Of a stretch of DNA of 64,000 bases, positions 1-64,000 are shown piece by piece; positions within the stretch are counted from its first letter, which is position 1, and each line of letters begins with the position of its first letter. Source of the stretch: Propionibacterium sp. (GTDB lineage Bacteria; Actinomycetota; Actinomycetes; Propionibacteriales; Propionibacteriaceae); NCBI GenBank assembly GCA_012517405.1, contig JAAYVB010000026.1, positions 1-64,000 on the forward strand, read 5' to 3'. Both the position numbers and the translations under genes were made by a program. The notes under the pieces were generated by a model, which had not been told where the DNA came from, searched no databases, and saw only the letters and a program-made list of their open reading frames with translations.

Positions 1-330
1 CCGACGGACACGCCGACCGATACCCCGACGACTCCGCCAGCCACGCATCCCGGCGGCCCCGGCACACACCCCGGAGGTCCCGGTACCCAGCCGGGCGGTC
101 CCGGTACGCAGCCCGGCGGTCCCGGCACTCACCCCAGCGACACCACACCACCACGCGGTGGCGGTGAGCAACCATCCGGCGGAGAGACCTCCGGACCGAG
201 TATGACGGCGCTTCCGAATACCGGCGCGTCCGGTGGCAATCCACTGGCCGCTGCCTCGGGCGTAGCCGTCCTGGTCGGAATCGGCCTGATCGTTAGCGGC
301 ATCACGCGATCACGCCGAGTCAAGTCCTGA
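1..330 (+). CDS. LPXTG-anchored surface protein, C-terminal part
   Basis: Frame 1 is open from the window edge to a TGA at 328-330; the start lies upstream of the window. The visible 109 residues are a Pro/Thr/Gly-rich stalk with four 7-residue units of the type PGGPGT(H/Q) (21-nt DNA repeats, about 46-129), then an LPNTG sortase motif (211-225), a hydrophobic segment (LAAASGVAVLVGIGLIVSG) and an Arg/Lys-rich tail (RSRRVKS). This is the classic cell-wall sorting signal, so the protein is expected to be exported and covalently attached to peptidoglycan by a class A or E type sortase. The functional head domain is not visible. A strong hairpin follows the stop. Confidence 0.9.
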   Translation, partial: PTDTPTDTPTTPPATHPGGPGTHPGGPGTQPGGPGTQPGGPGTHPSDTTPPRGGGEQPSGGETSGPSMTALPNTGASGGNPLAAASGVAVLVGIGLIVSGITRSRRVKS

Positions 331-338
331 TCTGATCC

Positions 339-376
339 GGGGGCGGTGACCACAGCCATGCTGGGTCACCGCCCCC
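339..376. terminator. Perfect 13-bp hairpin between convergent genes
   Basis: GGGGGCGGTGACC (339-351) and GGTCACCGCCCCC (364-376) pair perfectly around a 12-nt loop. It lies 8 nt after the LPXTG gene and about 90 nt past the stop of the converging LytR_C gene, so it can serve both. There is no U-tract, which is common for actinobacterial terminators. Confidence 0.75.
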
Positions 377-465
377 AGCAGCGCGCCGTCGTGGTTGTTG
401 CCCTCGCGAGCAGCCCCAGTGGCGCAGCGATAAGACAGTCGTTCGCGCCTAACGCAAAGACGTGG

Positions 466-981
466 TCAGCCGGCGTTCCCATCAGCCGGCGCTTCGGTCG
501 CACCAGGGATACAGATGACACCGCCGGGCACATCGATCGAGGTGGGGGCGTCATCGTTGAATCCGGAGTAGCTGTCACCCAACAGCACATCGACGGTACC
601 GTCGGTGCGGTCGTCGCCGCGGGTCTGCGGGTCCACGAAGAAACCTGCCACCAACTGGACCTCTGGCGAATCCGTTGCGGCGCCGACGATGGTGGTCGCG
701 CCTACCTGCTCACTGGTGTTGGCCGCCGATTTCGTGTGGAAGCCGTGGTAGGCCAGCTGCTCGGTGACCTGCCCGGCCAGACCGGAGGCACTGCCTCCAT
801 TGAACACCTGGACGGTCACCTGGGTGGTGATGAGGACAGACGCCGACTGGGTAACGCAGGGGGTGGAATCGCTGAACGGACGGGTCAGCTGCTCCCAGCC
901 CCACCACAGTCCGTAACCCAGCAGCGCAAGCAGCACCAGCAGGGTGATGGGGGTAGCCCACCGGCGCACCGCACTCCTCAC
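466..981 (-). CDS. LytR_C-domain envelope protein
   Basis: 171 residues. A short cytoplasmic tail is followed by one membrane anchor (about residues 11-27, TLLVLLALLGYGLWWGW), then an exported domain containing VTVQVFNGGSASGLAGQVTEQL, which fits the LytR C-terminal domain (PF13399). That domain is found alone or at the end of LytR-CpsA-Psr wall-polymer transferases; here the transferase domain is absent, as in the mycobacterial Rv0431-type proteins. A role in the cell envelope is inferred only. It reads in the same direction as, and lies 43 nt downstream of, the next gene, with which it may form an operon. Confidence 0.75.
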   Translation of the reverse strand: MRSAVRRWATPITLLVLLALLGYGLWWGWEQLTRPFSDSTPCVTQSASVLITTQVTVQVFNGGSASGLAGQVTEQLAYHGFHTKSAANTSEQVGATTIVGAATDSPEVQLVAGFFVDPQTRGDDRTDGTVDVLLGDSYSGFNDDAPTSIDVPGGVICIPGATEAPADGNAG

Positions 982-1024
982 TTCTGCTCCTGAACGCTAG
1001 GGCCCGCAGGCCGGGTGGATGGCG

Positions 1025-1339
1025 TCAGCCTACTGCACTCGAGGATTGGTCAAGATCCAGCACACGAGCATGCACCGTCTGTCGCTGCTGCAGCGCAGAA
1101 CGCAACGCGCGATGCAGGCCGTCCTCGAGATAAAGTTCGCCGTTCCACAAGACGACGTGCGCGAACAGGTCGCCGTAGAAGGTGGAATCCTCCTCCAGCA
1201 GCGCGTCCAGGTCGAGGGTGCGCTTGGTGGTCACCAACTGATCGAGGCGCACCTGCTGTGGTGCGACTGAGGCCCATTCACGCTGTGTGTAGCCGTGATC
1301 GGGGTAGGGCCTGTCTTCGCCGACTCGTTTGAAGATCAC
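1025..1339 (-). CDS. Conserved actinobacterial ParB/Srx-like small protein
   Basis: 104 residues from a GTG start. The sequence MIFKRVGEDRPYPDHG, RLDQLVTTKRTLDLDALL and YLEDGLHRALRSAL belongs to a widespread actinobacterial family found next to LytR_C genes. The DGLHR element resembles the D/NG-HR motif of ParB N-terminal (sulfiredoxin-like) folds. Databases often label the family a VapB-type antitoxin, but no toxin gene is adjacent, so that label is not supported here. The function is unknown. It precedes the LytR_C gene by 43 nt on the same strand. Confidence 0.7.
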   Translation of the reverse strand: MIFKRVGEDRPYPDHGYTQREWASVAPQQVRLDQLVTTKRTLDLDALLEEDSTFYGDLFAHVVLWNGELYLEDGLHRALRSALQQRQTVHARVLDLDQSSSAVG

Positions 1340-1468
1340 CCGGCCATCCTAACCAGCCGATGACTGGGCACCTGGGTCATTGCGGAAGACCTTTCGGCGA
1401 GTCTTAGGGATGCATCCGTCCGGCGCCGGTCTGTCTGCCGGCGGTTGCCCCGTGGCATGCTTGGTGCC

Positions 1469-3097
1469 ATGTCAGCTGATCGGCCGGTTGAGGCGGCCCG
1501 TGAAGAAGCGATCGACGCGATCCGCTCGGGCTACACCTTTACCGAACCTGCCATTGATGTCGGTGTGCTGAGTGTGGACGACGAGCCGGTTCCCGATGCG
1601 CGCATCCGCATTCCATTGGCCATGCTGAACCGGCACGGGCTGATCAGCGGGGCGACCGGCACCGGCAAGACCATCACCTTGCAGGTGCTGGCCGAACAGA
1701 TCGCTCGCGCCGGGGTGCCGGTCTTCGCAGCCGACATCAAGGGCGACCTTTCGGGCATGGCCACCGCTGCCGAGCCCACCGAGAAACTGCTCGCACGTAC
1801 CGCGAAGAACGGTCAGGACTGGCGGCCCGCGGCGTCGGCCGTCGAGTTCTACGCACTGGGCGGCCAGGGCAAGGGCACACCGCTGCGGGCCACCATTTCG
1901 AGTTTCGGGCCGATCCTGCTCAGCAAGGTGCTGGAACTGAACGAGACCCAGGAGTCCAGCCTCGGGCTGGTCTTCCACTTCGCCGATCAGGCCGGTCTGC
2001 CCCTGCTGGACCTGCAGGATCTGGTGGCCGTGCTGAAGTATCTCGACTCCGACGAGGGCAAACCGGTGCTCAAGCAGATCGGTGGACTGAGCAGCCAGAC
2101 CGTCGGAGTGATCCTGCGATCGATCGTCAATCTCGAGCAACAGGGCGCCGGCGTCTTCTTCGGCGAGCCCGAGTTCGACACCAACGATCTGCTGCGCACC
2201 ACCGCCGATGGACGCGGTGTGGTCAGCATGCTGGAACTGCCCAATGTGCAGGATCGTCCGGCGCTGTTCTCGACCTTTTTGATGTGGCTGCTCGCCGATC
2301 TGTATCACGATCTGCCCGAGGTGGGCGACGCCGATCGTCCGAAGCTGGTCTTCTTCTTCGACGAGGCGCACCTGCTGTTCAGCGGAGCATCCAAGGCCTT
2401 CGTCCAGCAGATCACCCAGACGGTCCGGCTCATCCGCTCTAAGGGCGTCGGGGTTTTCTTCGTCACGCAAACGCCCAAGGATGTGCCCGGCGATGTGCTG
2501 GCCCAACTCGGCAGCAGGATTGCCCACCAGCTGCGCGCGCACACCCCCGACGACGCCAAAGCGCTGAAGGCTACGGTCAATACCTTCCCGAGATCGAGCT
2601 ACGATCTCGCCGAGCTGCTGACGCAGCTGGGCATCGGGCAGGCCGTCGTGACGGTGATGGACCCGGATGGGGTTCCGACCCCGGTGGCCTGGACGCGGGT
2701 CTTCGCACCCGAGTCGAAGATGGGGCCGACCGACGCCGCGCAGCAGGATCGGATGATCGCGGCGAGCCCGATGATGGCCCGCTACGGCCGGCAGATCAAC
2801 CGGGATTCTGCCTACGAAATGCTGGCCCGCAAGCTGGCCCAAGGCGCTGAGAACGCTCAACCGACGACGTCCGCGCACAACGCCGACCGGACGAACGGGA
2901 TGCCGTTGGTGAGCGCCGGCGTCCAGCCCAAGCAGTCCCAACCTAAGCAGTCCCGGGCCAAGGCCCCGTCGAAGTCGTCGAAGGCTCAGAAGTCGGTCAT
3001 CGAGCAGGTCGCCGACTCGAGCGCATTCAAACAGTTCGCCCGCTCGGCCGGACGCGAAGTCGTCCGCTCGATCTTCGGCACCGCGCGGCGGCGATGA
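1469..3097 (+). CDS. HerA/YjgR-type (DUF853) P-loop ATPase
   Basis: 542 residues. Walker A GATGTGKT is at residues 61-68, and Walker B with the catalytic pair (LVFFFDEAH) is near residue 295. The downstream QTVRLIRSKGVGVFFVTQTPKDVP and LGSRIAHQLRAHT segments are typical of the helicase HerA-like C-terminal family (DUF853, E. coli YjgR). The tail is Lys/Ser/Gln-rich and low in complexity, ending in a basic stretch. The ATG at 1469 is preferred over an in-frame TTG 24 nt upstream because the family starts close to this point. The biological role is not settled for the family; a DNA-translocating or remodelling ATPase is a guess. Its stop overlaps the next start (ATGA). Confidence 0.85.
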   Translation: MSADRPVEAAREEAIDAIRSGYTFTEPAIDVGVLSVDDEPVPDARIRIPLAMLNRHGLISGATGTGKTITLQVLAEQIARAGVPVFAADIKGDLSGMATAAEPTEKLLARTAKNGQDWRPAASAVEFYALGGQGKGTPLRATISSFGPILLSKVLELNETQESSLGLVFHFADQAGLPLLDLQDLVAVLKYLDSDEGKPVLKQIGGLSSQTVGVILRSIVNLEQQGAGVFFGEPEFDTNDLLRTTADGRGVVSMLELPNVQDRPALFSTFLMWLLADLYHDLPEVGDADRPKLVFFFDEAHLLFSGASKAFVQQITQTVRLIRSKGVGVFFVTQTPKDVPGDVLAQLGSRIAHQLRAHTPDDAKALKATVNTFPRSSYDLAELLTQLGIGQAVVTVMDPDGVPTPVAWTRVFAPESKMGPTDAAQQDRMIAASPMMARYGRQINRDSAYEMLARKLAQGAENAQPTTSAHNADRTNGMPLVSAGVQPKQSQPKQSRAKAPSKSSKAQKSVIEQVADSSAFKQFARSAGREVVRSIFGTARRR

Positions 3098-3555
3098 TGG
3101 ACGAGCGTGACTGGCGCGACAGGGCGCCGATCCGGGCATTGCAGTCCGGAGCCGTGCTGGGCGTGATCGGGATGATCGCCGGGCAGATCGCTCAGGACTC
3201 GTCAACCGGCCAGGTCATCTTCATGTCGTTCTTCTCCCTGTTCTTCGGAGCCATGATGTGGTTGCTGGCGCTCGGCGGCCAGCGGCGGTTGCGCGCCACC
3301 GGCACCGACAGGCTGCCCGAACGTGAACCTCGCAGGCTGATGGTGATCGGGTTGATGCTGATCGCCATCCTCATGTGGTTGATGGCCGGCTATGGGGCGT
3401 TCATCGCGGTGCTGTGGGGTCAGCCGGCGGACGGCTGGCATGCGGTCGCCTATGCCGGCGTGGCGCTGTGCGCCAGTGGGGCGACCATGATGATGCGGCA
3501 ATCCCGTCAGGAATGGCTCGCCCACTACCGGCGAGACTGGCCGTCGAAACGCTGA
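3094..3555 (+). CDS. Small multi-pass membrane protein, unknown
   Basis: 153 residues with about four hydrophobic segments (around 15-30, 38-55, 80-100 and 110-130) separated by a basic loop (RRLRATGTDRLPEREPRR), and a charged C-terminus. The start ATG overlaps the stop of the HerA-type ATPase by 4 nt, so the two are translationally coupled and probably co-expressed. No recognised domain; it could tether or assist the ATPase, but nothing in the sequence proves this. Confidence 0.7.
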   Translation: MMDERDWRDRAPIRALQSGAVLGVIGMIAGQIAQDSSTGQVIFMSFFSLFFGAMMWLLALGGQRRLRATGTDRLPEREPRRLMVIGLMLIAILMWLMAGYGAFIAVLWGQPADGWHAVAYAGVALCASGATMMMRQSRQEWLAHYRRDWPSKR

Positions 3556-3590
3556 CGGCGGCGCGGGGTGCGCCGCTCGGCCTGAACGCG

Positions 3591-3631
3591 AGCAGCTCCC
3601 GGAGACATCGAGGTGACATCCGGGAGCTGCT
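3591..3631. terminator. 12-bp hairpin between convergent genes
   Basis: AGCAGCTCCCGG (3591-3602) and CCGGGAGCTGCT (3620-3631) are perfect inverted repeats with a 17-nt loop. It sits between the membrane-protein gene and the converging gdhA, so it may terminate both. Confidence 0.7.
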
Positions 3632-3644
3632 GGGCCGCTCGGCT

Positions 3645-5122
<1,478 letters not shown>

Positions 5123-5141
<19 letters not shown>

Positions 5142-6625
5142 CCGCCGTCATCGGTATCAGTTGAGGTCGGCCGTGGCTGACTTGTTGTGGCCGTGGTCGG
5201 TGGAGCGGTGGTGGTCGGAGGCTGTGTCGTCGTCGTGGTGGGCGGCGCCGTCGTGGTGGGCGGAGCCGTGGTGGTCGGCGGAGCAGTCGTGGTCGGGGGG
5301 AAGGTGGTGGTGGGCGGAGCGATCGTGGTGGGGGGCGCCACGGTGGTGGTCGGCCTGGCCGAGGTGGTGGTCGGGCTCGTCGTTGCGGTCGCGGTCAGCG
5401 TGACCGTCGGGATGGTCACCGGATTCCTGCTGGCCGCGGTCCACGAATAGACCAGGGCAGCGGCCAACGCGACGATCAACAGCCCGACCAGCCAGCGTCC
5501 CCAATGCCGGGTGGCACGGTTTCCCTCCTGATCGGAAGACGGCTCCTGATCGGTGCCGACCGGTGCGACAGCGCCTGTCTGACCCCCCGGATCGGTCGAC
5601 GCGGTCTGGGCGTATGTCGGTCCGGTCTGGGTCGGCGAGAGCACCCGCGTGTCGGCGGTCGGCGGACCCGGCTCACCGGACAGCAGCTGAGTCTCTGCGG
5701 TAGCACCCATCAGCGCGGTGGCGGCTGCATCGAGGGGGACGGTCGGCGACATCTTCGGATTGGCCGCGATCGCGCGCAACTCATGGGCGACCTCACGGGC
5801 AGTGGGACGAGCCGCAGCATCTTTGGCGAGCATCCGCGTGATCAGGGTGTCGAGCGCGGGCGGAATATCGGGACTCAGCTCACCCAACGGAACGGGGGTG
5901 TCGAACGCCTGCGCATGGGCGACCGCGATCGAGCTGTCGGCCAGGAAGGGCGGGCGTCCGAGAATCAGATGGTAGGCCACGCAGGCCAGCGAGTAGACGT
6001 CGGATGCCGGCCCCACCTCCATGCCCCGGGCCTGCTCGGGTGACATGTAGGCGGCAGTTCCGATCGCGGTGGCAGGGCGGGTCAGCTGCTTTCCTGCTTC
6101 GTCCACCAGGCGGGCGATGCCGAAGTCGACCAGCACTGGGCGTCCGAGTTCGGGGTGGGCCATCAGATCGGGCAGCGTGCCATCGGCCTCGGCCGGCGCG
6201 TCCAGCACGATGTTCGCAGGTTTGACGTCGCGATGGGTGATGCCGGCATCGTGGGCGGCCTGCAGGCCGTCGGAGACATCGGCCAGCATGGGCATGGCCA
6301 CCTCATGGCTGAGCGGCCCACGTTCCTTGATGAGTTTGCTGGTGTTGGGCCCGCTGAGCAGCTCCATCACGAGCCAGCCCCGGCGGTCGTCAGCTCCGGT
6401 ATCCCAGACCTTGACGATGGCGTCATCGCTCAGCCCTGCGATGGCGATGCCCTCCCGGCGGAATCGCTCGGCCATCGCCGGATCGGTCGAGCCGGCCAGA
6501 TCGACGATCTTGATCGCCACTGCGCGCTCGAGCAGGGTGTCGAAGCCCCGCCACACCCGTCCGGTTGCCCCCTCGCCGATCTGGGCCACGAGTTGGTAGC
6601 GGCCAGCCAGCAATTCAGATTCCAT
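5123..6625 (-). CDS. Membrane Ser/Thr protein kinase with Pro/Thr-rich tail
   Basis: 500 residues. An N-terminal Hanks-type kinase (about residues 8-275) has GEGATGRV (P-loop), VAIKI (catalytic Lys), HRDVKPAN (catalytic loop), DFGIAR and MSPEQARG. After a linker come a basic stretch and one membrane segment (about 383-400, WLVGLLIVALAAALVYSW). The outside part holds no PASTA domain, only a low-complexity run of PPTTT units ending in a Ser/Asp/Glu tail. That stalk may contact the wall. The partner phosphatase PstP and the PASTA kinase PknB are encoded in this window about 17-24 kb away. Domain order is of the mycobacterial Pkn type, but orthology to a named kinase is not claimed. Confidence 0.9.
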
Positions 6626-6667
6626 GCCTACTATCCTGCCCCACCTGGTTGTGTCCGCCGACCGGAA

Positions 6668-7267
6668 TCACCCGAGCGTGAGCTCGGCGTCGTCCGGCTT
6701 GCGGAATCCCGGCACCGAACCGAGCAACTCGGTGTTGATGCCGTGACCGCGTCCAAAATCGGTGATGCTGGTAGGCAGATCGGGAGCCGACTGCACGGTG
6801 ACGACGAACCAGCCCGGATGATCTACCGATTCACGCACATCGAGCAGGTGAATCCCCTTGCGGTAAAGGAAACTGCCCTTGCGTTCCAGCATCGCGGTGT
6901 TGCGGGTGATCCGGGTGATCCCCAGGCCGTGCCGCAGGATCACTCCGCCCATCGAATTCCAGATCTCCCGGCTCTGGGCGCCCGAATAGACCTGTCCCCA
7001 CGACCATGGGCCGGTGCTGACCAGATCCTCGGGGCGCTTGCGATCCATCCGCCAGACCATGAAGACGATCACCGCCACCACAGCGAGGATGCCGATCAGT
7101 ACCACCCAGCCCGAGCGGACGCTGGACAAGAACCCGGCATAGACCAGTCCGACACAGGCTGCCAGCAGCAGAATCGCGGTGATGATCCGGTAGATACAAC
7201 TGAACTTGCGTTGTCGATGGCGCTCATCGGCCAAGATGTCGGTATCGACCAGGATCTCTTTCTCCAC
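6668..7267 (-). CDS. Two-pass membrane protein, unknown
   Basis: 199 residues. Two adjacent membrane segments (about residues 28-47 and 53-71) are followed by a cytoplasmic basic patch (RMDRKRPED) and a roughly 125-residue soluble domain rich in beta-type sequence (GITRITRNTAMLERKGSFLYRKGIHLLDV). The layout resembles YcxB- or PH-like membrane proteins, but no family is recognised. It lies 42 nt upstream of the kinase gene on the same strand and may share its transcript. Confidence 0.65.
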   Translation of the reverse strand: MEKEILVDTDILADERHRQRKFSCIYRIITAILLLAACVGLVYAGFLSSVRSGWVVLIGILAVVAVIVFMVWRMDRKRPEDLVSTGPWSWGQVYSGAQSREIWNSMGGVILRHGLGITRITRNTAMLERKGSFLYRKGIHLLDVRESVDHPGWFVVTVQSAPDLPTSITDFGRGHGINTELLGSVPGFRKPDDAELTLG

Positions 7268-7311
7268 GATAGGCCAGATTACAAGGACACCCCTAGAGCG
7301 CGGGGGTGGGC

Positions 7312-9282
7312 TCAGGCCTCATTGATGGCTGCCGCGAACTGTGACTGGTAGAGGTCGTAGTAAGCGCCCTTGGCCGCGATCAGCTCATCGTGATTGCCCT
7401 GTTCGACGATCGCGCCGTGATCCATCACGAGGATCAGATCGGCGTCGCGGATCGTCGACAGCCGGTGCGCGATGACGAAGCTCGTGCGTCCCGAACGCAA
7501 CCGGGCCATCGCCTGCTGGACGAGCAGTTCGGTGCGGGTGTCGACCGAGGAGGTCGCCTCGTCCAGGATCAGCACCTCGGGCTGCTTGATGAATGCCCGG
7601 GCGATGGTGATCAGCTGCTTCTCGCCGGCGGAGACGTTGGTTCCCTCGTCGTTGATCACCGTCTGGTAGCCCGCCGGCAGCCGGTGCACGAACTGGTCGA
7701 CGTGGGCGGCCTCGGCGGCGGCGGTGATCTCCTCCTCGGAAGCGTCCGGCTTGCCGTAGGCGATGTTCTGGCGGATGGTGCCGCCGAACAGCCAGGTGTC
7801 CTGCAGGACCATGCCGAGCGGCTCGCGCAGTGCCGAGCGGGAGATCGACGTGATGTCGGTGTCGTCGATACTGATCTGTCCGCCGTCGATCTCGTAGAAC
7901 CGCTCCAGCAGGTTCACGAGAGTCGTCTTGCCGGCACCGGTCGGTCCGACGATCGCGACCGTCTGGCCGGGCAGCGCCTCCATGTTCAGGCCCTGGATCA
8001 GCGGGTGGTCCGGTGAGTACGAGAAGTCGACATCGCGGAAGGCCACATGGCCGCTGATGCCGGCCGGCAGCGAACCGGACTGCTCCGGGCTCATCTCGTC
8101 GGCGTCCAGCACCTCGAAGATGCGCTCGGCCGAGGCGACACCGGACTGCAGCAGATTCGCCATCGAAGCGATCTGGGTGATCGGCTGGGTGAACATCCGG
8201 GAGTACTGGATGAACGCCTGGACGCTGCCCAGCGGCATCTGCCCGCTGGCCACCCGTAGGCCACCGACAACGGCGATCGCGACGTAGTTGAGGTTCCCGA
8301 TGAAGAAGTTGACCGGCATGATGATGCCCGAGATGAACTGGGCGCGGAACGCCGAATTGAACAGCCGGTCGTTGGTCTGACCGAAGGTGGCCTCGACCTC
8401 ACGCTGGCGTCCGAAGACCTTCACCAGCGAGTGACCGGTGTAGGCCTCCTCGACCTGGCCATTCAGTTCGCCGGTGGCGTCCCACATGGCCACGAACTGC
8501 CGCTGAGCCTTCTTGCCAATGAACATGGAGACCACAGCCGCCAACGGCACGATCAGCACGGTGATGCCGGTCAGCAGCGCGCTGACCGAAAGCATCATGA
8601 CCGTCACGCCGAGCACGGTGAGCACCGAGTTGAGCAGCTGCCCCAGCGTCTGCTGCAGCGTCTGCTGCACATTGTCCATGTCGTTGGTCATCCGGCTGAG
8701 CAGCTCGCCGCGGGGCTGCGAGTCGAAATAGCTGAGCGGCAGGCGGTCCATCTTCGCCCGCATCTCGTCGCGCATCCGGAAGGCGGTGCGCTGGACGGCC
8801 CGGTTCAACAGGTAGTTCTGCAAGAAGCCGAGGGCCGCGGCCACCAGGTAGAGGCCGAGCGCCAGCATCAGCCAGTGCCCAAGCGTGCTGAAATCGATGC
8901 CCTGGCCGGGGACGACCGTCATGCCCGACAGCAGGTCGGCCAACTGGTCCTGACCGCTGGCGCGCAGCATGTCGATGACCTGCTGCTGGGTCATGCCGGC
9001 GGGCAGATTCTTGCCGATGATCCCGGTGAAGATCACATCTGTGGCCTTGCCCAAGATCTTCGGGCCCACGACGGTTCCTGCCACCGAGGCGATACCCATG
9101 AGCACGACGACCGCGAACCGCGAGCGCTCGGGTTTCATGAATCCCAGCAGCCGCATCAGCGAGGGCCCGAAGTTGACGGCCTTCTCCGCGACAGCCACTC
9201 CAGCGCCCGGACCGTGGCCCAGGCGGGGTGCGTTCTTGGGGCGCGCGTTTGCCTTGACCGGCGTCCGTCGATTGGTGTTCAC
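7312..9282 (-). CDS. ABC exporter half-transporter (canonical catalytic site)
   Basis: 656 residues: a six-helix ABC transmembrane domain followed by an ATPase domain. Walker A is GPTGAGKTTL and Walker B LILDEATSSVD has the catalytic Glu, but the signature is NVSAGEKQ instead of LSGGQ. The start GTG overlaps the stop of the partner gene by 4 nt. The pair fits a heterodimeric multidrug or lipid exporter of the TmrAB/BmrCD type, in which one nucleotide site is degenerate. The substrate cannot be told from the sequence. The basic N-terminus of about 45 residues before the first helix is somewhat long. Confidence 0.93.
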   Translation of the reverse strand: MNTNRRTPVKANARPKNAPRLGHGPGAGVAVAEKAVNFGPSLMRLLGFMKPERSRFAVVVLMGIASVAGTVVGPKILGKATDVIFTGIIGKNLPAGMTQQQVIDMLRASGQDQLADLLSGMTVVPGQGIDFSTLGHWLMLALGLYLVAAALGFLQNYLLNRAVQRTAFRMRDEMRAKMDRLPLSYFDSQPRGELLSRMTNDMDNVQQTLQQTLGQLLNSVLTVLGVTVMMLSVSALLTGITVLIVPLAAVVSMFIGKKAQRQFVAMWDATGELNGQVEEAYTGHSLVKVFGRQREVEATFGQTNDRLFNSAFRAQFISGIIMPVNFFIGNLNYVAIAVVGGLRVASGQMPLGSVQAFIQYSRMFTQPITQIASMANLLQSGVASAERIFEVLDADEMSPEQSGSLPAGISGHVAFRDVDFSYSPDHPLIQGLNMEALPGQTVAIVGPTGAGKTTLVNLLERFYEIDGGQISIDDTDITSISRSALREPLGMVLQDTWLFGGTIRQNIAYGKPDASEEEITAAAEAAHVDQFVHRLPAGYQTVINDEGTNVSAGEKQLITIARAFIKQPEVLILDEATSSVDTRTELLVQQAMARLRSGRTSFVIAHRLSTIRDADLILVMDHGAIVEQGNHDELIAAKGAYYDLYQSQFAAAINEA

Positions 9283-11012
9283 GCCGCCTCCTCAATGCTG
9301 AGCTGGGATTCCACGATCTCTCGGTAGGTCTGGCAGCTGTCCAACAGTTCGGTGTGGGTGCCCACGCCCACGATGGTGCCTTCGTCCAAGACGATGATCT
9401 GATCGGCCTGACGCACCGTGGAGACCCGCTGCGCGACGATCAGCACGGCCGCGTCCTTGGTCTGGCCCGCCAGGGCTGCGCGCAGTCGCGCATCGGTGGC
9501 GACATCCAGCGCGCTGAACGCGTCGTCGAAGACGTAGATCTCTGGACGCTTGACCAGGGCGCGTGCAATCGACAGCCGCTGGCGCTGGCCGCCGGAGACG
9601 TTGGTGCCGCCCTGGGCGATCGGCGCATCGATCGTCGAATCCATTTCTTCGACGAAATCGCTGGCCTGCGCGGTGTCGAGCGCCTGCCAGATCTGCTCGT
9701 CGGTCGCATCCGGGCGTCCGTAACGAAGATTGGACGCGATCGTGCCGCTGAACAGGTAGGGCTTCTGGGGCACGAGTCCGACCCGTGACCACAAGACATC
9801 GGGATCGATGTCGCGCACGTTGACGCCGTCGACCAGCACTCGTCCGCCGGTGACATCGAACAGCCGCGGGATCAGGCTGACCAGGGTGGTCTTGCCGGAA
9901 CCGGTCGAGCCGACCACCGCAGTGGTCTGGCCGGGCCGCATCTCGAAGTTGATGCCGGTCAGCACCGGGGAATCGGCTCCCGGGTAGCTGAATTGCACAT
10001 CGTCGAAGCGGACGGTGCCCGACTCGGGCAGCTGCGTGACGGGATCGGCGGGAGGCACCACGGACGACTCGGTGTTCAGCACCTCCATGATGCGATCGGC
10101 GCAGACGGCTGCGCGCGGGGCCAGCATCGCCATCATCGTCGCCATCAAGACGCTCATCAGGATCTGCATGAGATAGGTGAGGAAGGCGGTCAGCTGACCG
10201 ATCTGCATCTCGCCGGCATCCACCCGCAGCCCGCCGAACCACATCACCGAGACGCTGCCGAGGTTCATCACCAGCATCACGAACGGAAACAGCACCGCGA
10301 ACAGCGCGCCGATGGAATAGCCGAGGCGCATCAGGGCGTCGTTGGCGCCGCTGAAACGCTCTCGTTCGAGCGGCTCGCGGTTGAAGGCGCGAATCACGCG
10401 GATGCCGGTGATCTGCTCTCGGACGACCTGGTTCAGGTTGTCGATCTTGCGCTGGTTCTCCTGGAAGAGCGGGGTCATCTTGAACACGAGGACGCCGACC
10501 ACCGAGCCGAGCAGGACGACCGCGACGACGATCAGCCAGCTCAGGCCGGCATCTTCGCGCAGCGCCATGATGACACCGCCGATCATCATCATGGGCGCCG
10601 AGACCATGATGGCGCCGGTCATCAGCACGAGCATCTGCACCTGCTGGACGTCGTTGGTGGTGCGGGTGATTAGGGACGGGGCACCGAACTGATTCACCTC
10701 GCGAGCGCTGAACGACAGCGTCCGATCGAAGAGCCCGGCGCGAATGTCGCGTCCGAACCCCATCGCGGCGCGGGCCGCGAAATAGACCGCGGCTACCTGG
10801 CTGACGGCCTGGGTGAGCGCCACCGCGAGCATGATCGCGCCATGGCTGAGGATGAAAGCGGTGTCACCCTTGGCGACGCCGTCATCGATGATCCGGGCAT
10901 TGAGACTCGGCAGCAGCAGGGATGCCACGGCTGCGATCAGCTGAAGTATCAGGACGGCGATGATCTCGCCGCGATAAGGCCGGATATAGCGGCCGATGAG
11001 CTTGATGAGCAT
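9279..11012 (-). CDS. ABC exporter half-transporter (degenerate Walker B)
   Basis: 577 residues with transmembrane domain and ATPase domain. Walker A GSTGSGKTTL and signature NVSGGQRQ are intact, but Walker B reads IYVFDDAFSALD, so Asp replaces the catalytic Glu. This complements the neighbour (intact Walker B, altered signature) and supports one functional and one non-hydrolysing site in a heterodimer. It follows the TetR gene after 1 nt, so regulator and both transporter halves form one operon. Confidence 0.93.
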   Translation of the reverse strand: MLIKLIGRYIRPYRGEIIAVLILQLIAAVASLLLPSLNARIIDDGVAKGDTAFILSHGAIMLAVALTQAVSQVAAVYFAARAAMGFGRDIRAGLFDRTLSFSAREVNQFGAPSLITRTTNDVQQVQMLVLMTGAIMVSAPMMMIGGVIMALREDAGLSWLIVVAVVLLGSVVGVLVFKMTPLFQENQRKIDNLNQVVREQITGIRVIRAFNREPLERERFSGANDALMRLGYSIGALFAVLFPFVMLVMNLGSVSVMWFGGLRVDAGEMQIGQLTAFLTYLMQILMSVLMATMMAMLAPRAAVCADRIMEVLNTESSVVPPADPVTQLPESGTVRFDDVQFSYPGADSPVLTGINFEMRPGQTTAVVGSTGSGKTTLVSLIPRLFDVTGGRVLVDGVNVRDIDPDVLWSRVGLVPQKPYLFSGTIASNLRYGRPDATDEQIWQALDTAQASDFVEEMDSTIDAPIAQGGTNVSGGQRQRLSIARALVKRPEIYVFDDAFSALDVATDARLRAALAGQTKDAAVLIVAQRVSTVRQADQIIVLDEGTIVGVGTHTELLDSCQTYREIVESQLSIEEAA

Positions 11013-11013
11013 G

Positions 11014-11607
11014 TCAGTCCTTGTAGATTCCGTGTGTCAGGGTGCTGGCCAGCAAGGCTGGGTCGGAGAGGGGATGGTCCTCGAGGACGAAATGCAGAGC
11101 GCTGAAAGCGGTGCTCTGAATCAGGAACGCCGCCTGCTCGGGGGAGAGCCGTAGCTGCGCCTCCCACGGCGTGATGGACGCGATGATGGCGTCGCGCACC
11201 TGAGTGATGCGCTTGTGGAAATTGGTCTTCCCGCCTTGGTGATGCCCACCGTGCGCCAGGCGCGCCGAGCTGTCGGATTCTTCGCAGCTGGCCAGCCGGA
11301 GCGCGGCGATGGCCGCGTGGGTGGCGTCCGCGTCTGCGGTGAGAAGGGTGATCAAGGCAGTCAGATGCGCGGTGAAGTCGGGCACGTCGGGCAGCGCCTC
11401 GATTCGCCGGCACAGCGATGCGGTGTCGAGGATGTCGGCGACCACGGCGTGCATCAGGTCTTGTTTGGACGCGAAGACGCGGAAGATGGTGCCTTCGGCG
11501 ATCCCGGCGGCCTCGGCGACCTCTTTGATGGTGAACTGGCCGCCGCGGGCCACCAGTAACGGCCTGGTGGCCGCGATGATGGCTTGCCGGCGCTCGTCCG
11601 GTGACAT
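11014..11607 (-). CDS. TetR-family repressor of the ABC exporter operon
   Basis: 197 residues from the ATG at 11607; a longer form from a TTG at 11634 is possible but has no ribosome site. The N-terminal helix-turn-helix (FTIKEVAEAAGIAEGTIFRVFASKQDLMHAVV) is typical TetR; the rest is a ligand-binding helical domain with a His-rich patch (AHGGHHQGG). It is first in an operon with the two ABC exporter genes. A perfect 18-bp palindrome upstream is the likely operator, implying autorepression relieved by an exported compound. Confidence 0.92.
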   Translation of the reverse strand: MSPDERRQAIIAATRPLLVARGGQFTIKEVAEAAGIAEGTIFRVFASKQDLMHAVVADILDTASLCRRIEALPDVPDFTAHLTALITLLTADADATHAAIAALRLASCEESDSSARLAHGGHHQGGKTNFHKRITQVRDAIIASITPWEAQLRLSPEQAAFLIQSTAFSALHFVLEDHPLSDPALLASTLTHGIYKD

Positions 11608-11641
11608 GGGTTGAGCTCTGCGCACGGCGGACAACTGTAGC

Positions 11642-11659
11642 TGAGTGAGCGCTCACTCA
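11642..11659. promoter_or_regulatory. Perfect 18-bp palindrome, TetR operator candidate
   Basis: TGAGTGAGCGCTCACTCA is a perfect inverted repeat 35 nt upstream of the TetR start. TetR proteins bind such dyads and usually regulate their own operon. Binding by this protein is inferred from position and symmetry. Confidence 0.8.
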
Positions 11660-11881
11660 CAAACGGGCTGGTGAGCCGACCTCTGAGCGGCGAGCGCGAG
11701 CGGAGGTGCCCTCGGCCGATGTGGTTGGCTGGCGCGCCGGCCGGCTGAGCGCAGCCGCTGATGATCGCAGGGCTGAGCCCGGGCATGGCAACTGCGTCAG
11801 TGGTTCTGTGGGTGGTCCGTGCCAAACTGATGCTACCAACAGGACCCAAACCGGAGCCAACGACGACCAAGGGAGTCTGAC

Positions 11882-12781
11882 ATGAAACTGTTCTCGTCCG
11901 CCTACAACACCTGGCCCGCTGATAATGAGGGCCGACTCGCGTTCGTGACCGAATTGGCTGAGCGCGATTGGGTGGGTGGCCTGGAACTGGGCTACGCCGA
12001 TTCGCTCGCCTGGCCCGCCGGCGCGCCGGCTGATCTGCCCGCCATCGTCAGCGGCGTTCCCGGAACCACTGGTCACAACGCCACGGACCCCGATTTCGGC
12101 CTTGCTTCCCCCGATGAAGCCGGACGTCAGCGTGCCCTCGAGTGGGCCCGCGGAGAGGCTCTGGCCGTGGCCAGGCTGGTCGCCGAGGGACATCCCATCA
12201 AGGCCGTCCAATTGCATTCGGCGCCGACCGGCAAGGCGGATGCGGCCAAGTTCGCCGACTCGCTGATCGAGTTGGCCGGGCTCGACTGGGGCGGCATCCC
12301 GCTGTGGGTGGAGCACTGCGACGCCCACGTCGACGGTCAGGCACCGCAGAAGGGCTATCTGAGCCTGGACGAGGAGATCGCGGTGCTCAAGCAGGTGTCT
12401 GCGGCGGTTCCGCAGGTCAGCTGGGGTTTGGTGATCAACTGGGCGCGCAGCGCCATCGAGGGCCGCAGCGCTCAGACTCCGCTGGAACACATCAAGACCG
12501 CGGCAGCATCAGGCTGGCTGCGCCATGTCGGGTTCTCCAGCTGCGCAGACTCGGAGAATGCCTGGGGTGGCCCATGGGCTGACCAGCACGTGCCGCTTGC
12601 CGGCACTGCCGCAGCCCCCGAGGGTTCGCTGCTGGGTGCCGCCGAAGTTGCCGCTGCCATCGCGGCGGCCGGCGATGTCAGCTATGGGCTGAAGATCGCT
12701 TTGCGTCCCAAGGACATGCCCGGCGAGCAGAAGCTGGCTGCCCTGGACGAGAACGCCGCACTGATCATCGCCAACGCCTAG
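11882..12781 (+). CDS. DUF4862 family protein
   Basis: 299 residues starting after a GGGAG ribosome site. The sequence (SSAYNTWPADNEGRL, WVEHCDAHVDGQAPQKGYLSLDEE, WGLVINWARSAIEGR) matches DUF4862, a family with the look of a TIM-barrel sugar-phosphate isomerase/epimerase and found near carbohydrate genes in several bacteria. His/Asp/Glu residues in EHCDAH could bind a metal. The reaction is unknown. It is divergent from the TetR operon with a 270-nt shared upstream region. Confidence 0.8.
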   Translation: MKLFSSAYNTWPADNEGRLAFVTELAERDWVGGLELGYADSLAWPAGAPADLPAIVSGVPGTTGHNATDPDFGLASPDEAGRQRALEWARGEALAVARLVAEGHPIKAVQLHSAPTGKADAAKFADSLIELAGLDWGGIPLWVEHCDAHVDGQAPQKGYLSLDEEIAVLKQVSAAVPQVSWGLVINWARSAIEGRSAQTPLEHIKTAAASGWLRHVGFSSCADSENAWGGPWADQHVPLAGTAAAPEGSLLGAAEVAAAIAAAGDVSYGLKIALRPKDMPGEQKLAALDENAALIIANA

Positions 12782-12799
12782 GACGAAGCGGGCGCCGAC

Positions 12800-13153
12800 A
12801 TGTTCAGCGGGATGTTGTTCGTAGCCGTCGCCTTGTGCGCTGGTGGGCTGGCCATCGCCGGGCTGGCAGCGCTGCTGGGGCGCGCGTCCCGGGGCACTGG
12901 TAGCACCGGCGGCGTCTTGTCGGCGCCCGCGCAGGTGCTGGCCGTGCGCGAGATCTCGAGCGGAGGCGGCCAGCAGCACTGGGTGAAGATGCAGTTCGGC
13001 GACGGCCACCAGCGCGAGCTGATGGCTACCGCGAGCCAGGCCGAGGTCATGGTGCGGGGCCAGCAGGGCACCGTGCACTGGACCGGGGATCGGCTGACCG
13101 GCTGGACCCCGGAGGTGGGGCGCGGCCCGCAGGACGTCTACCGCAGCGAGTAG
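12800..13153 (+). CDS. DUF2500-like small membrane-anchored protein
   Basis: 117 residues: an N-terminal membrane segment (about 2-26), then a roughly 75-residue soluble domain with AQVLAVRE, KMQFGDGHQRELMA and QGTVHWTGDRLTGWTP, which resembles DUF2500 proteins (transmembrane helix plus small beta domain). It starts 18 nt after the DUF4862 gene, so it is probably in the same transcript. Function unknown. Confidence 0.7.
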   Translation: MFSGMLFVAVALCAGGLAIAGLAALLGRASRGTGSTGGVLSAPAQVLAVREISSGGGQQHWVKMQFGDGHQRELMATASQAEVMVRGQQGTVHWTGDRLTGWTPEVGRGPQDVYRSE

Positions 13154-13179
13154 CCGAACGCGATGACTTCTTATGGTGG

Positions 13180-13213
13180 CGGGTAGCTGGGCTCTTCGAT
13201 GCGCAGCTACCCG
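13180..13213. terminator. 10-bp hairpin after the DUF4862 operon
   Basis: CGGGTAGCTG (13180-13189) pairs perfectly with CAGCTACCCG (13204-13213) around a 14-nt loop, 26 nt after the stop of the small membrane protein and upstream of lysS. No U-tract. Confidence 0.65.
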
Positions 13214-13281
13214 TCCTCGTCATCGGGGATGGCGCTCGGCGCCAAGATGACCGTGCTGGTGGCCGCAGCTAGAATGCCCGG

Positions 13282-14811
13282 GTGAGTGACCAGTCAACCG
13301 AAACCAGCACAGCCGCAGATCTCGCCGAGATCTCCGAACAGCAGCAGGTGCGTCGCGACAAGCGCGCACGCATGATCGGAACTGGTCGCGAACCCTACCC
13401 CGTCGACATGCACCGCACTCACACGCTGAGCGAGGTGCGGGCCGGCTGGCCCGATCTGGACAAGGGCGAGGAGACCCAAGATGTCGTCGAGATCGGCGGC
13501 CGTGTCGTCTTCCTGCGCAACACCGGCAAGCTGTGCTTCGCCACCTTGCAGGACGGTTTCAGTCAGGATTCCAGCGGTGAGCGGCTGCAGGTGATGATCT
13601 CGCTGGCCGAGGTCGGTGAGCAGGCGCTGGCCGACTGGAAGGCCGATGTCGATCTGGGCGACTTCGTCTGGGTGCGCGGGCGGGTCATCTCGTCGCGCCG
13701 CGGCGAACTGTCGGTGATGGCCTCCGAGTGGAAGATCGCCAGCAAGGCGCTTCGTCCGCTGCCCGCTCTTCACAAGGAGCTTTCAGAAGAATCGCGGGTG
13801 CGGCAGCGCTACGCCGACCTGATCGTGCGCCCCGAGGCACGCGACATGGTGCGACTGCGTGCGGCGATCACCCGCAGCCTGCGCGAGACCCTCGACTCCG
13901 AGGGCTTTCTTGAGGTCGAGACACCCACCCTGCAACTGATCCATGGTGGTGCGGCGGCGCGTCCGTTCAACACCCACCTCAATGCGTTCGACACCGACAT
14001 GACCCTGCGCATCGCGCTCGAGCTGTACCTCAAGCGCGTGATGGTCGGCGGCATCGACGCGGTTTACGAAATCGGCCGGATCTTCCGGAATGAAGGCATC
14101 GACTCGACGCATTCGGCCGAGTTCACCATGCTGGAGGCCTACCAGTCGTGGGGCGACGACAAGACGATCGCCGCTCTCACCAAGGAAATGATCATGAATG
14201 CGGCCGATGTCGCCGGAGTGCATCAGATCGAGCGGTCGGACGGCCGGGTCATCGATCTGGACGCCGAGTGGCGATGGCTGCCGATCTACGACGCGGTCAG
14301 CGACGCGGTCGGTGAGGTTGTGGACGTCGACACCCCGGTCCAGCATCTGCACGAGCTCTGCGAGGCCCGCGAGGTTGAGTTCGATCCGAAGTGGGGCAAT
14401 GGCAAGTTGGTGATGGAGCTCTACGAGCATCTGGTCGAGCCCGATCTGGTCAACCCGACGTTTGTCTGTGATTTCCCGGAGGTCGCGCAGCCCCTTGCCC
14501 GCCGGCATCGCAGCAAGCCGGGTCTGATCGAGGCCTGGGATCTCATCATCGGCGGGGTCGAGCGGGCTACCGGCTTCAATGAGCTGATCGATCCGATCAT
14601 CCAGCGCGAGATCCTCACCGCACAGTCGTTGGCCGCAGCGGCTGGTGATCCCGAGGCCATGCAGTTGGACGAGGACTTCCTCGCAGCGCTCGAGCTGGGT
14701 GCGCCCCCCATGGGCGGCATGGGCATGGGCATCGACCGGCTGATCATGCTGTTCACCGATGCGGGCATCCGCGAGACGATCCTGTTCCCGTTGCTTCGCC
14801 CGCAAGCCTGA
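13282..14811 (+). CDS. lysS: Lysyl-tRNA synthetase, class II
   Basis: 509 residues from a GTG start. An N-terminal OB-fold anticodon-binding domain (about residues 65-165) is followed by the class II catalytic core: motif 1 near MVRLRAAITRSLRETLDSEGFLEVETP, motif 2 FRNEGIDSTHSAEFTMLEAYQ, and motif 3 GMGMGIDRLIML. It attaches lysine to tRNA-Lys in the cytoplasm. The length matches bacterial LysS. It appears monocistronic; the Mrp operon starts 186 nt later. Confidence 0.97.
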   Translation: MSDQSTETSTAADLAEISEQQQVRRDKRARMIGTGREPYPVDMHRTHTLSEVRAGWPDLDKGEETQDVVEIGGRVVFLRNTGKLCFATLQDGFSQDSSGERLQVMISLAEVGEQALADWKADVDLGDFVWVRGRVISSRRGELSVMASEWKIASKALRPLPALHKELSEESRVRQRYADLIVRPEARDMVRLRAAITRSLRETLDSEGFLEVETPTLQLIHGGAAARPFNTHLNAFDTDMTLRIALELYLKRVMVGGIDAVYEIGRIFRNEGIDSTHSAEFTMLEAYQSWGDDKTIAALTKEMIMNAADVAGVHQIERSDGRVIDLDAEWRWLPIYDAVSDAVGEVVDVDTPVQHLHELCEAREVEFDPKWGNGKLVMELYEHLVEPDLVNPTFVCDFPEVAQPLARRHRSKPGLIEAWDLIIGGVERATGFNELIDPIIQREILTAQSLAAAAGDPEAMQLDEDFLAALELGAPPMGGMGMGIDRLIMLFTDAGIRETILFPLLRPQA

Positions 14812-14997
14812 GCCGTCCTCGGGCTCGCGCTCGTCCACCCCTCAGTTCGAGCGGATTGTACCGACGGCGAACTGCCATGGGGGACGACGGCCATGGGAAC
14901 GGGCGCCGGCCCATGGGATGCTCCGGCTACCAGGTGGGTATCCTGCTAACCTCAATAGGGGATTCCGCGACCCTTATCCAGCCTTTTGGAGGGCCCC

Positions 14998-17900
14998 TTG
15001 ATACAGCTGCTCTGCGCCTACGCAGTGGCAGCCGTGCTCGCGCCAGCGCTGTTCAAAGAACTCGGACGCAAGGCGTTCGGGATGCTGGCCATCGTCCCGG
15101 CCGTGACGGCCGGGTGGGCGGTCACCCAAACCAGCAAGGTCTTCGCCGGTGCCTATCCGAGCCAATCCGTGCCTTGGGTGCCCGAACTGGGCCTCGACCT
15201 CGTCTTCCGGCTCGACGTGCTCAGCTGGCTGATGACGCTGATCGTCAGCGGGGTCGGCGCGCTCATCCTGATCTACTGCTGGTGCTACTTCGGGCACAAC
15301 GCCGGCCATCTCGGACGCTTCGGTGGGGTCTTCGTCGCCTTCGCCGGGGCGATGTTCGGCCTGGTCACCTCCGACAACACGCTCATCGTCTATCTCTTCT
15401 GGGAGCTGACGACCGTCTTCAGCTTCCTGCTGATCGGCCACTACCACGACCGGCAGCCCTCCCGGGTGGCCGCCATGCAGGCGATCATCGTCACCACCTT
15501 CGGTGGGCTGGCGATGCTCGGTGGGCTGATCATGCTCGGCATCGTCCCAGGTGGATCCTTCTCGGTCTCGCAGCTCGTCGAGTCTGCGGCCGCCGGGACG
15601 CTGGGCCAAGGCGCCCACCCGGCGATCGTCCCGGTCGCGGTGGTGCTGGTCCTGCTGGGTGCGCTCACCAAGTCGGCGCAGATCCCCTTCCACTTCTGGC
15701 TTCCCGCAGCGATGGCTGCACCCACCCCGGTCAGCGGCTATCTGCACGCGGCCGCCATGGTGAAGGCCGGCATCTACCTGGTCGCACGGCTGGCTCCCGG
15801 CTTCGCCGATTTCCCGGGCTGGCGTCCGATCATCCTCGTCGCGGGGCTGGCGACCATGATCATCGGGGGCTACCGGGCGTTGCGCCAGCACGACCTCAAA
15901 CTGCTGCTCGCGTTCGGCACCGTCTCACAGCTCGGCCTGATCATGGTGTTGGTCGGCTACGGCGAGCGCGCGGTCGCGCTGGCCGGGCTGACCATGCTTT
16001 TTGCGCACGCGATGTTCAAGGCCTCGCTGTTCCTGGCCGTCGGCGCGATCGACCACGAGTACGGCACCCGCGATCTGCGCGAGCTTTCCGGTGTCGGACG
16101 CGCGATGCCCGGCTTCACCGTGGCGACGACGGTGGCGCTGGCGTCCATGGCCGGTATTCCACCGACGCTGGGCTACGTCGGGAAGGAAGCCGCGCTCGAG
16201 GCCTTCACCCATGAGGGCCAGTGGCTGATTCTCGCGGTCATCGTCATCGGATCGATCTTCACCGTCGGCTACACCCTGCGCTTCTGGTGGGGCGCCTTCG
16301 CGTCCAAACCCGGTGTCGAGCCGGCCGCCGAGCACCGGCTGGACGCCCGGCTCGGCCTGCCCATCGGGATCCTCGCGTTCGTGGGCCTGGCCGCGGGAAT
16401 GGCGCCTGGCTTCACCGATGGCCTGCTCGCCCCCTACGCCCGGACCTTCGAGGGCCACGACGGTCATCTCACCTTGTGGGGAGGCTTCGGAATACCGCTC
16501 GCGGCGACCGTGCTGGTCATCGCAGGCGGCATCGTCTTGTTCGTCTACCGGAACCAGATCAACAAGTTCCAGGCCAAGTTCACCATCCCGGCGGCCGATC
16601 AGGTCTACCGGAAGATCATCCACGGCATCAACAACTTCTCGGCCGATGTCACAGCGGGAATCCAGACCGGTTCGCTGCCCAACTATCTCGCGGTCATCCT
16701 GCTGACCATGGTGGGCGCCTGCGGATTGCTGATCATCATCGGCGGGGACGTTCCCGGGCTCGATGCGCCAAGGATCTGGGACAACCCCGTGCAGGCCGGC
16801 ATCGTGGTGCTGGCGTGTATCGCGGCGGTGCTGGTCGTCCGTTCGCGGCGCCGCATGAAGGCTGTCATGCTGACCGCGTTCATCGGCTACGCGACTGCGC
16901 TGCTGTTCGCGCTGCAGGGCGCCCCCGACCTGGCGCTCACCCAGGCGCTCGTCGAGACTGTCACCTTGGTCGTCCTGGTTCTCGTGCTGCGGCGGCTACC
17001 GCCGTACTTCTCCAACCGGCCCTATACGTCCGACCATGTCCGGCGGATCGTCATCGGGGCGGTCGTGGGTGCCGCGGTCGCCCTGCTCGGGTGGGTCGCC
17101 GCTTCGGCACGCATTGCTCCGCCGGTGACCGTGCACTATCCCGAAGAGGTCTATGCGTTCGGCTATGGACGCAATATCGTCAACGTCACTCTGGTCGACA
17201 CCCGAGCCTGGGACACCCTTGGGGAGGTGTCGGTGCTGCTCGCGGCGGCCACCGGCGTCGCGTCCCTGATCTTCGTCCGCGAACGCCATCAGTCGCTGGA
17301 GTTGCGCAAGGTCCTGCAGTCCGCGGTGAAGGCGCCGCAGGTCTGGGGTCGCGGCATCCCGCGCGCCGCCGAGGCCGAGTTGATGGTCTCGCGTTTCACT
17401 CATCCACCCGACCCGAACCAGCCGTCCTCGCAGCGCCGTGGCCGCACCTGGCTGCCCGGCGCCGCGACGCTGGCCCCGGTCCGCCGCTCCCTGGTCTTCG
17501 AGATCGGTGCGCGGTTCGTCTTCCACCCGCTCGTGCTGTTCTCGCTGTACCTGCTGTTCGCCGGCCACAACAGCCCCGGCGGTGGCTTCGCCGGCGGCGT
17601 GCTCGCCGGCATCGCACTGATCATCCGCTATCTGGCCGGTGGACGATACGAGCTGGCGCTGGCGATCCGGATACGCCCGGGTGCGCTGCTCGGTCTCGGC
17701 ATGGCCGTGGCCACCACGGCAGCCCTGGTTCCCGTGCTGTTCGGCGGCACGATCCTGCAGACCACCGTCTTCGACTTCACATTGCCGATCTTCCATGAGG
17801 TGCATCTCGCGACGGCGCTGTTCTTCGACACCGGCGTCTATCTCATCGTCGTCGGCCTGGTGCTCGACATCTTGAGCTCGCTCGGCGGCGAGATCGACCG

Positions 17901-18069
17901 GCAGGCCGAGGCCGAGGGCAGCTCTGCGCCGGACATCGCTCACGACGCGACCGCCCTCGAGGTCAACGAGGAGATCCATGTGGGTGCCGATCTCCGCGCG
18001 GCCCTCGAGCGGACTGCGGCCGGCATCCCAGCAGACGCGCAGGCATCCGAAGGTGAGGTGCAGCGATGA
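14998..18069 (+). CDS. mrpA: Mrp Na+/H+ antiporter, fused A and B subunits
   Basis: 1,023 residues from a TTG at 14998, chosen because GGAGGG at 14988-14993 lies 4 nt upstream; an alternative TTG at 14986 overlaps that ribosome site. The first roughly 500 residues are a NuoL/MrpA proton-translocating core (LFWELTTVFSFLLIGHYHD, KSAQIPFHFWLPAAMAAPTPVSGYLHAAAMVKAG). A MrpA-specific region (QGAPDLALTQALVETVTLVVLVLVLRRLP) follows, and the end is a MnhB domain (FHPLVLFSLYLLFAGHNSPGGGFAGGVLAG). It is the first gene of the antiporter operon, which supports Na+ extrusion and pH homeostasis. Confidence 0.96.
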   Translation: MIQLLCAYAVAAVLAPALFKELGRKAFGMLAIVPAVTAGWAVTQTSKVFAGAYPSQSVPWVPELGLDLVFRLDVLSWLMTLIVSGVGALILIYCWCYFGHNAGHLGRFGGVFVAFAGAMFGLVTSDNTLIVYLFWELTTVFSFLLIGHYHDRQPSRVAAMQAIIVTTFGGLAMLGGLIMLGIVPGGSFSVSQLVESAAAGTLGQGAHPAIVPVAVVLVLLGALTKSAQIPFHFWLPAAMAAPTPVSGYLHAAAMVKAGIYLVARLAPGFADFPGWRPIILVAGLATMIIGGYRALRQHDLKLLLAFGTVSQLGLIMVLVGYGERAVALAGLTMLFAHAMFKASLFLAVGAIDHEYGTRDLRELSGVGRAMPGFTVATTVALASMAGIPPTLGYVGKEAALEAFTHEGQWLILAVIVIGSIFTVGYTLRFWWGAFASKPGVEPAAEHRLDARLGLPIGILAFVGLAAGMAPGFTDGLLAPYARTFEGHDGHLTLWGGFGIPLAATVLVIAGGIVLFVYRNQINKFQAKFTIPAADQVYRKIIHGINNFSADVTAGIQTGSLPNYLAVILLTMVGACGLLIIIGGDVPGLDAPRIWDNPVQAGIVVLACIAAVLVVRSRRRMKAVMLTAFIGYATALLFALQGAPDLALTQALVETVTLVVLVLVLRRLPPYFSNRPYTSDHVRRIVIGAVVGAAVALLGWVAASARIAPPVTVHYPEEVYAFGYGRNIVNVTLVDTRAWDTLGEVSVLLAAATGVASLIFVRERHQSLELRKVLQSAVKAPQVWGRGIPRAAEAELMVSRFTHPPDPNQPSSQRRGRTWLPGAATLAPVRRSLVFEIGARFVFHPLVLFSLYLLFAGHNSPGGGFAGGVLAGIALIIRYLAGGRYELALAIRIRPGALLGLGMAVATTAALVPVLFGGTILQTTVFDFTLPIFHEVHLATALFFDTGVYLIVVGLVLDILSSLGGEIDRQAEAEGSSAPDIAHDATALEVNEEIHVGADLRAALERTAAGIPADAQASEGEVQR

Positions 18070-18596
18070 TCGACATGGCTCCCTCGCTGCCTCTGCTCAT
18101 CCTGGTCGGCGTCCTGGTCGGCGCCGGGGTGATACTCGTCCTCGAGCGCTCGCTGAGCCGCATCATCATCGGGGTCAGCCTGATCACCTACGGCGTGAAC
18201 GTGCTGCTGCTGATGGCCGGCGGCCGGGCCGGTGGCCCGCCGATCCTCGGGCAGTCCGAAGTCTCCGAGATGGCCGATCCGCTGCCGCAGGCGATGGTGC
18301 TGACCGCGATCGTCATCGGGCTCGCTCTGACCGCATTCATGCTTGCCATGGCCTATCGGACCTGGCAGCTCAACGGCGACGACGAGGTGCAGGACGACCG
18401 TGAGGACCGCCGGATCGCTCTTGCTGCGGCCCGTGATGCGGTTGCCGAACGCGTGACGGATGACTCGGGCGCCACCTTGGACGAGCAGGCCGCGAGCATC
18501 TTCGATGAGACCGAGGACCTGCCTGCGGTAATGGTGACCCCTCCGCCCAAGGCTAGGAAGACCCAGGCGGGGGGTGCCGACAGTGAACCCCGCTGA
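18066..18596 (+). CDS. mrpC: Mrp antiporter subunit C
   Basis: 176 residues; NuoK-like with three membrane segments (LILVGVLVGAGVILVLERSL, IIIGVSLITYGVNVLLLMAGG and AMVLTAIVIGLALTAFMLAMAYR) matching MrpC/MnhC. The C-terminal tail of about 65 residues is charged and longer than in the roughly 115-residue MnhC of Firmicutes. The start ATG overlaps the mrpA stop by 4 nt; the tail overlaps the next gene by about 14 nt. Confidence 0.94.
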   Translation: MIDMAPSLPLLILVGVLVGAGVILVLERSLSRIIIGVSLITYGVNVLLLMAGGRAGGPPILGQSEVSEMADPLPQAMVLTAIVIGLALTAFMLAMAYRTWQLNGDDEVQDDREDRRIALAAARDAVAERVTDDSGATLDEQAASIFDETEDLPAVMVTPPPKARKTQAGGADSEPR

Positions 18597-20238
18597 CTGG
18601 TCGTGGGTACTCGGCATCCCGGTGCTGGTCCCGTTCGCCGCGGCCGCGTTGGCGTTGTTGCTGGCTCGCCACCACACCGCCCAGCGGGTGGTGGCGCTGA
18701 TCGCGCTGGTCGTCGTTCAGGTGGATGCCGTCTTCATCGCCTACCTGTCGATGAGCGGCCCGCTGACCCTTGATGTGGGCGGTTGGTCCGCGCCGGTGGG
18801 CATCACCCTGGTCGCCGACCGGCTGAGCGCCCTGATGCTGGTGGTCTCGGTCTTCGTGACCTTGTGCGTGCTCATCTACTCGTTCACCCAGGACCCGTCG
18901 ATGGGCAGGAAGCTGCCCGTCGCCGTCTTCCAGCCGACCTTCCTGATCTTGTCGGCCGGGGTTTCGAATGCCTTCCTCACCGGTGACCTGTTCAACCTCT
19001 ACGTCGGCTTCGAGATCCTGCTGGTGGCCAGCTTCGTGCTGATCACCCTCGGCAGCAGCCGGGAACGGATCCGCTCGGGCACCGTCTACGTGGTCGTGTC
19101 GGTGGTCAGCTCGGCGATCTTCCTGACCGCTCTCGCCATGGTCTATGCCGCAGTCGGCACGGTCAATATGGCGCAGATCGCGATCCGGATGAACAGCATC
19201 GACCCGGCGACCGCGCAACTCATCGAGGTCATGCTGCTCGTCGCCTTCGGTGTCAAGGCGGCGGTCTTCCCGTTGTCCGCCTGGCTGCCTGACTCCTACC
19301 CGACGGCCCCCGCCCCGGTGACCGCGGTCTTCGCAGGGCTGCTCACCAAGGTCGGCATCTACGCGATCATCCGCACCCAGAGCACCATCTTCGCCGACGC
19401 CGGATTGAACAAGGCGCTGATGGTCGTGGCGCTGGCCACCATGGTGATCGGTATCCTCGGGGCCGTCGCGCAGGACGACATCAAGCGTCTGCTTTCGTTC
19501 ACGCTGGTCTCACATATCGGCTTCATGCTGTGGGGTGTGGGCATCGGCACCGTCGACGGGCTCACTGCGGCGATCTTCTACACCGCGCACCACATCATCG
19601 TCCAGACCGCGCTCTTCCTGGTGTCCGGGCTGATGGAACAAGTCGGCGGCAGCACCTCGTTGACCAAGCTCGGCTCGCTGCTCAAGGTCTGGCCGTTCCT
19701 GGCCGTGGTCTATCTGATCCCCGCGCTCAACCTGGCCGGCGTCCCGCCGATGTCCGGCTTCCTCGGCAAGGTCGGCCTGATCCAAGCGTCCGCGCAGGTG
19801 GGCAGCCCGCTGGACTGGACGCTGATCGCGGGCGGGCTGATCACCTCGCTGCTCACCCTCTATGCGCTGCTGCGCGCCTGGAACATGGCCTTCTGGCAGT
19901 CGAGCACCGAAGAGATCACCGAGCGTGCCACCGTGCCGTGGACGATGACATTCGCGACCGTGCTGCTGGTGGCCGCATCCGTGCTGCTGGCCGTGCTGGC
20001 CGGCCCGATCTACCGCTACGCGCACGGCGGGGCCGTCGAACTGCGCGAACAGGAGCCCTACATCAGCGCTGTGCTGCCCGAGGCCGAGCGCGGCACCGGC
20101 CAATCCCACGAGGAGCCCAATCCGGGCGTCGACGAGACCCCAGTGGTGCCGCCGCTGGGGACACCATCGGCATCGGCGCCGACGGTCACCGCGACCACCC
20201 CGGCAGCTGCAGCCCCGACCACCGGAGGTGAGCGATGA
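18583..20238 (+). CDS. mrpD: Mrp antiporter subunit D
   Basis: 551 residues from a GTG at 18583 with a G-rich ribosome site 8 nt upstream; a GTG 9 nt earlier is also possible. It is a NuoN/NuoM-like subunit with about 14 helices, including LFNLYVGFEILLVASFVLI, KAAVFPLSAWLPDSYPTAPAPVTAVFAGLLTKVGIYAI and LLSFTLVSHIGFMLWGVGIG, with the conserved Glu and Lys of the proton path. The last 60 residues are an uncommon Pro/Ala/Thr-rich cytoplasmic or exposed tail (about 495-551). Confidence 0.94.
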   Translation: MNPADWSWVLGIPVLVPFAAAALALLLARHHTAQRVVALIALVVVQVDAVFIAYLSMSGPLTLDVGGWSAPVGITLVADRLSALMLVVSVFVTLCVLIYSFTQDPSMGRKLPVAVFQPTFLILSAGVSNAFLTGDLFNLYVGFEILLVASFVLITLGSSRERIRSGTVYVVVSVVSSAIFLTALAMVYAAVGTVNMAQIAIRMNSIDPATAQLIEVMLLVAFGVKAAVFPLSAWLPDSYPTAPAPVTAVFAGLLTKVGIYAIIRTQSTIFADAGLNKALMVVALATMVIGILGAVAQDDIKRLLSFTLVSHIGFMLWGVGIGTVDGLTAAIFYTAHHIIVQTALFLVSGLMEQVGGSTSLTKLGSLLKVWPFLAVVYLIPALNLAGVPPMSGFLGKVGLIQASAQVGSPLDWTLIAGGLITSLLTLYALLRAWNMAFWQSSTEEITERATVPWTMTFATVLLVAASVLLAVLAGPIYRYAHGGAVELREQEPYISAVLPEAERGTGQSHEEPNPGVDETPVVPPLGTPSASAPTVTATTPAAAAPTTGGER

Positions 20239-20915
20239 GCACTGGTCCCGGGAGGAAATTCCTCGACCTCTGGCGTCAGCGCGTTTCACCGGTCGGCGCG
20301 AGTTTGCTGACACTCATGTGGGTGCTGTTGTGGGGCGACCTGAGCTGGGGCAACGTGGTGGCTGGGCTCGCGCTGGCCCTGACCATTCTGCTGCTCGCCC
20401 CGATGCCGCACGGACCGCAGCGACGGCTGACCATCCGGCCGATCGCCCTCGCGCGGCTGATGCTGGTCTTCGCGAAGGACACCGCGGTGGCCGCAGCCCA
20501 GATCGTCTGGGTGATCATCACCGGGCGCAGACCGCGTGAGGCGATCATCCGCGTCCAGACCCGGGCCCATTCGGACGGTTTCCTCGCCGCGACCGCCGGC
20601 TTCACCGCCCTCGTGCCGGGATCCATCGTCATCGACGCCCACCGGATGACCGGCACGCTCTACATCCACGTCTTCGACGTCGACGAGGGTCCCGAAGCGA
20701 TGGACGAGGCGCACGAGCAGGTCCTCCGGCAGGAAGAGCGGATTCTGCGGGCGCTGGCCAGCGATGACGAGTTGATGACCGCCGGCTTCCGTCCGGGCGG
20801 GTCGATGAAGGCCGGCCGCCTGAGCGAGACCGAGATGGCCGAGTTCCGGGCCCGGCAGCGCGCCGCCGGCGACACCTCCGGCCGGTCCGGCCCGAGCAGC
20901 GAGGTGATCGCATGA
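20235..20915 (+). CDS. mrpE: Mrp antiporter subunit E
   Basis: 226 residues. Two N-terminal membrane segments (LLTLMWVLLWGDLSWGNVVAGLALALTILL) and a soluble part with FLAATAGFTALVPGSIVIDAHRMTGTLYIHVFDV match MnhE/MrpE (PF01899). The extra C-terminal 60 residues are acidic/charged. The start overlaps the mrpD stop by 4 nt. Confidence 0.92.
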   Translation: MSTGPGRKFLDLWRQRVSPVGASLLTLMWVLLWGDLSWGNVVAGLALALTILLLAPMPHGPQRRLTIRPIALARLMLVFAKDTAVAAAQIVWVIITGRRPREAIIRVQTRAHSDGFLAATAGFTALVPGSIVIDAHRMTGTLYIHVFDVDEGPEAMDEAHEQVLRQEERILRALASDDELMTAGFRPGGSMKAGRLSETEMAEFRARQRAAGDTSGRSGPSSEVIA

Positions 20916-21328
20916 TCGTGACCTTGTGGATCTGCTTCGCGGCGCTGGTGATCGGCATGGGCCTGGTGCTGATCCGCCTCGAGATCGGCCCGACCAATCT
21001 CGACCGGGCGGTGGCCCTCGATGTGATCACCGCCTCGGCCGTGGGCATCGTGGTGGTCCTGATGGCCCTGACCGGCCGCGTCGACCTGCTGCCGCTGCTG
21101 GTGGTGCTGACCTCGGTCGGCTTCATCGGGTCGACCACGATCGCTCGCTTCTCCCAGGCCGAGTCGATCAGTGACCGCCGGGTGCTGACCGCCGAGGAGG
21201 CGGCCCGGGCGGCCAGACCCCAATTGGCCGACGATGACGCTCCGGTGCATCCGGACGTCTCCGACGACGAGGACGATCCCGACGCCCCGATCGGCGCCGG
21301 CTTCGATCTGGAAGGGGAGACCCGATGA
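20912..21328 (+). CDS. mrpF: Mrp antiporter subunit F
   Basis: 138 residues. Three membrane segments with LIRLEIGPTNLDRAVALDVITASAVGIVVVLMALTGR are diagnostic for MrpF/MnhF. The roughly 50-residue C-terminal tail is strongly acidic (DDDAPVHPDVSDDEDD). It is coupled to mrpE and mrpG by ATGA overlaps on both sides. Confidence 0.92.
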   Translation: MIVTLWICFAALVIGMGLVLIRLEIGPTNLDRAVALDVITASAVGIVVVLMALTGRVDLLPLLVVLTSVGFIGSTTIARFSQAESISDRRVLTAEEAARAARPQLADDDAPVHPDVSDDEDDPDAPIGAGFDLEGETR

Positions 21329-21723
21329 TCGTCTGGCTGCAACTCGTCGGCGTATGCCTGATCACCGCCGGTGTGGCACTGACCTTCTTCACCGCGCTCG
21401 GCATGCTCCGGCTCGGGTCGTTGTTCTCGCGGATGCATGCGTCCACCAAGCCGCAGGTGCTGGGCTTGGTGCTGATGTGCGCCGGTCTGGCCTGCGTGAT
21501 GCAGAGTACGCATGTGGCGGCAACGCTCGTGCTCGTGGTGATGATGCAATTCGTCGTGGCGCCGATCTCGGCGCACATGCTCGGACGCGCCACCTATCGA
21601 CTCGGACAAACCGACTACGAAGCCATCGTGGTGGACGAGTATGCCGAGGATCTCGAACGAGCCCGCCAGCAGGTGGCTCAAAACGGCTCGTCCGACGACC
21701 CGTCGTCGTCCGTAGATCGCTAG
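21325..21723 (+). CDS. mrpG: Mrp antiporter subunit G
   Basis: 132 residues; three membrane segments with AGVALTFFTALGMLRLGSLFSRMHASTKPQVLG, the MnhG/MrpG signature (PF03334). It is the last gene of the six-gene operon. All junctions in the operon are overlaps, which implies coupled translation of a stoichiometric complex. Confidence 0.92.
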   Translation: MIVWLQLVGVCLITAGVALTFFTALGMLRLGSLFSRMHASTKPQVLGLVLMCAGLACVMQSTHVAATLVLVVMMQFVVAPISAHMLGRATYRLGQTDYEAIVVDEYAEDLERARQQVAQNGSSDDPSSSVDR

Positions 21724-21742
21724 CTCGAGCAGCGCCTGCCGC

Positions 21743-21769
21743 GGGACGACGCGATCTCGTCGGCGTCCC
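21743..21769. terminator. Bulged hairpin after the Mrp operon
   Basis: GGGACGACG (21743-21751) can pair with CGTCGGCGTCCC (21758-21769) with a 2-nt bulge, 20 nt after the mrpG stop. No U-tract. Confidence 0.4.
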
Positions 21770-21774
21770 CAGCC

Positions 21775-21830
21775 GCTGTCGCTGCGGTAGCGGCTACTTC
21801 CAGCTGTCGCCGCGGTAGCGGCTACTTCCA
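21775..21830. repeat. Two 28-bp tandem copies over the crgA stop
   Basis: Copies at 21775-21802 and 21803-21830 differ at one base. Each contains the near-palindrome GTAGCGGCTAC. The second copy covers the last codons and TAG stop of crgA on the - strand; the first reproduces Trp-Lys-stop codons just beyond it. Between convergent mrpG and crgA the two hairpins might also act in termination. Confidence 0.9.
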
Positions 21831-22118
21831 GAGAGTGGCGATGCCGAACGACGTCGCGATCAGGCCGATCCCGATGAGGTAGTTCCAGTTCCGGAGGTCC
21901 TGCATACCCGGCACGCGGTTGCCCGCGATGTAGAAGACGAGCAGCCACAGCACGCCCAGCAGGCCGACCGGAATGAAGACCCACGGCACCCAGTCGCGTG
22001 TTCCCGCCGCCAGCCGGGCCTTCTTGGCCTTGTTGTCGGAGCGCTTCTTCTCGGTCTGCGCCTTCTTCTTGGCCGCCGTCTTCTCCGCGGCCTGCTTGCG
22101 GACCTTCGATTCGGGCAC
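21822..22118 (-). CDS. crgA: Cell division protein CrgA
   Basis: 98 residues: a Lys/Ala-rich cytoplasmic N-terminus (MPESKVRKQAAEKTAAKK), then two membrane helices (WVPWVFIPVGLLGVLWLLVFYIAG and NYLIGIGLIATSFGIATLW). This is the CrgA family of actinobacteria, which contacts FtsZ, FtsQ and penicillin-binding proteins at the septum. Its position divergent from the DUF881 gene and near pabA-pknB matches the Rv0011c-Rv0014c order of mycobacteria. Confidence 0.95.
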   Translation of the reverse strand: MPESKVRKQAAEKTAAKKKAQTEKKRSDNKAKKARLAAGTRDWVPWVFIPVGLLGVLWLLVFYIAGNRVPGMQDLRNWNYLIGIGLIATSFGIATLWK

Positions 22119-22218
22119 TGCTTTCGCTCCTCAGCCGGCGTGCTACGCACGAAACTCATCTTCGCGTGGCGAAATCGCCACCGCTCCAGTATGACGGGTC
22201 AAGGCCGTTCGCCCCAAT

Positions 22219-22246
22219 TGTGGACCGCGATGAACCTCGGTCCACA
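22219..22246. promoter_or_regulatory. 8-bp inverted repeat ahead of the DUF881 gene
   Basis: TGTGGACC (22219-22226) and GGTCCACA (22239-22246) are perfect inverted repeats with a 12-nt spacer, ending 15 nt before the DUF881 start. It could be an operator or a leader hairpin in the crgA / DUF881 divergent region. Confidence 0.45.
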
Positions 22247-22261
22247 GGTAGGATTTGCCCC

Positions 22262-23095
22262 ATGGCGTCCGCCGAGAACAGCGCGGTGCGGCCCGGAGAT
22301 GAGGCTCCGGCCCGCGCTGCCGCCGACGACGACGCCGAGACTGTGCCCCAGCCGGCCGCCCCCGATCAGCCGGCCACATCGTCGAAGAAGACCAGGGCGC
22401 GCGGGGCTGCGCTGAAACTGTCGATCGGGCTGCTCGCCGGACTGCTGGTCGGGGCGACCGCCATCACCGCGCAGGGCGCCGATCTGCGCCCCAACCGCAC
22501 GAGCGACCTCGCCGAGTTGGTGGCCCAGGCCCAGCAACGCAATACCGAGCTCGCCGCCCGAGCCGCTGAGCTGCGCCGGGAGAACGAAGAGCTGGCCGCA
22601 GCCCAGGGCGCACCGGCGGCCAGCGCAGACCCGGATCAGCAGTTGCTCAGCCAGATCGTCGGGCTGGCCCCGGTCAAAGGCCCGGCGGTCCGGGTCACCC
22701 TCACCGACGCCCCGGCCGACTTCGCGCCGCCGGGCATCAACGGCGATCTGCTCGTCGTCCATGAGCAGGACATCCAGCGGGTGGTGAACGCGCTGTTCGC
22801 CGGGGGCGCCGAGGCGATGACCATCCAGGATCAGCGCGTGATCGCCACGACAGCGGTCAAGTGCGTCGGCAATACCGTGGTGCTGCACGGGGTGCCGTAT
22901 GCACCGCCCTACGTGATCACCGCGATCGGCAACCAGTCGGCGTTGGAGGCCGCGCTGGCGGCCGACCCGGGAGTGCAGATCTACCGGCAGTACGCCCAGG
23001 CCTACCAGTTGGGCTATCAGCAGCAACGGATCGGCGAAGTGACGATGCCGGCCTTCTCCGGGTCGCTGCCGCAGCTGACCAGGGCCGCACGCTGA
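22262..23095 (+). CDS. DUF881 membrane-anchored protein
   Basis: 277 residues from the ATG at 22262. An acidic cytoplasmic N-terminus, one membrane anchor (about 55-72, LKLSIGLLAGLLVGATAITA) and a coiled coil (LAELVAQAQQRNTELAARAAELRRENEELAA) lead into a DUF881 domain (GPAVRVTLTDAP, INAMTIQDQRV-like AEAMTIQDQRVIATTAVKCVGN, VITAIGN). It is the equivalent of mycobacterial Rv0012 between crgA and the pabA/trpG-type amidotransferase. The DUF881 fold resembles proteins of division and sporulation complexes; the molecular role is unknown. Confidence 0.9.
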   Translation: MASAENSAVRPGDEAPARAAADDDAETVPQPAAPDQPATSSKKTRARGAALKLSIGLLAGLLVGATAITAQGADLRPNRTSDLAELVAQAQQRNTELAARAAELRRENEELAAAQGAPAASADPDQQLLSQIVGLAPVKGPAVRVTLTDAPADFAPPGINGDLLVVHEQDIQRVVNALFAGGAEAMTIQDQRVIATTAVKCVGNTVVLHGVPYAPPYVITAIGNQSALEAALAADPGVQIYRQYAQAYQLGYQQQRIGEVTMPAFSGSLPQLTRAAR

Positions 23096-23152
23096 GGGCG
23101 CCGGGCTTGGGCAGACGATCCGAATCTGGTGCGATGCGGAACAATGGTGGGC

Positions 23153-23785
23153 ATGGTCCGCATTCTCGTCATCGACAACTACGACTCGTTCGTCTACAAC
23201 GTGGTGAACTACCTGGCCCACATCGGCGCCGAGATCGATGTCTGGCGCAATGACGATCCGCGGTTCGCGTCGCCCGACTGGGCTCGGGAATACGACGGCA
23301 TCTTGTTGTCACCGGGCCCCGGCACACCCGAGCAGGCCGGGGTCTGTATCGACGTCGTGCGGGACTGGGGCGGCACAGTGCCGATCTTCGGTATCTGCCT
23401 CGGGCTGCAGGCGATCGGGGTGGCCGAGGGTGCCGTGGTCGGACGCGCGCCCGAACTGCTGCATGGCAAGACATCGGTGGTGCAACACGATGGACGAGGA
23501 GTGTTCGCCGGCCTGCCGAACCCGCTGACCGCCACCAGATACCACTCGCTGGCGATCGATCCTGCGACGCTGCCCGACAGCCTGGAGGTCAGCGCCCGCA
23601 CCGACAGCGGTGTCATCATGGCCGTCCGGCATCGTGAGCTGCCGATCGAGGCGGTGCAGTTCCATCCCGAGTCGGTGCTTACCGAGGGCGGCTACCAGAT
23701 GCTGGCGAACTGGCTCGCGGTCTGCGGAGACACCGGCGCACCGGCCCGCGCCGCCGGCCTGTCACCCCTGATGGCCACCCGCTAG
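23153..23785 (+). CDS. pabA: Aminodeoxychorismate/anthranilate synthase glutamine amidotransferase
   Basis: 210 residues from the ATG at 23153 (MVRILVIDNYDSFVYN is the family start). Class I glutamine amidotransferase with LLSPGPGTPEQAG, the nucleophile Cys in FGICLGLQAIG, and the His-Glu pair in AVQFHPESVLTEGG. It supplies ammonia for p-aminobenzoate (folate) or anthranilate (tryptophan) synthesis; the partner synthase is not in the window, so pabA and trpG cannot be separated. The location matches mycobacterial Rv0013. Confidence 0.93.
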   Translation: MVRILVIDNYDSFVYNVVNYLAHIGAEIDVWRNDDPRFASPDWAREYDGILLSPGPGTPEQAGVCIDVVRDWGGTVPIFGICLGLQAIGVAEGAVVGRAPELLHGKTSVVQHDGRGVFAGLPNPLTATRYHSLAIDPATLPDSLEVSARTDSGVIMAVRHRELPIEAVQFHPESVLTEGGYQMLANWLAVCGDTGAPARAAGLSPLMATR

Positions 23786-23812
23786 CCGGTCAGCCGGATA
23801 CGGCCAGGCCGC

Positions 23813-25810
23813 CTAGCGGCTTGGCGAAGTGCCCGACGACGTCGGCTTGGAGCTGGTCGGGGTGGCGCCACCCAAGGTGACCGCAATCGGGTCCGACCGT
23901 CCGCGCGCGGTATCCGCGGGGACCGACTGGGCGGTCACCACCCAGTCGTCGTGATCGTCATCGGCAGGGCCGAACGTCACATTGGTGAACCCCAGCGCGG
24001 TCAGCTTCTCCTCGGCTGCCTCATGGCTCAGTCCGATCAGATTGGGCATCACCGACTCACCGGAGGCCAACCAGAGCTTGATCCGGGTGCTGCTGTCCAC
24101 GGCCGTGCCGGTGGCCGGGTCGGAATAGACGACCTGCCCTCGCACGAAGGTGACGGGCTCGTCCGGGTCTCCGGGGGCCAGATAGTCGCTGGACACATTG
24201 GTGTAGCCGGCCTGGCGCAGCAACTCACGCGCCTCGGTGTCCTGCATGCCGATGATGGTGCCGGGCAGCTCCGAGCGTCCGCTGGCCACGTAGAGCGTGA
24301 CCTTCTGGTCGATCGGGATCGACTGGCCCTCGGTCGGTGAAACCGCGACCACCTGGCCCTTCTTCGCACCTACCGTGTCGAGATTGGACGGTGCGGCAAG
24401 CGGCTCCACATTGGTGAATCCGGCCTGTTTGAGCAGCGTGATCGCTTCGTCCTGGAGCTTGCCGACGATCCCAGCCGGAATCGGTGAGACCGGCGGACCG
24501 TCATTGACGGTGATCGTCACGGTGCTGCCCACCAGCACGGTCTGGCCGCCGGCCGGATCCTGCGAGATGACCGTGCCCTTGCCCTCGGCCGAGCCGGACA
24601 CGTGTTCGACCTTCGGCGTCAATTGCGCAGCACTCAACTGCTCGACGGCGGCCTCCTCCAAGAAGCCGGTCACCGCAGGTACCTGGACGTCGTTGTCGGC
24701 GGTATTGCCGACCAGGCGCCAGGCGAAGAACCCCAGGGAGCCCAGCAGCAGCACCAGCAGCCCGATCAGCACCCCGGTCGCGGGCGACACCTTGCGCTTC
24801 GGCTTGTCCAGATCGTCGGCCACCACCTCGGAGTTCGAGGTACTGATGGCCGCCTCGTCGGTCGGCTGATAGTCCGGGTCGTACTCGGCGGGCAGCGCCC
24901 GGGTGGGCGGCGCGCCGCGGGTCTCGCTGACGGCGACCGCGGGCAGCTGCGCGGTCACCGCTTGGCCGTTCAGCAGCCGCCAGCAGTCGTCGCGCATCTC
25001 CTTGGCCGACTGATAGCGGTCATCGGTGCGCTTGGCGAGCGCCTTCATCGTGATGGCGTCCATATCGGGCGTGATCTCGGGATCGAGCTGACTCGGCGGG
25101 ATCGGCATCTCCCGGACGTGCTGGTACGCCACGCTGACCGGGGAATCGCCGAGGAACGGCGGGCGTCCGGTCAGCAGCTCGTAGAGCAGGCAGCCGGCCG
25201 AATAGAGGTCGGAGCGCGCGTCGATCTGCTCGCCCCGGGCCTGCTCGGGCGACAGGTACTGGGCGGTGCCGATCACTGCGGCCGTCTGCGTCATCGTCGC
25301 CGAGGTGTCGGAGACCGCTCGGGCGATCCCGAAGTCCATCACCTTGATTTGGCCGGCATTGGTCAGCATCACATTGGCGGGCTTGATGTCGCGGTGCACG
25401 ATGTCGTGCTTGTGCGAGTAGCCCAGCGCGTCCAGCACCCCAATCTCGTACTCGAAGGCGCGCTGCGGCTCGATCGGGCGGCCCTGGCGCAGCAGGTCGC
25501 GCAGGGTGTGCCCCTCGACCAGTTCCATCACGATGTAGGGCACCGAGATGCCGGTGGCCGGGTCGGTTCGCTCCCCGGTGTCGTAGACGCTGACGATGTT
25601 CGGGTGGTTCAGGCCGGCAGCTGCCTGCGCCTCCCGCTGGAAGCGCATCTGGAAGGTGCTGTCGGTGGCCAGATCGACGCGCAGCCGTTTGATCGCGACC
25701 TGGCGATCCAGCCGCAGATCGCGGGCTCGCCAGACCTCGGCCATGCCGCCGCGTCCGATGACCGTCTCGAGCTGGTAACGGCCTCCCAGGATCACTGGCT
25801 CATCGGTCAC
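23813..25810 (-). CDS. pknB: PASTA-domain Ser/Thr kinase PknB
   Basis: 665 residues from a GTG at 25810 that follows an AAAGGA ribosome site; upstream in-frame codons would add a non-family leader. Kinase domain: GRGGMAEV (19-26), catalytic Lys41, HRDIKPAN (139-146), DFGIAR, LSPEQARG. A single membrane helix (GVLIGLLVLLLGSLGFFAW) separates it from four extracellular PASTA repeats, which bind peptidoglycan fragments or lipid II. It regulates growth and division and is countered by PstP encoded upstream in the same operon. The usual pknA gene between pknB and pbpA is absent. Confidence 0.97.
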   Translation of the reverse strand: MTDEPVILGGRYQLETVIGRGGMAEVWRARDLRLDRQVAIKRLRVDLATDSTFQMRFQREAQAAAGLNHPNIVSVYDTGERTDPATGISVPYIVMELVEGHTLRDLLRQGRPIEPQRAFEYEIGVLDALGYSHKHDIVHRDIKPANVMLTNAGQIKVMDFGIARAVSDTSATMTQTAAVIGTAQYLSPEQARGEQIDARSDLYSAGCLLYELLTGRPPFLGDSPVSVAYQHVREMPIPPSQLDPEITPDMDAITMKALAKRTDDRYQSAKEMRDDCWRLLNGQAVTAQLPAVAVSETRGAPPTRALPAEYDPDYQPTDEAAISTSNSEVVADDLDKPKRKVSPATGVLIGLLVLLLGSLGFFAWRLVGNTADNDVQVPAVTGFLEEAAVEQLSAAQLTPKVEHVSGSAEGKGTVISQDPAGGQTVLVGSTVTITVNDGPPVSPIPAGIVGKLQDEAITLLKQAGFTNVEPLAAPSNLDTVGAKKGQVVAVSPTEGQSIPIDQKVTLYVASGRSELPGTIIGMQDTEARELLRQAGYTNVSSDYLAPGDPDEPVTFVRGQVVYSDPATGTAVDSSTRIKLWLASGESVMPNLIGLSHEAAEEKLTALGFTNVTFGPADDDHDDWVVTAQSVPADTARGRSDPIAVTLGGATPTSSKPTSSGTSPSR

Positions 25811-25862
25811 GGGACCAGTCCTTTCCTGCTCCGGCACGCAGCACATTCGGGCCAGGCAAAAC

Positions 25863-27269
25863 TCATGGCAGGGCCTCCATTATGGACCGCGCGATCGGGG
25901 TCGCAGTGGTGGTCGTCTCGGTGGCCAGGTAGACCGCCACCGCCACATGTTTCTCGGCGATGTAACCGGTGAACCACGAGTGGTCACCGCCGCCGACACT
26001 CGTCTCGGCGGTGCCGGTCTTGCCGCCGACGGTCATGCCGCTGATCTGCGCGGCGGTGCCGGTGCCGGACTTGATGACATGGGTCATCATCTCGGCCAGG
26101 GTCGCCGCATTCGCCTGCGTCATCGCCTGACCGCGGACCACCGGCTGGTGAGTGCTCAGCACCGACTCGTTCGAGCCACGGATCTCCTGGACGATGTAGG
26201 GCTCCATCACGGTGCCGCCGTTCGCGATGGCACCGGCCACCACTGCCATCTGCAGCGGGGTCGTTGCCACATCGAACTGCCCGATGGACGCCATCGCCAA
26301 CTCGGCCTGGCTCATCCCGGTCGGGTAGACACTGGCGGCCGAGGTCAGCCCGTCACCCAGCGACGAATTGAACCCGAAGGCCTCCGCCTGGGCTTTGATC
26401 TTGTCCTCACCCAGCGCCATTCCGATATTCGCGAACGACGTATTGCACGACAAGGTGAGCGCCTGGTCCATGGTCTTGGTGGTGTTGCCGCAGGCGGCCA
26501 GGTTGCTCAACTGGTGCGTCGACTGCGGCAACTGCAGCGCCTGCGGAGTGTCGATGACCGAGTCGGGCGTGTAGCCGTTGGCCAACGCGGTGGCCGCGAC
26601 GACCAGCTTGAAGGTCGACCCGGGGGCGTTGATCTCCTGGGTCGCCCGATCGTTCATCACGGTGGAGCCGTCGGCAGTGAATTGGTCCCAGGCCGCCTGG
26701 GTGGCGGGGAAATCGAGGCTGGCCAGCTGTGACACGTCAAAGCTCGGGGTCGACACCCAGGCCAGGATCGCGCCGGTCTGGTAGTCGATGGCGACCGCCG
26801 CGCCCTCCTGGTTGCCCAGGGCGTCCCAGGCCGCCTGCTGCACCTTCGGCTGGATGGTGGTGAGCACCTGACCGCCGGCCGGCGAACGCCCGGCCAGGGT
26901 GTCGAGGATGCGCTGGGTGAACTGCGAGTCGGCCTGGCCGGTTAGTTCGGCATTGAACTCCTGCTCCAGGCCGGATCGTCCGTAGATGTAGGAGTAGTAG
27001 CCGGTGACCGGTGCATACAGCGGGCCGTCGAGGTACTGACGCTGGTAGGCGTAGGGCGTCGTGCCGGTCGGCACACTCTGGACGATCGGGGTGTTGGCGG
27101 CCAGGATCGGGCCGCGTGGCCCGCCGAACTCCTCGTCGCGGACGCGGGTGTTGCGCGCGTCATTCACCAGATCATCGGTGCGGATCCAGTAGGAGGCCGT
27201 CGCGTTGATCAGTAGCGCAAGAAACATCACGCCGACGAACAGCGCCACTCCACGAATCGACTTGTTCAT
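25863..27269 (-). CDS. pbpA: Class B penicillin-binding protein PbpA
   Basis: 468 residues. N-terminal anchor (VALFVGVMFLALLINATASYW), dimerisation region, and transpeptidase domain with the active-site SxxK (GSTFK), SxN (SCN) and KTG (GGKTGTAE) motifs. It cross-links peptidoglycan during elongation or septation. The start ATG shares one base with the rodA stop (TGATG), so synthesis with its glycosyltransferase partner is coupled. Gene order equals mycobacterial Rv0016c-Rv0017c. Confidence 0.96.
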   Translation of the reverse strand: MNKSIRGVALFVGVMFLALLINATASYWIRTDDLVNDARNTRVRDEEFGGPRGPILAANTPIVQSVPTGTTPYAYQRQYLDGPLYAPVTGYYSYIYGRSGLEQEFNAELTGQADSQFTQRILDTLAGRSPAGGQVLTTIQPKVQQAAWDALGNQEGAAVAIDYQTGAILAWVSTPSFDVSQLASLDFPATQAAWDQFTADGSTVMNDRATQEINAPGSTFKLVVAATALANGYTPDSVIDTPQALQLPQSTHQLSNLAACGNTTKTMDQALTLSCNTSFANIGMALGEDKIKAQAEAFGFNSSLGDGLTSAASVYPTGMSQAELAMASIGQFDVATTPLQMAVVAGAIANGGTVMEPYIVQEIRGSNESVLSTHQPVVRGQAMTQANAATLAEMMTHVIKSGTGTAAQISGMTVGGKTGTAETSVGGGDHSWFTGYIAEKHVAVAVYLATETTTTATPIARSIMEALP

Positions 27270-28678
27270 CAGGCAGTGCCCTCGTTCAGGTTGATCAGTG
27301 ATGTCTCGTCATCGGCGAGGTTGGCCACTGTGGCGGGCACGGTGGCCACCTGGGGACGCCGCGCCTGATGGCTGATCAGCAGCAGAATAGCCACGATCAA
27401 CCAGTTGGCCACCAGCGAACTACCACCTTGACTCATGAAAGGCGTCGTCAATCCGGTGAGCGGCAGCAGGCGAGTGACGCCGCCGATGATGGCGAAGATC
27501 TGCAGGGCGAAGATGAAACTGAAGCCGGACGCCAGCAGCTTGCCGAAGATCACGGTCGAGGTGAGGGCCGCACGCAGGCCGCGGGCCACCATCAGCAGAT
27601 AGATCAGGATGACGGCGACCAGCCCGACCAGCCCGAGCTCTTCACCGATCGCCGCCGAGATGAAGTCGGAACTGGCCACCGGCGTCAGGCCGGGCCGTCC
27701 CTGACCCCAGCCGCGTCCGAACAGGCCGCCCCAGGCCATGCCGAACTGGGCGGTGATGATCTGGTAGTTGGCTTCGTAGTTGCTGAACGGATCCAGCCAG
27801 CTCGACACCCGGGTCGCCACATGGGGGGCCAGCTGCCCGATCACGTAGGCGGCGACCGCGAAGGCGCTCACCCCGATGATCACCCAGCGCACCTGGCTGG
27901 TGGCCACAAACAGCATCATCACGAACAGCCCGAAGAACAGCAGCGAGGTGCCCAGGTCGTTCTGGAAGATCAGCACGACCACCGCGGCCGCCCACATCAC
28001 GCCGACCGGAATCAGATCGCGCATTCGGGGCATCTGGAAACCGAACATGCGGCGTCCGGCCAGCTGCAGCAGGTCGCGGTTCTCGGTGAGATAGGACGCG
28101 AAGGCCAAGGTCAGCACGATCTTGGCGATCTCGGCCGGCTGGAAGGAGTACCCGGCGATCTGGATCCAGATCTGCGATCCGTTGGCCGCGTTGTTGGGCG
28201 AGGACAGGAAGGGCAGCAGCGGCAGCAAGAGCAGGATCATGCCGACGATGAACAAGATGTAGCTGAAGCCCTGCAGTACCCGGTAGTCGCGCAGGTAGAA
28301 CAGCGTCACTGCGAACAGTGCCACGCCGATTGCGGTCCAAATCAGCTGCATGGTGGCGGCGTTCGGCGAGGGATCGAAACTCATATCGAGGCGGTGGATC
28401 ATCGCCAGCCCGAGCCCGTTGAGCGCCAGCACGCAGGGCAGGATCACCGGATCGGCGTAGGGCAGCTTGAGCCGGACGACCAGGTGCGCGGCGATGCAGA
28501 TCGCCAGCCAGATCGCCGAGACCGCGATCCAGTTGCTGGGCAGTGCGGCGTCCCGGTTGAGGTGGGTGATCAGGTAGCCACCGATACCGAAGGCCGCCGC
28601 GAGCAGGCACAGCGCGAGTTCGGCGTTGCGGCGTTTGCGGTAGATAACCACCGGTTGACTGTTGGGCGTAGACATCAT
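27269..28678 (-). CDS. rodA: SEDS peptidoglycan polymerase RodA/FtsW
   Basis: 469 residues from the ATG at 28678, which overlaps the pstP stop (ATGA). About 12 hydrophobic segments; SEDS hallmarks include FQPAEIAKIVLTLAFASYL, FQNDLGTSLLFFGLFVMMLF and the C-terminal GGVTRLLPLTGLTTPFMSQGGSS. It polymerises lipid II into glycan strands together with PbpA. RodA is preferred over FtsW from the gene order in actinobacteria. Confidence 0.95.
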   Translation of the reverse strand: MMSTPNSQPVVIYRKRRNAELALCLLAAAFGIGGYLITHLNRDAALPSNWIAVSAIWLAICIAAHLVVRLKLPYADPVILPCVLALNGLGLAMIHRLDMSFDPSPNAATMQLIWTAIGVALFAVTLFYLRDYRVLQGFSYILFIVGMILLLLPLLPFLSSPNNAANGSQIWIQIAGYSFQPAEIAKIVLTLAFASYLTENRDLLQLAGRRMFGFQMPRMRDLIPVGVMWAAAVVVLIFQNDLGTSLLFFGLFVMMLFVATSQVRWVIIGVSAFAVAAYVIGQLAPHVATRVSSWLDPFSNYEANYQIITAQFGMAWGGLFGRGWGQGRPGLTPVASSDFISAAIGEELGLVGLVAVILIYLLMVARGLRAALTSTVIFGKLLASGFSFIFALQIFAIIGGVTRLLPLTGLTTPFMSQGGSSLVANWLIVAILLLISHQARRPQVATVPATVANLADDETSLINLNEGTA

Positions 28679-30192
28679 CCACAAGCCTCGAGGTCGGGAC
28701 GGTTCGGTGAAGCCGAAGAGGTGGGGGATTCGGAGCGAGCAACAGAGTTGGGGCTCTGGGGGGCAGTAGTACCGGATTGGCCGTCGGTGGGAGGCTCGGG
28801 GCTGGCCGAGTCCGCGGAGGTTTCGGCGCCGGGGGTCTGCGGCGCGGGTGTTTCGGCGGGCACGGTGGCTGCGCGTTCGGCCTTGCAGCGTTCGGCCATT
28901 TCGCCGAGCACCTCCAGCTGCGTCTGCGCGGCATGTTCGGAGTCATAGCGCAGTTCTTGGTTCTGCACCCTGGCCGCGTAGTAGGGCGGCAGATCGTCCA
29001 CCAGGATCTCGCTGGTCTCGGTCAGCCGCGACAGCGGGTGTCCGAAGACCTGCTCGGGGATGCCCCGGTAGATCGCCACGTGCGCCTCGTCGGGACCGAT
29101 GAAATGCTGGGATTCGAGGTACGCGCGTCCGCCGAACAGGCCCGCGGTGAGTAGAGCCAGGATGGCCAGGATGGTCAGGACCCAGCCGATCCATCTGCGC
29201 CGCCGGCTTGCGATGTGCGGTGTGTAGCGGATCGCCTCGAACCGGTCGGGATCGATGACACCATCGGGCAGCTTCTCATCGATCGCGGCCGCGTCGGCCA
29301 CCGGCAGCCCGCGGGGCACCCGGGTGGTGTCCTCGATGATCTCGGACAGGTCGATCGGCTCGGAGAAATCGACCTCCGGGATCTTCATGGCCTCGGCAGC
29401 GCCCAGCACCTGCGGTGGGACAGCCTGCAGCGCCTCGTCGTAGTCCACCACGTCGGCCACGATCAGGGTGATGTTGTCGAGGCCGCCACCTTGATGTGCC
29501 GCCTGGGTCAACGAGCGGACGATCGAGTCCAGCGGCTTGTCGGCGGACAACAGCTTGAGGATGACATCGTCATCGACCATTCCGCACAGCCCGTCGGAGC
29601 AGAAGAGCACCCGGTCGCCGAGTTTGGCGTCCACCAGCTTGAAATCGGGAGTGTGCACCGGCTGCCCGTTGAGCACCTTGAGCAGCAGCGAGCGGTGCGG
29701 ATGCTTGGCCGCCTCGTCGACGGTGATCTTGCCGCTGTCGATCAGTGACTGCACCCAGGAATGGTCGTGGGTGAGCCGGGTCAGCTGCCCGCCGCGCAGC
29801 AGATAGCCGCGCGAATCGCCGATATGGCAGATGCCGTAGTGCTCGCCGTCGAACATCGCCCCGCACACGGTGGTGCCCATGCCTTCGAGCGAGTGGTCCC
29901 ATCCGACGAGGTCGGACAGTGCGTCGTTGGCCTTGGCCAGTGCGCCGCCGAGCGCCTCCAGCATCTGGTCGCCGACCAGCGGGCCGGATTCGGAGGCGTT
30001 GGGAGCCAGATTCTGCTCGTCGGCGCGCTGCAGTTCGCGGATAGCCACGGCGCTGGCCAGATCGCCGGCGGCAGCGCCACCCATGCCGTCGGCAACGACG
30101 ATCAGGTGCGGCGAGACATAGGCCGAGTCCTGATTGTTGTTGCGCACCAACCCGATCTCGGAATGCGCGTCGATCTGCAGCGAAAACGCCAT
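28675..30192 (-). CDS. pstP: PP2C-type Ser/Thr phosphatase PstP
   Basis: 505 residues. The PP2C domain (1 to about 235) has GLVRNNNQDSAY, VVADGMGGAAAGDLAS, GDSRGYLL and DNITLIVADV, supplying the metal-binding Asp residues. A linker, one membrane helix (WIGWVLTILAILALLTAGLFGG, about 330-350) and an extracellular part with a Ser/Pro/Thr-rich end follow. It dephosphorylates PknB and its substrates. First residues and gene order match Rv0018c. Confidence 0.96.
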   Translation of the reverse strand: MAFSLQIDAHSEIGLVRNNNQDSAYVSPHLIVVADGMGGAAAGDLASAVAIRELQRADEQNLAPNASESGPLVGDQMLEALGGALAKANDALSDLVGWDHSLEGMGTTVCGAMFDGEHYGICHIGDSRGYLLRGGQLTRLTHDHSWVQSLIDSGKITVDEAAKHPHRSLLLKVLNGQPVHTPDFKLVDAKLGDRVLFCSDGLCGMVDDDVILKLLSADKPLDSIVRSLTQAAHQGGGLDNITLIVADVVDYDEALQAVPPQVLGAAEAMKIPEVDFSEPIDLSEIIEDTTRVPRGLPVADAAAIDEKLPDGVIDPDRFEAIRYTPHIASRRRRWIGWVLTILAILALLTAGLFGGRAYLESQHFIGPDEAHVAIYRGIPEQVFGHPLSRLTETSEILVDDLPPYYAARVQNQELRYDSEHAAQTQLEVLGEMAERCKAERAATVPAETPAPQTPGAETSADSASPEPPTDGQSGTTAPQSPNSVARSESPTSSASPNRPDLEACG

Positions 30193-30193
30193 C

Positions 30194-30715
30194 TCAGCCG
30201 TCCAGTTGCATCTGGGAGCGGCCGACTCGCACGATGTCGCCTCTGTCGATCCGCACGGGTTGGGTGATGCGCTGGCCGTTCACGTAGGTGCCGTTGGTCG
30301 ACAGCAGATCTTCGACGACGAAGCCCTCGGCGTCGCGCCAGATCTTCGCATGCTTGCTGGACGCGTAGTCGTCGTCCACATCAAGATCGCACGACGACGC
30401 CCTGCCGAGGACGATCTCCTTGCCGACCTCGGGCAGCGTGGCGCTCGTGCCGGCTCCTCTGCCGGTGGTGATGGTGACCGTGGTGGGGGCCGGTGGGGGG
30501 GCGGCGCCGGCGCGGGCTGCGCGGCGGCCACGGAACGACTTCTGCAGCGAACCTGCGCTCAGTGAGGAGGCCTGCTCGTCGGCGGCCACCAGCTCCTCGG
30601 CGGTGACCCGGCGTCCGAACAAGTCGACGCGGATGACGTTCGTGACGAAGAGGATGAACAGCCACATCAGGACCAAGAAGGCGATCTTCAGGGTGGCTAC
30701 GAGGATGGTACTCAA
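30194..30715 (-). CDS. fhaB: FHA-domain protein FhaB (FipA-like)
   Basis: 173 residues. An N-terminal membrane segment (IAFLVLMWLFILFVTNVIRVDLFG) is followed by a basic linker and a C-terminal FHA phosphothreonine-binding domain (IVLGRASSCDLDVDDDYASSKHAKI, LSTNGTYVNGQRI). In mycobacteria the orthologue is phosphorylated by PknA/PknB and links kinase signalling to division. It lies 1 nt from pstP and 3 nt from fhaA. Confidence 0.95.
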   Translation of the reverse strand: MSTILVATLKIAFLVLMWLFILFVTNVIRVDLFGRRVTAEELVAADEQASSLSAGSLQKSFRGRRAARAGAAPPPAPTTVTITTGRGAGTSATLPEVGKEIVLGRASSCDLDVDDDYASSKHAKIWRDAEGFVVEDLLSTNGTYVNGQRITQPVRIDRGDIVRVGRSQMQLDG

Positions 30716-30718
30716 CGG

Positions 30719-31435
30719 TCAGGACCCCACTGGTGAGTGCACGAGCATCCGGGTCGAGCCGATCTCGATGCGTGATCCGTCGCCGAGCGTCACCTTGGTG
30801 ACGCGCTGGCCGTTGACGATCACGCCGTTGGTCGATCCGAGGTCTTCGATGCTGACGAGAACCTCGCCGTTATCGGCGGGCTGGACGATAATACGGGCGT
30901 GCTGCCGGGAGATGCCGGGATCGTTGATGCGAAGGTCCGCCTCACTGCCGCGTCCGATGGTGAAACCCGGTGGCAGCAGTGGATGCCGTACGCCGTTGAC
31001 CTCCAGCACGAGCGGCGCCCGCTTGATCGCGGTGGTCGATGCTGCGCCGCCGGTCTCGGCGACGGTCGCGACCGACTCGGAGCTCACTCGAAAGCGACCG
31101 ACCGATAAGGACGGATCGCATTCGTAGTCGATGCGGATCGGTCCGTTGAAGACGTAGTGACGCTCGCCGGCATGTCGACGCAGTTCGGGGACGATGTCGT
31201 CGTTGATGGCCCGTGCCATCGGGGCGAGCTCGTCATAGTCGTGCGTCGACAGGTAGACGGTGAAGTTGTTGGGGACGAGCCGCTTGTCGCGGTTCAACAG
31301 CTTTGCCTGCGCGTCCAGCTCCTTGGTCAATCGGGTGGCGATCTCGATAGGTTCCACCTCGCCGCGGAAGGCTCGCGCGAAAACGGTGTTCACCGCGTTC
31401 TCGAGTCCGCGTTCAACGTTGTGCAACCAGCCCAT
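30719..31435 (-). CDS. fhaA: FHA-domain protein FhaA (DUF3662 + FHA)
   Basis: 238 residues. The N-terminal DUF3662 domain begins MGWLHNVERGLENAVNTVFARAFRGEVEPIEIATRL; the C-terminal FHA domain has FTIGRGSEADLRINDPGISRQHARI and LGSTNGVIVNGQRV. Mycobacterial FhaA is about twice as long because of a Gly/Tyr-rich linker that is missing here. It binds phosphorylated MviN and PknB to tune peptidoglycan synthesis. It is the first gene of the fhaA-fhaB-pstP-rodA-pbpA-pknB operon; the 241-nt gap upstream should hold its promoter. Confidence 0.94.
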   Translation of the reverse strand: MGWLHNVERGLENAVNTVFARAFRGEVEPIEIATRLTKELDAQAKLLNRDKRLVPNNFTVYLSTHDYDELAPMARAINDDIVPELRRHAGERHYVFNGPIRIDYECDPSLSVGRFRVSSESVATVAETGGAASTTAIKRAPLVLEVNGVRHPLLPPGFTIGRGSEADLRINDPGISRQHARIIVQPADNGEVLVSIEDLGSTNGVIVNGQRVTKVTLGDGSRIEIGSTRMLVHSPVGS

Positions 31436-31676
31436 CGTGCCTCCCTTCAGCCTGCATTGCCATCGGTGCTCGATGGTGCTGCTGTCTCGGTGAGTCCGGA
31501 CAGGCGTCGCCCAGGACGAACCAAGCTCACCAGCGATACTAGGTCATCAGGCCGAGTCCGCACGCGCTGGTGCTGATCTGGGGCAGGATCGCGAGCGCTC
31601 TCAGGAGCTGTGAGTACTAGTGATGCGCGGTTTCGGCGTCGACCCGTGGGGTGCCGAACGGGCCGGCCGCCGATGC

Positions 31677-32075
31677 TCAGGCCTCGTGGTAGCCGTTCGT
31701 GGCGTCGCTGTCCGTCTTGTCGACTTGGGCATACGCGGCGCGGACTTCGTCCATGTCAAGGGCGCGGACCTGCTCGACGAGGCTGTCGAGAGCCGCTGCG
31801 GGCAGGGCGCCGGCTTGCGAGAAGACGGGAATGCCGCCGCGGAAGATCATCAGGGTGGGGATGGAGGTGATGCCCGCAGCGCCTGCGAGCTGCTGCTGGT
31901 CCTCGGTGTCGATCTTGCCGAAGGTGATGTCGTCGTGGGTCTGGCTGGCCTGCTCGTAGATGGGTGCGAAGTTGCGGCATGGACCACACCATTCCGCCCA
32001 GAAGTCGAGGAAGACGATGTCGTTGGTGCTCAGGACGTCCTCAAGGTTCTCAGCGGTGATCGTGACGGTGGCCAT
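31677..32075 (-). CDS. Thioredoxin
   Basis: 132 residues. Thioredoxin fold with WCGPC at 29-33, the buried Asp in LDFWAEWC, and the cis-proline loop ITSIPTLMIFRGG. The C-terminal extension of about 20 residues (DEVRAAYAQVDKTDSDATNGYHEA) is acidic and beyond the usual 105-residue thioredoxin. A cytoplasmic disulfide reductase is expected. It stands alone, 241 nt from fhaA. Confidence 0.93.
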   Translation of the reverse strand: MATVTITAENLEDVLSTNDIVFLDFWAEWCGPCRNFAPIYEQASQTHDDITFGKIDTEDQQQLAGAAGITSIPTLMIFRGGIPVFSQAGALPAAALDSLVEQVRALDMDEVRAAYAQVDKTDSDATNGYHEA

Positions 32076-32476
32076 CTACTTCTCCTGTGTTTTGGACGCC
32101 TCGAAGTTTTTGCTGCGTCAGTTGGTCAGCAAAACCACGGTGACAGGCGAGTTATTCCCGCGGATGGCGTCAGCGTATCGAATCAGGGCAAGAAAAACCG
32201 GGGCTCGCGCACCCACCCCCTGAGACGCGAACCCCGGCCGTCGGTCGCGCATCGGCAGGCCGGGGGGGCCGCCGGAATCGACCGTGTAATTAAGAATGCC
32301 ACTGCCGGAGCCCAGATACCAGCCAATTGCTGATCTTGCCGCGCAGATTTTCATGACGTTGATCAAATAGCTGCTGGCCTGCGCTTTTCTTGGCTTCTCG
32401 AGATGCAGAACGGCAGCCCGGAAGGGCGCGATCTGCGCTTGGGCAACGCGCACGGCCGGCACCGCGAGTTGGTGGG
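32076..32476. other. 401-nt gap with no convincing gene
   Basis: Holds the upstream region of the thioredoxin gene, an intrinsic terminator on the - strand (32191-32237), and about 239 nt between that terminator and the IclR stop. The open frames here have poor actinobacterial codon use and low-complexity Arg/Gly content. Local base composition is less GC-rich around 32280-32400. The long 3' region may be an untranslated tail or an unrecognised small RNA. Confidence 0.5.
32191..32237 (-). terminator. Intrinsic terminator for - strand transcript
   Basis: CCGGGGCTCGCG (32198-32209) and CGCGAACCCCGG (32226-32237) pair with one mismatch; on the - strand the stem is followed directly by TTTTTCTTGCC. 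This is the clearest Rho-independent terminator in the window. The nearest upstream - strand gene is the IclR regulator, 240 nt away. Confidence 0.85.
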
Positions 32477-33268
32477 TCAGTGCGGCCGGGCAAGCATCAA
32501 TGCCGCTGGGAGCTCGACGTTTTCGGGCAGCCGCGGAGGCACGAGTTCGGCGATTCGTGCAGCGACTTCGGCGAGTCGCTGATCGTCCACATGGCTGGCG
32601 AGCATGGTGACACTGAGCGCGGCTATCGCCCCGCCGTTCGACAGCAGCGGCACACCCAGGCAGGCGATGCCCGGTTCGTTCTCCTCGATCTCGGTGGCAT
32701 AGCCGCGCTCCCGGGCCGCGGCGACGGCGTCGCGCAGTTGCGCGGCGGCGGCCTCCGATGGGGCATAGGCGTCGAGATGATCATCGGGAATCGGCCGGTA
32801 GGCCAAGATTGCGCGTCCGAGTGAGGTAGTCGCGGCGGAGGCGTTGCGTCCGACCTGCGACCAGACGCGGATGGCTTTGTCGGGCTCGACCTTGTCGACG
32901 TAGATGACCCGGTCGCCGTTGAGGATGCCGAGGTGCACCAGTTCGTCCACCTCACGGGCGAGCACGATCAGTGCGGGATGCAGCAGCTGGGTGAGAGAGG
33001 CGGGGCCGAAGTAGTCGGCGCCCAGGCCGATCGCCGCGGGCCCGAGCCGGTAGCTGCCGTCGGTGTCCTGGGTGACGAAGCCGCGGGCGCGCATGGTGCT
33101 CAGCGCGCGATAGGCGGTTGATTTGTTGAGCCCCAGATCGCGGCCGAGATTGGCCAGCGGGACTCCGTCGGGCCCGGCCTCGGACAGACTGATGAGCAGC
33201 ATGAGTGCGCGGTCGATCGCCTCGATCGGGGCGGGACCGCTGGCCTCGGAACTGCTCGGGTTGCTCAT
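32477..33268 (-). CDS. IclR-family transcription regulator
   Basis: 263 residues. A winged helix-turn-helix (IDRALMLLISLSEAGPDGVPLANLGRDLGLNKSTAYRALSTM, about 18-60) is followed by an effector domain (LAREVDELVHLGILNGDRVIYVDKV, AILAYRP, GIACLGVPLLSNGGAIAALSV). It is divergent from the KDPG aldolase / kinase operon, so control of that operon by 2-keto-3-deoxygluconate or its phosphate, as for KdgR, is likely but inferred. A palindrome in the shared region overlaps the probable -35 of the sugar operon. Confidence 0.92.
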   Translation of the reverse strand: MSNPSSSEASGPAPIEAIDRALMLLISLSEAGPDGVPLANLGRDLGLNKSTAYRALSTMRARGFVTQDTDGSYRLGPAAIGLGADYFGPASLTQLLHPALIVLAREVDELVHLGILNGDRVIYVDKVEPDKAIRVWSQVGRNASAATTSLGRAILAYRPIPDDHLDAYAPSEAAAAQLRDAVAAARERGYATEIEENEPGIACLGVPLLSNGGAIAALSVTMLASHVDDQRLAEVAARIAELVPPRLPENVELPAALMLARPH

Positions 33269-33340
33269 GACAAGCAGTCTGCCACGCTGCTGACTCCGAG
33301 GGGCCGGTCTGCTACCATTTGTTTTAGTTAATGACCCATC

Positions 33341-33359
33341 TGTTTCGCTGAATGAAACG
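33341..33359. promoter_or_regulatory. KdgR/IclR-like operator candidate
   Basis: GTTTC (33342-33346) and GAAAC (33354-33358) form an inverted repeat with a 7-nt spacer. KdgR boxes of enterobacteria carry the same TGAAAC / GTTTCA half-sites. It overlaps the proposed -35 of the aldolase operon, fitting repression. Confidence 0.6.
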
Positions 33360-33380
33360 GTGGCCTTCTGTTCACATTAT
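33352..33380 (+). promoter_or_regulatory. Putative promoter of the aldolase-kinase operon
   Basis: ATGAAA (33352-33357, 4/6 to TTGACA) and CATTAT (33375-33380, 4/6 to TATAAT) are separated by 17 nt, ending 19 nt before the ATG. The ribosome site is GAGGAGAG (33387-33394). Confidence 0.45.
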
Positions 33381-33399
33381 CTCTACGAGGAGAGTGCAG

Positions 33400-34044
33400 A
33401 TGAGCGTCACTCTTGACGACATCACCCGTTACCGCATCGTTCCCGTTGTGGTTCTCAATGACGCGGCCAATGCCTCCGGGCTCGGAGACGCCCTGGTCGC
33501 CGGCGGGCTCCCGGTCGCGGAAGTGACCTTCCGCACCGCCGCCGCTGCAGATTCGATCAAGGTCCTTGCGAAGCGCGACGACATCCTGGTCGGCGCCGGC
33601 ACCGTCCGTTCGGTCGCTCAGGTCGAGCAGGCCGTCGACGCCGGTGCGTCCTTCATCGTGAGCCCCGGCCTGAAGGTCGAGGTCGTCAAGCGCGCGCAGG
33701 AACTCGGTGTGCCGGTGCTGCCGGGTGCGGTCACCCCCACCGAGATCATGCTCGCCCACGATCTCGGCCTGACCACCGTGAAGTTCTTCCCGGCCAATGT
33801 CTACGGTGGCGCGTCGGCCATCAAGGCGCTGTCGGCCCCGTTCGGCGGCACCCAGTTCATTCCGACCGGCGGTGTGAACGCAGCCAACCTCGGTGAGTTC
33901 CTCGGCCTGTCGTGCATTCCGGCGGTCGGCGGTTCGTGGATGGTGCCTGCCAAGGCCGTGGACGGTGGCGAGTTCGACAAGATCACCAAGCTTTCGCGCG
34001 AGGCCATGGACCTGGTCGCCCAGCTGAGCGGAGGCGACAAGTGA
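33400..34044 (+). CDS. eda: KDPG/KHG-type aldolase
   Basis: 214 residues. A TIM-barrel class I aldolase with the catalytic Glu in VAEVTFRT, Arg in the same motif, and the Schiff-base Lys in TVKFFPANVYGG; IPTGGVN forms the phosphate site. It cleaves 2-keto-3-deoxy-6-phosphogluconate to pyruvate and glyceraldehyde-3-phosphate. The start is set by GAGGAGAG 5 nt upstream. It overlaps the kinase gene by GTGA; the pair performs the last two steps of hexuronate or gluconate breakdown. Confidence 0.94.
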   Translation: MSVTLDDITRYRIVPVVVLNDAANASGLGDALVAGGLPVAEVTFRTAAAADSIKVLAKRDDILVGAGTVRSVAQVEQAVDAGASFIVSPGLKVEVVKRAQELGVPVLPGAVTPTEIMLAHDLGLTTVKFFPANVYGGASAIKALSAPFGGTQFIPTGGVNAANLGEFLGLSCIPAVGGSWMVPAKAVDGGEFDKITKLSREAMDLVAQLSGGDK

Positions 34045-35147
34045 GCGTGGATCTCGGCCTGAAGTCCGCTGAGGACTGCCAGTGGGACGCCCTGAGCCTC
34101 GGCGAGATCATGCTGCGGCTCGATCCGGGCGATGGACGCGTCCGCACTGCTCGTGAGTTCAAGGTCTGGGAAGGCGGCGGCGAATACAACGTCGTGCGTG
34201 GCCTGCGCAAGGTCTTCGGGCTGCGCTCGGGCGTCCTGACCGCACTGGTGGACAACGAGGTCGGCCATCTGGTCGAAGACTTCGTGATGCAAGGCGGCGT
34301 CGACACCTCGCTGATCCGCTGGGTCGCCAATGACGGTGTCGGACGCACGGCCCGCAACGGCCTCAACTTCGTCGAGCGCGGCTACGGCGTGCGCGGCTCG
34401 GTCGGTGCCAGCGACCGCGGTCACACCGCGATCAGCCAGACCAAGGCATCCGATTGGGACCTGGACGAGATCTTCGTGAAGAAGGGTGTGCGCTGGCTGC
34501 ACACCGGCGGCATCTACGCCGCTCTTTCGGAGACCAGCGCCCAGGCAGTGATCGATGTCTGCAAGGCGGCGAAGGAATCCGGCACCCTGATCAGCTACGA
34601 CCTCAACTACCGGCCCAGCCTGTGGAAGTCGATCGGTGGCCAGGCCAAGGCTCAGGAAGTCAACCGCGCGGTCGCGCCCTATGTCGATGTGATGATCGGT
34701 AATGAGGAGGACTTCACCGCGGCTCTCGGTTTCGAGATCGAGGGCGTGGACGAGAACCTCACCGTGCTGCCGCTGGACAGCTTCAAGAACATGGTCGAGC
34801 GGGTTGCCGCGGCTTACCCGAATCTCAAGGTCATCGGCACCACGCTGCGGGGCGTGAAGTCGGCGACCATCAACGACTGGAGCGCGATCGCCTGGTCGAA
34901 GGAAGACGGCCTGGTCAAGGCGACCCAGCGCGATGATCTGATGATCTTCGACCGGGTCGGCGGTGGCGACTCCTTCGCATCCGGGCTGGTCTACGGCCTG
35001 ATTTCCGGCGCCGATCTGGAGACCGCGGTCAACTACGGTGCGGCTCATGGCGCGCTGGCGATGACCACTCCTGGCGATACCTCGATGGCTACCAAGGCCG
35101 AGGTGCTGAAGTTGGCCGGCGGCGGTTCGGCCCGCGTCGATCGCTGA
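34041..35147 (+). CDS. kdgK: PfkB-family 2-keto-3-deoxygluconate kinase
   Basis: 368 residues from a GTG that overlaps the aldolase stop. Ribokinase-like fold with an N-terminal GEIMLRLDPG, EGGGEYNVVRGLRKVFG substrate loop, ISYDLNYRP (NxRP motif) and the catalytic VGGGDSFASGLVYG (anion hole and Asp base). The neighbour aldolase makes 2-keto-3-deoxygluconate the most likely substrate. Length is slightly above the usual 310-340 residues. A hairpin follows. Confidence 0.9.
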   Translation: MSVDLGLKSAEDCQWDALSLGEIMLRLDPGDGRVRTAREFKVWEGGGEYNVVRGLRKVFGLRSGVLTALVDNEVGHLVEDFVMQGGVDTSLIRWVANDGVGRTARNGLNFVERGYGVRGSVGASDRGHTAISQTKASDWDLDEIFVKKGVRWLHTGGIYAALSETSAQAVIDVCKAAKESGTLISYDLNYRPSLWKSIGGQAKAQEVNRAVAPYVDVMIGNEEDFTAALGFEIEGVDENLTVLPLDSFKNMVERVAAAYPNLKVIGTTLRGVKSATINDWSAIAWSKEDGLVKATQRDDLMIFDRVGGGDSFASGLVYGLISGADLETAVNYGAAHGALAMTTPGDTSMATKAEVLKLAGGGSARVDR

Positions 35148-35175
35148 TTGGTACGTTTCGCTGACTCATCAGGTG

Positions 35176-35202
35176 GCGCCCCGGTCCTAGCGGCCGGGGC
35201 GC
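35176..35202. terminator. 9-bp GC hairpin after kdgK
   Basis: GCGCCCCGG (35176-35184) and CCGGGGCGC (35194-35202) pair perfectly around a 9-nt loop, 28 nt after the kinase stop. No U-tract. Confidence 0.65.
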
Positions 35203-35308
35203 TGCTGCATGCCGGAGGCGCATCCTTGTCGGTTTCGGCACCGCACCCTGGGGAGATGATGACGCTCAGGCCGGGCTGCCTGGATCTGGTCTCACCTACA
35301 GTCTTCTC

Positions 35309-36448
35309 ATGACGGCCATTTTGGGAATCGCAACGGCGGTTCCGGCGACCGCGGTAAGCCAGCGCGCAGTGCGCGATCTCTTCGCCGCGCAGCCCGGTAT
35401 CAGTCGCCTGACCGCACGGCTGATACGCGCGGCATTCGATCGCTCGGCAATCGACATCAGGCATACGGTACTGACCGACTTCGATGGCGTGCCGTCGGGC
35501 TTCATCAACCCCGAAACCAGCGCCTTCGAACGGCCGACCACCGCTCAGCGCAACGCCATCTACGTCGAGCAGGCGCCGAAGCTGTTCGCTCAGGCCGCCC
35601 GTGGCGCACTGCAAGCCGCCGGCGTGGTGGCCTCCGAGATCACCCATGTCGTGACGGCCAGCTGTACCGGCTTCTTCGCCCCCGGGCCGGACTTCAGGCT
35701 CGTACGAGATCTCGGGATCCCGTCGAGTGCCCAACGCGATCACGTCGGCTTCCTCGGCTGCGCGGCCGCCTTCCCCGCGTTGCGCGCGGCATATCGCATC
35801 TGCGCGGCCGACCCCGGTGCCGTCGTGCTGGTTGCCTGCGGCGAACTGTGCTCGATTCACTTGGCGCCCTCGAGCGACACCGACCAGATTCTCGCCTCGG
35901 CTGTCTTCGCCGACGGTGCCGGGGCAGCGATCGTCTCGGCGGCCCGCGCGGCGCTTGGTCCGTCGCTCGTCATGGACGGCTTCGCGACCGGGCTCACGAG
36001 CGAAGGCGCTGACGACATGCAGTGGATCATCGGCGATCACGGATTCGAGATGACGCTCACCCAGGAGGTGCCCCGCATCATCGAACGCGAGGTGGTCGGG
36101 CTGCTGGCCCCGGTGCTCGCCCGCGGCGAGATCGACCGTTGGGCCGTCCACCCCGGGGGCCGCAGCATTCTCGACCGATTCGAGCATGCGATGGGGCTGG
36201 CACCGAACGCGCTCGACCATTCCCGCGAAGTGCTGCGAGCATACGGCAATATGTCATCGGCGACGGTGCTCTTCGTCCTGCAGCGGCTTCTTGCCGACGC
36301 CACGCTCACCGACGGTGAGCGCATCCTGGGAATAGCATTTGGGCCTGGGCTGACCGTCGAGATCGCCGAACTGCGCGCACGGGTGAGCACCGCGCCCCAG
36401 CCGAGCCGCGCCGCGCCCGCCTTGGCGCTGGCCCGGGCCCCGAGATGA
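35309..36448 (+). CDS. Type III polyketide synthase (chalcone-synthase family)
   Basis: 379 residues. Catalytic triad visible: Cys119 in VVTASCTGFFAPGPD, His281 in WAVHPGG, Asn314 in AYGNMSSATV. The enzyme condenses an acyl-CoA starter with malonyl-CoA units to an alkyl-resorcinol, -pyrone or similar phenol; the starter cannot be read from sequence. It is the first gene of an overlapping three-gene operon with a methyltransferase and a flavin monooxygenase, the same set as srsA-srsB-srsC of Streptomyces phenolic lipids. Confidence 0.94.
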   Translation: MTAILGIATAVPATAVSQRAVRDLFAAQPGISRLTARLIRAAFDRSAIDIRHTVLTDFDGVPSGFINPETSAFERPTTAQRNAIYVEQAPKLFAQAARGALQAAGVVASEITHVVTASCTGFFAPGPDFRLVRDLGIPSSAQRDHVGFLGCAAAFPALRAAYRICAADPGAVVLVACGELCSIHLAPSSDTDQILASAVFADGAGAAIVSAARAALGPSLVMDGFATGLTSEGADDMQWIIGDHGFEMTLTQEVPRIIEREVVGLLAPVLARGEIDRWAVHPGGRSILDRFEHAMGLAPNALDHSREVLRAYGNMSSATVLFVLQRLLADATLTDGERILGIAFGPGLTVEIAELRARVSTAPQPSRAAPALALARAPR

Positions 36449-37152
36449 CTCCCGGAGGGCTGTCCGAGCGCGCCGAAAGCCTCGTCGAGCTCATGGACGA
36501 TCCCGACTGCGATCCGCAGCGGCTGGCGCGCACCTATCGCCGCTTCGGCGTGGTCAACCGGGCGATCTCGGGTTGGGGGAGCCTCTATCGGCGATACCTG
36601 CGACCGCACCTGGCAAGCCTCGATCGTCCGGCGCGGGTCTTGGATCTGGGCTGCGGGGGCGGTGACGTGCTGGCAAGACTCGCCGCATTGGCCCGTCGCG
36701 ATCACCTGGAGGTTGCCTGGACCGGCGCCGACCCCGACCCCCGCGCGCTGCAGGTTGCGCAGCGGCGCGCCAGCGCCGGCATCGAGTTCCGCCGCGCGGA
36801 TTCCGCCGCGCTGCGGGCGGCGGGGGAGACCTTCGACGCGGTGGTGTCCAACCACGTGATTCATCACCTGGACTCCTCCGGTCTGGCGGCGTTCGCCGAT
36901 GACACTCGGGCGCTGTCCACCGGGGTGGTGCTGCACAGCGACATCAGGCGCGGACGCCTCGCCTACGGCCTGTTCGCCGTCGGTATCACGCCGCTGGCCG
37001 CGGGCACCTTCCTGCGCACCGATGGCTTGCGCTCGATTCGGCGAAGCTATCGGCCCGCCGAACTGGCGGCGCTGCTCGGCGCCGGCTGGCGTGTCGAGGG
37101 GCTTGCGCCGTTCCGCCTGTGCGCTCTCGCGGAAGGTGAGGCTCGTGACTGA
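36445..37152 (+). CDS. SAM-dependent methyltransferase of the PKS operon
   Basis: 235 residues. Class I Rossmann methyltransferase with RVLDLGCGGGDVLARLA (motif I, about 63-79), WTGADPDPRAL and FDAVVSNHVIHHLD. The ATGA overlap with the polyketide synthase gene argues that it methylates the phenolic product (SrsB-like O- or C-methylation), which is inference. It overlaps the next gene by 8 nt. Confidence 0.9.
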   Translation: MTPGGLSERAESLVELMDDPDCDPQRLARTYRRFGVVNRAISGWGSLYRRYLRPHLASLDRPARVLDLGCGGGDVLARLAALARRDHLEVAWTGADPDPRALQVAQRRASAGIEFRRADSAALRAAGETFDAVVSNHVIHHLDSSGLAAFADDTRALSTGVVLHSDIRRGRLAYGLFAVGITPLAAGTFLRTDGLRSIRRSYRPAELAALLGAGWRVEGLAPFRLCALAEGEARD

Positions 37153-38266
37153 GGTCTTGATCGTCGGCGCGGGACCGGTCGGGCTGCTGCTCGGCTCGGA
37201 GCTTGCCCGCCACGGCGTCACCGCCACGCTGGTTGAGCGGCGCGCGCAGCCATCGACCGGCACCCGCGCGATCGGGGTGCACCCGCCCGTGCTCGCCGCC
37301 CTCGAACCCTCCGGCATCACCGAGCGTCTGCTGGCCACCGCCCTGCCGGTCTCGCGGGGGGAGGCGCGTTCGCGCGGTCGCATCCTGGGCAGTCTGTCAT
37401 TCGACTGCCTGTCGACCCGCTTCCGGTTCATCGCGACCCTCCCGCAAAGCGACACCGAGGCGGCATTGGCCGCCGGTGCGCCGGCGCCTCGTCGCGGTGT
37501 CCGGGTGACTCGGGTGTCACCCGAGCGGCGCGCTGTTCGCGTCGCGTTCGACGACGGCGCGGAGCTGACCGCGCCGATCGTCGTGATCGCCGGAGGCTGG
37601 TCGTCGCGCGGTCTTGCCTACCAGACGACAGCCGCTCACGCCTACCGCGACCACTACGTCATGGCGGACATCCCCCTGCCGCCGCGCGACGATGCCGACC
37701 GTGCGGTCATTCACCTCGACGCGCAGGGGGTGCTCGAGTCGTTGCCGCTGCCCGGTGGCCGGCGGCGATTCGTCGCATGGGATTCCCCCGGTGCGAGCGG
37801 CGGAGCTGCTGTCGACAGGCTGCGCGCAGCACTTGTCGCCCGGGGTGAGGACGACGCCGCGAGCGCGGTGCCCGAGGCGACCGAGTTCGGCGTGCGGCGC
37901 TTCACGGCTCGCGGGATGCGCAACGGCGGTCTGCTGGTCGTCGGCGACGCGGCGCACGAGGTCAGCCCCATCGGCGGGCAGGGCATGAATCTCGGGCTGC
38001 TGGATGCCGCGGGTCTGGCGCCGTTGCTCGTGCGCTGGGTGCGCACCGGTGAGGCACCCGATGCCGAACTCGCGCGTTGGGAGCGGATGCGAATCACCTC
38101 GGCTCGGCGGGCCGCGCGGCTGGCGGCCGTCAACACCGCCCTTGGGCGTCCGGCGGGGACGCTCACCGACGCCGGCCGCCGCGCCGCGATTGGTGCAGCG
38201 TTGGCAACCCCGTCGGCCCGGGCACTGGCTTGGCTGTACACGATGGGTCTCGACCGCGCGGCGTGA
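37145..38266 (+). CDS. FAD-dependent monooxygenase of the PKS operon
   Basis: 373 residues from a GTG at 37145, chosen because EVLIVGAGPVGLLLGSELARHG (the GxGxxG FAD fold) follows directly. The second FAD motif is GGLLVVGDAAHEVSPIGGQGMNLGL. A p-hydroxybenzoate-hydroxylase-like phenol hydroxylase is expected; SrsC in Streptomyces hydroxylates alkylresorcinols to quinols. Similar families include geranylgeranyl reductases, which is less likely here. It ends 30 nt before the converging prenyltransferase gene. Confidence 0.9.
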   Translation: MTEVLIVGAGPVGLLLGSELARHGVTATLVERRAQPSTGTRAIGVHPPVLAALEPSGITERLLATALPVSRGEARSRGRILGSLSFDCLSTRFRFIATLPQSDTEAALAAGAPAPRRGVRVTRVSPERRAVRVAFDDGAELTAPIVVIAGGWSSRGLAYQTTAAHAYRDHYVMADIPLPPRDDADRAVIHLDAQGVLESLPLPGGRRRFVAWDSPGASGGAAVDRLRAALVARGEDDAASAVPEATEFGVRRFTARGMRNGGLLVVGDAAHEVSPIGGQGMNLGLLDAAGLAPLLVRWVRTGEAPDAELARWERMRITSARRAARLAAVNTALGRPAGTLTDAGRRAAIGAALATPSARALAWLYTMGLDRAA

Positions 38267-38295
38267 GCCCGGTTGGGGCCTGACCTGCAGCGCAT

Positions 38296-39108
38296 CTAGC
38301 GCAGCGCGGAGACCACGACCAGTTCGACGGCGAGCAGCAGCGCCGCCGCGACGACCAGCCGGAAGACCAGCCGGGTGGCCCTGTGGAGGGAAGCCACCAG
38401 GCCCCACACGCCGATCACGATGACCAGTGCGAGTCCGACGAGTGCCACCGGATGCCCGATCTCGACGGTGAGCACGACCGCGCCGGCGATAAGCGTGATG
38501 AAACCGATCGCCGCGGTGCCCCGTCGGCCCAGCAGGTGCGGCAACCCGCGCACTCCCGCCCGCACGTCGTCATCGAGGTCAGGCAGGGTGTTCGCCAGGT
38601 GCACCGAGAAGCCGATCGTGGCCGCCGCCAGCGTTTCGCCGACCGTGGCCAGCCGCGGTGTGTCACCGGCCAGCCTCGCCAGGGACGGCAGCAACCCGAA
38701 ACTCACCACGAACGCGATGCCCGAGGCCCACGACCGTTTGAGCCAGAGGTTGTATGCCCACCCAGCCGCGACCGTGACCGCATGAGCGACCGCGAACCAG
38801 ATTCCGAGCAGGAGGGACGAGACCAGCGCCACGGTCAACGACACCAGGGCCGCCGTCCACACCAACCGCGGAGCCACCTCGCCCGCGGCGATCGGCTTGT
38901 CCGTGCGCTGTGCGGCGCGGTCGCGATCGGCGTCGATGACGTCGTTCGACCATCCGATCGACAATTGCCCGAGCAGAACGACGATCCCGACTCCGAGCAG
39001 GGTCCAGGCATCCACCCCGGAAGCGACGCCCACCAGCACGGTAAGAACAGTGATGGCGAGACACGGTCCCAGATGAGCCGTGCGAGCCAAACCGGCCAGC
39101 ATGCGCAC
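38296..39108 (-). CDS. UbiA-family prenyltransferase
   Basis: 270 residues and about eight membrane helices. The first aspartate-rich motif NDVIDADRD is at 55-63; the second region HLANTLPDLDDDVRAG lies near 170. These bind Mg-prenyl diphosphate. The acceptor is normally an aromatic ring, so the adjacent phenolic operon is a plausible source, but the gene converges on that operon rather than joining it. It could also act in quinone or chlorophyll-type side-chain transfer. The start faces the methyltransferase gene at 39157. Confidence 0.9.
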   Translation of the reverse strand: MRMLAGLARTAHLGPCLAITVLTVLVGVASGVDAWTLLGVGIVVLLGQLSIGWSNDVIDADRDRAAQRTDKPIAAGEVAPRLVWTAALVSLTVALVSSLLLGIWFAVAHAVTVAAGWAYNLWLKRSWASGIAFVVSFGLLPSLARLAGDTPRLATVGETLAAATIGFSVHLANTLPDLDDDVRAGVRGLPHLLGRRGTAAIGFITLIAGAVVLTVEIGHPVALVGLALVIVIGVWGLVASLHRATRLVFRLVVAAALLLAVELVVVSALR

Positions 39109-39156
39109 ACGCTACCTCGGCGCCGGTGCATGCCTGGGACGCATAGTCTGGACCTC

Positions 39157-39771
39157 ATGCCTGGACCACAAGAGAACGTCTGGCTCGCGGCGCTGCGTGC
39201 CAATCCCGAGCATGCCCGCAACTACGCCCGCCGCTGGAGCAGCCTGGTGGCCGAGGGACGCGATATCTACGGAGAGGCGCGGCTGATCGACGCTATGGCT
39301 GAGCGCGGTAGCAGCATCCTGGACGCCGGCTGCGGCACCGGCCGCATCGGTGGTTGGCTCGCCGAGCGCGGACATCAGGTGGTCGGCGTCGATCTCGACG
39401 AGACCCTGATCGAGGTCGCACGGCGCGACTGGCCGCAAGCTGATTGGCAGGTGCAGAATCTCGCCGGGTTGAGCCTGGCCGACGAATCGGGCAATCCAGC
39501 CGAGTTCGATCTTGTGGTATCAGCGGGCAATGTGCTGACCTTCTTGTCGGTCGACGAGCGGCTGCCCGCCCTGACACAGCTGCGCCAACACCTGGCCACG
39601 GACGGCCGCATCGTCGTCGGTTTCGGTGCTGGACGCGGCTACGGCTTCGACGAATTCGAAGCCGACGCCGACCAGGCCGGGTTGGCGCTCGAGCAGCGCT
39701 ATTCGACCTGGACCCTGCGTCCGCCGGCCGCCGATTTCCTGGTCGCCGTACTCGCCGCTCGTCCCCACTAG
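39157..39771 (+). CDS. Class I SAM-dependent methyltransferase
   Basis: 204 residues from the ATG at 39157; the frame is open far upstream but those codons overlap the prenyltransferase antisense and do not look coding. Motif I is ILDAGCGTGRIGGWLAERG, followed by VVGVDLDETLIEVAR and FDLVVSAGNVLTFL. Substrate unknown. It is divergent from the UbiA gene with a 48-nt gap, so the two may share control. Confidence 0.85.
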   Translation: MPGPQENVWLAALRANPEHARNYARRWSSLVAEGRDIYGEARLIDAMAERGSSILDAGCGTGRIGGWLAERGHQVVGVDLDETLIEVARRDWPQADWQVQNLAGLSLADESGNPAEFDLVVSAGNVLTFLSVDERLPALTQLRQHLATDGRIVVGFGAGRGYGFDEFEADADQAGLALEQRYSTWTLRPPAADFLVAVLAARPH

Positions 39772-39849
39772 CAGGGCAGACACCCGGCACCGGACATGGG
39801 CTTGCGCGTGGGCGGTCTCGGACGCCCGGACTCGGGCATAGTGGGAGAC

Positions 39850-40770
39850 GTGAACACCGTCGAAGTCAGGTATCCGCGCAGCATGCCGCTGGGAACCCCC
39901 GACCGGATTGAAGTGAGCCGGGTGATGCCGCAACGAGGGTTGGCGATGATCGGCGGCTGGTGCGTCCTCGATCATTTCGGGCCGGACGCCGCGCCGCTGC
40001 GCATGGCCTGCCATCCGCATACCTGCCTGCAGACGGTGACCTGGCTTTTCGACGGTGAGATCCGTCATCGCGATGCGCTGGGCAGTGATGAACTCGTCCA
40101 CCCTGGTGAGGTCGCCATCCTGACCGCGGGCTGGGGGACCACCCACACCGAGTACTCCACCCCGGGCCCGCTGCACGGCGTCCAGCTGTGGACGGCCCTG
40201 CCCAACAATGTCCGATTCAACCAACCCGGCTTCGAGTGCTTCGCCACCGAACCCGTGCGGATGGGCGACCACGAGGTCGCCGTCTTCGTCGGCGAGTTCG
40301 GGGACTCCGACTCACCCGTTCAGGTCTACTCGCCACTGTGCGCCGCGGAGATCCGGTTCACCACCGCAGACCCCCTGGAGGTCGAGATCCCCGAGAACTG
40401 GGAGTTCGGGGTACTCGCCGACTCCGGCACGGTCCAAGTGGACGACACCGAGGTGCCGGCAGGTGCACTCGGCTATCTCGCACCCGGACGCCGCCGGCTG
40501 CGGCTGCAGGCTCACGCGAATGCCGGCGAGATCGTCCGGGCGATCGTCATCGGCGGCGAGCCGTTGGGTGAAGACCTCATCGTCTGGTGGGCCTTCGTCG
40601 GCCACAGTCACCAGGAGATCGCAGCCTGGCGGGCGAACTGGCAGATGGCGATCGGCGCCGAGCAGGACGGCGACAACCCCGGCAACTTCCCGCTGACTCC
40701 GCGCACCGATAGCGAACCGGAACTCACCGCGCCGCCCCTGCCGCCGGTCAGGTTGCGTCCGCGTCGCTGA
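39850..40770 (+). CDS. Pirin-family cupin protein
   Basis: 306 residues. The N-terminal cupin carries the pirin metal ligands in HPHTCLQTVTWLFDG, RHRDALG and TAGWGTTHTE (two His, then His and Glu). The C-terminal cupin follows (VFVGEFGDSDSPVQVYSPL). Bacterial pirins range from quercetin dioxygenases to regulators of central metabolism. The start is uncertain: GTG at 39850 is used, while GTG at 39841 or ATG at 39796 are alternatives. Confidence 0.88.
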   Translation: MNTVEVRYPRSMPLGTPDRIEVSRVMPQRGLAMIGGWCVLDHFGPDAAPLRMACHPHTCLQTVTWLFDGEIRHRDALGSDELVHPGEVAILTAGWGTTHTEYSTPGPLHGVQLWTALPNNVRFNQPGFECFATEPVRMGDHEVAVFVGEFGDSDSPVQVYSPLCAAEIRFTTADPLEVEIPENWEFGVLADSGTVQVDDTEVPAGALGYLAPGRRRLRLQAHANAGEIVRAIVIGGEPLGEDLIVWWAFVGHSHQEIAAWRANWQMAIGAEQDGDNPGNFPLTPRTDSEPELTAPPLPPVRLRPRR

Positions 40771-40824
40771 GGGTCTCGCCGCGGTACAGCAACTCGCCCG
40801 ACCACGGAGAAAATGGCCGCCGCC

Positions 40825-42900
40825 TCACCTGTCGGCGTCTTGCCTCTCGGCATCCTGCCCTTCGGTGTCTTTGCTTTCGAGGTCCTTGGGCTTGTCCGAC
40901 TCCTCCGAAGCCTCGGAGTTCTGTTCCTCGGCGTCGTACTTCTCGGAGCCCTTTCCGAGCAGCTGATCGCGCCAGATGCCCAAGCGGGTGGGCAGATCGA
41001 TCTTCTCGAGCCGCTCACGCACCCCGCTGCCCTCTTCCTCTATCCAGGAGCGAACGTTCGTGTCGAGGTTCTCCAGTCGCTCACGCATCTCCTGACCGCT
41101 GGTCTCCAGGCGTTCCTGCAGCTCGTCTCCGGCTTGGCTGAACCATTCGCGCACCTCGGGGCCGATCTCGTCGAGCTGAACTCGCCACTTGGGATTCAGC
41201 TTGGCCAGCTGGTCGGAGAAATCGCGCCGCTCCAGTCGGCTGCGCACCTCGCGCCGCAGCACCTTGCCCATCTCGTTGCGCGGCAACTCGTCCACCACGT
41301 AGACCCGGCGCGGCACCTTGTAGGCGGCCAGCCGCTCCTTGACCGACTTGCGCAGTTCGTCTACATCGGGCAGCAGGCCGTCGACGGTCACCACCGCCGC
41401 GACCACCTCCTCGACGCCGAGTTCGTTGGCCAGCCCGACGACCGCGATGTCGCGGATGCCATCGTGATCGCGCATGGCGGACTCGACTTCGGAGGGATAG
41501 ACATTGAATCCGCCGGTGATGACGACTTCTTTCATCCGGTCGACGATGTGCAGATAGCCGCGCTCATCGGCGACGGCGATGTCACCGGTGCGGAACCAGC
41601 CGTCGTAGAACCCATCCTTCTCGCCGGCAGGCAGATTCAGGTACCCGGAGAAGATCTGTGGTCCCTTGGCCAAGATCTCACCCGGCTCGCCGAAGGCGAC
41701 GTCCTTGGACGAATCCTCCGGGTCGGCCAGCCGTACCTCGGTATCGGGGAAGGGCACGCCGATCGACTCGGCCATGCGGTCCGTGTTCACGGGATTGCCG
41801 GTCAGAATGGGGGAGCATTCACTCAGCCCGTAGCCTTCGATCAGCAGGCCGCCAGTCGCCTTCTCCCACTTCTCGATCAGCTCTCCGCGCAGCGACATCG
41901 CCCCCGAGATGCCGGTCTGGATGCCCTGCAGAGAGACACCGCGTTCGGCGGCCCCGTCCACGATGCGCTCGAACAGCGGCGGCACCGCGATCGCCATCGT
42001 CGGAGTGCAGCGCTTGATCGCGTCCAGGATCAGCCCGGTCTCGGGCTTGGGAATGAGATGCAGCATCGCGCCGTCGGTCAGCCCGGCATTCATCGACAGC
42101 GAGCAGCCGAAGACATGGAACAGCGGCAGACAGGCCAAGAAGACATCGTGGCCGGGTCTCAGCGGGGTGACCCATTCGATGGCCTGCGTGGCGCAGGCCA
42201 GCAGATTCGCGTGGCTCAACGGCACACCCTTGGGAGTACCGGTGGTCCCCGAGGTGTAGAGCAGCAGCGCAATGTCTTCGTTCTTCGGGCGCACATCGCT
42301 GGGCGCGGGACGGCCGGGCCTCAGCAGCTCCTCGAAGGCGACTGTGCCCGGCGCCGGACGCGACAGCTGCGCGCGACTCTGGCGGGCCTTGGCGATCGGC
42401 AGCCGCAGCATCAGCCGCTTGATGAACGGCATCGCCTTGATCATGTTGATGCTGATGATCGTGTCCGGACGCACATCGTCGGGCAATTCCTGGAGCACAT
42501 GGGCCGAGGCGTCCCAGACGATCGCCACCTTGGCGTGGTGATCGCCGAACAGGGGAGTGAGTTCACGGATCGTGTAGAGCGGATTGTGTTCCACGACGGT
42601 TGCGCCACAGGCCAACACGGCATAGAACGCGATGACATGCTGAGGGCAGGTCGGCATCAACAGCGCCACATAGTCGCCCGGACGCACTCCCAACTCGTAC
42701 AGCCGCCCGGCGACCTGGTTGACCGCCCGTTTGAGTTCGGTGAAGCTGGTGCGTGCCCCGAAGAAGTCGAGGGCCGGACGATCATGGAACTCGCGGGTGA
42801 ATCGGTCGAACCCGTCGACCAGGCTTCCACCGGGATAGTCCAGATGGCGGCGCACCGCAGGATCGTAGGCCGCGGCCCATAGTTCTTCGAGCGTTGGCAT
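40825..42900 (-). CDS. Long-chain acyl-CoA ligase with C-terminal coiled-coil tail
   Basis: 691 residues. The ANL adenylation core has LLLYTSGTTGTPKGVPLSH (ATP loop), EGYGLSECSP, DGWFRTGDIA and the catalytic lysine region LPRNEMGKVLRREV (about 545-560). Ordinary FadD proteins end soon after this point. Here another roughly 125 residues follow: a helical, coiled-coil-like stretch (SQAGDELQERLETSGQEMRERLENLD) and a very acidic Glu/Asp/Lys/Ser tail. The extra part is unrelated to catalysis and may mediate membrane or protein contacts. Activation of fatty acids to acyl-CoA is expected. Confidence 0.9.
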   Translation of the reverse strand: MPTLEELWAAAYDPAVRRHLDYPGGSLVDGFDRFTREFHDRPALDFFGARTSFTELKRAVNQVAGRLYELGVRPGDYVALLMPTCPQHVIAFYAVLACGATVVEHNPLYTIRELTPLFGDHHAKVAIVWDASAHVLQELPDDVRPDTIISINMIKAMPFIKRLMLRLPIAKARQSRAQLSRPAPGTVAFEELLRPGRPAPSDVRPKNEDIALLLYTSGTTGTPKGVPLSHANLLACATQAIEWVTPLRPGHDVFLACLPLFHVFGCSLSMNAGLTDGAMLHLIPKPETGLILDAIKRCTPTMAIAVPPLFERIVDGAAERGVSLQGIQTGISGAMSLRGELIEKWEKATGGLLIEGYGLSECSPILTGNPVNTDRMAESIGVPFPDTEVRLADPEDSSKDVAFGEPGEILAKGPQIFSGYLNLPAGEKDGFYDGWFRTGDIAVADERGYLHIVDRMKEVVITGGFNVYPSEVESAMRDHDGIRDIAVVGLANELGVEEVVAAVVTVDGLLPDVDELRKSVKERLAAYKVPRRVYVVDELPRNEMGKVLRREVRSRLERRDFSDQLAKLNPKWRVQLDEIGPEVREWFSQAGDELQERLETSGQEMRERLENLDTNVRSWIEEEGSGVRERLEKIDLPTRLGIWRDQLLGKGSEKYDAEEQNSEASEESDKPKDLESKDTEGQDAERQDADR

Positions 42901-42988
42901 ATTCGGCTCCCGTGCGTCATTGACCGAGCGGCTTGCTCAATCGCCTGCACACAAGGCTATTGCGCCGCGGCTGGATTCGCCCATCAGT

Positions 42989-43016
42989 GGCCGACGATAT
43001 CGGCCCCGTTTTTTGT
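42989..43016 (+). terminator. Intrinsic-terminator-like hairpin on the + strand
   Basis: GGCCGA (42989-42994) pairs with TCGGCC (43000-43005), followed on the + strand by CCGTTTTTTG. Both flanking genes are on the - strand, so no known transcript needs it. It may end an unannotated + strand RNA. Confidence 0.55.
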
Positions 43017-43065
43017 CGGGTTACCACAGCTGTCCTGCTGCCACCGTTGGCGGTATCCCGCAGCA

Positions 43066-44628
43066 CTAGAACGGCCACAGCAACGGGACGAGGAAGATGC
43101 CCACCAAACCGTAGAGCAGCAGCAGTGGTGCCCCGAGCTTCCAATAGTCATTGAAGCGGTAGCCCGCCGCCTCCTGCACCATCAGATTCGCCGGGGTGGC
43201 CACCGGTGTCAGCAACGCGGCCGCTGCAAAGACCGCGATCGCCACCAGAATCGGCATCGCCGAAATGTCCATCTGAGCAGCGGCCGACACACCGATCGGA
43301 ATGACGATCAGGGCGGTTGCCATGTTGCTGATCAGTTGACCGAGTACTGCAGTGATGACGAACAGTCCCGCGAGCAGCGCGAAAGGTCCGGCACTGCCCA
43401 CCACGGAGACCAGGCCTTCGGCCAGCAGTTGCGCCGCTCCGCTCTCAGTCATCCCCACCGATAGCGACATCATGCCTCCGACAAGGATAATCGTCGTCCA
43501 GGAGACACCCGCGTAGGCCTCTTCCACGGTGATCACACGCAGCAGGATCATGGCCAGCGCCGCCAGCAGGCCCGCCACAGCGGCCGGGACCACGCCGGTC
43601 GCGAGCAACACGATCATGGCAGCCAGGACGCTGAGGGCGCGCTTGGCGCCCCGGCCGAGAGGAACTGCCTGCCGGCGCACCGCGTCCGGGTCGTCGACCG
43701 CGATGATGTCGGAATCATCGGCGGCATTGGCCAGCGCCTGCCAGGACCCCCGGAACAGCAGCGAGTCGCCGGCCGACAGCGTCAGCGGGCCGGCGACGTC
43801 GCGTCCCTTGTGATGCATCCCGGCCACGACGAGTTCACCCGACTCGGTCACCATCCCGTGGTGGACGAGGTCGCCGATGAATCGGGAGCGCGGCGGAATG
43901 ATGAACTCGGCGGTACCGCGACCGCGCTGCATCAGCTTGTCCTGGGGCTCGTCCAGCCCGTAGTGCTCGGCGAGCAGCGCACCGTGTGCACCGAGATCGC
44001 GCAGCACCTTGCCGGAGGAGCGCTGCGGTACCAGTCGTGAGCCGAGCAGCAGCACGACCCCGATCGTTGCGACGGTGAGCACGAGGCCGATCAGCCCGGT
44101 GGAGAAGAGCCCCAGCCGACCGGCCCCGGTCGATTCGGCGTAGTCGGCCACCACGACGGTCACCGGGCTGCCGATCAGCATCAGTAGTGAGCCCGAATGA
44201 GCGGCGAACGCTGCGGGCATCAGCAGCTCGGACGGTGAGCGGTGCGCCCGGATCGCGATGACCACGATCACCGGGGTGAGAGCTGCCACCGACCCGTTCG
44301 GGGTGATCAGGGCCGTCAGCAAAGCCGCCATCAGCATCACGGTGACCATCAGACGGCTCGGATTGGTTCCGCCCAGCCGCATCGCGAATCCGCCGGCTGC
44401 CGCAGTCACACCGCTGGCGTCCAAAGCCTCGCTCACCACGAACAAGGCCGCGATGAACAGCACCGTCGGATCGCCGAAACCGGCCACGGCCTCACCCAAA
44501 TCGAGCACTCCGGTGGCCCACAGGGCCAGCGGGACGAGCAGCGCGATGACCGCTATGGGCAGCCGGTCCCAGATGAACAGCAGGACCGCGGCCGCCAGGA
44601 TGATCAGGGCGATGGTGCTTTCGGGCAT
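43066..44628 (-). CDS. SLC13/DASS-type membrane carrier with TrkA_C domain
   Basis: 520 residues. Two hydrophobic halves with about ten helices, including ALLTALITPNGSVAALTPVIVVI and VLGQLISNMATALIVIPIGVSAA, flank a cytoplasmic RCK/TrkA_C-type domain (AEFIIPPRSRFIGDLVHHGMV, LTLSAGDSLLFRGSWQAL, about residues 235-310). The family (ArsB/NhaD/SLC13) moves dicarboxylates, sulfate or similar anions with Na+. The substrate cannot be told. Alone in its orientation context, 132 nt from the DUF1269 gene. Confidence 0.88.
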   Translation of the reverse strand: MPESTIALIILAAAVLLFIWDRLPIAVIALLVPLALWATGVLDLGEAVAGFGDPTVLFIAALFVVSEALDASGVTAAAGGFAMRLGGTNPSRLMVTVMLMAALLTALITPNGSVAALTPVIVVIAIRAHRSPSELLMPAAFAAHSGSLLMLIGSPVTVVVADYAESTGAGRLGLFSTGLIGLVLTVATIGVVLLLGSRLVPQRSSGKVLRDLGAHGALLAEHYGLDEPQDKLMQRGRGTAEFIIPPRSRFIGDLVHHGMVTESGELVVAGMHHKGRDVAGPLTLSAGDSLLFRGSWQALANAADDSDIIAVDDPDAVRRQAVPLGRGAKRALSVLAAMIVLLATGVVPAAVAGLLAALAMILLRVITVEEAYAGVSWTTIILVGGMMSLSVGMTESGAAQLLAEGLVSVVGSAGPFALLAGLFVITAVLGQLISNMATALIVIPIGVSAAAQMDISAMPILVAIAVFAAAALLTPVATPANLMVQEAAGYRFNDYWKLGAPLLLLYGLVGIFLVPLLWPF

Positions 44629-44760
44629 GGCAACGCTTTCCGAGGAGACTGCGAGGCGGCTCCGCTGAGAGTTCGAGGGCCGCCGCCGGGGTCAAGGCCG
44701 CTGTAGTCAAGGAGACAATCGATCAGGGTGGATCGCCCGGCAGGCCGGTCGCTCGATCGC

Positions 44761-45243
44761 TCAGTTCTTCAGTTCCTGGACGAGCTCGTTCTCGGCTTCG
44801 TCCGAAAGCGAGGTCTTCAAGACGGTGCCGCCGAACTCGGCCATGGCGGCCGCGAACTTGTCCTCAGTGAGCTTCTTGGCCATCACGACCAGAGCCGACT
44901 TGCCGGGTGTCAGCAATCCGTCCACCCGCTCACGCAGGCTGCGATTGATGCCGGCCTTGCCGGCCAGACCCGCCAGAGCACCCCAGGCGCCGCCGACCAG
45001 CAGCCCGACACCGGGAACCAGGAAGAGCAATCCGATGATCATGCCCCACAGCGCGCCGGAGGTGGCGGAGACGCCAACGATGGATCCGGGGGTGTCGATG
45101 TGCTTCTTGCCGTCATCGTCCACCCGGACAACAGCAAGCCCGGAAAGGTCAATGACGAAATCCTTCTGGAGCTGCAGGACCCTGGCCTGCGCGGCCTCGG
45201 CGGTTGCATGGTCGTCATAACCGATGATGATGAGTTCCGACAT
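44761..45243 (-). CDS. DUF1269 membrane protein
   Basis: 160 residues. N-terminal SELIIIGYDDHATAEAAQARVLQLQKD is typical of DUF1269; a central glycine-zipper hairpin (GALWGMIIGLLFLVPGVGLLVGGAWGALAG) may insert into membrane. The C-terminal helix region is charged. The family is often stress-induced; function unknown. Confidence 0.85.
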   Translation of the reverse strand: MSELIIIGYDDHATAEAAQARVLQLQKDFVIDLSGLAVVRVDDDGKKHIDTPGSIVGVSATSGALWGMIIGLLFLVPGVGLLVGGAWGALAGLAGKAGINRSLRERVDGLLTPGKSALVVMAKKLTEDKFAAAMAEFGGTVLKTSLSDEAENELVQELKN

Positions 45244-45422
45244 GGGCGATTGCCTCCTCGTAACGGTGAGCGGACGTGCTCACGTCGCAGAATCAGTCTG
45301 CACCAGAAGTCTGGTGTGAGCACCCCTAACACACATCACCCGCCACGGGGGAATCGCAGCTACCCCGGTGGCCGAGATTATGGAATGAGGGGTCTTGGGT
45401 TAATCGCAGGGAGGTCGGCATC

Positions 45423-45647
45423 ATGAGCGAAACAGGCAATTCCGGGTCAAGCTTCAAAATCACTCCGCGGGTGTGGTTGGGTCTTGCGATCGCGGTGGTG
45501 GCCATCATCTTCATCTTGCAGAACCGCCAGCCCGCCGACATCAGTCTGGTGATGTTGCGGGTGTCCGCCCCGCTGTGGGTCACCTTGAGCGCCGTCTTCC
45601 TCGCGGGCTTCGCCGCGGGCTGGCTCGTTTCGAAGCGGCGCAAATGA
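45423..45647 (+). CDS. LapA-domain (DUF1049) small membrane protein
   Basis: 74 residues. Two membrane helices with WLGLAIAVVAIIFILQNRQPADISLVMLRVSAPLWVTL, the LapA/DUF1049 signature (lipopolysaccharide-assembly A domain, also common in Gram-positives). GGGAGG ribosome site 8 nt upstream. Its stop overlaps the next start (ATGA). Confidence 0.85.
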   Translation: MSETGNSGSSFKITPRVWLGLAIAVVAIIFILQNRQPADISLVMLRVSAPLWVTLSAVFLAGFAAGWLVSKRRK

Positions 45648-46093
45648 CCATGGTGGACGGCCCGCGTCAGCTGTGTATCCGCGTGGAGGGCGAGTTGCGG
45701 CAGGCCTTGGACGCGGAGTTGGGCGGGCTGATCGTGACCCGCTTGCCCTCGGGTACCGAGCTGCGTGGCCGGTTGCCCGACGCGACGCGGCAGTGGAGCG
45801 TCCTGCACCGACTGCAACGCGCCGGCTTGGTGCTGCGTTCTGTTGAACGGGTCGACGTCCCCGATGGCGTGTCCACGGCCGAACACTCTCAGCAGGGACC
45901 GCTGGCGCTGGTCGAGGTGGAGGGCTATGCCGGCGAGCTGATCGCGGCATCCATCCAGAATATGGAGGTTCATCAGAATCCGCCATCGACGACGCTGACG
46001 ATACCGTTCACCAGTGATCAGGCGCTCTTCGAGGTGCTGTGGGAGTTGGAAACGCTGGCTTTCGATGTGCTCGATATGCACATCGTCGATTGA
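45644..46093 (+). CDS. Hypothetical protein coupled to the LapA-like gene
   Basis: 149 residues from the ATG at 45644 that overlaps the previous stop. The first half alternates beta-like stretches (LCIRVEGELRQALDAELGGLIVTRLPSGTELRGRLPD) and resembles ACT-like or PII-like regulatory folds by eye; the end is acidic. No family recognised. Coupling suggests a role tied to the small membrane protein. Confidence 0.65.
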   Translation: MTMVDGPRQLCIRVEGELRQALDAELGGLIVTRLPSGTELRGRLPDATRQWSVLHRLQRAGLVLRSVERVDVPDGVSTAEHSQQGPLALVEVEGYAGELIAASIQNMEVHQNPPSTTLTIPFTSDQALFEVLWELETLAFDVLDMHIVD

Positions 46094-46235
46094 CCTAGCC
46101 GCGATTCCGTGGCCCGTCGGCGGATGCTTGCGTTCAGTTCGCGCAGACGGTAGTAGATTGCTCACGTAGCAGGTGCGCCTTGAGAGTCTGGCACGGTGTG
46201 CCCGGCGCAGTTGAAGCGAATGTGAGGCCGCGTCC

Positions 46236-48914
46236 ATGAGTGAGATGCCAGTGCGTCACTTGCTGGACTCGCGGGCACGAGTGCCGGTTCGCTCCGAGCT
46301 GTTCATTCATCGTCCCCGACTGGCCGATCTCTTGGACCGGGCGACTCAACGCGAGATCACGTTGGTCACCGGACCGGCTGGCACCGGCAAGACCCTTGCC
46401 GTTGCCGATTGGACGCGGGAGAGGCGGCGCGCGGGTTCGGTGGCTTGGCTGTCGCTGGATCGCGCCGACGGCGGTGCACGGCGGCTGTGGAGATCGTTGT
46501 TGAGCGCTCTCAGCACGGGCCTCGGCCCGGATATCTTCCGCGACCTGGAGTTGCCCGACGCACCTGACATCGGGGTGCTCTACCAGATGGTGCGCAGCCT
46601 GGGAACTCCGGTCGTCCTGGTGCTGGACGATCTGCAGGAACTGGACCAAGGTGACTCGCTCGATTGGCTGGCCCAGCTGCTGCGCTGGCCACCGGACGGC
46701 ATGCGTTTTGTGCTCATCTCCCGGCATGATCCGCCCATCAATCTGCACCGGCTTCGTCTTGAGGACAAACTGTCCGAGCTGCAGTTCACCGATCTTGCAT
46801 TCACCCGGGCGGAGTCCCGGGAACTGCTGGCCATGTGGGGTCTCAGCCTCGGCGAACGGGACCTGTCGCGGCTCGTGGACGCAACCGGGGGCTGGGCGGC
46901 AGCTATCCGTCTAGCGGCGCTGACCTTGAGCACCTCGGACGATGCAGCGGTGCTGCTGGAACGCTTCGCCGGGCCGACCTTCTTGATTGCCGACTACTTG
47001 TGGCACGACGTACTGGGCATGCTGCCCGACTCGTACGCGGAATTTCTCCTGCGCACCTCGGTCTCGGAGCGGTTGTGTGGATCATTGGCCGAAGCCCTGA
47101 GCGGCGAGCAGAACGCTGACGAGTTGCTGCGGATGCTGGCGCGCGATCAGTTCCTCGCTCACGAACTAGAGGGCACGGGCTGGTACCGCACACATACGTT
47201 GCTCAACAAGGCGCTGCGCGCCAGGCTTCAAACAGACCACCCCGCACTCGCCCGGGAGCAGTATCGCAAAGCAGCGTTGTGGTTTGAAGAGCATGAGGCC
47301 TGGACCGAAGCCCTCGACCAGGCGATCAGTTCGGGTGACTGGGACTTCGCCGGCCAGATCGTGGCCCGCTCAGGTGCTGCGATGTGCCTGGGCGCGGACC
47401 AGTCGGTCCTCATCGGTTTGATGGCACGGATTCCGGAAGCGTGCGCCCACGACTATCCCGAATTGGCGGTAGGAATGGCGGTGGCGCCGGCCGTCCGAGG
47501 CGATCAACCGGCCGTACAGCGATTCCTCAGTCTGGCAGAAGCATCTTTGGACACGTTGTCCGATTCTCGGCGCGCGGTGTGCGTGCTGGCGATCCGCACC
47601 CTGCATGCCGTTCACGCGTATCGTGTCTGCGATCCCATCGCGATGCGGGTGGCAACCGACGATGCCGAACGGATTCTCAGTGACCTCAGCTATTCGGACG
47701 CACCGGGCTGGGCTTACAACCGTGGAAGCGTGCACGCGTTGCGTGGAATCGCGGAGTTGTGGGCAGGTCAGTACGAGACTGCCGCTCAGATGCTTCGCGC
47801 GGGACTGGCTTCGCTGCCGCCGGAGCGGGTCGGTCATGACGAGGACATCCGGCTGGCGGGATTGTTGGCACTGGCCGAGAGTGGCGCGGGCCGGTTCGCT
47901 GAGGCCCGCGAACTCGCTCGCCGAGCGCTCGACACAGCTCGTAGCAGGGGCCGCCTGCGAGGTGGCGAGGCGAAATGGGCGTGGTTGGCGATCGCCTATG
48001 TGGAGACGTACTCCTGCGATGAGCGGGCTCGGGACACCATCGCGCAATGCGCTCAGGTGATCGACGCCCACCTGAGTCCGTTCACCGCCGCGCTGTTGCA
48101 GATCATCCAGGCCTCAGATGACTTCGCTCGTGACGATCTGGCAAGTGCCCGGGTGAGGCTGACGTCGGTTGCTGCGAGCCCGGCCGGACGCGGCCGTCTG
48201 ATCGCCGCCCAGGTGGTCGAGTTGCGGGTGACCGTGGAGCTCGCCACGAACGATATCGAGCGAGCCCGGTCGGTGCTGGAGGAATACGACCAGGCGATGG
48301 CGGCGGCCGGGCCTTCGTCGGAGCCCGGCCCGGATCTGGCGTGCACCGCGCGAGCCCAGCTCTTCTTGGCGTCGAACGAGCCCGAGCGGGTGCGGGCAGC
48401 GGTGGCGCACAACTTGGGTGGGCGTGACCTGCAGGGTGCGGGATCGTGGCTGCTGGTGGCGATGGCCGAAGACCGGTTGCGCTATGACAGGCTGGCCACG
48501 GAGGCGATGGCCCGGGTCGTCGAACTGGCCGCTGACGAGCATCTGGAGTACATCTTCCGTCGGCCGAATCGGCGCGTGGAGATGATGCTGCGCCGCCATC
48601 TCGCCCTTGCCGGGACGCATCGGGAGTTCGTGGAGAAGCTGTTGGTCAGGGTCGCTGTGGAACCCGCCCCGGTGGGCCTGGTACAGGTCCGGCCGCTGAC
48701 CGAACGCGAAGAGGCCGTGCTGATCTACCTACCGACGATGGCCGCGAATGCGGAGATCGCCGCTGCGCTGAGCATCTCGGAGAACACCGTCAAACAGCAC
48801 CTGAAATCGATCTACCGCAAGCTGGGGGTGCGCAATCGCAGGGATGCTGTACGAGTAGCCCGCGATCGCGGGCTACTCGACCTGCATCAGCCGCCCGAGC
48901 CGGCCGGTTTGTGA
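46236..48914 (+). CDS. MalT/LAL-type LuxR transcription regulator
   Basis: 892 residues. An N-terminal STAND-type ATPase has ITLVTGPAGTGKTLAVADW (Walker A, about 47-54), VVLVLDDLQELD (Walker B) and winged-helix segments; a long helical sensor (TPR-like) covers about 330-815; the C-terminus is a LuxR helix-turn-helix (LTEREEAVLIYLPTMAANAEIAAALSISENTVKQHLKSIYRKLGVRNRRDAV). Such LAL regulators are ATP- and inducer-dependent activators. No adjacent co-directional target gene follows; the last 28 nt overlap the converging glsA gene. Confidence 0.93.
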   Translation: MSEMPVRHLLDSRARVPVRSELFIHRPRLADLLDRATQREITLVTGPAGTGKTLAVADWTRERRRAGSVAWLSLDRADGGARRLWRSLLSALSTGLGPDIFRDLELPDAPDIGVLYQMVRSLGTPVVLVLDDLQELDQGDSLDWLAQLLRWPPDGMRFVLISRHDPPINLHRLRLEDKLSELQFTDLAFTRAESRELLAMWGLSLGERDLSRLVDATGGWAAAIRLAALTLSTSDDAAVLLERFAGPTFLIADYLWHDVLGMLPDSYAEFLLRTSVSERLCGSLAEALSGEQNADELLRMLARDQFLAHELEGTGWYRTHTLLNKALRARLQTDHPALAREQYRKAALWFEEHEAWTEALDQAISSGDWDFAGQIVARSGAAMCLGADQSVLIGLMARIPEACAHDYPELAVGMAVAPAVRGDQPAVQRFLSLAEASLDTLSDSRRAVCVLAIRTLHAVHAYRVCDPIAMRVATDDAERILSDLSYSDAPGWAYNRGSVHALRGIAELWAGQYETAAQMLRAGLASLPPERVGHDEDIRLAGLLALAESGAGRFAEARELARRALDTARSRGRLRGGEAKWAWLAIAYVETYSCDERARDTIAQCAQVIDAHLSPFTAALLQIIQASDDFARDDLASARVRLTSVAASPAGRGRLIAAQVVELRVTVELATNDIERARSVLEEYDQAMAAAGPSSEPGPDLACTARAQLFLASNEPERVRAAVAHNLGGRDLQGAGSWLLVAMAEDRLRYDRLATEAMARVVELAADEHLEYIFRRPNRRVEMMLRRHLALAGTHREFVEKLLVRVAVEPAPVGLVQVRPLTEREEAVLIYLPTMAANAEIAAALSISENTVKQHLKSIYRKLGVRNRRDAVRVARDRGLLDLHQPPEPAGL

Positions 48915-49912
48915 TCGGCGACCAGCGGATGCGAATCCAGCAGGTCCAGGCCGAGAGCGCGTGCCAGGTCTCGGGCGACCAGCTGCCCTTTGACACTGTT
49001 GCCGGCGGCGTCCAGCGGAGGCGCGAAGGTACCGAGCCCGCCCTTGCCGGGTGACACGGTCACAATCCCGCCGCCGATGCCGCTCTTGCCGGGCTGGCCG
49101 ACCTCATAGAGCCAGTCGCCCGAGGTCTCATACAGCCCCGCGGTGACCATCACCGCCAGCACGTAGTGGCACAGCTGTTCGTCGATCACCGGCTCGCCGC
49201 TGCTCGGATTGACCCCGCCGTTGGCCAGCGTGGCCCCCATCACAGCAAGATCGCGCGCGGTGACCCTCAAACAGCTCTGCCGGGTGTACAGATCGAGCGC
49301 AAGATCTGGTTCGCAGCCCAGCAATCCGCGGGCGCCGAGCAACTGGACCGCGGCCCGGTTGACCAGGTTGGTGTTCGACGCGCACGAATAGACCTCGTGG
49401 TCGATATCCAGTTCATGGCCTGCGAAGCGGGACAGCCCGTCGGCCAGGCACCGCCACTTCTGCTCGCCCGTTCCGGGCAACAGGCTTGCGGTGGCGATAG
49501 CACCCGGATTGACCATCGGATTCGTCCGGCCATCCGAGCCACGCTCGACAGCGGCCAGCGAGTTGAAGGCCATGCCGGTGGCGTTGACGCCGATGCGGCG
49601 GCGCGTCTCGTCCGGCCCCAAGTGGGCGAGCACCAGAGCGAAGACGAACGGTTTCGCGACGCTCATGATCGGGAACAGCACGTCCGTGTCTCCGGAGGTG
49701 AAGACAGCTCCATCGACCGAGGCCACGCAGATGCCGAACAGATCTGGATCGGCCCTGGCGAGAGCCGGGTATACCTGAGAGGTCTCGCCGTCGGTACAGC
49801 GTCGGTGCCGCTCGTGCGCCTGATCGACCAGTTCGGCGATGCGGGCTCGTCTCGGCAGGTGGCCTGCCGAAACGAACCGCGCAGTGTGGCTGGGGTTGGT
49901 GTGCTGCGTCAC
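48887..49912 (-). CDS. glsA: Glutaminase (serine-dependent, GlsA family)
   Basis: 341 residues from a GTG overlapping the abgT stop. Serine-lysine active site in FPIMSVAKPFVFALVL; FNSLAAVERGSDGRTNPMVNPGAIA, YSCASNTNLVNRA and GKSGIGGGIVTVSPGKGGLG are glutaminase landmarks. It hydrolyses L-glutamine to glutamate and ammonia. About 30 residues longer at the N-terminus than E. coli YbaS. Third gene of the pepA-abgT-glsA operon; its 3' end overlaps the LuxR-type gene by 28 nt in convergent orientation. Confidence 0.93.
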   Translation of the reverse strand: MTQHTNPSHTARFVSAGHLPRRARIAELVDQAHERHRRCTDGETSQVYPALARADPDLFGICVASVDGAVFTSGDTDVLFPIMSVAKPFVFALVLAHLGPDETRRRIGVNATGMAFNSLAAVERGSDGRTNPMVNPGAIATASLLPGTGEQKWRCLADGLSRFAGHELDIDHEVYSCASNTNLVNRAAVQLLGARGLLGCEPDLALDLYTRQSCLRVTARDLAVMGATLANGGVNPSSGEPVIDEQLCHYVLAVMVTAGLYETSGDWLYEVGQPGKSGIGGGIVTVSPGKGGLGTFAPPLDAAGNSVKGQLVARDLARALGLDLLDSHPLVADHKPAGSGG

Positions 49913-51573
49913 GGCACACTCGGCGGGTAGCCCGGCCCGAGCGGGATACCGAGCAGGAACCATGCGATGAACAGCACCGTCCAAGCTGCCAAGACAATGC
50001 CCGAATACGGCAGCATCAGCGCGACCACGGTGCCGATGCCGGACTTCTTCTGGTAGCGCTGGGCCACGGTGACGATGAACGGCAGGTAGACCATCAACGG
50101 AGTCAGTGCGTTGACCGGGGAGTCTGCAACCCGGTAGGCAGCCAGCAGGGTCTGCGGTGCGACGCCGAGCCTCATGAACAGCGGGACGAAGATGGGAGCG
50201 AAGATCGCCCACTTCGGCAGCGAGCCGGGCATGATGAAGTCGAGTAGCACGATGACCAGGATGAACCCGAGCAGCAGCGGGACGGCACCGATGTTGGCCT
50301 GCTCCAGGAGCTCGGCCAGGGATCCGGCGATGACCGGCGGCAGATTCGACCAGTTGAACAAGGCGATGAACTGGCTGATCATCATGAGCATCAGCACCAT
50401 GCCGCCCAGACCGGCGAAGGTCTTGGTGATCGCCTTGATGACATCAGCGCTGCCGCTCATGGTCTTGGCGCCGATGCCGTAGCAGATGCCCGAGACCAAG
50501 AAGGCCAGCATGATGATGAACAGCAGGCTGTCCATGAACGGAGTCTGACCGATGATGTTGCCGGTCTCGGGATCGCGCAGCGGAGCTCCTGGCGGAGCGG
50601 TGATCGCCACCACGATCGCGACCACGGCCAGGAAGCCGAACATCGCCATCCGGCTGCCCTTCTTGTCAGCCTCAGGTGTGATCGAAGCGACCTCTTCGGC
50701 ATGGGCGGCCATTGCCGGGTCCGGATGCCAGGGCCCCAGCCGTGGCTCGACGATCCGCTCGGTGACCAGCGCCGCAACGAAGGCGATGATGAACGAGGAG
50801 GCGAGCATGAACCAGTAGTTGGCAACGATGCTGATCGAGTCGCCACCGGCCAGTTCGATCGACTCGTTGGCGATCTCGGTGATCATGGCGTCGGTGGGCG
50901 TCGGTATCACGTTGACCATGAAGATCGTCGCCACGCCGGCGAATCCCGTGGCCAAGCCGGCTAGTGGGTGGCGTCCGACGCTGGCGAAGGCGGCCGCCGC
51001 CAGGGGTATCAGGATCAGATAGCCGGCGTCCGAAGCGGCCGAGGACAAGACGCCGGTGAGCACCAGGATGAAGGTCAGCGCCCATTTCGGTGCCGCGCCG
51101 ACCAGTTTGCGGATCAGCGAGCCCAGCAGGCCGGACTCCTCGGCGACGCCGGCGCCCATCATCGCCACGAAGGTGACGCCGATGACGGCGAAGCCAGCGA
51201 AGTTGTTGACGAACGACGAGAAGATGAAGCGGATACCGTCGATCGAGATCAGGCTCCTGATCGGAATGGTCTGCTCGACGATCTCCCATTCGTCCGGGTT
51301 GGTGCTCGGTGCTGAGATGCTCGGTTGGGTGCTGTCTTCGTAGTAGTCGTATTCCGCGCCCTGGCTCACCGGGACGGCGATCTCCTCGGTGACACTCACC
51401 CCGGCCAGATGCAGGCCCCACGAGAGCGCAATCACCAGCAGGATCAGGTAGCAGAACATCAGAGCCGGATGCGGAACCTTGTTGCCGATCCGTTCGACCG
51501 CGCCGAGGATGCCCTTCTGGGTGCCCTCCTCGACTTCGTCCACGGTGGAGGCCTCGTTGTCTGGTTTGCTCAT
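49909..51573 (-). CDS. AbgT-family transporter
   Basis: 554 residues, about 11 helices. VPHPALMFCYLILLVIALSWGLHLAGVSVT and the helical-hairpin motifs VLSSAASDAGYLILIPLAAAAFASVGRHPLAGLATGFAGVATIFMVNVIPTPTDAM are diagnostic for AbgT (p-aminobenzoyl-glutamate / sulfonamide transporter). It lies 13 nt after pepA and overlaps glsA by GTGA. The tie to a peptidase and a glutaminase points to a glutamyl- or glutamine-containing substrate. Confidence 0.93.
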   Translation of the reverse strand: MSKPDNEASTVDEVEEGTQKGILGAVERIGNKVPHPALMFCYLILLVIALSWGLHLAGVSVTEEIAVPVSQGAEYDYYEDSTQPSISAPSTNPDEWEIVEQTIPIRSLISIDGIRFIFSSFVNNFAGFAVIGVTFVAMMGAGVAEESGLLGSLIRKLVGAAPKWALTFILVLTGVLSSAASDAGYLILIPLAAAAFASVGRHPLAGLATGFAGVATIFMVNVIPTPTDAMITEIANESIELAGGDSISIVANYWFMLASSFIIAFVAALVTERIVEPRLGPWHPDPAMAAHAEEVASITPEADKKGSRMAMFGFLAVVAIVVAITAPPGAPLRDPETGNIIGQTPFMDSLLFIIMLAFLVSGICYGIGAKTMSGSADVIKAITKTFAGLGGMVLMLMMISQFIALFNWSNLPPVIAGSLAELLEQANIGAVPLLLGFILVIVLLDFIMPGSLPKWAIFAPIFVPLFMRLGVAPQTLLAAYRVADSPVNALTPLMVYLPFIVTVAQRYQKKSGIGTVVALMLPYSGIVLAAWTVLFIAWFLLGIPLGPGYPPSVP

Positions 51574-51586
51574 CTCGATCCGCCGA

Positions 51587-53074
51587 TCATGCCTTGAAGT
51601 TCAGCGCGAGGTCGATCAGCAACCGCGTGCCGAACCCGGTGGTGCCGTGGTTCAGCCACTTCTTGGCGGCGGCCGACTGCGCGGTGCCCGCGATATCGAT
51701 GTGTGCCCAGGGCTTGCCCCCGACGAACTCCGCCAGGAACAGCGCGGCGGTGATGCTGCCCGCGTTCACCCCGCCCACGTTGCGCAGGTCGGCGACCGGC
51801 GAGTTGAGTTCCCCACGATAGCGGCTGGCCAGCGGCAGCTCCCAGACCTGTTCGTCCACCCGCTCGGCGGAGGCCTTGACCTGGTCGAGCAGCGCCTCGT
51901 TGTTGCCGAGGACGGCGGCGATCTCGGTGCCCAGCGCACGCATGGCGGCACCCGTGAGAGTTGCGACATCGACGATGGCGTCGACCGGCTCCTCGGTGGC
52001 CAGCACGAGAGCATCGGCCATCACCATGCGTCCTTCGGCGTCGGTGTTGATCACTTCAACGGTCTTGCCGCCACGCATGACGACAATGTCGCCCAACCGC
52101 AGCGCCGAACCCGACGGCATGTTGTCGGTGCACATCAGATAGCCGGTGACCTGGGACTCGCAGCCTAGGTCGCGTAGTGCAGTCATCGCGCCGAAGATGG
52201 CGCCGGCACCGGTCATGTCGTTCTTCATCGTGGCGTGAATCTCGTCGCCGGGCTTGAGCGCCAGGCCGCCCGCGTCGTACATGATGCCCTTGCCGACCAG
52301 GGTCAGCAAGCCGGTGGGCTCGCCCTCGGGGCGGTAGATCAACTTGATCATCGCGGGCGGCTCAGTGCTGCCGAGATTGATGCCGAGCAGACCGCCGCAG
52401 CCCAACTCGATCAGCGCCTGCTCGTCGAAGATCTCGACTTCAAGACCGGCTTGCGGCCCCAGCTCGGCGGCGAGATCGGCGAACTTCGTGGCGGTCAGAA
52501 TGCCGCCGGGGGTGCCCGCCAGATCGCGGGTCAGCTTGGCAGCCTTGACGATGATCTTGCCGCGGGACGCGCCCGCCTCGGCGTCCGCGATGGCGTCTTC
52601 GGCCGCGATCAGGCCGAGAGCGGCCAGCTTGGCTTCCGGACCGTCCTCACCGATGCGATAGGCGTACCGGGCCAGCGAGACACCTTCGACAACCGCAGCA
52701 GCTGCGTCCGCAATCGGCACCAATGTGCTGCTGGGTAGGACGAACGCCAGCCGGTCCTGCGAAGGCACTGCGCGGGCGAGATAAGAGCCGAGGTCGCGCA
52801 ATACGGTAGTGTTCACGGCATCCGCGTCACCACCACCAACCAGCACGTCCAGTGGGCCATCGGCGCTTGTCAAGACCAGTGTCTCGCCGACCTTGGCAGT
52901 GAACCCCAGGGCTGCTGCACGCTCGGCGGAGATGCCGGTGCCGGCAGGAGGGGTCTGTCCGACGAAAACGACATAGCCGATCGCGCCCGCGTCATCCGGG
53001 GCAGCGGTCCCGGCGCTGATCTGAGGATCACGTGTGGGAAGGGCGAAGGGAGGATAGGGAGCAGCGTGAGTCAT
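51587..53074 (-). CDS. pepA: Leucyl aminopeptidase, M17 family
   Basis: 495 residues from the ATG at 53074, placed by the GGAAG ribosome site. Two-zinc catalytic domain with LVGKGIMYDAGGLALKPGDEIHATMKNDMTGAG (metal Lys/Asp) and the signature NTDAEGRMVMADAL. The N-terminal macro-like domain is typical of M17. It releases N-terminal residues from peptides. The usual signature YDSGG/FDSGG reads YDAGG here: Ser is replaced by Ala next to the metal-site Lys motif. First gene of the operon with abgT and glsA. Confidence 0.93.
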   Translation of the reverse strand: MTHAAPYPPFALPTRDPQISAGTAAPDDAGAIGYVVFVGQTPPAGTGISAERAAALGFTAKVGETLVLTSADGPLDVLVGGGDADAVNTTVLRDLGSYLARAVPSQDRLAFVLPSSTLVPIADAAAAVVEGVSLARYAYRIGEDGPEAKLAALGLIAAEDAIADAEAGASRGKIIVKAAKLTRDLAGTPGGILTATKFADLAAELGPQAGLEVEIFDEQALIELGCGGLLGINLGSTEPPAMIKLIYRPEGEPTGLLTLVGKGIMYDAGGLALKPGDEIHATMKNDMTGAGAIFGAMTALRDLGCESQVTGYLMCTDNMPSGSALRLGDIVVMRGGKTVEVINTDAEGRMVMADALVLATEEPVDAIVDVATLTGAAMRALGTEIAAVLGNNEALLDQVKASAERVDEQVWELPLASRYRGELNSPVADLRNVGGVNAGSITAALFLAEFVGGKPWAHIDIAGTAQSAAAKKWLNHGTTGFGTRLLIDLALNFKA

Positions 53075-53202
53075 GGTTTCTTCCTTCTTTGGCGCTCTGG
53101 AGGGACAAGTTCGCTCGTCCGCCATTCTTGCGTCTACACAGGACCCGGATATCCCCCGTCAGGGGTAGTCCGCGGGTGACTACAAAGGGCCAAGATGCTA
53201 TC

Positions 53203-55797
53203 ATGCAGGCCGGTTCATCGGGCGCCCGCGTGATACCGGGACCGCAGTCATGGCGTATTCGCATACCCACGCACCTCATCGCAGTCCTGTCCGGCCTTGC
53301 CACACTGGTCGGCGCCGTCGCCTATCTGAAGCTGCGGCGCTGCAAAGCCGAGATGGTGCCGGAGGTGACGGCGGTGCCTGCGGGCCTGAGCGAGGCCGAG
53401 GCACGGAAACGCTACCTGCGCGGCGAGGCGAAGGCCTCGCAGCGGTCCATCATCCGCTCGGCCGAGAATATCCGCCGCGAGAGCGTCTTCACCGTCTTCC
53501 ATCTGAACCTGATCGGGCTCGCCCTGGTGCAGCTATTCCTGCTGTACGAGTGGCTCTCCGGGGTGCTGACGCTGGTCATGCTCGGGGTGAGCATCGCGAT
53601 CCGGCTGGCTCAGGAGGTGCTTGCCGTGCGCAGAGTGTCGCAGGTGTTGGAGCCGGCCAGCCTGAGGTACACCGTCGTGCGTGAAGGCCGGGCGTGCAGT
53701 CTTCCTCCCGAGCAGCTGGTGCCCGGTGACCTGCTGTTGGTCGGACCAGGAGACCAGTTCATTGCCGACGGGACATACCGGGGGCACGCGCCCATCGTGG
53801 TCGACAGCTACCCGGCCGATGGCGTCCGGGGAGCGCGGCGGATTCGTCCGGGTGGCAGCGTGCTGGCTGGCAGCTTCTGCGTCTCCGGACGCGGCAGCTA
53901 TGTTGCCGAGAAGCTGGGCCCGGACTCCCGGATGGCCCGGACGATGGCCTCGGGGCGCCGGCGGGAGGCCCGGATGAGCCCGCTGGAGTCCGTTGTCTCG
54001 CGGATCTTGCAGGTGCTGCTGATCATCGTGGTCATCTACGCGGGCCTCTACCTGGCCGAACTGAGTCGCGTCGATATCGGTGCGCCTCTGGAGGCCTTCG
54101 TGGACGCCGCCCCAGTGATCTTCAACCTTGCGCCGAGCGGGCTCTATCTGATGATCATCATCAGCTACATCGCGGGTGCCGCGGATCTGGCTCAGCATGG
54201 CGGTGTGGTCACTCGGGCACGCTCGATCGAGGCGCTCGCCGAGACCACCGTGGTCTGTTTCACCGAGGTCGGATTCCTTGCCGGCACCTCGGTGGAGTTG
54301 TCCATCGTCCGGCATGGCGACGGCGATCACCCCTCCGAATCCCGGATTCGGCAGTTGCTGGGCGATGCGGTGCACTCGACCAGTTCGACCACGCCGCTGA
54401 TGCGGGTACTGGCAGACGCTTTCGAGGGCGAACGCCGGGCAGTGCGAGCCGAGGCGCCGTTCTTCGCCTCACTCGGCTGGACGGGTTTCGTATTCGCCGA
54501 CGACGATGTGCCCGGAGTGTATGTGCTGGGCAGAAGAGCCGCGCTTGAACCCGTGTTGACCGCCGAATTGCCGGACGACGATGAGTCGGGAAGAGAACAG
54601 CTGGTCGTGGCGTACCGGCCCGATCCGGTGCCGCTGAGGGACGGCCGGGGGCGCCCGAAGCTGCCCGATGGGCTGGTACCGCTGGCCGTCTTGCGGCTGT
54701 CGTCCCGGGTGAGCGACGAGGTAATGACCGTGATCCGCGGTTTTGTGGAGGCCGGGGTCCGCGTGATGGCCTTCACCCCCGGCTCGGCCACCGATGCCCT
54801 GAACCACCTGGCCGCCCAGGGGATGCGTGCCTCCGACATCGAATACGTCCGGTCGCGCGGTGTCATCTCGCGTGACGATCTGCTGCAGTATCCGCGCTCG
54901 CAGTGGACACGCGTGGTGAGCGAGCACGCCCTGTTCGGGGGGTTCACTCCGGTGGAGGCGGGGGAGATCGTCCGGGCGCTGCGCAGCAGTGGCGAGCATG
55001 TGACCGTGGTGGGTGACGGGGTGACGGACCTTTCGGCGATGGCCGAGGCGGACGTCGCGGTTGCGCAGCCGGGCAGCACCCAGGCCGCGCTCGCGCTGGC
55101 GGACATCTACCTGCAGAACAACTCGCCGCAGGCGCTGCTGGCGATGCTGCGCCGGGGTCAGACGATCATCCAAGGCCTGCTCAACGTCATCAAGCTTGAC
55201 CTCACCATGGTGGTGGCCACCGCGACGCTCATCGTGATGGTCAGGTTCCTCAGCGTCGGTTTCCCGTACGGGTCATCGCACGATTCAGCGCTCGGCATCA
55301 TCGCGGTGACGATTCCGTCGTTGGCGCTGTCGGCCTGGTCGGGGGCCGGGCCGGTGCCCTCGGAGGGATACGGCCGGGCGATCATCCGGTTCATTCTGCC
55401 CGCAGGGCTGAGCCTGGCGCTGGTCTCGTTCGCCGTCTACGGGTACTTCTTCGAGACGTCCGGACGCATGGTCTACGCGCAGCAGGCGGTCGCCTACGTG
55501 CTCATCTACGCGGGCCTGGTGGTCGGCCTGATGACGTTGCACTCGCGCAAGATGGTGATCCTGGCGGTGGTTCTGGTGATCGTCGCGACGGTGCAGGCGG
55601 AAGTGCCGCTCACCCAGTGGTTCTTCAGGCTCGGCTGGCTGAGCAATCCCCTCCACTACGGGATCGTGATCCTCGCGGTGCTGGCCTGGCTGCTGGGCGT
55701 GCTGGCGCTGTGGAAGCTGATCGACGCTTCTGCACGGATGCACCGCACCGGCATGGTGCTGCGTGGCCGGATGACCTGGCCGATCAGGCGCGGGTGA
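53203..55797 (+). CDS. Catalytically dead P-type-ATPase-like membrane protein
   Basis: 864 residues from the ATG at 53203; GTG at 53177 is an alternative. The architecture is of a HAD-type P-type ATPase (helix pairs before and after a transduction domain, P/N domains, C-terminal helices). The phosphorylation motif DKTGTLT is replaced by TEVGFLA (T354 sits where the Asp should be, context VVCFTEVGFLAGT); TGES is replaced by PADGVRGA (about 204-211); the TGD-type motif reads FTPGSAT; the hinge GDGVND reads GDGVTD; the M4 PEGL reads PSGL. ATP-driven transport is therefore not expected. It could be a sensor, chaperone or partner of an active pump. It converges on the META gene with a 14-nt overlap. 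Confidence 0.9.
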   Translation: MQAGSSGARVIPGPQSWRIRIPTHLIAVLSGLATLVGAVAYLKLRRCKAEMVPEVTAVPAGLSEAEARKRYLRGEAKASQRSIIRSAENIRRESVFTVFHLNLIGLALVQLFLLYEWLSGVLTLVMLGVSIAIRLAQEVLAVRRVSQVLEPASLRYTVVREGRACSLPPEQLVPGDLLLVGPGDQFIADGTYRGHAPIVVDSYPADGVRGARRIRPGGSVLAGSFCVSGRGSYVAEKLGPDSRMARTMASGRRREARMSPLESVVSRILQVLLIIVVIYAGLYLAELSRVDIGAPLEAFVDAAPVIFNLAPSGLYLMIIISYIAGAADLAQHGGVVTRARSIEALAETTVVCFTEVGFLAGTSVELSIVRHGDGDHPSESRIRQLLGDAVHSTSSTTPLMRVLADAFEGERRAVRAEAPFFASLGWTGFVFADDDVPGVYVLGRRAALEPVLTAELPDDDESGREQLVVAYRPDPVPLRDGRGRPKLPDGLVPLAVLRLSSRVSDEVMTVIRGFVEAGVRVMAFTPGSATDALNHLAAQGMRASDIEYVRSRGVISRDDLLQYPRSQWTRVVSEHALFGGFTPVEAGEIVRALRSSGEHVTVVGDGVTDLSAMAEADVAVAQPGSTQAALALADIYLQNNSPQALLAMLRRGQTIIQGLLNVIKLDLTMVVATATLIVMVRFLSVGFPYGSSHDSALGIIAVTIPSLALSAWSGAGPVPSEGYGRAIIRFILPAGLSLALVSFAVYGYFFETSGRMVYAQQAVAYVLIYAGLVVGLMTLHSRKMVILAVVLVIVATVQAEVPLTQWFFRLGWLSNPLHYGIVILAVLAWLLGVLALWKLIDASARMHRTGMVLRGRMTWPIRRG

Positions 55798-56587
55798 AGT
55801 GGACGGCCAGAGCGTCGTCGGCGGTCCGCATCTCCAGGGTCGGGCCCTCGACGTGGTAGGTCGCGGCGCTCTCGAGCGCGGCCACCAGCCGGGTCTCCTG
55901 ATCCATCACGCCTTCGGGCTCGGGGCACGCCATCTGAGTGGTGGCCAGCGGTCCTAGCTCGATCGTGCCATCGGTCGTGCTGTAGCTGCCGATCACCCTG
56001 TTGCAGCCGGCGGTCCCCGACAGCTGGCCATCGGCGCCGAATTCGATGGTCGGGGTGGTGCCCTCCAAGACGCTGACGACGGCTTCTTGGCCATTGTTGT
56101 AGGCGGTGATCTGCCAGCTGGTGCCGGCGAGGTCCTGGGATTGGGCGTTGAACGTGGCCACAGCGGTTCCGTCCTGGCCTGACAGGGTCAGTCGGGTGTC
56201 CTCGACGACGAACGACGATGCGGTCTTGAGAGCTTCGAAGAAGCTGAACTCCTGGGACATGATCGGCTCATCGCACGCCATCATCGTCGAGACGATGTTG
56301 TCGGCCACATCGATCTGGGAGCCGCTGACGGTGTAGTTGCCGGCGTAGACGTTGCAGCCGCCCGAGCCGCCGATGCCGCCCTCGCTGCTGAAAGTGACCG
56401 ACGGGAACGTGCCCTCCACGGCAGGCTGGCCGTTCAGCTCGTCCAACAACCAGGTGATGCCGACCAGATCCGACGGTCCGCCCGCGTCACCGGCGGGTGT
56501 GCGATTGAACGGATCAGATGTGACGGCGCACCCGGCGAGCAGCAGCGAGAGCGTCAATACAGCGGCGGGCCAGAGTCGCTTCGTCAT
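55784..56587 (-). CDS. Lipoprotein with two META (HslJ-like) domains
   Basis: 267 residues. A lipoprotein signal (LTLSLLLAGC, lipidated Cys20) precedes two META domains (about 42-145 and 150-262), each with the pattern W...N...FSSEGGIGGSGGCNVYAGNY / FGADGQLSGTAGCNRVIGSY and MMACDEP / QMACPEP. HslJ/META proteins are linked to heat or novobiocin resistance in Gram-negatives; the role in Gram-positives is unknown. Expected on the outer face of the membrane. Confidence 0.9.
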   Translation of the reverse strand: MTKRLWPAAVLTLSLLLAGCAVTSDPFNRTPAGDAGGPSDLVGITWLLDELNGQPAVEGTFPSVTFSSEGGIGGSGGCNVYAGNYTVSGSQIDVADNIVSTMMACDEPIMSQEFSFFEALKTASSFVVEDTRLTLSGQDGTAVATFNAQSQDLAGTSWQITAYNNGQEAVVSVLEGTTPTIEFGADGQLSGTAGCNRVIGSYSTTDGTIELGPLATTQMACPEPEGVMDQETRLVAALESAATYHVEGPTLEMRTADDALAVHFTRA

Positions 56588-56638
56588 GAGATACGTCCTT
56601 CACATCCGTGTGGGTCTTGGAGATCGTGCCAATTCGCT

Positions 56639-56685
56639 AGGGCCATTTGTTCGTTGAGGCCATTGTTCGTTAGGGCCATTGTGCC
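56639..56685. repeat. 16-17-bp tandem repeat, 2.9 copies
   Basis: Units at 56639-56655, 56656-56671 and a partial at 56672-56685 share the core GGCCATTGTTCGTT. It lies 21 nt past the stop of the CinA-type gene and upstream of the META gene. Confidence 0.85.
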
Positions 56686-56706
56686 TGGTGTGTATGGAAG
56701 GCCGTA

Positions 56707-57201
56707 TCACCTTTGGCGGGGGATGGACGATTCAGCTCGACGATGGGCTTCATGCTCGCAGCGGTCGGCCAGCAGCCGAAGAGCGGCGGCGACGGTTCCG
56801 GCGAGCACCTCGGCGGGGTCGCCATCCAACTGTAGAAAGTGGTGACCCGATTCCGTCGGGCTCGCCCAGCCGAGGAAGACGGTTCCGGCCGGGTGGCCAT
56901 CGGTCGGCTCGGGCCCGCCCACCCCGGTCGTGGAGATCGCGATGTGGGCTCCCAGGAGATCGCGCGCACCGATGGCCAGCTGCTCCGCGCAGGCCGCAGA
57001 ACACGGGTCGGTGCCTTCGGGAACACCGAGCAATCTCTGCTTGACCTCCGTTGAGTAGGCGACCACGCCACCCGCGAACCACTCGCTCGCCTGATCCGCG
57101 GCACCCACCCTGCTGCACAGCAACCCACTGGTCAGCGACTCGGCGGCGGCGATCCGCAGCCCGCCCAGGCCGGCCCGGGCGATCCGGTCGACATCATCCA
57201 T
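56707..57201 (-). CDS. CinA C-terminal-type nicotinamide-nucleotide amidohydrolase
   Basis: 164 residues. A stand-alone CinA C-terminal domain (PncC): LRIAAAESLTSGLLCSRV, FAGGVVAYSTEVKQRLLGV, ISTTGVGGPEPTDGHPAGTVFLGW. The enzyme deamidates NMN to nicotinate mononucleotide in NAD recycling. The N-terminal pyrophosphatase domain of full CinA is absent, which is common. Alone on its strand, 119 nt upstream of the META gene. Confidence 0.92.
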   Translation of the reverse strand: MDDVDRIARAGLGGLRIAAAESLTSGLLCSRVGAADQASEWFAGGVVAYSTEVKQRLLGVPEGTDPCSAACAEQLAIGARDLLGAHIAISTTGVGGPEPTDGHPAGTVFLGWASPTESGHHFLQLDGDPAEVLAGTVAAALRLLADRCEHEAHRRAESSIPRQR

Positions 57202-57427
57202 GACGACGAGGCTACGGCTTCTGGCCGGCCCGGTGGGCGCATTGGTTGTGCCTACTCGAGCAATCCCGCCGAGAGCCCGCCCTGCGGGTGGGGCAATGCG
57301 TACTACCGGGCACCGCTAGCGGGATTCGGGAAACGGGACGCTATTTGAAACGGGGATTCAAAATGAGAAAGATCCGGGCGATCGTCGCCACGAAATAAGG
57401 CCTACCGCTGATCCAGTTGCCCTGAGG

Positions 57428-59011
57428 TCACCCCACCAGGACGAGCATCTGGGCCAACAGGATCTTCGCGACCATCGCCGTGGAATAGACCAGCGCATAG
57501 CCGAGCGAAACCCGGGTATCGAAGCCGGTGCGGGTGTTGGCGAATGCCAGCACCGCGGGCTGGGTGTGGCCGCCGCCGAGCTGACCCGCGAGCTGGATCC
57601 AGCCGGTCTTGTGCAGCCTGCCGGCGACCAGGAACGCCACGGCAGTGGTCGTGGTGATCGCAAAGCCCAGCACTGCGGCCTTCCAGCCCAGGTTCGACGT
57701 CATCGCGGCGCCGAATTGCAGACCGGCCTTCGTCCCCGCGTACGCCAGGAAGACCAGCATGCCGAGTGCGGACAGTGAGTTGGCAGCGGCACTCGGCATC
57801 GAGACGGGCAGGCGTCCGATATGGCCGAGCCTGCCGAAGACCAGCCCGGTGAGCAGCGTGCCGGCCGCCAGCCCCAGTGTGAAGCTGCCGGTGGGCAGCG
57901 GGATGGGGATGATGCCGATGACGATGCCGATCACCAGGCCAAGTGCCAGGCCGGAGGGGTTGATGTCGGAGAAGCCACGTTCGGAATCGCCGAGGTGGGC
58001 GCGCAGCGGTGCCAGCTGGTCTCTGGGCGCGACGACCCGCGGCCGATCGCCCATTTGGACGACGAAGTCGGGGCTGGCGATCATGTCGACGTCTCCGCGC
58101 CGGACGCGGGAGACATGCGCCCCGAATTGCTCGGCGAGACCGAGTTCGTCGATGCGACGTCCGGCGAGTTTGGCCGATGACAGCGTCGCGCGCACGGAGT
58201 CGAGATAGGTGCGGTCGCTGATGATGTCGACCGACGAGGCGTGGCCGAGCTTGCCGGTCACTGCGGCGAGGGCGTCGTGCGGGCCGATGACGGAGACCAG
58301 GTCGCCCTTGTGCAGCCTCTCGTCCGGGGCGGCAACGACAGTCGGCTCATTCTCGTGCTGGACGCGTGAGACAGTGACCGAACCTGGACTGTGCTCCAGC
58401 AGCTCGGCCACGGTGAGATCGGAGTCGTCGTCCACCCGGATGGTGCGCTGTTCCAGCGGCGGTGCGGTGGCTGATTTCGATTCGCGATTGCCCATCTGGA
58501 TGGCCCAGGCGGCAGCGAGCATCATGCCGATGACGCCCCACAGATAGCTGATCGAGTATCCGACGGCCGGAAGCTCGGCGTCGCCGGCGGCTTGGCTGGC
58601 CGCGGCCAGCGAGGGTGTGTTGTTGAGCGCGCCCGCGAATGTTCCGGCTATCAGAGGATTGGGTAACCCGAGGATGCGTCCGAGGCCGCCGGCTACCAGG
58701 GCTGCCAACGCGAGGCATGCCACGGTGCTCAGCATCACCGGCCAGCCCCGGCGCAGCGAGCCGAAGAAGTTCGGCCCGGAGATGATGCCCACCGTGTAGG
58801 TGAAGATGATGAGACCGAAACTGCCGAGCACTTCGGGGATGGTCAACTCCACTCCGTTGCTCACACCCCAGGCGGTCAATCCGATGGCGGTGAACAGCAC
58901 CGCCGCAGGTCCGAGCGTGGCGCCGGCGATCTTGATCTGGCCGAGCAGCGAGCCCACCACCACCAGCAGGGTGAGAAGAAGCAATGGACAAGACTCGAGA
59001 ATCTCGAACAT
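57428..59011 (-). CDS. AspT/YidE-YbjL family transporter
   Basis: 527 residues. Two homologous five-helix AspT-YidE-YbjL halves (LLLTLLVVVGSLLGQIKIAGATLGPAAVLFTAIGLTAW...; IPLPTGSFTLGLAAGTLLTGLVFGRLG...) flank a cytoplasmic region with two TrkA_C/RCK-C domains (about 205-285 and 288-360). AspT exchanges aspartate for alanine; the substrates of other members are unknown. GGAGG lies 6 nt before the ATG. The leader carries a cobalamin riboswitch (59128-59290), so expression is expected to fall when B12 is plentiful. That ties the carrier to cobalamin, cobalt, a B12-dependent pathway or its B12-free alternative. Confidence 0.92.
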   Translation of the reverse strand: MFEILESCPLLLLTLLVVVGSLLGQIKIAGATLGPAAVLFTAIGLTAWGVSNGVELTIPEVLGSFGLIIFTYTVGIISGPNFFGSLRRGWPVMLSTVACLALAALVAGGLGRILGLPNPLIAGTFAGALNNTPSLAAASQAAGDAELPAVGYSISYLWGVIGMMLAAAWAIQMGNRESKSATAPPLEQRTIRVDDDSDLTVAELLEHSPGSVTVSRVQHENEPTVVAAPDERLHKGDLVSVIGPHDALAAVTGKLGHASSVDIISDRTYLDSVRATLSSAKLAGRRIDELGLAEQFGAHVSRVRRGDVDMIASPDFVVQMGDRPRVVAPRDQLAPLRAHLGDSERGFSDINPSGLALGLVIGIVIGIIPIPLPTGSFTLGLAAGTLLTGLVFGRLGHIGRLPVSMPSAAANSLSALGMLVFLAYAGTKAGLQFGAAMTSNLGWKAAVLGFAITTTTAVAFLVAGRLHKTGWIQLAGQLGGGHTQPAVLAFANTRTGFDTRVSLGYALVYSTAMVAKILLAQMLVLVG

Positions 59012-59034
59012 CGATGGCCTCCGGTGTCCAGGTT

Positions 59035-59109
59035 CTAGTGATCAGCGAGATCGAGGAAGGTGGCGGGTGTGGGTGAAGAAAGAGGTGCGGGGGATGGCGT
59101 CGGGTTCAT
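59035..59109 (-). CDS. Short leader ORF between riboswitch and transporter
   Basis: 24 codons plus TAG, beginning MNPTPSPAP and ending DLADH. An AGAGGAA ribosome site (59115-59121 on the complement) lies 5 nt before the ATG, better than many genes here. The peptide is Pro/Ser/Thr-rich with no recognised motif. It starts about 20 nt past the riboswitch core and ends 23 nt before the transporter start, so it may couple riboswitch control to translation, or it may be chance. Confidence 0.4.
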   Translation of the reverse strand: MNPTPSPAPLSSPTPATFLDLADH

Positions 59110-59127
59110 AAGGGTTCCTCTTGCTCG

Positions 59128-59290
59128 AAGGACGACCGAGGCAGCAGGCGGTCTGACTCATCGTCGGTTCTCGACGCTTCACAGTTGCGGCACAGTGTGG
59201 TGTCTCACCACGTTTCCCTGCTTTGGCCCGGGATCCGAACCCCGGTGCCTCGTGCTCCGGTTGCCCGGTGCGAGTTGAACTATACGGCCA
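59128..59290 (-). promoter_or_regulatory. Cobalamin (adenosylcobalamin) riboswitch
   Basis: On the - strand the conserved core appears in order: AAAGCAGGGAAACGTGGTG (59207-59225 on the complement), CCGCAACTGTGAAG (59177-59190), and GATGAGTCAGACCGCC (about 59147-59162). These match the RF00174-type pattern AA..AGGGAA..GGTG, CCGCAACTGT, and AGTCAG.A/CC. The P6-like stem GTGGTG/CACCAC and a GC stem near the 5' end are visible. The segment between CTGTGAAG and GAGTCAG is short, as in compact variants lacking the long P10-P11 arm. It lies about 117 nt upstream of the AspT-type gene. Confidence 0.85.
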
Positions 59291-59345
59291 ACAATCGGGC
59301 TCGGGCTAGTGCTTATCCGCAAATCAGGACGGATACTGGCCGCCG

Positions 59346-60647
59346 TCAGGTCGCCGGCGTCCCTGTGGTGATGGCTAGCCGCTCGAGCGCGCTCGCCTCG
59401 TGCTGGTGTCCGAGGGTCTCATATCCGATCACGACGACGAACGGTGCCGCAGCCACCGCCAGCAGCGCGACGCCCAACGATGCGCCGAGGGCCACGAGCG
59501 CCACTGCAAGGATCAGGAAGGCCAGCGTCCCAGCAACGAGCGCGTAATGGAAGCGGTCGATCTCGCGGACGAGAACCGAGTAGAGGACGAAGACGGCCAC
59601 CACGAACACGAAGACCGAAACCACCGTCGCGACCAAGGCCGAAACCGGGCCGATTGCGGCGCCCCCCTCGGTGACGTAAGCGGCAAGGTGCAACGCCGCA
59701 CCCATCGCAACGATCGAGGTGAAGACCAACACGTGGAAGTAGCTCCAGAACTTGCCCAGCTGGCGGCGGCGCTCGAGGACGAACGCAGACGGCACGATGA
59801 AATAGACCCACCATGACCCCAGCGTCAGTGCAGTTCCGGCGACCACGATCAGCGCCGCTTCGGCGCTCCAGCCGTTGCGCTCGACCACCGCTGAGACCGC
59901 CGCAATCGTGCCGGACACGGCTTCACCGAGGGCGATGATGGCCAGCAAACCGAACCGTTCGGCGACATGATGTGCGTGCCAGGGTATGCCACCCCTCAGG
60001 CGGTCAACGGCGATAGGAGCGCCGAGGTCCGCTGCCAACACGAGGACCGGCGCGAACGGGCTCCAGGGGGCATCGCGTAGCGCGAGGAGCGTAATCCAGC
60101 CAACCTGTGCCAGAAAGACACTGATCGCCATCGTCACAGTCGCCCGTCGCCGCAGCGGATCCTGCCGGGCCGCGCGGAGCCATTGGGCAACCAGTGCAAC
60201 TCGGATGGCCACGTAGCCAATGACCATCAGGTCGTTACCGGCTGTTGTCGCCTCATCGATCGAGCGGAACATCGGCGCCAAGCCGAGGGCGAGCACCAGG
60301 GCACCGACCATTTCTGCCATCGTCAACAGCCGACACAGCCAGTCATCAGTGTCATATGCCGACGCGAACCATGTGCAGTTGAGCCACGCCCAGTACAAGG
60401 CGAACATCGCAATCCCGAGCCCGCCCAGCGCGGTCCCCCAATGCGCCTCGGCAGCGTAGTGCGACGCCTGGTCCGCTGCCATGCTGAACCCGGCAACGAA
60501 CGTCAGGTCGAACAGTAGTTCCAGCGGGGTCGCGACGCGATTCCGCTCCAGGGGATCGCGCCCACGCATCGGCCGCAGCCCGTGGCTCAAGATGGCTGGC
60601 GTCGGCACAACGTGGACGCCGACGTCGTCTGCCTGGTCGGGTTCCAT
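59346..60647 (-). CDS. Low-temperature-requirement protein A family (LtrA)
   Basis: 433 residues from the ATG at 60647, set by AGAGGA 7 nt upstream. About 12 membrane helices; LtrA marks are ATPLELLFDLTFVAGFSMAADQ, HHVAERFGLLAIIALGEAVSGT and the Trp-rich WWVYFIVPSAFVLERRRQ. LtrA was named for Listeria growth in the cold; the biochemical activity is unknown. Its end is 56 nt from the riboswitch region, and a strong hairpin separates it from the PTS gene upstream. Confidence 0.9.
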   Translation of the reverse strand: MEPDQADDVGVHVVPTPAILSHGLRPMRGRDPLERNRVATPLELLFDLTFVAGFSMAADQASHYAAEAHWGTALGGLGIAMFALYWAWLNCTWFASAYDTDDWLCRLLTMAEMVGALVLALGLAPMFRSIDEATTAGNDLMVIGYVAIRVALVAQWLRAARQDPLRRRATVTMAISVFLAQVGWITLLALRDAPWSPFAPVLVLAADLGAPIAVDRLRGGIPWHAHHVAERFGLLAIIALGEAVSGTIAAVSAVVERNGWSAEAALIVVAGTALTLGSWWVYFIVPSAFVLERRRQLGKFWSYFHVLVFTSIVAMGAALHLAAYVTEGGAAIGPVSALVATVVSVFVFVVAVFVLYSVLVREIDRFHYALVAGTLAFLILAVALVALGASLGVALLAVAAAPFVVVIGYETLGHQHEASALERLAITTGTPAT

Positions 60648-60705
60648 CGCTTTCCTCTGGGTGGCTTGTCGGGGATACTGCGCGGTCGTGGGGTTGCCGG
60701 CCCGT

Positions 60706-60747
60706 GCAGGTGGGTCGTCGCGGTTCTTCACCCGGCGACCCACCTGC
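60706..60747. terminator. Perfect 12-bp hairpin after the PTS gene
   Basis: GCAGGTGGGTCG (60706-60717) pairs with CGACCCACCTGC (60736-60747) around an 18-nt loop, 9 nt beyond the EIIA stop and upstream of ltrA on the same strand. No U-tract. Confidence 0.75.
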
Positions 60748-60756
60748 GGGCTGTAG

Positions 60757-61218
60757 CTACCGGGTTGTTGCCGCCAGCGCCGGCGCGATCACTTCCGCGA
60801 CCTCCTCGGGGCTTGCGGTCAGCAGGGTCTGGTAGGTCCCGTCCTGCTGCAGGAGGCCAAGCATGGTGGCGAGCAGGCCTACCTGGTTCTCCGCGTCCGT
60901 GACCAGAGGCCATACCGTCAACCTGACTTCCAGCGTGCGGGCCGGGTCGTCCATCGCCTGGAATTCCACGGCGCGGTCGTTGCGGCATACGACGAGGCCC
61001 GGGGTCCGGACATGTTCTGGGTCGATGTGCGGAATCGCGATACGAAACCTCCCGAAGTCGACCCCGGTAGGGAACGTCGTTTCCCGGTCCAGGAGTGCGG
61101 GCAGAAAGCTTTCACCCACGAGCGCCTTGGCACGTAGTTCTCCGGCCACATGGGCCATCAGCGATTCGCGGCTGCTTTCGTGCGCATCGATCACGGTCAG
61201 TACTGGCTGGTCAGGCAT
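60757..61218 (-). CDS. PTS EIIA component, fructose/galactitol type
   Basis: 153 residues. EIIA type 2 fold with the phosphoryl-accepting His64 in FRIAIPHIDPEHV, preceded by LLDRETTFPTGVDFG. This resembles galactitol EIIA more than mannitol EIIA. No EIIB or EIIC is in the window. It overlaps the upstream membrane-protein gene by 8 nt and faces the SorC operon, which suggests polyol uptake completed by genes elsewhere, or a regulatory EIIA. Confidence 0.88.
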   Translation of the reverse strand: MPDQPVLTVIDAHESSRESLMAHVAGELRAKALVGESFLPALLDRETTFPTGVDFGRFRIAIPHIDPEHVRTPGLVVCRNDRAVEFQAMDDPARTLEVRLTVWPLVTDAENQVGLLATMLGLLQQDGTYQTLLTASPEEVAEVIAPALAATTR

Positions 61219-61624
61219 GGCTGCGTGTCCTTCGTCGAGTTGGTTCGCGGAAGCCGAGCGTGTGGTCCCGCAAGCTGTTCACCTGGCGCTCGTTGACGCC
61301 GAGCGAGGCGGCCAGCTGCGCGGCATCGCTGCGGATCCATAGGCCGGCGTGCGCCGGCATCCACGTCCGGTCGTCGGCCACCCGTGCGACTACCGGTTCG
61401 AGCTGTTCGACAAGGTCGGTCGGGGACATCCGGTATGCACGGTTGCCCAGCTTCTTCAGATGAGTGGTGATCGCGGCCAACGCTGCGGAGTTAGTGCGCT
61501 GGCCGATGAATATCGTCGCCATCCAGGCCAGCAGAGGCAGCACGATCAGTCCGAAGTGATCGGAGTAGAAGGTGGTGAAGTCTCGCCACCAGGGGATCAG
61601 GGTGTCCAGCCAGGCCTCGATCAT
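61211..61624 (-). CDS. Membrane-anchored protein with HTH-like end, unknown
   Basis: 137 residues from an ATG with GGAGG 8 nt upstream. One membrane helix (FGLIVLPLLAWMATIFIG, about 25-42) is followed by a basic linker and a roughly 80-residue soluble domain; the end (DAAQLAASLGVNERQVNSLRDHTLGF) looks like a helix-turn-helix. No family recognised. First gene of the unit with the PTS EIIA. Confidence 0.65.
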   Translation of the reverse strand: MIEAWLDTLIPWWRDFTTFYSDHFGLIVLPLLAWMATIFIGQRTNSAALAAITTHLKKLGNRAYRMSPTDLVEQLEPVVARVADDRTWMPAHAGLWIRSDAAQLAASLGVNERQVNSLRDHTLGFREPTRRRTRSHA

Positions 61625-61801
61625 GCTGGTGCCTCCGTTGGTATGGGTGCCTGCGTTGGCGTGAGTGTCTCCGTGGACGCGGGCTCGTCCTCGGTGATGT
61701 ACAGGTGCTTGTCGTCGGTGCCCGCATCCGTGCGGCAGCCGGACCCAGGACGAAGCTAAAATCCTCGGCACAACTCGAGTCAATGGAGCGCACCTGCGCA
61801 G

Positions 61802-61916
61802 ATGAGCAACATCTGATCGGGGATATTGCGGCTCTTGTGAACGGTCATTTCGACGACGATGTCAGATGCTGCTCCGCTTGCAGGAAGCCGCTCTTTGCTC
61901 ATATGAGCAACCTCTG
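61802..61916. promoter_or_regulatory. Paired SorC-type operator sites
   Basis: TTGCTCATATGAGCAA (61895-61910) is a perfect 16-bp palindrome. ATGAGCAACATCTG (61802-61815) and ATGAGCAACCTCTG (61903-61916) are direct repeats differing at one base, 101 bp apart. They lie between the divergent PTS and SorC units, as expected for looping by a tetrameric SorC regulator. Confidence 0.7.
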
Positions 61917-61981
61917 TGGTGGGCTCCTACATTTGGTGATTGCTCTCTTAGAGTTGGCGCAGAAGGCAAAGGAGGCGATCG

Positions 61982-63013
61982 ATGCCCAAGCAGACGGCGG
62001 ACTACGAAGAGCAGATGCTCCGGGCAGCGGAGCTGTACTACTACGGCGACTACACGCAGGCCGAGGCAGCCGAGAAACTCGGCGTCACCCGGTGGACGGT
62101 TGGCCGGCTTCTCGACGATGCCCGCAAGACCGGCATCGTCCGCATCGTCATCGACCACCCGAGAGCCCGCCGGCACGAGTTGGAGGTGCGCCTGAGGCAG
62201 GAGTACGGCCTGCGCGAGGTGATCGTGCTGCCTTCCCAACCCAGTTCAGCGATCACCCTCAGGTCGGTCTGCTCGGCGGCAGCGATGCACCTGGCGTCGA
62301 TACGCCCGAGCGTCCGCCGGATCGCGGTCAGCTGGGGACGCACCGTCGCGGCCGTCGCCGCCGAACTCCCCAACGGCTGGACACGCGGAATCGAGGTCGT
62401 GCAAACCAATGGCGGTCCCACCGTGACCCAAGGCAATCCGGTCGGAGAGTCGCTGTACGCGCTGGCTGACAAAGGTGGCGGTTCCGTTCGCAGTCTCGCG
62501 GGGCCGACGATCCTCGAGGACGCGGGGGTCGCCCGGCTGTTGCGCTCCGACGGATCGATCGCCGGCACGCTCAAGGCGGCAGAGGCATGCCGCGTGATGC
62601 TGTACTCGCCGGGCAGCGTGAGCCCGGACGACTCGGTTCTTGTCCGGTCCGGCTACCTCTCCGCCGAGCAGATGCGGCTCATGGAAGAGTCCGGCGCGGT
62701 CGGCGACGTGATGAGTCATTTCATCACGATCGACGGGAGCATCGCCGATGCCGGCCTCGACGCCCGCACGCTCTCGATGAACCTCGACGCCGTTCAGCGT
62801 TGTCCCAACGCAATAGTCGTCGCGGCAGGCGCACGCAAGGCACTGGCCACCAGGGCAGCGGTGACCGCCGGGCTGTGCACCACGCTCATCGTCGATGGCG
62901 TCATCGCCACTGCGCTGCTGGAAGCGCATCCACAGACCCATGAAGAAGACCGTCGGAACCTGACCCGTACCGACACGCCCACACATCCCGAAGAACGAAA
63001 GGAACTCTCATGA
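61982..63013 (+). CDS. SorC/DeoR-type sugar-responsive regulator
   Basis: 343 residues after a strong AAAGGAGG ribosome site. N-terminal helix-turn-helix (YYYGDYTQAEAAEKLGVTRWTVGRLLDDARKTGIV, 19-53); C-terminal sugar-phosphate isomerase-like effector domain (VSWGRTVAAVAAELP, VVQTNGGPTVTQGNPVG, GDVMSHFITIDGS, VVAAGARKALATRAAVTAGL). EryD-like regulators of polyol catabolism belong here. It is coupled by an ATGA overlap to the dehydrogenase gene and sits beside paired palindromes. Confidence 0.92.
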   Translation: MPKQTADYEEQMLRAAELYYYGDYTQAEAAEKLGVTRWTVGRLLDDARKTGIVRIVIDHPRARRHELEVRLRQEYGLREVIVLPSQPSSAITLRSVCSAAAMHLASIRPSVRRIAVSWGRTVAAVAAELPNGWTRGIEVVQTNGGPTVTQGNPVGESLYALADKGGGSVRSLAGPTILEDAGVARLLRSDGSIAGTLKAAEACRVMLYSPGSVSPDDSVLVRSGYLSAEQMRLMEESGAVGDVMSHFITIDGSIADAGLDARTLSMNLDAVQRCPNAIVVAAGARKALATRAAVTAGLCTTLIVDGVIATALLEAHPQTHEEDRRNLTRTDTPTHPEERKELS

Positions 63014-64000
63014 CTACGATCGCGGTGCTCGGCGCAGGCGTCATGGCCTCTGCCCTTACCAACCCGGCTAGGGACAACGGCCACGAGGTCCGCCTGATCG
63101 GCACCCACCTCGACGACCACATCATCGATTCGATCAAGGCCACCCGGGTACATCCGGTCCTGAAGGTCGCTCTGGACGAAAACGTGCAGCCCTACTACTT
63201 CACCGAGGCAGCCCAGGCGGTCGCCGGCGCGGACGTCGTGATGGTCGGCGTCAACTCCTTCGGCATCGATTGGGCTGGCGAGCAACTCGCCCGCTTGCTG
63301 GAGCCGGGGCAGAAAGTGCTGGTCATCACGAAGGGATTGCAGGCCGACGCCGACGGCACGCTCCGCATCCTGCCTCACGTTCTGCAGCGAGCGGTCGGCC
63401 CGATCGCCGATCGCGTCACCTGGTCGGCCATCGTCGGGCCGTGCATCGCCGGTGAACTGGCGGTCCGTCGTCCCAGCTGCGTGGTTTTTGCCGGTGAGGA
63501 TCGGGCCTCGCTCGACTTCCTGGCCGAGCTCTACGGCACCGACTACTACCATGTGTGGACCTCGACCGACTTCGTCGGTCACGAGGTCGGGGCCGCCACC
63601 AAGAACGTGTTCGCTTTCGCGCAAGGGTTCGCGCACGGCATCTTGACCGCCAAGGGCGAACTGGACGCGCCGTACGTGATGTTCAACTTCTCGGCCGCAC
63701 TGTTCGCCGAGGGGTCGCGGGAGATCCACCAGTTCATCGAGCTGATCGGCGGCGACCCGAAGACCGCCGACGGGCTCGGCGGGGTGGGCGACATGTTCGT
63801 CACCTCGATGGGCGGCCGCAATGTAAAGGCAGGCCAGTACGTCGGTGCCGGGATCCCGTTCTCCGAGGTGCGCGGCGCCCACATGAAGGGGATCACGCTC
63901 GAGGGCGTGGCCGCAATCGGTGTGGTCGGGAAGGCGTTGGAGCGGCTGACCGAACGCGGCGTGATTGAGCCGAGCGACTTCCCCTTGGTGAGGTTCCTGT
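63010..64000 (+). CDS. Glycerol-3-phosphate-dehydrogenase-like enzyme, 3' end outside window
   Basis: 330 residues visible; the frame is open to the window end. N-terminal NAD-binding TIAVLGAGVMASAL, then VMVGVNSFGI, ITKGL, IVGPCIAGELAVRRPS, the catalytic Lys in GAATKNVFAFAQGFAHG, and GGVGDMFVTSMGGRN, all features of GpsA-type enzymes. The usual GxGxxG reads GAGVMA, and loops differ from biosynthetic GpsA, so oxidation or reduction of another polyol phosphate is more likely given the SorC regulator in the same operon. AAGGA ribosome site. Confidence 0.9.
   Translation, partial: MTTIAVLGAGVMASALTNPARDNGHEVRLIGTHLDDHIIDSIKATRVHPVLKVALDENVQPYYFTEAAQAVAGADVVMVGVNSFGIDWAGEQLARLLEPGQKVLVITKGLQADADGTLRILPHVLQRAVGPIADRVTWSAIVGPCIAGELAVRRPSCVVFAGEDRASLDFLAELYGTDYYHVWTSTDFVGHEVGAATKNVFAFAQGFAHGILTAKGELDAPYVMFNFSAALFAEGSREIHQFIELIGGDPKTADGLGGVGDMFVTSMGGRNVKAGQYVGAGIPFSEVRGAHMKGITLEGVAAIGVVGKALERLTERGVIEPSDFPLVRFL

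Follow-up and report, generated by a model that had tools for sequence, protein, structure and literature searches.

The window, the whole stretch of 64,000 nucleotides from Propionibacterium sp. analysed here, carries a putative cobalamin riboswitch followed by a short upstream open reading frame (uORF) and a gene for a carrier of the AspT/YidE/YbjL family. The features of the locus, with the evidence for each, are as follows.

59279..59284, minus strand: TATAGT, a possible -10 promoter element (tentative; read from the sequence)
59129..59261, minus strand: putative cobalamin riboswitch aptamer, RF00174 match (RF00174, our covariance model R1, covariation)
59137-59252, minus strand: conserved riboswitch core as modelled by R1 (R1 covariance model)
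59113..59137, minus strand: predicted P13-like hairpin over the Shine-Dalgarno sequence of the uORF (GAGG, 59117-59120; local folding)
59035..59109, minus strand: uORF MNPTPSPAPLSSPTPATFLDLADH, 24 aa, proline-rich and C-rich (ORF coordinates)
59018..59022, minus strand: Shine-Dalgarno sequence of the carrier, GGAGG, 3' of the uORF stop (read from the sequence)
57428..59011, minus strand: AspT/YidE/YbjL-family carrier, 527 aa, proposed C4-dicarboxylate (succinate) exporter (Pfam, TIGR01625)

A cobalamin riboswitch had been read at this position in the earlier note from three sequence motifs, which are present on the minus strand of the leader in the order given there, and an Infernal search with RF00174 had been proposed as a check. 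The outcome of that search is mixed. At the gathering threshold (31.5 bits for RF00174) Rfam returned no match in the window; at a relaxed threshold the leader matched RF00174 with a significant E-value of 1.1e-4 for a 551-base stretch, but with a score of 26.0 bits, below the gathering cut-off. The alignment spans model positions 1-189 of 189, and RF00174 was the sole Rfam family reported in the leader at this threshold. Across the window's own genome (G000, 3.17 Mb) the match has an E-value of 1.5e-4 and is one of three to RF00174.

Independently of Rfam, a covariance model (R1) was built from the leaders of only two orthologues, in genomes G086 (same genus as the window) and G077 (Acidipropionibacterium), with the window sequence excluded. 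Over the 64 kb, R1 located 59137-59252 on the minus strand with a score of 124.1 bits and an E-value of 4.4e-25, all modelled pairs being standard; the runner-up scored 15.6 bits. In an alignment of four homologues, 95% of pair cells hold standard pairs, compared with 40-47% in slid controls, and two-sided, compensatory changes occur at five pairs, three of them in one hairpin, compared with zero to two in slid-partner controls; as this test comprises only four sequences in an alignment fitted to the model, it is weighed only together with the other evidence. Free folding of the leader did not recover the aptamer, and its energy was no better than that of shuffled sequences. A chance motif match was considered and rejected on the R1 score and the compensatory pairs. 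All three intact leaders score below the RF00174 cut-off, with 26.0 bits for the window, 22.3 for G086 and 29.3 for G077, and values so uniformly low indicate a trait of the subtype itself.

On its sequence features, then, the window element is called as a subtype of the cobalamin riboswitch on the combined evidence, and not on the gathering cut-off. It shares with RF00174 (clan CL00101) a match over the whole model, the core CCGCAACTGTGA, a B12-box-like AGTCAGACCGCC and covarying helices; it differs from it in being compact, at 133-136 nt against 189 model positions, and in its score below the gathering cut-off. The leader RNA is predicted to bind B12. Upstream of the aptamer, TAGCGT is found in G086 and G077 at a distance similar to that of TATAGT in the window; a sigma-70 scan did not find a full promoter. 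The possibility that the window is contaminant DNA was rejected, much of the contig being at least 93% identical, and in the same order, in the complete genome G039 of the same species.

The gene downstream had been named as an AspT-family carrier, and this is supported by Pfam and by TIGR01625, with the refinement that the 24-residue uORF stands between riboswitch and carrier. The protein has two stretches each of PF06826 (Asp-Al_Ex) and PF02080 (TrkA_C) and shows the hallmark of the family, a duplicated membrane domain with TrkA_C domains between. It passes the AspT/YidE/YbjL duplication model TIGR01625 (143.8 bits against a cut-off of 71.95) and fails the aspartate:alanine antiporter equivalog TIGR03802 (159.5 bits against 546.95), and it is far below the equivalog cut-offs of other named members of the family too. 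Solved AspT chains match it at E 2e-10. In the alignment, isoleucine occupies the position of AspT Arg76, a residue to which PMC9527358, citing its reference 12, ascribes a part in substrate transport; the absence of this arginine does not show specificity for succinate. The family (AAEx, TC 2.A.81) includes the succinate exporter SucE1 of Corynebacterium glutamicum, whose function is also the one proposed for the window carrier, as well as the founder AspT, which takes aspartate in and alanine out, and the characterised members named in PMC9527358 transport small organic or amino acids (PMC9527358). Identity to an approximate SucE1 query is 33-34%, and other clades of the family are similar in this respect.

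Downstream of the aptamer, the predicted P13-like hairpin (59113..59137) overlaps the 3' strand of P1; the energies of this hairpin in the window, G086 and G077 are no better than those of shuffled sequences. A short hairpin, its loop reading CGAGCA, lies over the carrier's own Shine-Dalgarno sequence in G086 and G077; in the window the equivalent hairpin covers that of the uORF and not that of the carrier. The uORF, which among the riboswitch-carrier leaders occurs in the window only, is a possible regulatory leader peptide or Rho-loading segment. Its 75 nt contain 36 C and 9 G, a C skew that places them in the top 0.2% of the strand, as expected for a Rho loading site, and no intrinsic terminator was found between riboswitch and carrier in the window.

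The arrangement resembles that of ppe2 in Mycobacterium tuberculosis, where a B12 OFF-switch operates via a uORF; both have a proline-rich uORF between riboswitch and gene, with the Shine-Dalgarno sequence of the uORF in a masking hairpin, in the window a predicted one (PMC11260477 for ppe2). Whereas the ppe2 gene overlaps with the uORF and lacks its own Shine-Dalgarno sequence (PMC11260477), the window carrier has its own, the uORF stop and the carrier start are 24 nt apart overall, and the window case is known from sequence alone. At an Mbox of M. tuberculosis, uORF control and Rho-dependent termination are reported to act together (PMC12810186). The direction of control, with genes turned down by B12, would be that of the riboswitch class by analogy. 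With plentiful B12 the aptamer would fold around its ligand and the hairpin behind it would mask the ribosome-binding site, so that no carrier would be made; with scarce B12 the site would be free and the carrier would be produced. Since the masked site in the window belongs to the uORF, control of the carrier there probably passes, by analogy, through translation of the uORF, either by coupling or by Rho-dependent termination on the C-rich untranslated RNA.

We searched 198 Propionibacteriaceae genomes for carriers of the window's clade (at least 62% identity) and found seven, the other six being 62-72% identical to that of the window. The riboswitch lies directly before the carrier in three of the seven (G000, G086 and G077), all draft genomes, and these are the only three intact instances. 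The Micropruina genome G073 has a doubtful remnant (R1, 20 bits, E 0.12), and no riboswitch was found at the clade carriers of G097, G114 and G099. Wider homologues at about 43-50% identity (Microbacterium, Gordonia, Buchananella and Rarobacter) gave no R1 match, and the Rfam scan of more distant carriers in the Propionibacteriaceae listed no cobalamin hit.

The genes around the carrier differ between these genomes. In G086 and G077 the next gene after the carrier, on the same strand, encodes a full-length pyruvate carboxylase (1659 and 1633 bits, respectively, against a cut-off of 965); it starts 78 nt after the carrier stop in G086 and about 140 nt after it in G077. Hairpins lie between the two genes, one of which in G086 was called terminator-like, and co-transcription is therefore uncertain. 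In the window pyruvate carboxylase is not linked to the carrier, and no full-length copy was found in G000. Divergent from the carrier in G077 lies an L-lactate dehydrogenase gene whose product exceeds the TIGR01771 cut-off and which has an ordinary cobalamin riboswitch of its own (84 bits; L126 2585-2769). In G047, also Acidipropionibacterium, the riboswitch of lactate dehydrogenase is kept (88.5 bits; L127 2616-2797), and the carrier side reads in order as a riboswitch relic, the last codons of a lost carrier (a 3' relic) and pyruvate carboxylase; the riboswitch relic scores 82 bits with R1, has broken pairs and is invisible to Rfam at E up to 1. The arrangement in G077 and the relics in G047 together imply that the order lactate dehydrogenase - riboswitch / riboswitch - carrier - pyruvate carboxylase predates both genomes. 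These two genomes account for the only cobalamin riboswitches among 20 lactate dehydrogenase loci scanned with Rfam, and pyruvate carboxylase loci of other genera, scanned with R1 only, gave no convincing match. In G047, pyruvate carboxylase is itself followed on the same strand by a MetE-like ORF (L195 16047-17297), by eye a B12-independent methionine synthase.

In G039, of the same species as the window, a deletion that begins just ahead of the riboswitch has removed it together with all of the carrier gene except the last 56 nt. Its scar (L111; G039:C1 about 1729848-1730021) aligns with window positions 57380-57483 and 59264-59331, with flanks that are 96% and 88% identical and meet within 2 nt; most of the neighbouring ORF (59346-60743) is gone as well. 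From this scar, the switch was very probably present in the ancestor of the species and lost in the line with the B12 cluster described below. Elsewhere in the window, a block at 49574-53120, which holds genes for an AbgT-family transporter and a leucyl aminopeptidase-like protein, is missing at the same place in G039, between flanks of 93% identity. The earlier note had suggested looking for the element upstream of orthologous genes; it is kept at three of the seven clade carriers, and relics or a deletion scar are found elsewhere.

Such losses bear on the reading that the window riboswitch is itself a decaying relic with no regulatory effect, the carrier being constitutive or under another signal. 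The relics and the deletion in close relatives, the sub-threshold Rfam score and the uORF interposed before the carrier start would all suit decay, but the window element, at 124 bits and with every modelled pair standard, contrasts with the broken 82-bit relic of G047, and the leaders of G086 and G077 score equally low on RF00174 (22.3 and 29.3 bits). We therefore regard decay in the window as improbable.

The B12 cluster of G039 encodes two GATase_3 proteins, interpreted as a cobyrinate diamide synthase and a cobyric acid synthase, together with cbiM-, cbiN-, cbiQ- and cbiO-like genes (by eye). CobB, CobQ and a cluster of this type were not recognisable in G000, which retains an orphan cbiC and one other stretch similar to the G039 cluster. 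The CbiC (precorrin-8X methylmutase) of G000 lies at L113 5628-6296 (G000:C21); G039 has that copy and a second in its B12 cluster. Matches to CbiC and CobQ are absent from G086 and present in G077, which combines these B12 synthesis genes with a retained switch, so that the anti-correlation of B12 synthesis and switch is suggestive but no rule. Methylmalonyl-CoA mutase genes were found in all ten genomes tested (G000 and nine others).

G000 also has a separate, riboswitch-headed BtuFCD-like system (named by eye). The third cobalamin riboswitch of this genome (30.6 bits; L071 about 2892-3041, minus strand, G000:C41) precedes the genes of an ABC-type ATPase and of a membrane protein. Elsewhere in the genus, cobalamin riboswitches head operons for ABC transporters of the peptide/nickel type, as judged by eye (L188 5121-6907, L190 1545-3393 and L192 1931-3718).

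For the substrate, the earlier note had offered three candidates: cobalt chelates, a precursor of corrinoids, and a metabolite from a pathway that depends on B12. Were the cargo a corrinoid, one of its precursors or chelated cobalt, the riboswitch would be an ordinary feedback on B12 supply, which is the role of most cobalamin riboswitch targets (PMC9600381). The neighbouring genes, pyruvate carboxylase and lactate dehydrogenase, argue against this, as do the separate BtuFCD-like set of G000, its want of recognisable CobB and CobQ, and the small organic or amino acids carried by the characterised family members; we consider such a substrate very unlikely, and the first two suggestions are left unsupported, with no cobalt or corrinoid genes among the partners. 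The third fits best, because the partner genes are those for pyruvate carboxylase and L-lactate dehydrogenase.

Propionibacteria form propionate via succinate and the B12-dependent methylmalonyl-CoA mutase, and methylmalonyl-CoA gives its carboxyl group to pyruvate to yield oxaloacetate. Without B12 the cycle halts at succinate, and oxaloacetate needs another source. B12 limitation turns propionate makers into succinate makers, an effect attributable simply to the idle mutase. Bacteroides thetaiotaomicron starved of B12 makes succinate and no propionate (PMC10881866), and propionate production in Xylanibacter is cobalamin-dependent (PMC11575231).

With moderate confidence, we favour the reading that the leader is a B12 OFF-switch on a fermentation bypass, in which the carrier most likely exports succinate or a close C4-dicarboxylate; both the substrate and the outward direction are drawn by analogy. 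When B12 is scarce the mutase would stop, succinate would no longer proceed to propionate, and the transfer of carboxyl groups from methylmalonyl-CoA to pyruvate would end. The carrier would then excrete succinate, or a closely related C4-dicarboxylate, as the alternative end product, pyruvate carboxylase in the unit of the two relatives would restore the supply of oxaloacetate, and lactate dehydrogenase in G077, under its own B12 riboswitch, would provide a second electron sink. A carrier of the SucE1 family, a pyruvate carboxylase and a lactate dehydrogenase are what a cell fermenting to succinate and lactate needs, which supports this reading. The broader proposal is that a C4-dicarboxylate exporter, pyruvate carboxylase and lactate dehydrogenase are all under B12 OFF-switches, which together would turn fermentation away from propionate and towards succinate and lactate whenever the B12-dependent mutase is idle; we hold its chances to be about even.

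The same switch logic would serve a carrier whose main task is the uptake of aspartate against alanine or succinate, with no net export of succinate. Aspartate would give B12-starved cells a source of oxaloacetate and fumarate in place of the lost transcarboxylase route; uptake of aspartate with release of alanine is the activity of the founder AspT (PMC9527358), and linkage to pyruvate carboxylase also suits oxaloacetate supply. Against it stand the wide shortfall of the carrier on TIGR03802 and the replacement of Arg76 by isoleucine, and we judge aspartate import to be unlikely, if worth keeping in view beside succinate export.

Neither the aptamer class nor the carrier family is new, and the logic of B12-independent alternatives is likewise established. 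In keeping with the earlier note, which was aware of no established AspT-family target, we found no report, among the open-access papers searched, in which an AspT-family carrier, a unit including pyruvate carboxylase, or lactate dehydrogenase is the target of a cobalamin riboswitch; subscription papers were outside the scope of the search. We also know of no earlier riboswitch set that controls which fermentation product is excreted. Unlike most known cobalamin riboswitch targets, the one here is neither a B12 supply gene nor an isoenzyme. The logic by which a B12-independent alternative is made only without B12 is shared with the metE riboswitch (PMC11260477, M. tuberculosis), but there the alternative is an isoenzyme, while here it would be a fermentation end-product route. 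Within the same bacterial family, a cobalamin riboswitch has been predicted upstream of mutA in P. freudenreichii (PMC5644110); it likewise ties a B12 riboswitch to the propionate pathway, but it heads the B12-dependent enzyme, whereas the riboswitches described here would head the bypass (carrier, pyruvate carboxylase and lactate dehydrogenase).

The proposal offers a testable function for an uncharacterised clade of carriers and would add this carrier, pyruvate carboxylase and lactate dehydrogenase to the proposed targets of B12 riboswitches. The same-species pair forms a natural comparison, G000 having the switch without the B12 cluster and G039 the reverse. If the proposal is true, these elements would be the first set of riboswitches known to us to choose the excreted fermentation product, with relevance to propionate and succinate production and to B12 exchange in reactors, and the shift to succinate at low B12 would also be a regulated programme, beyond the effect of an idle mutase.
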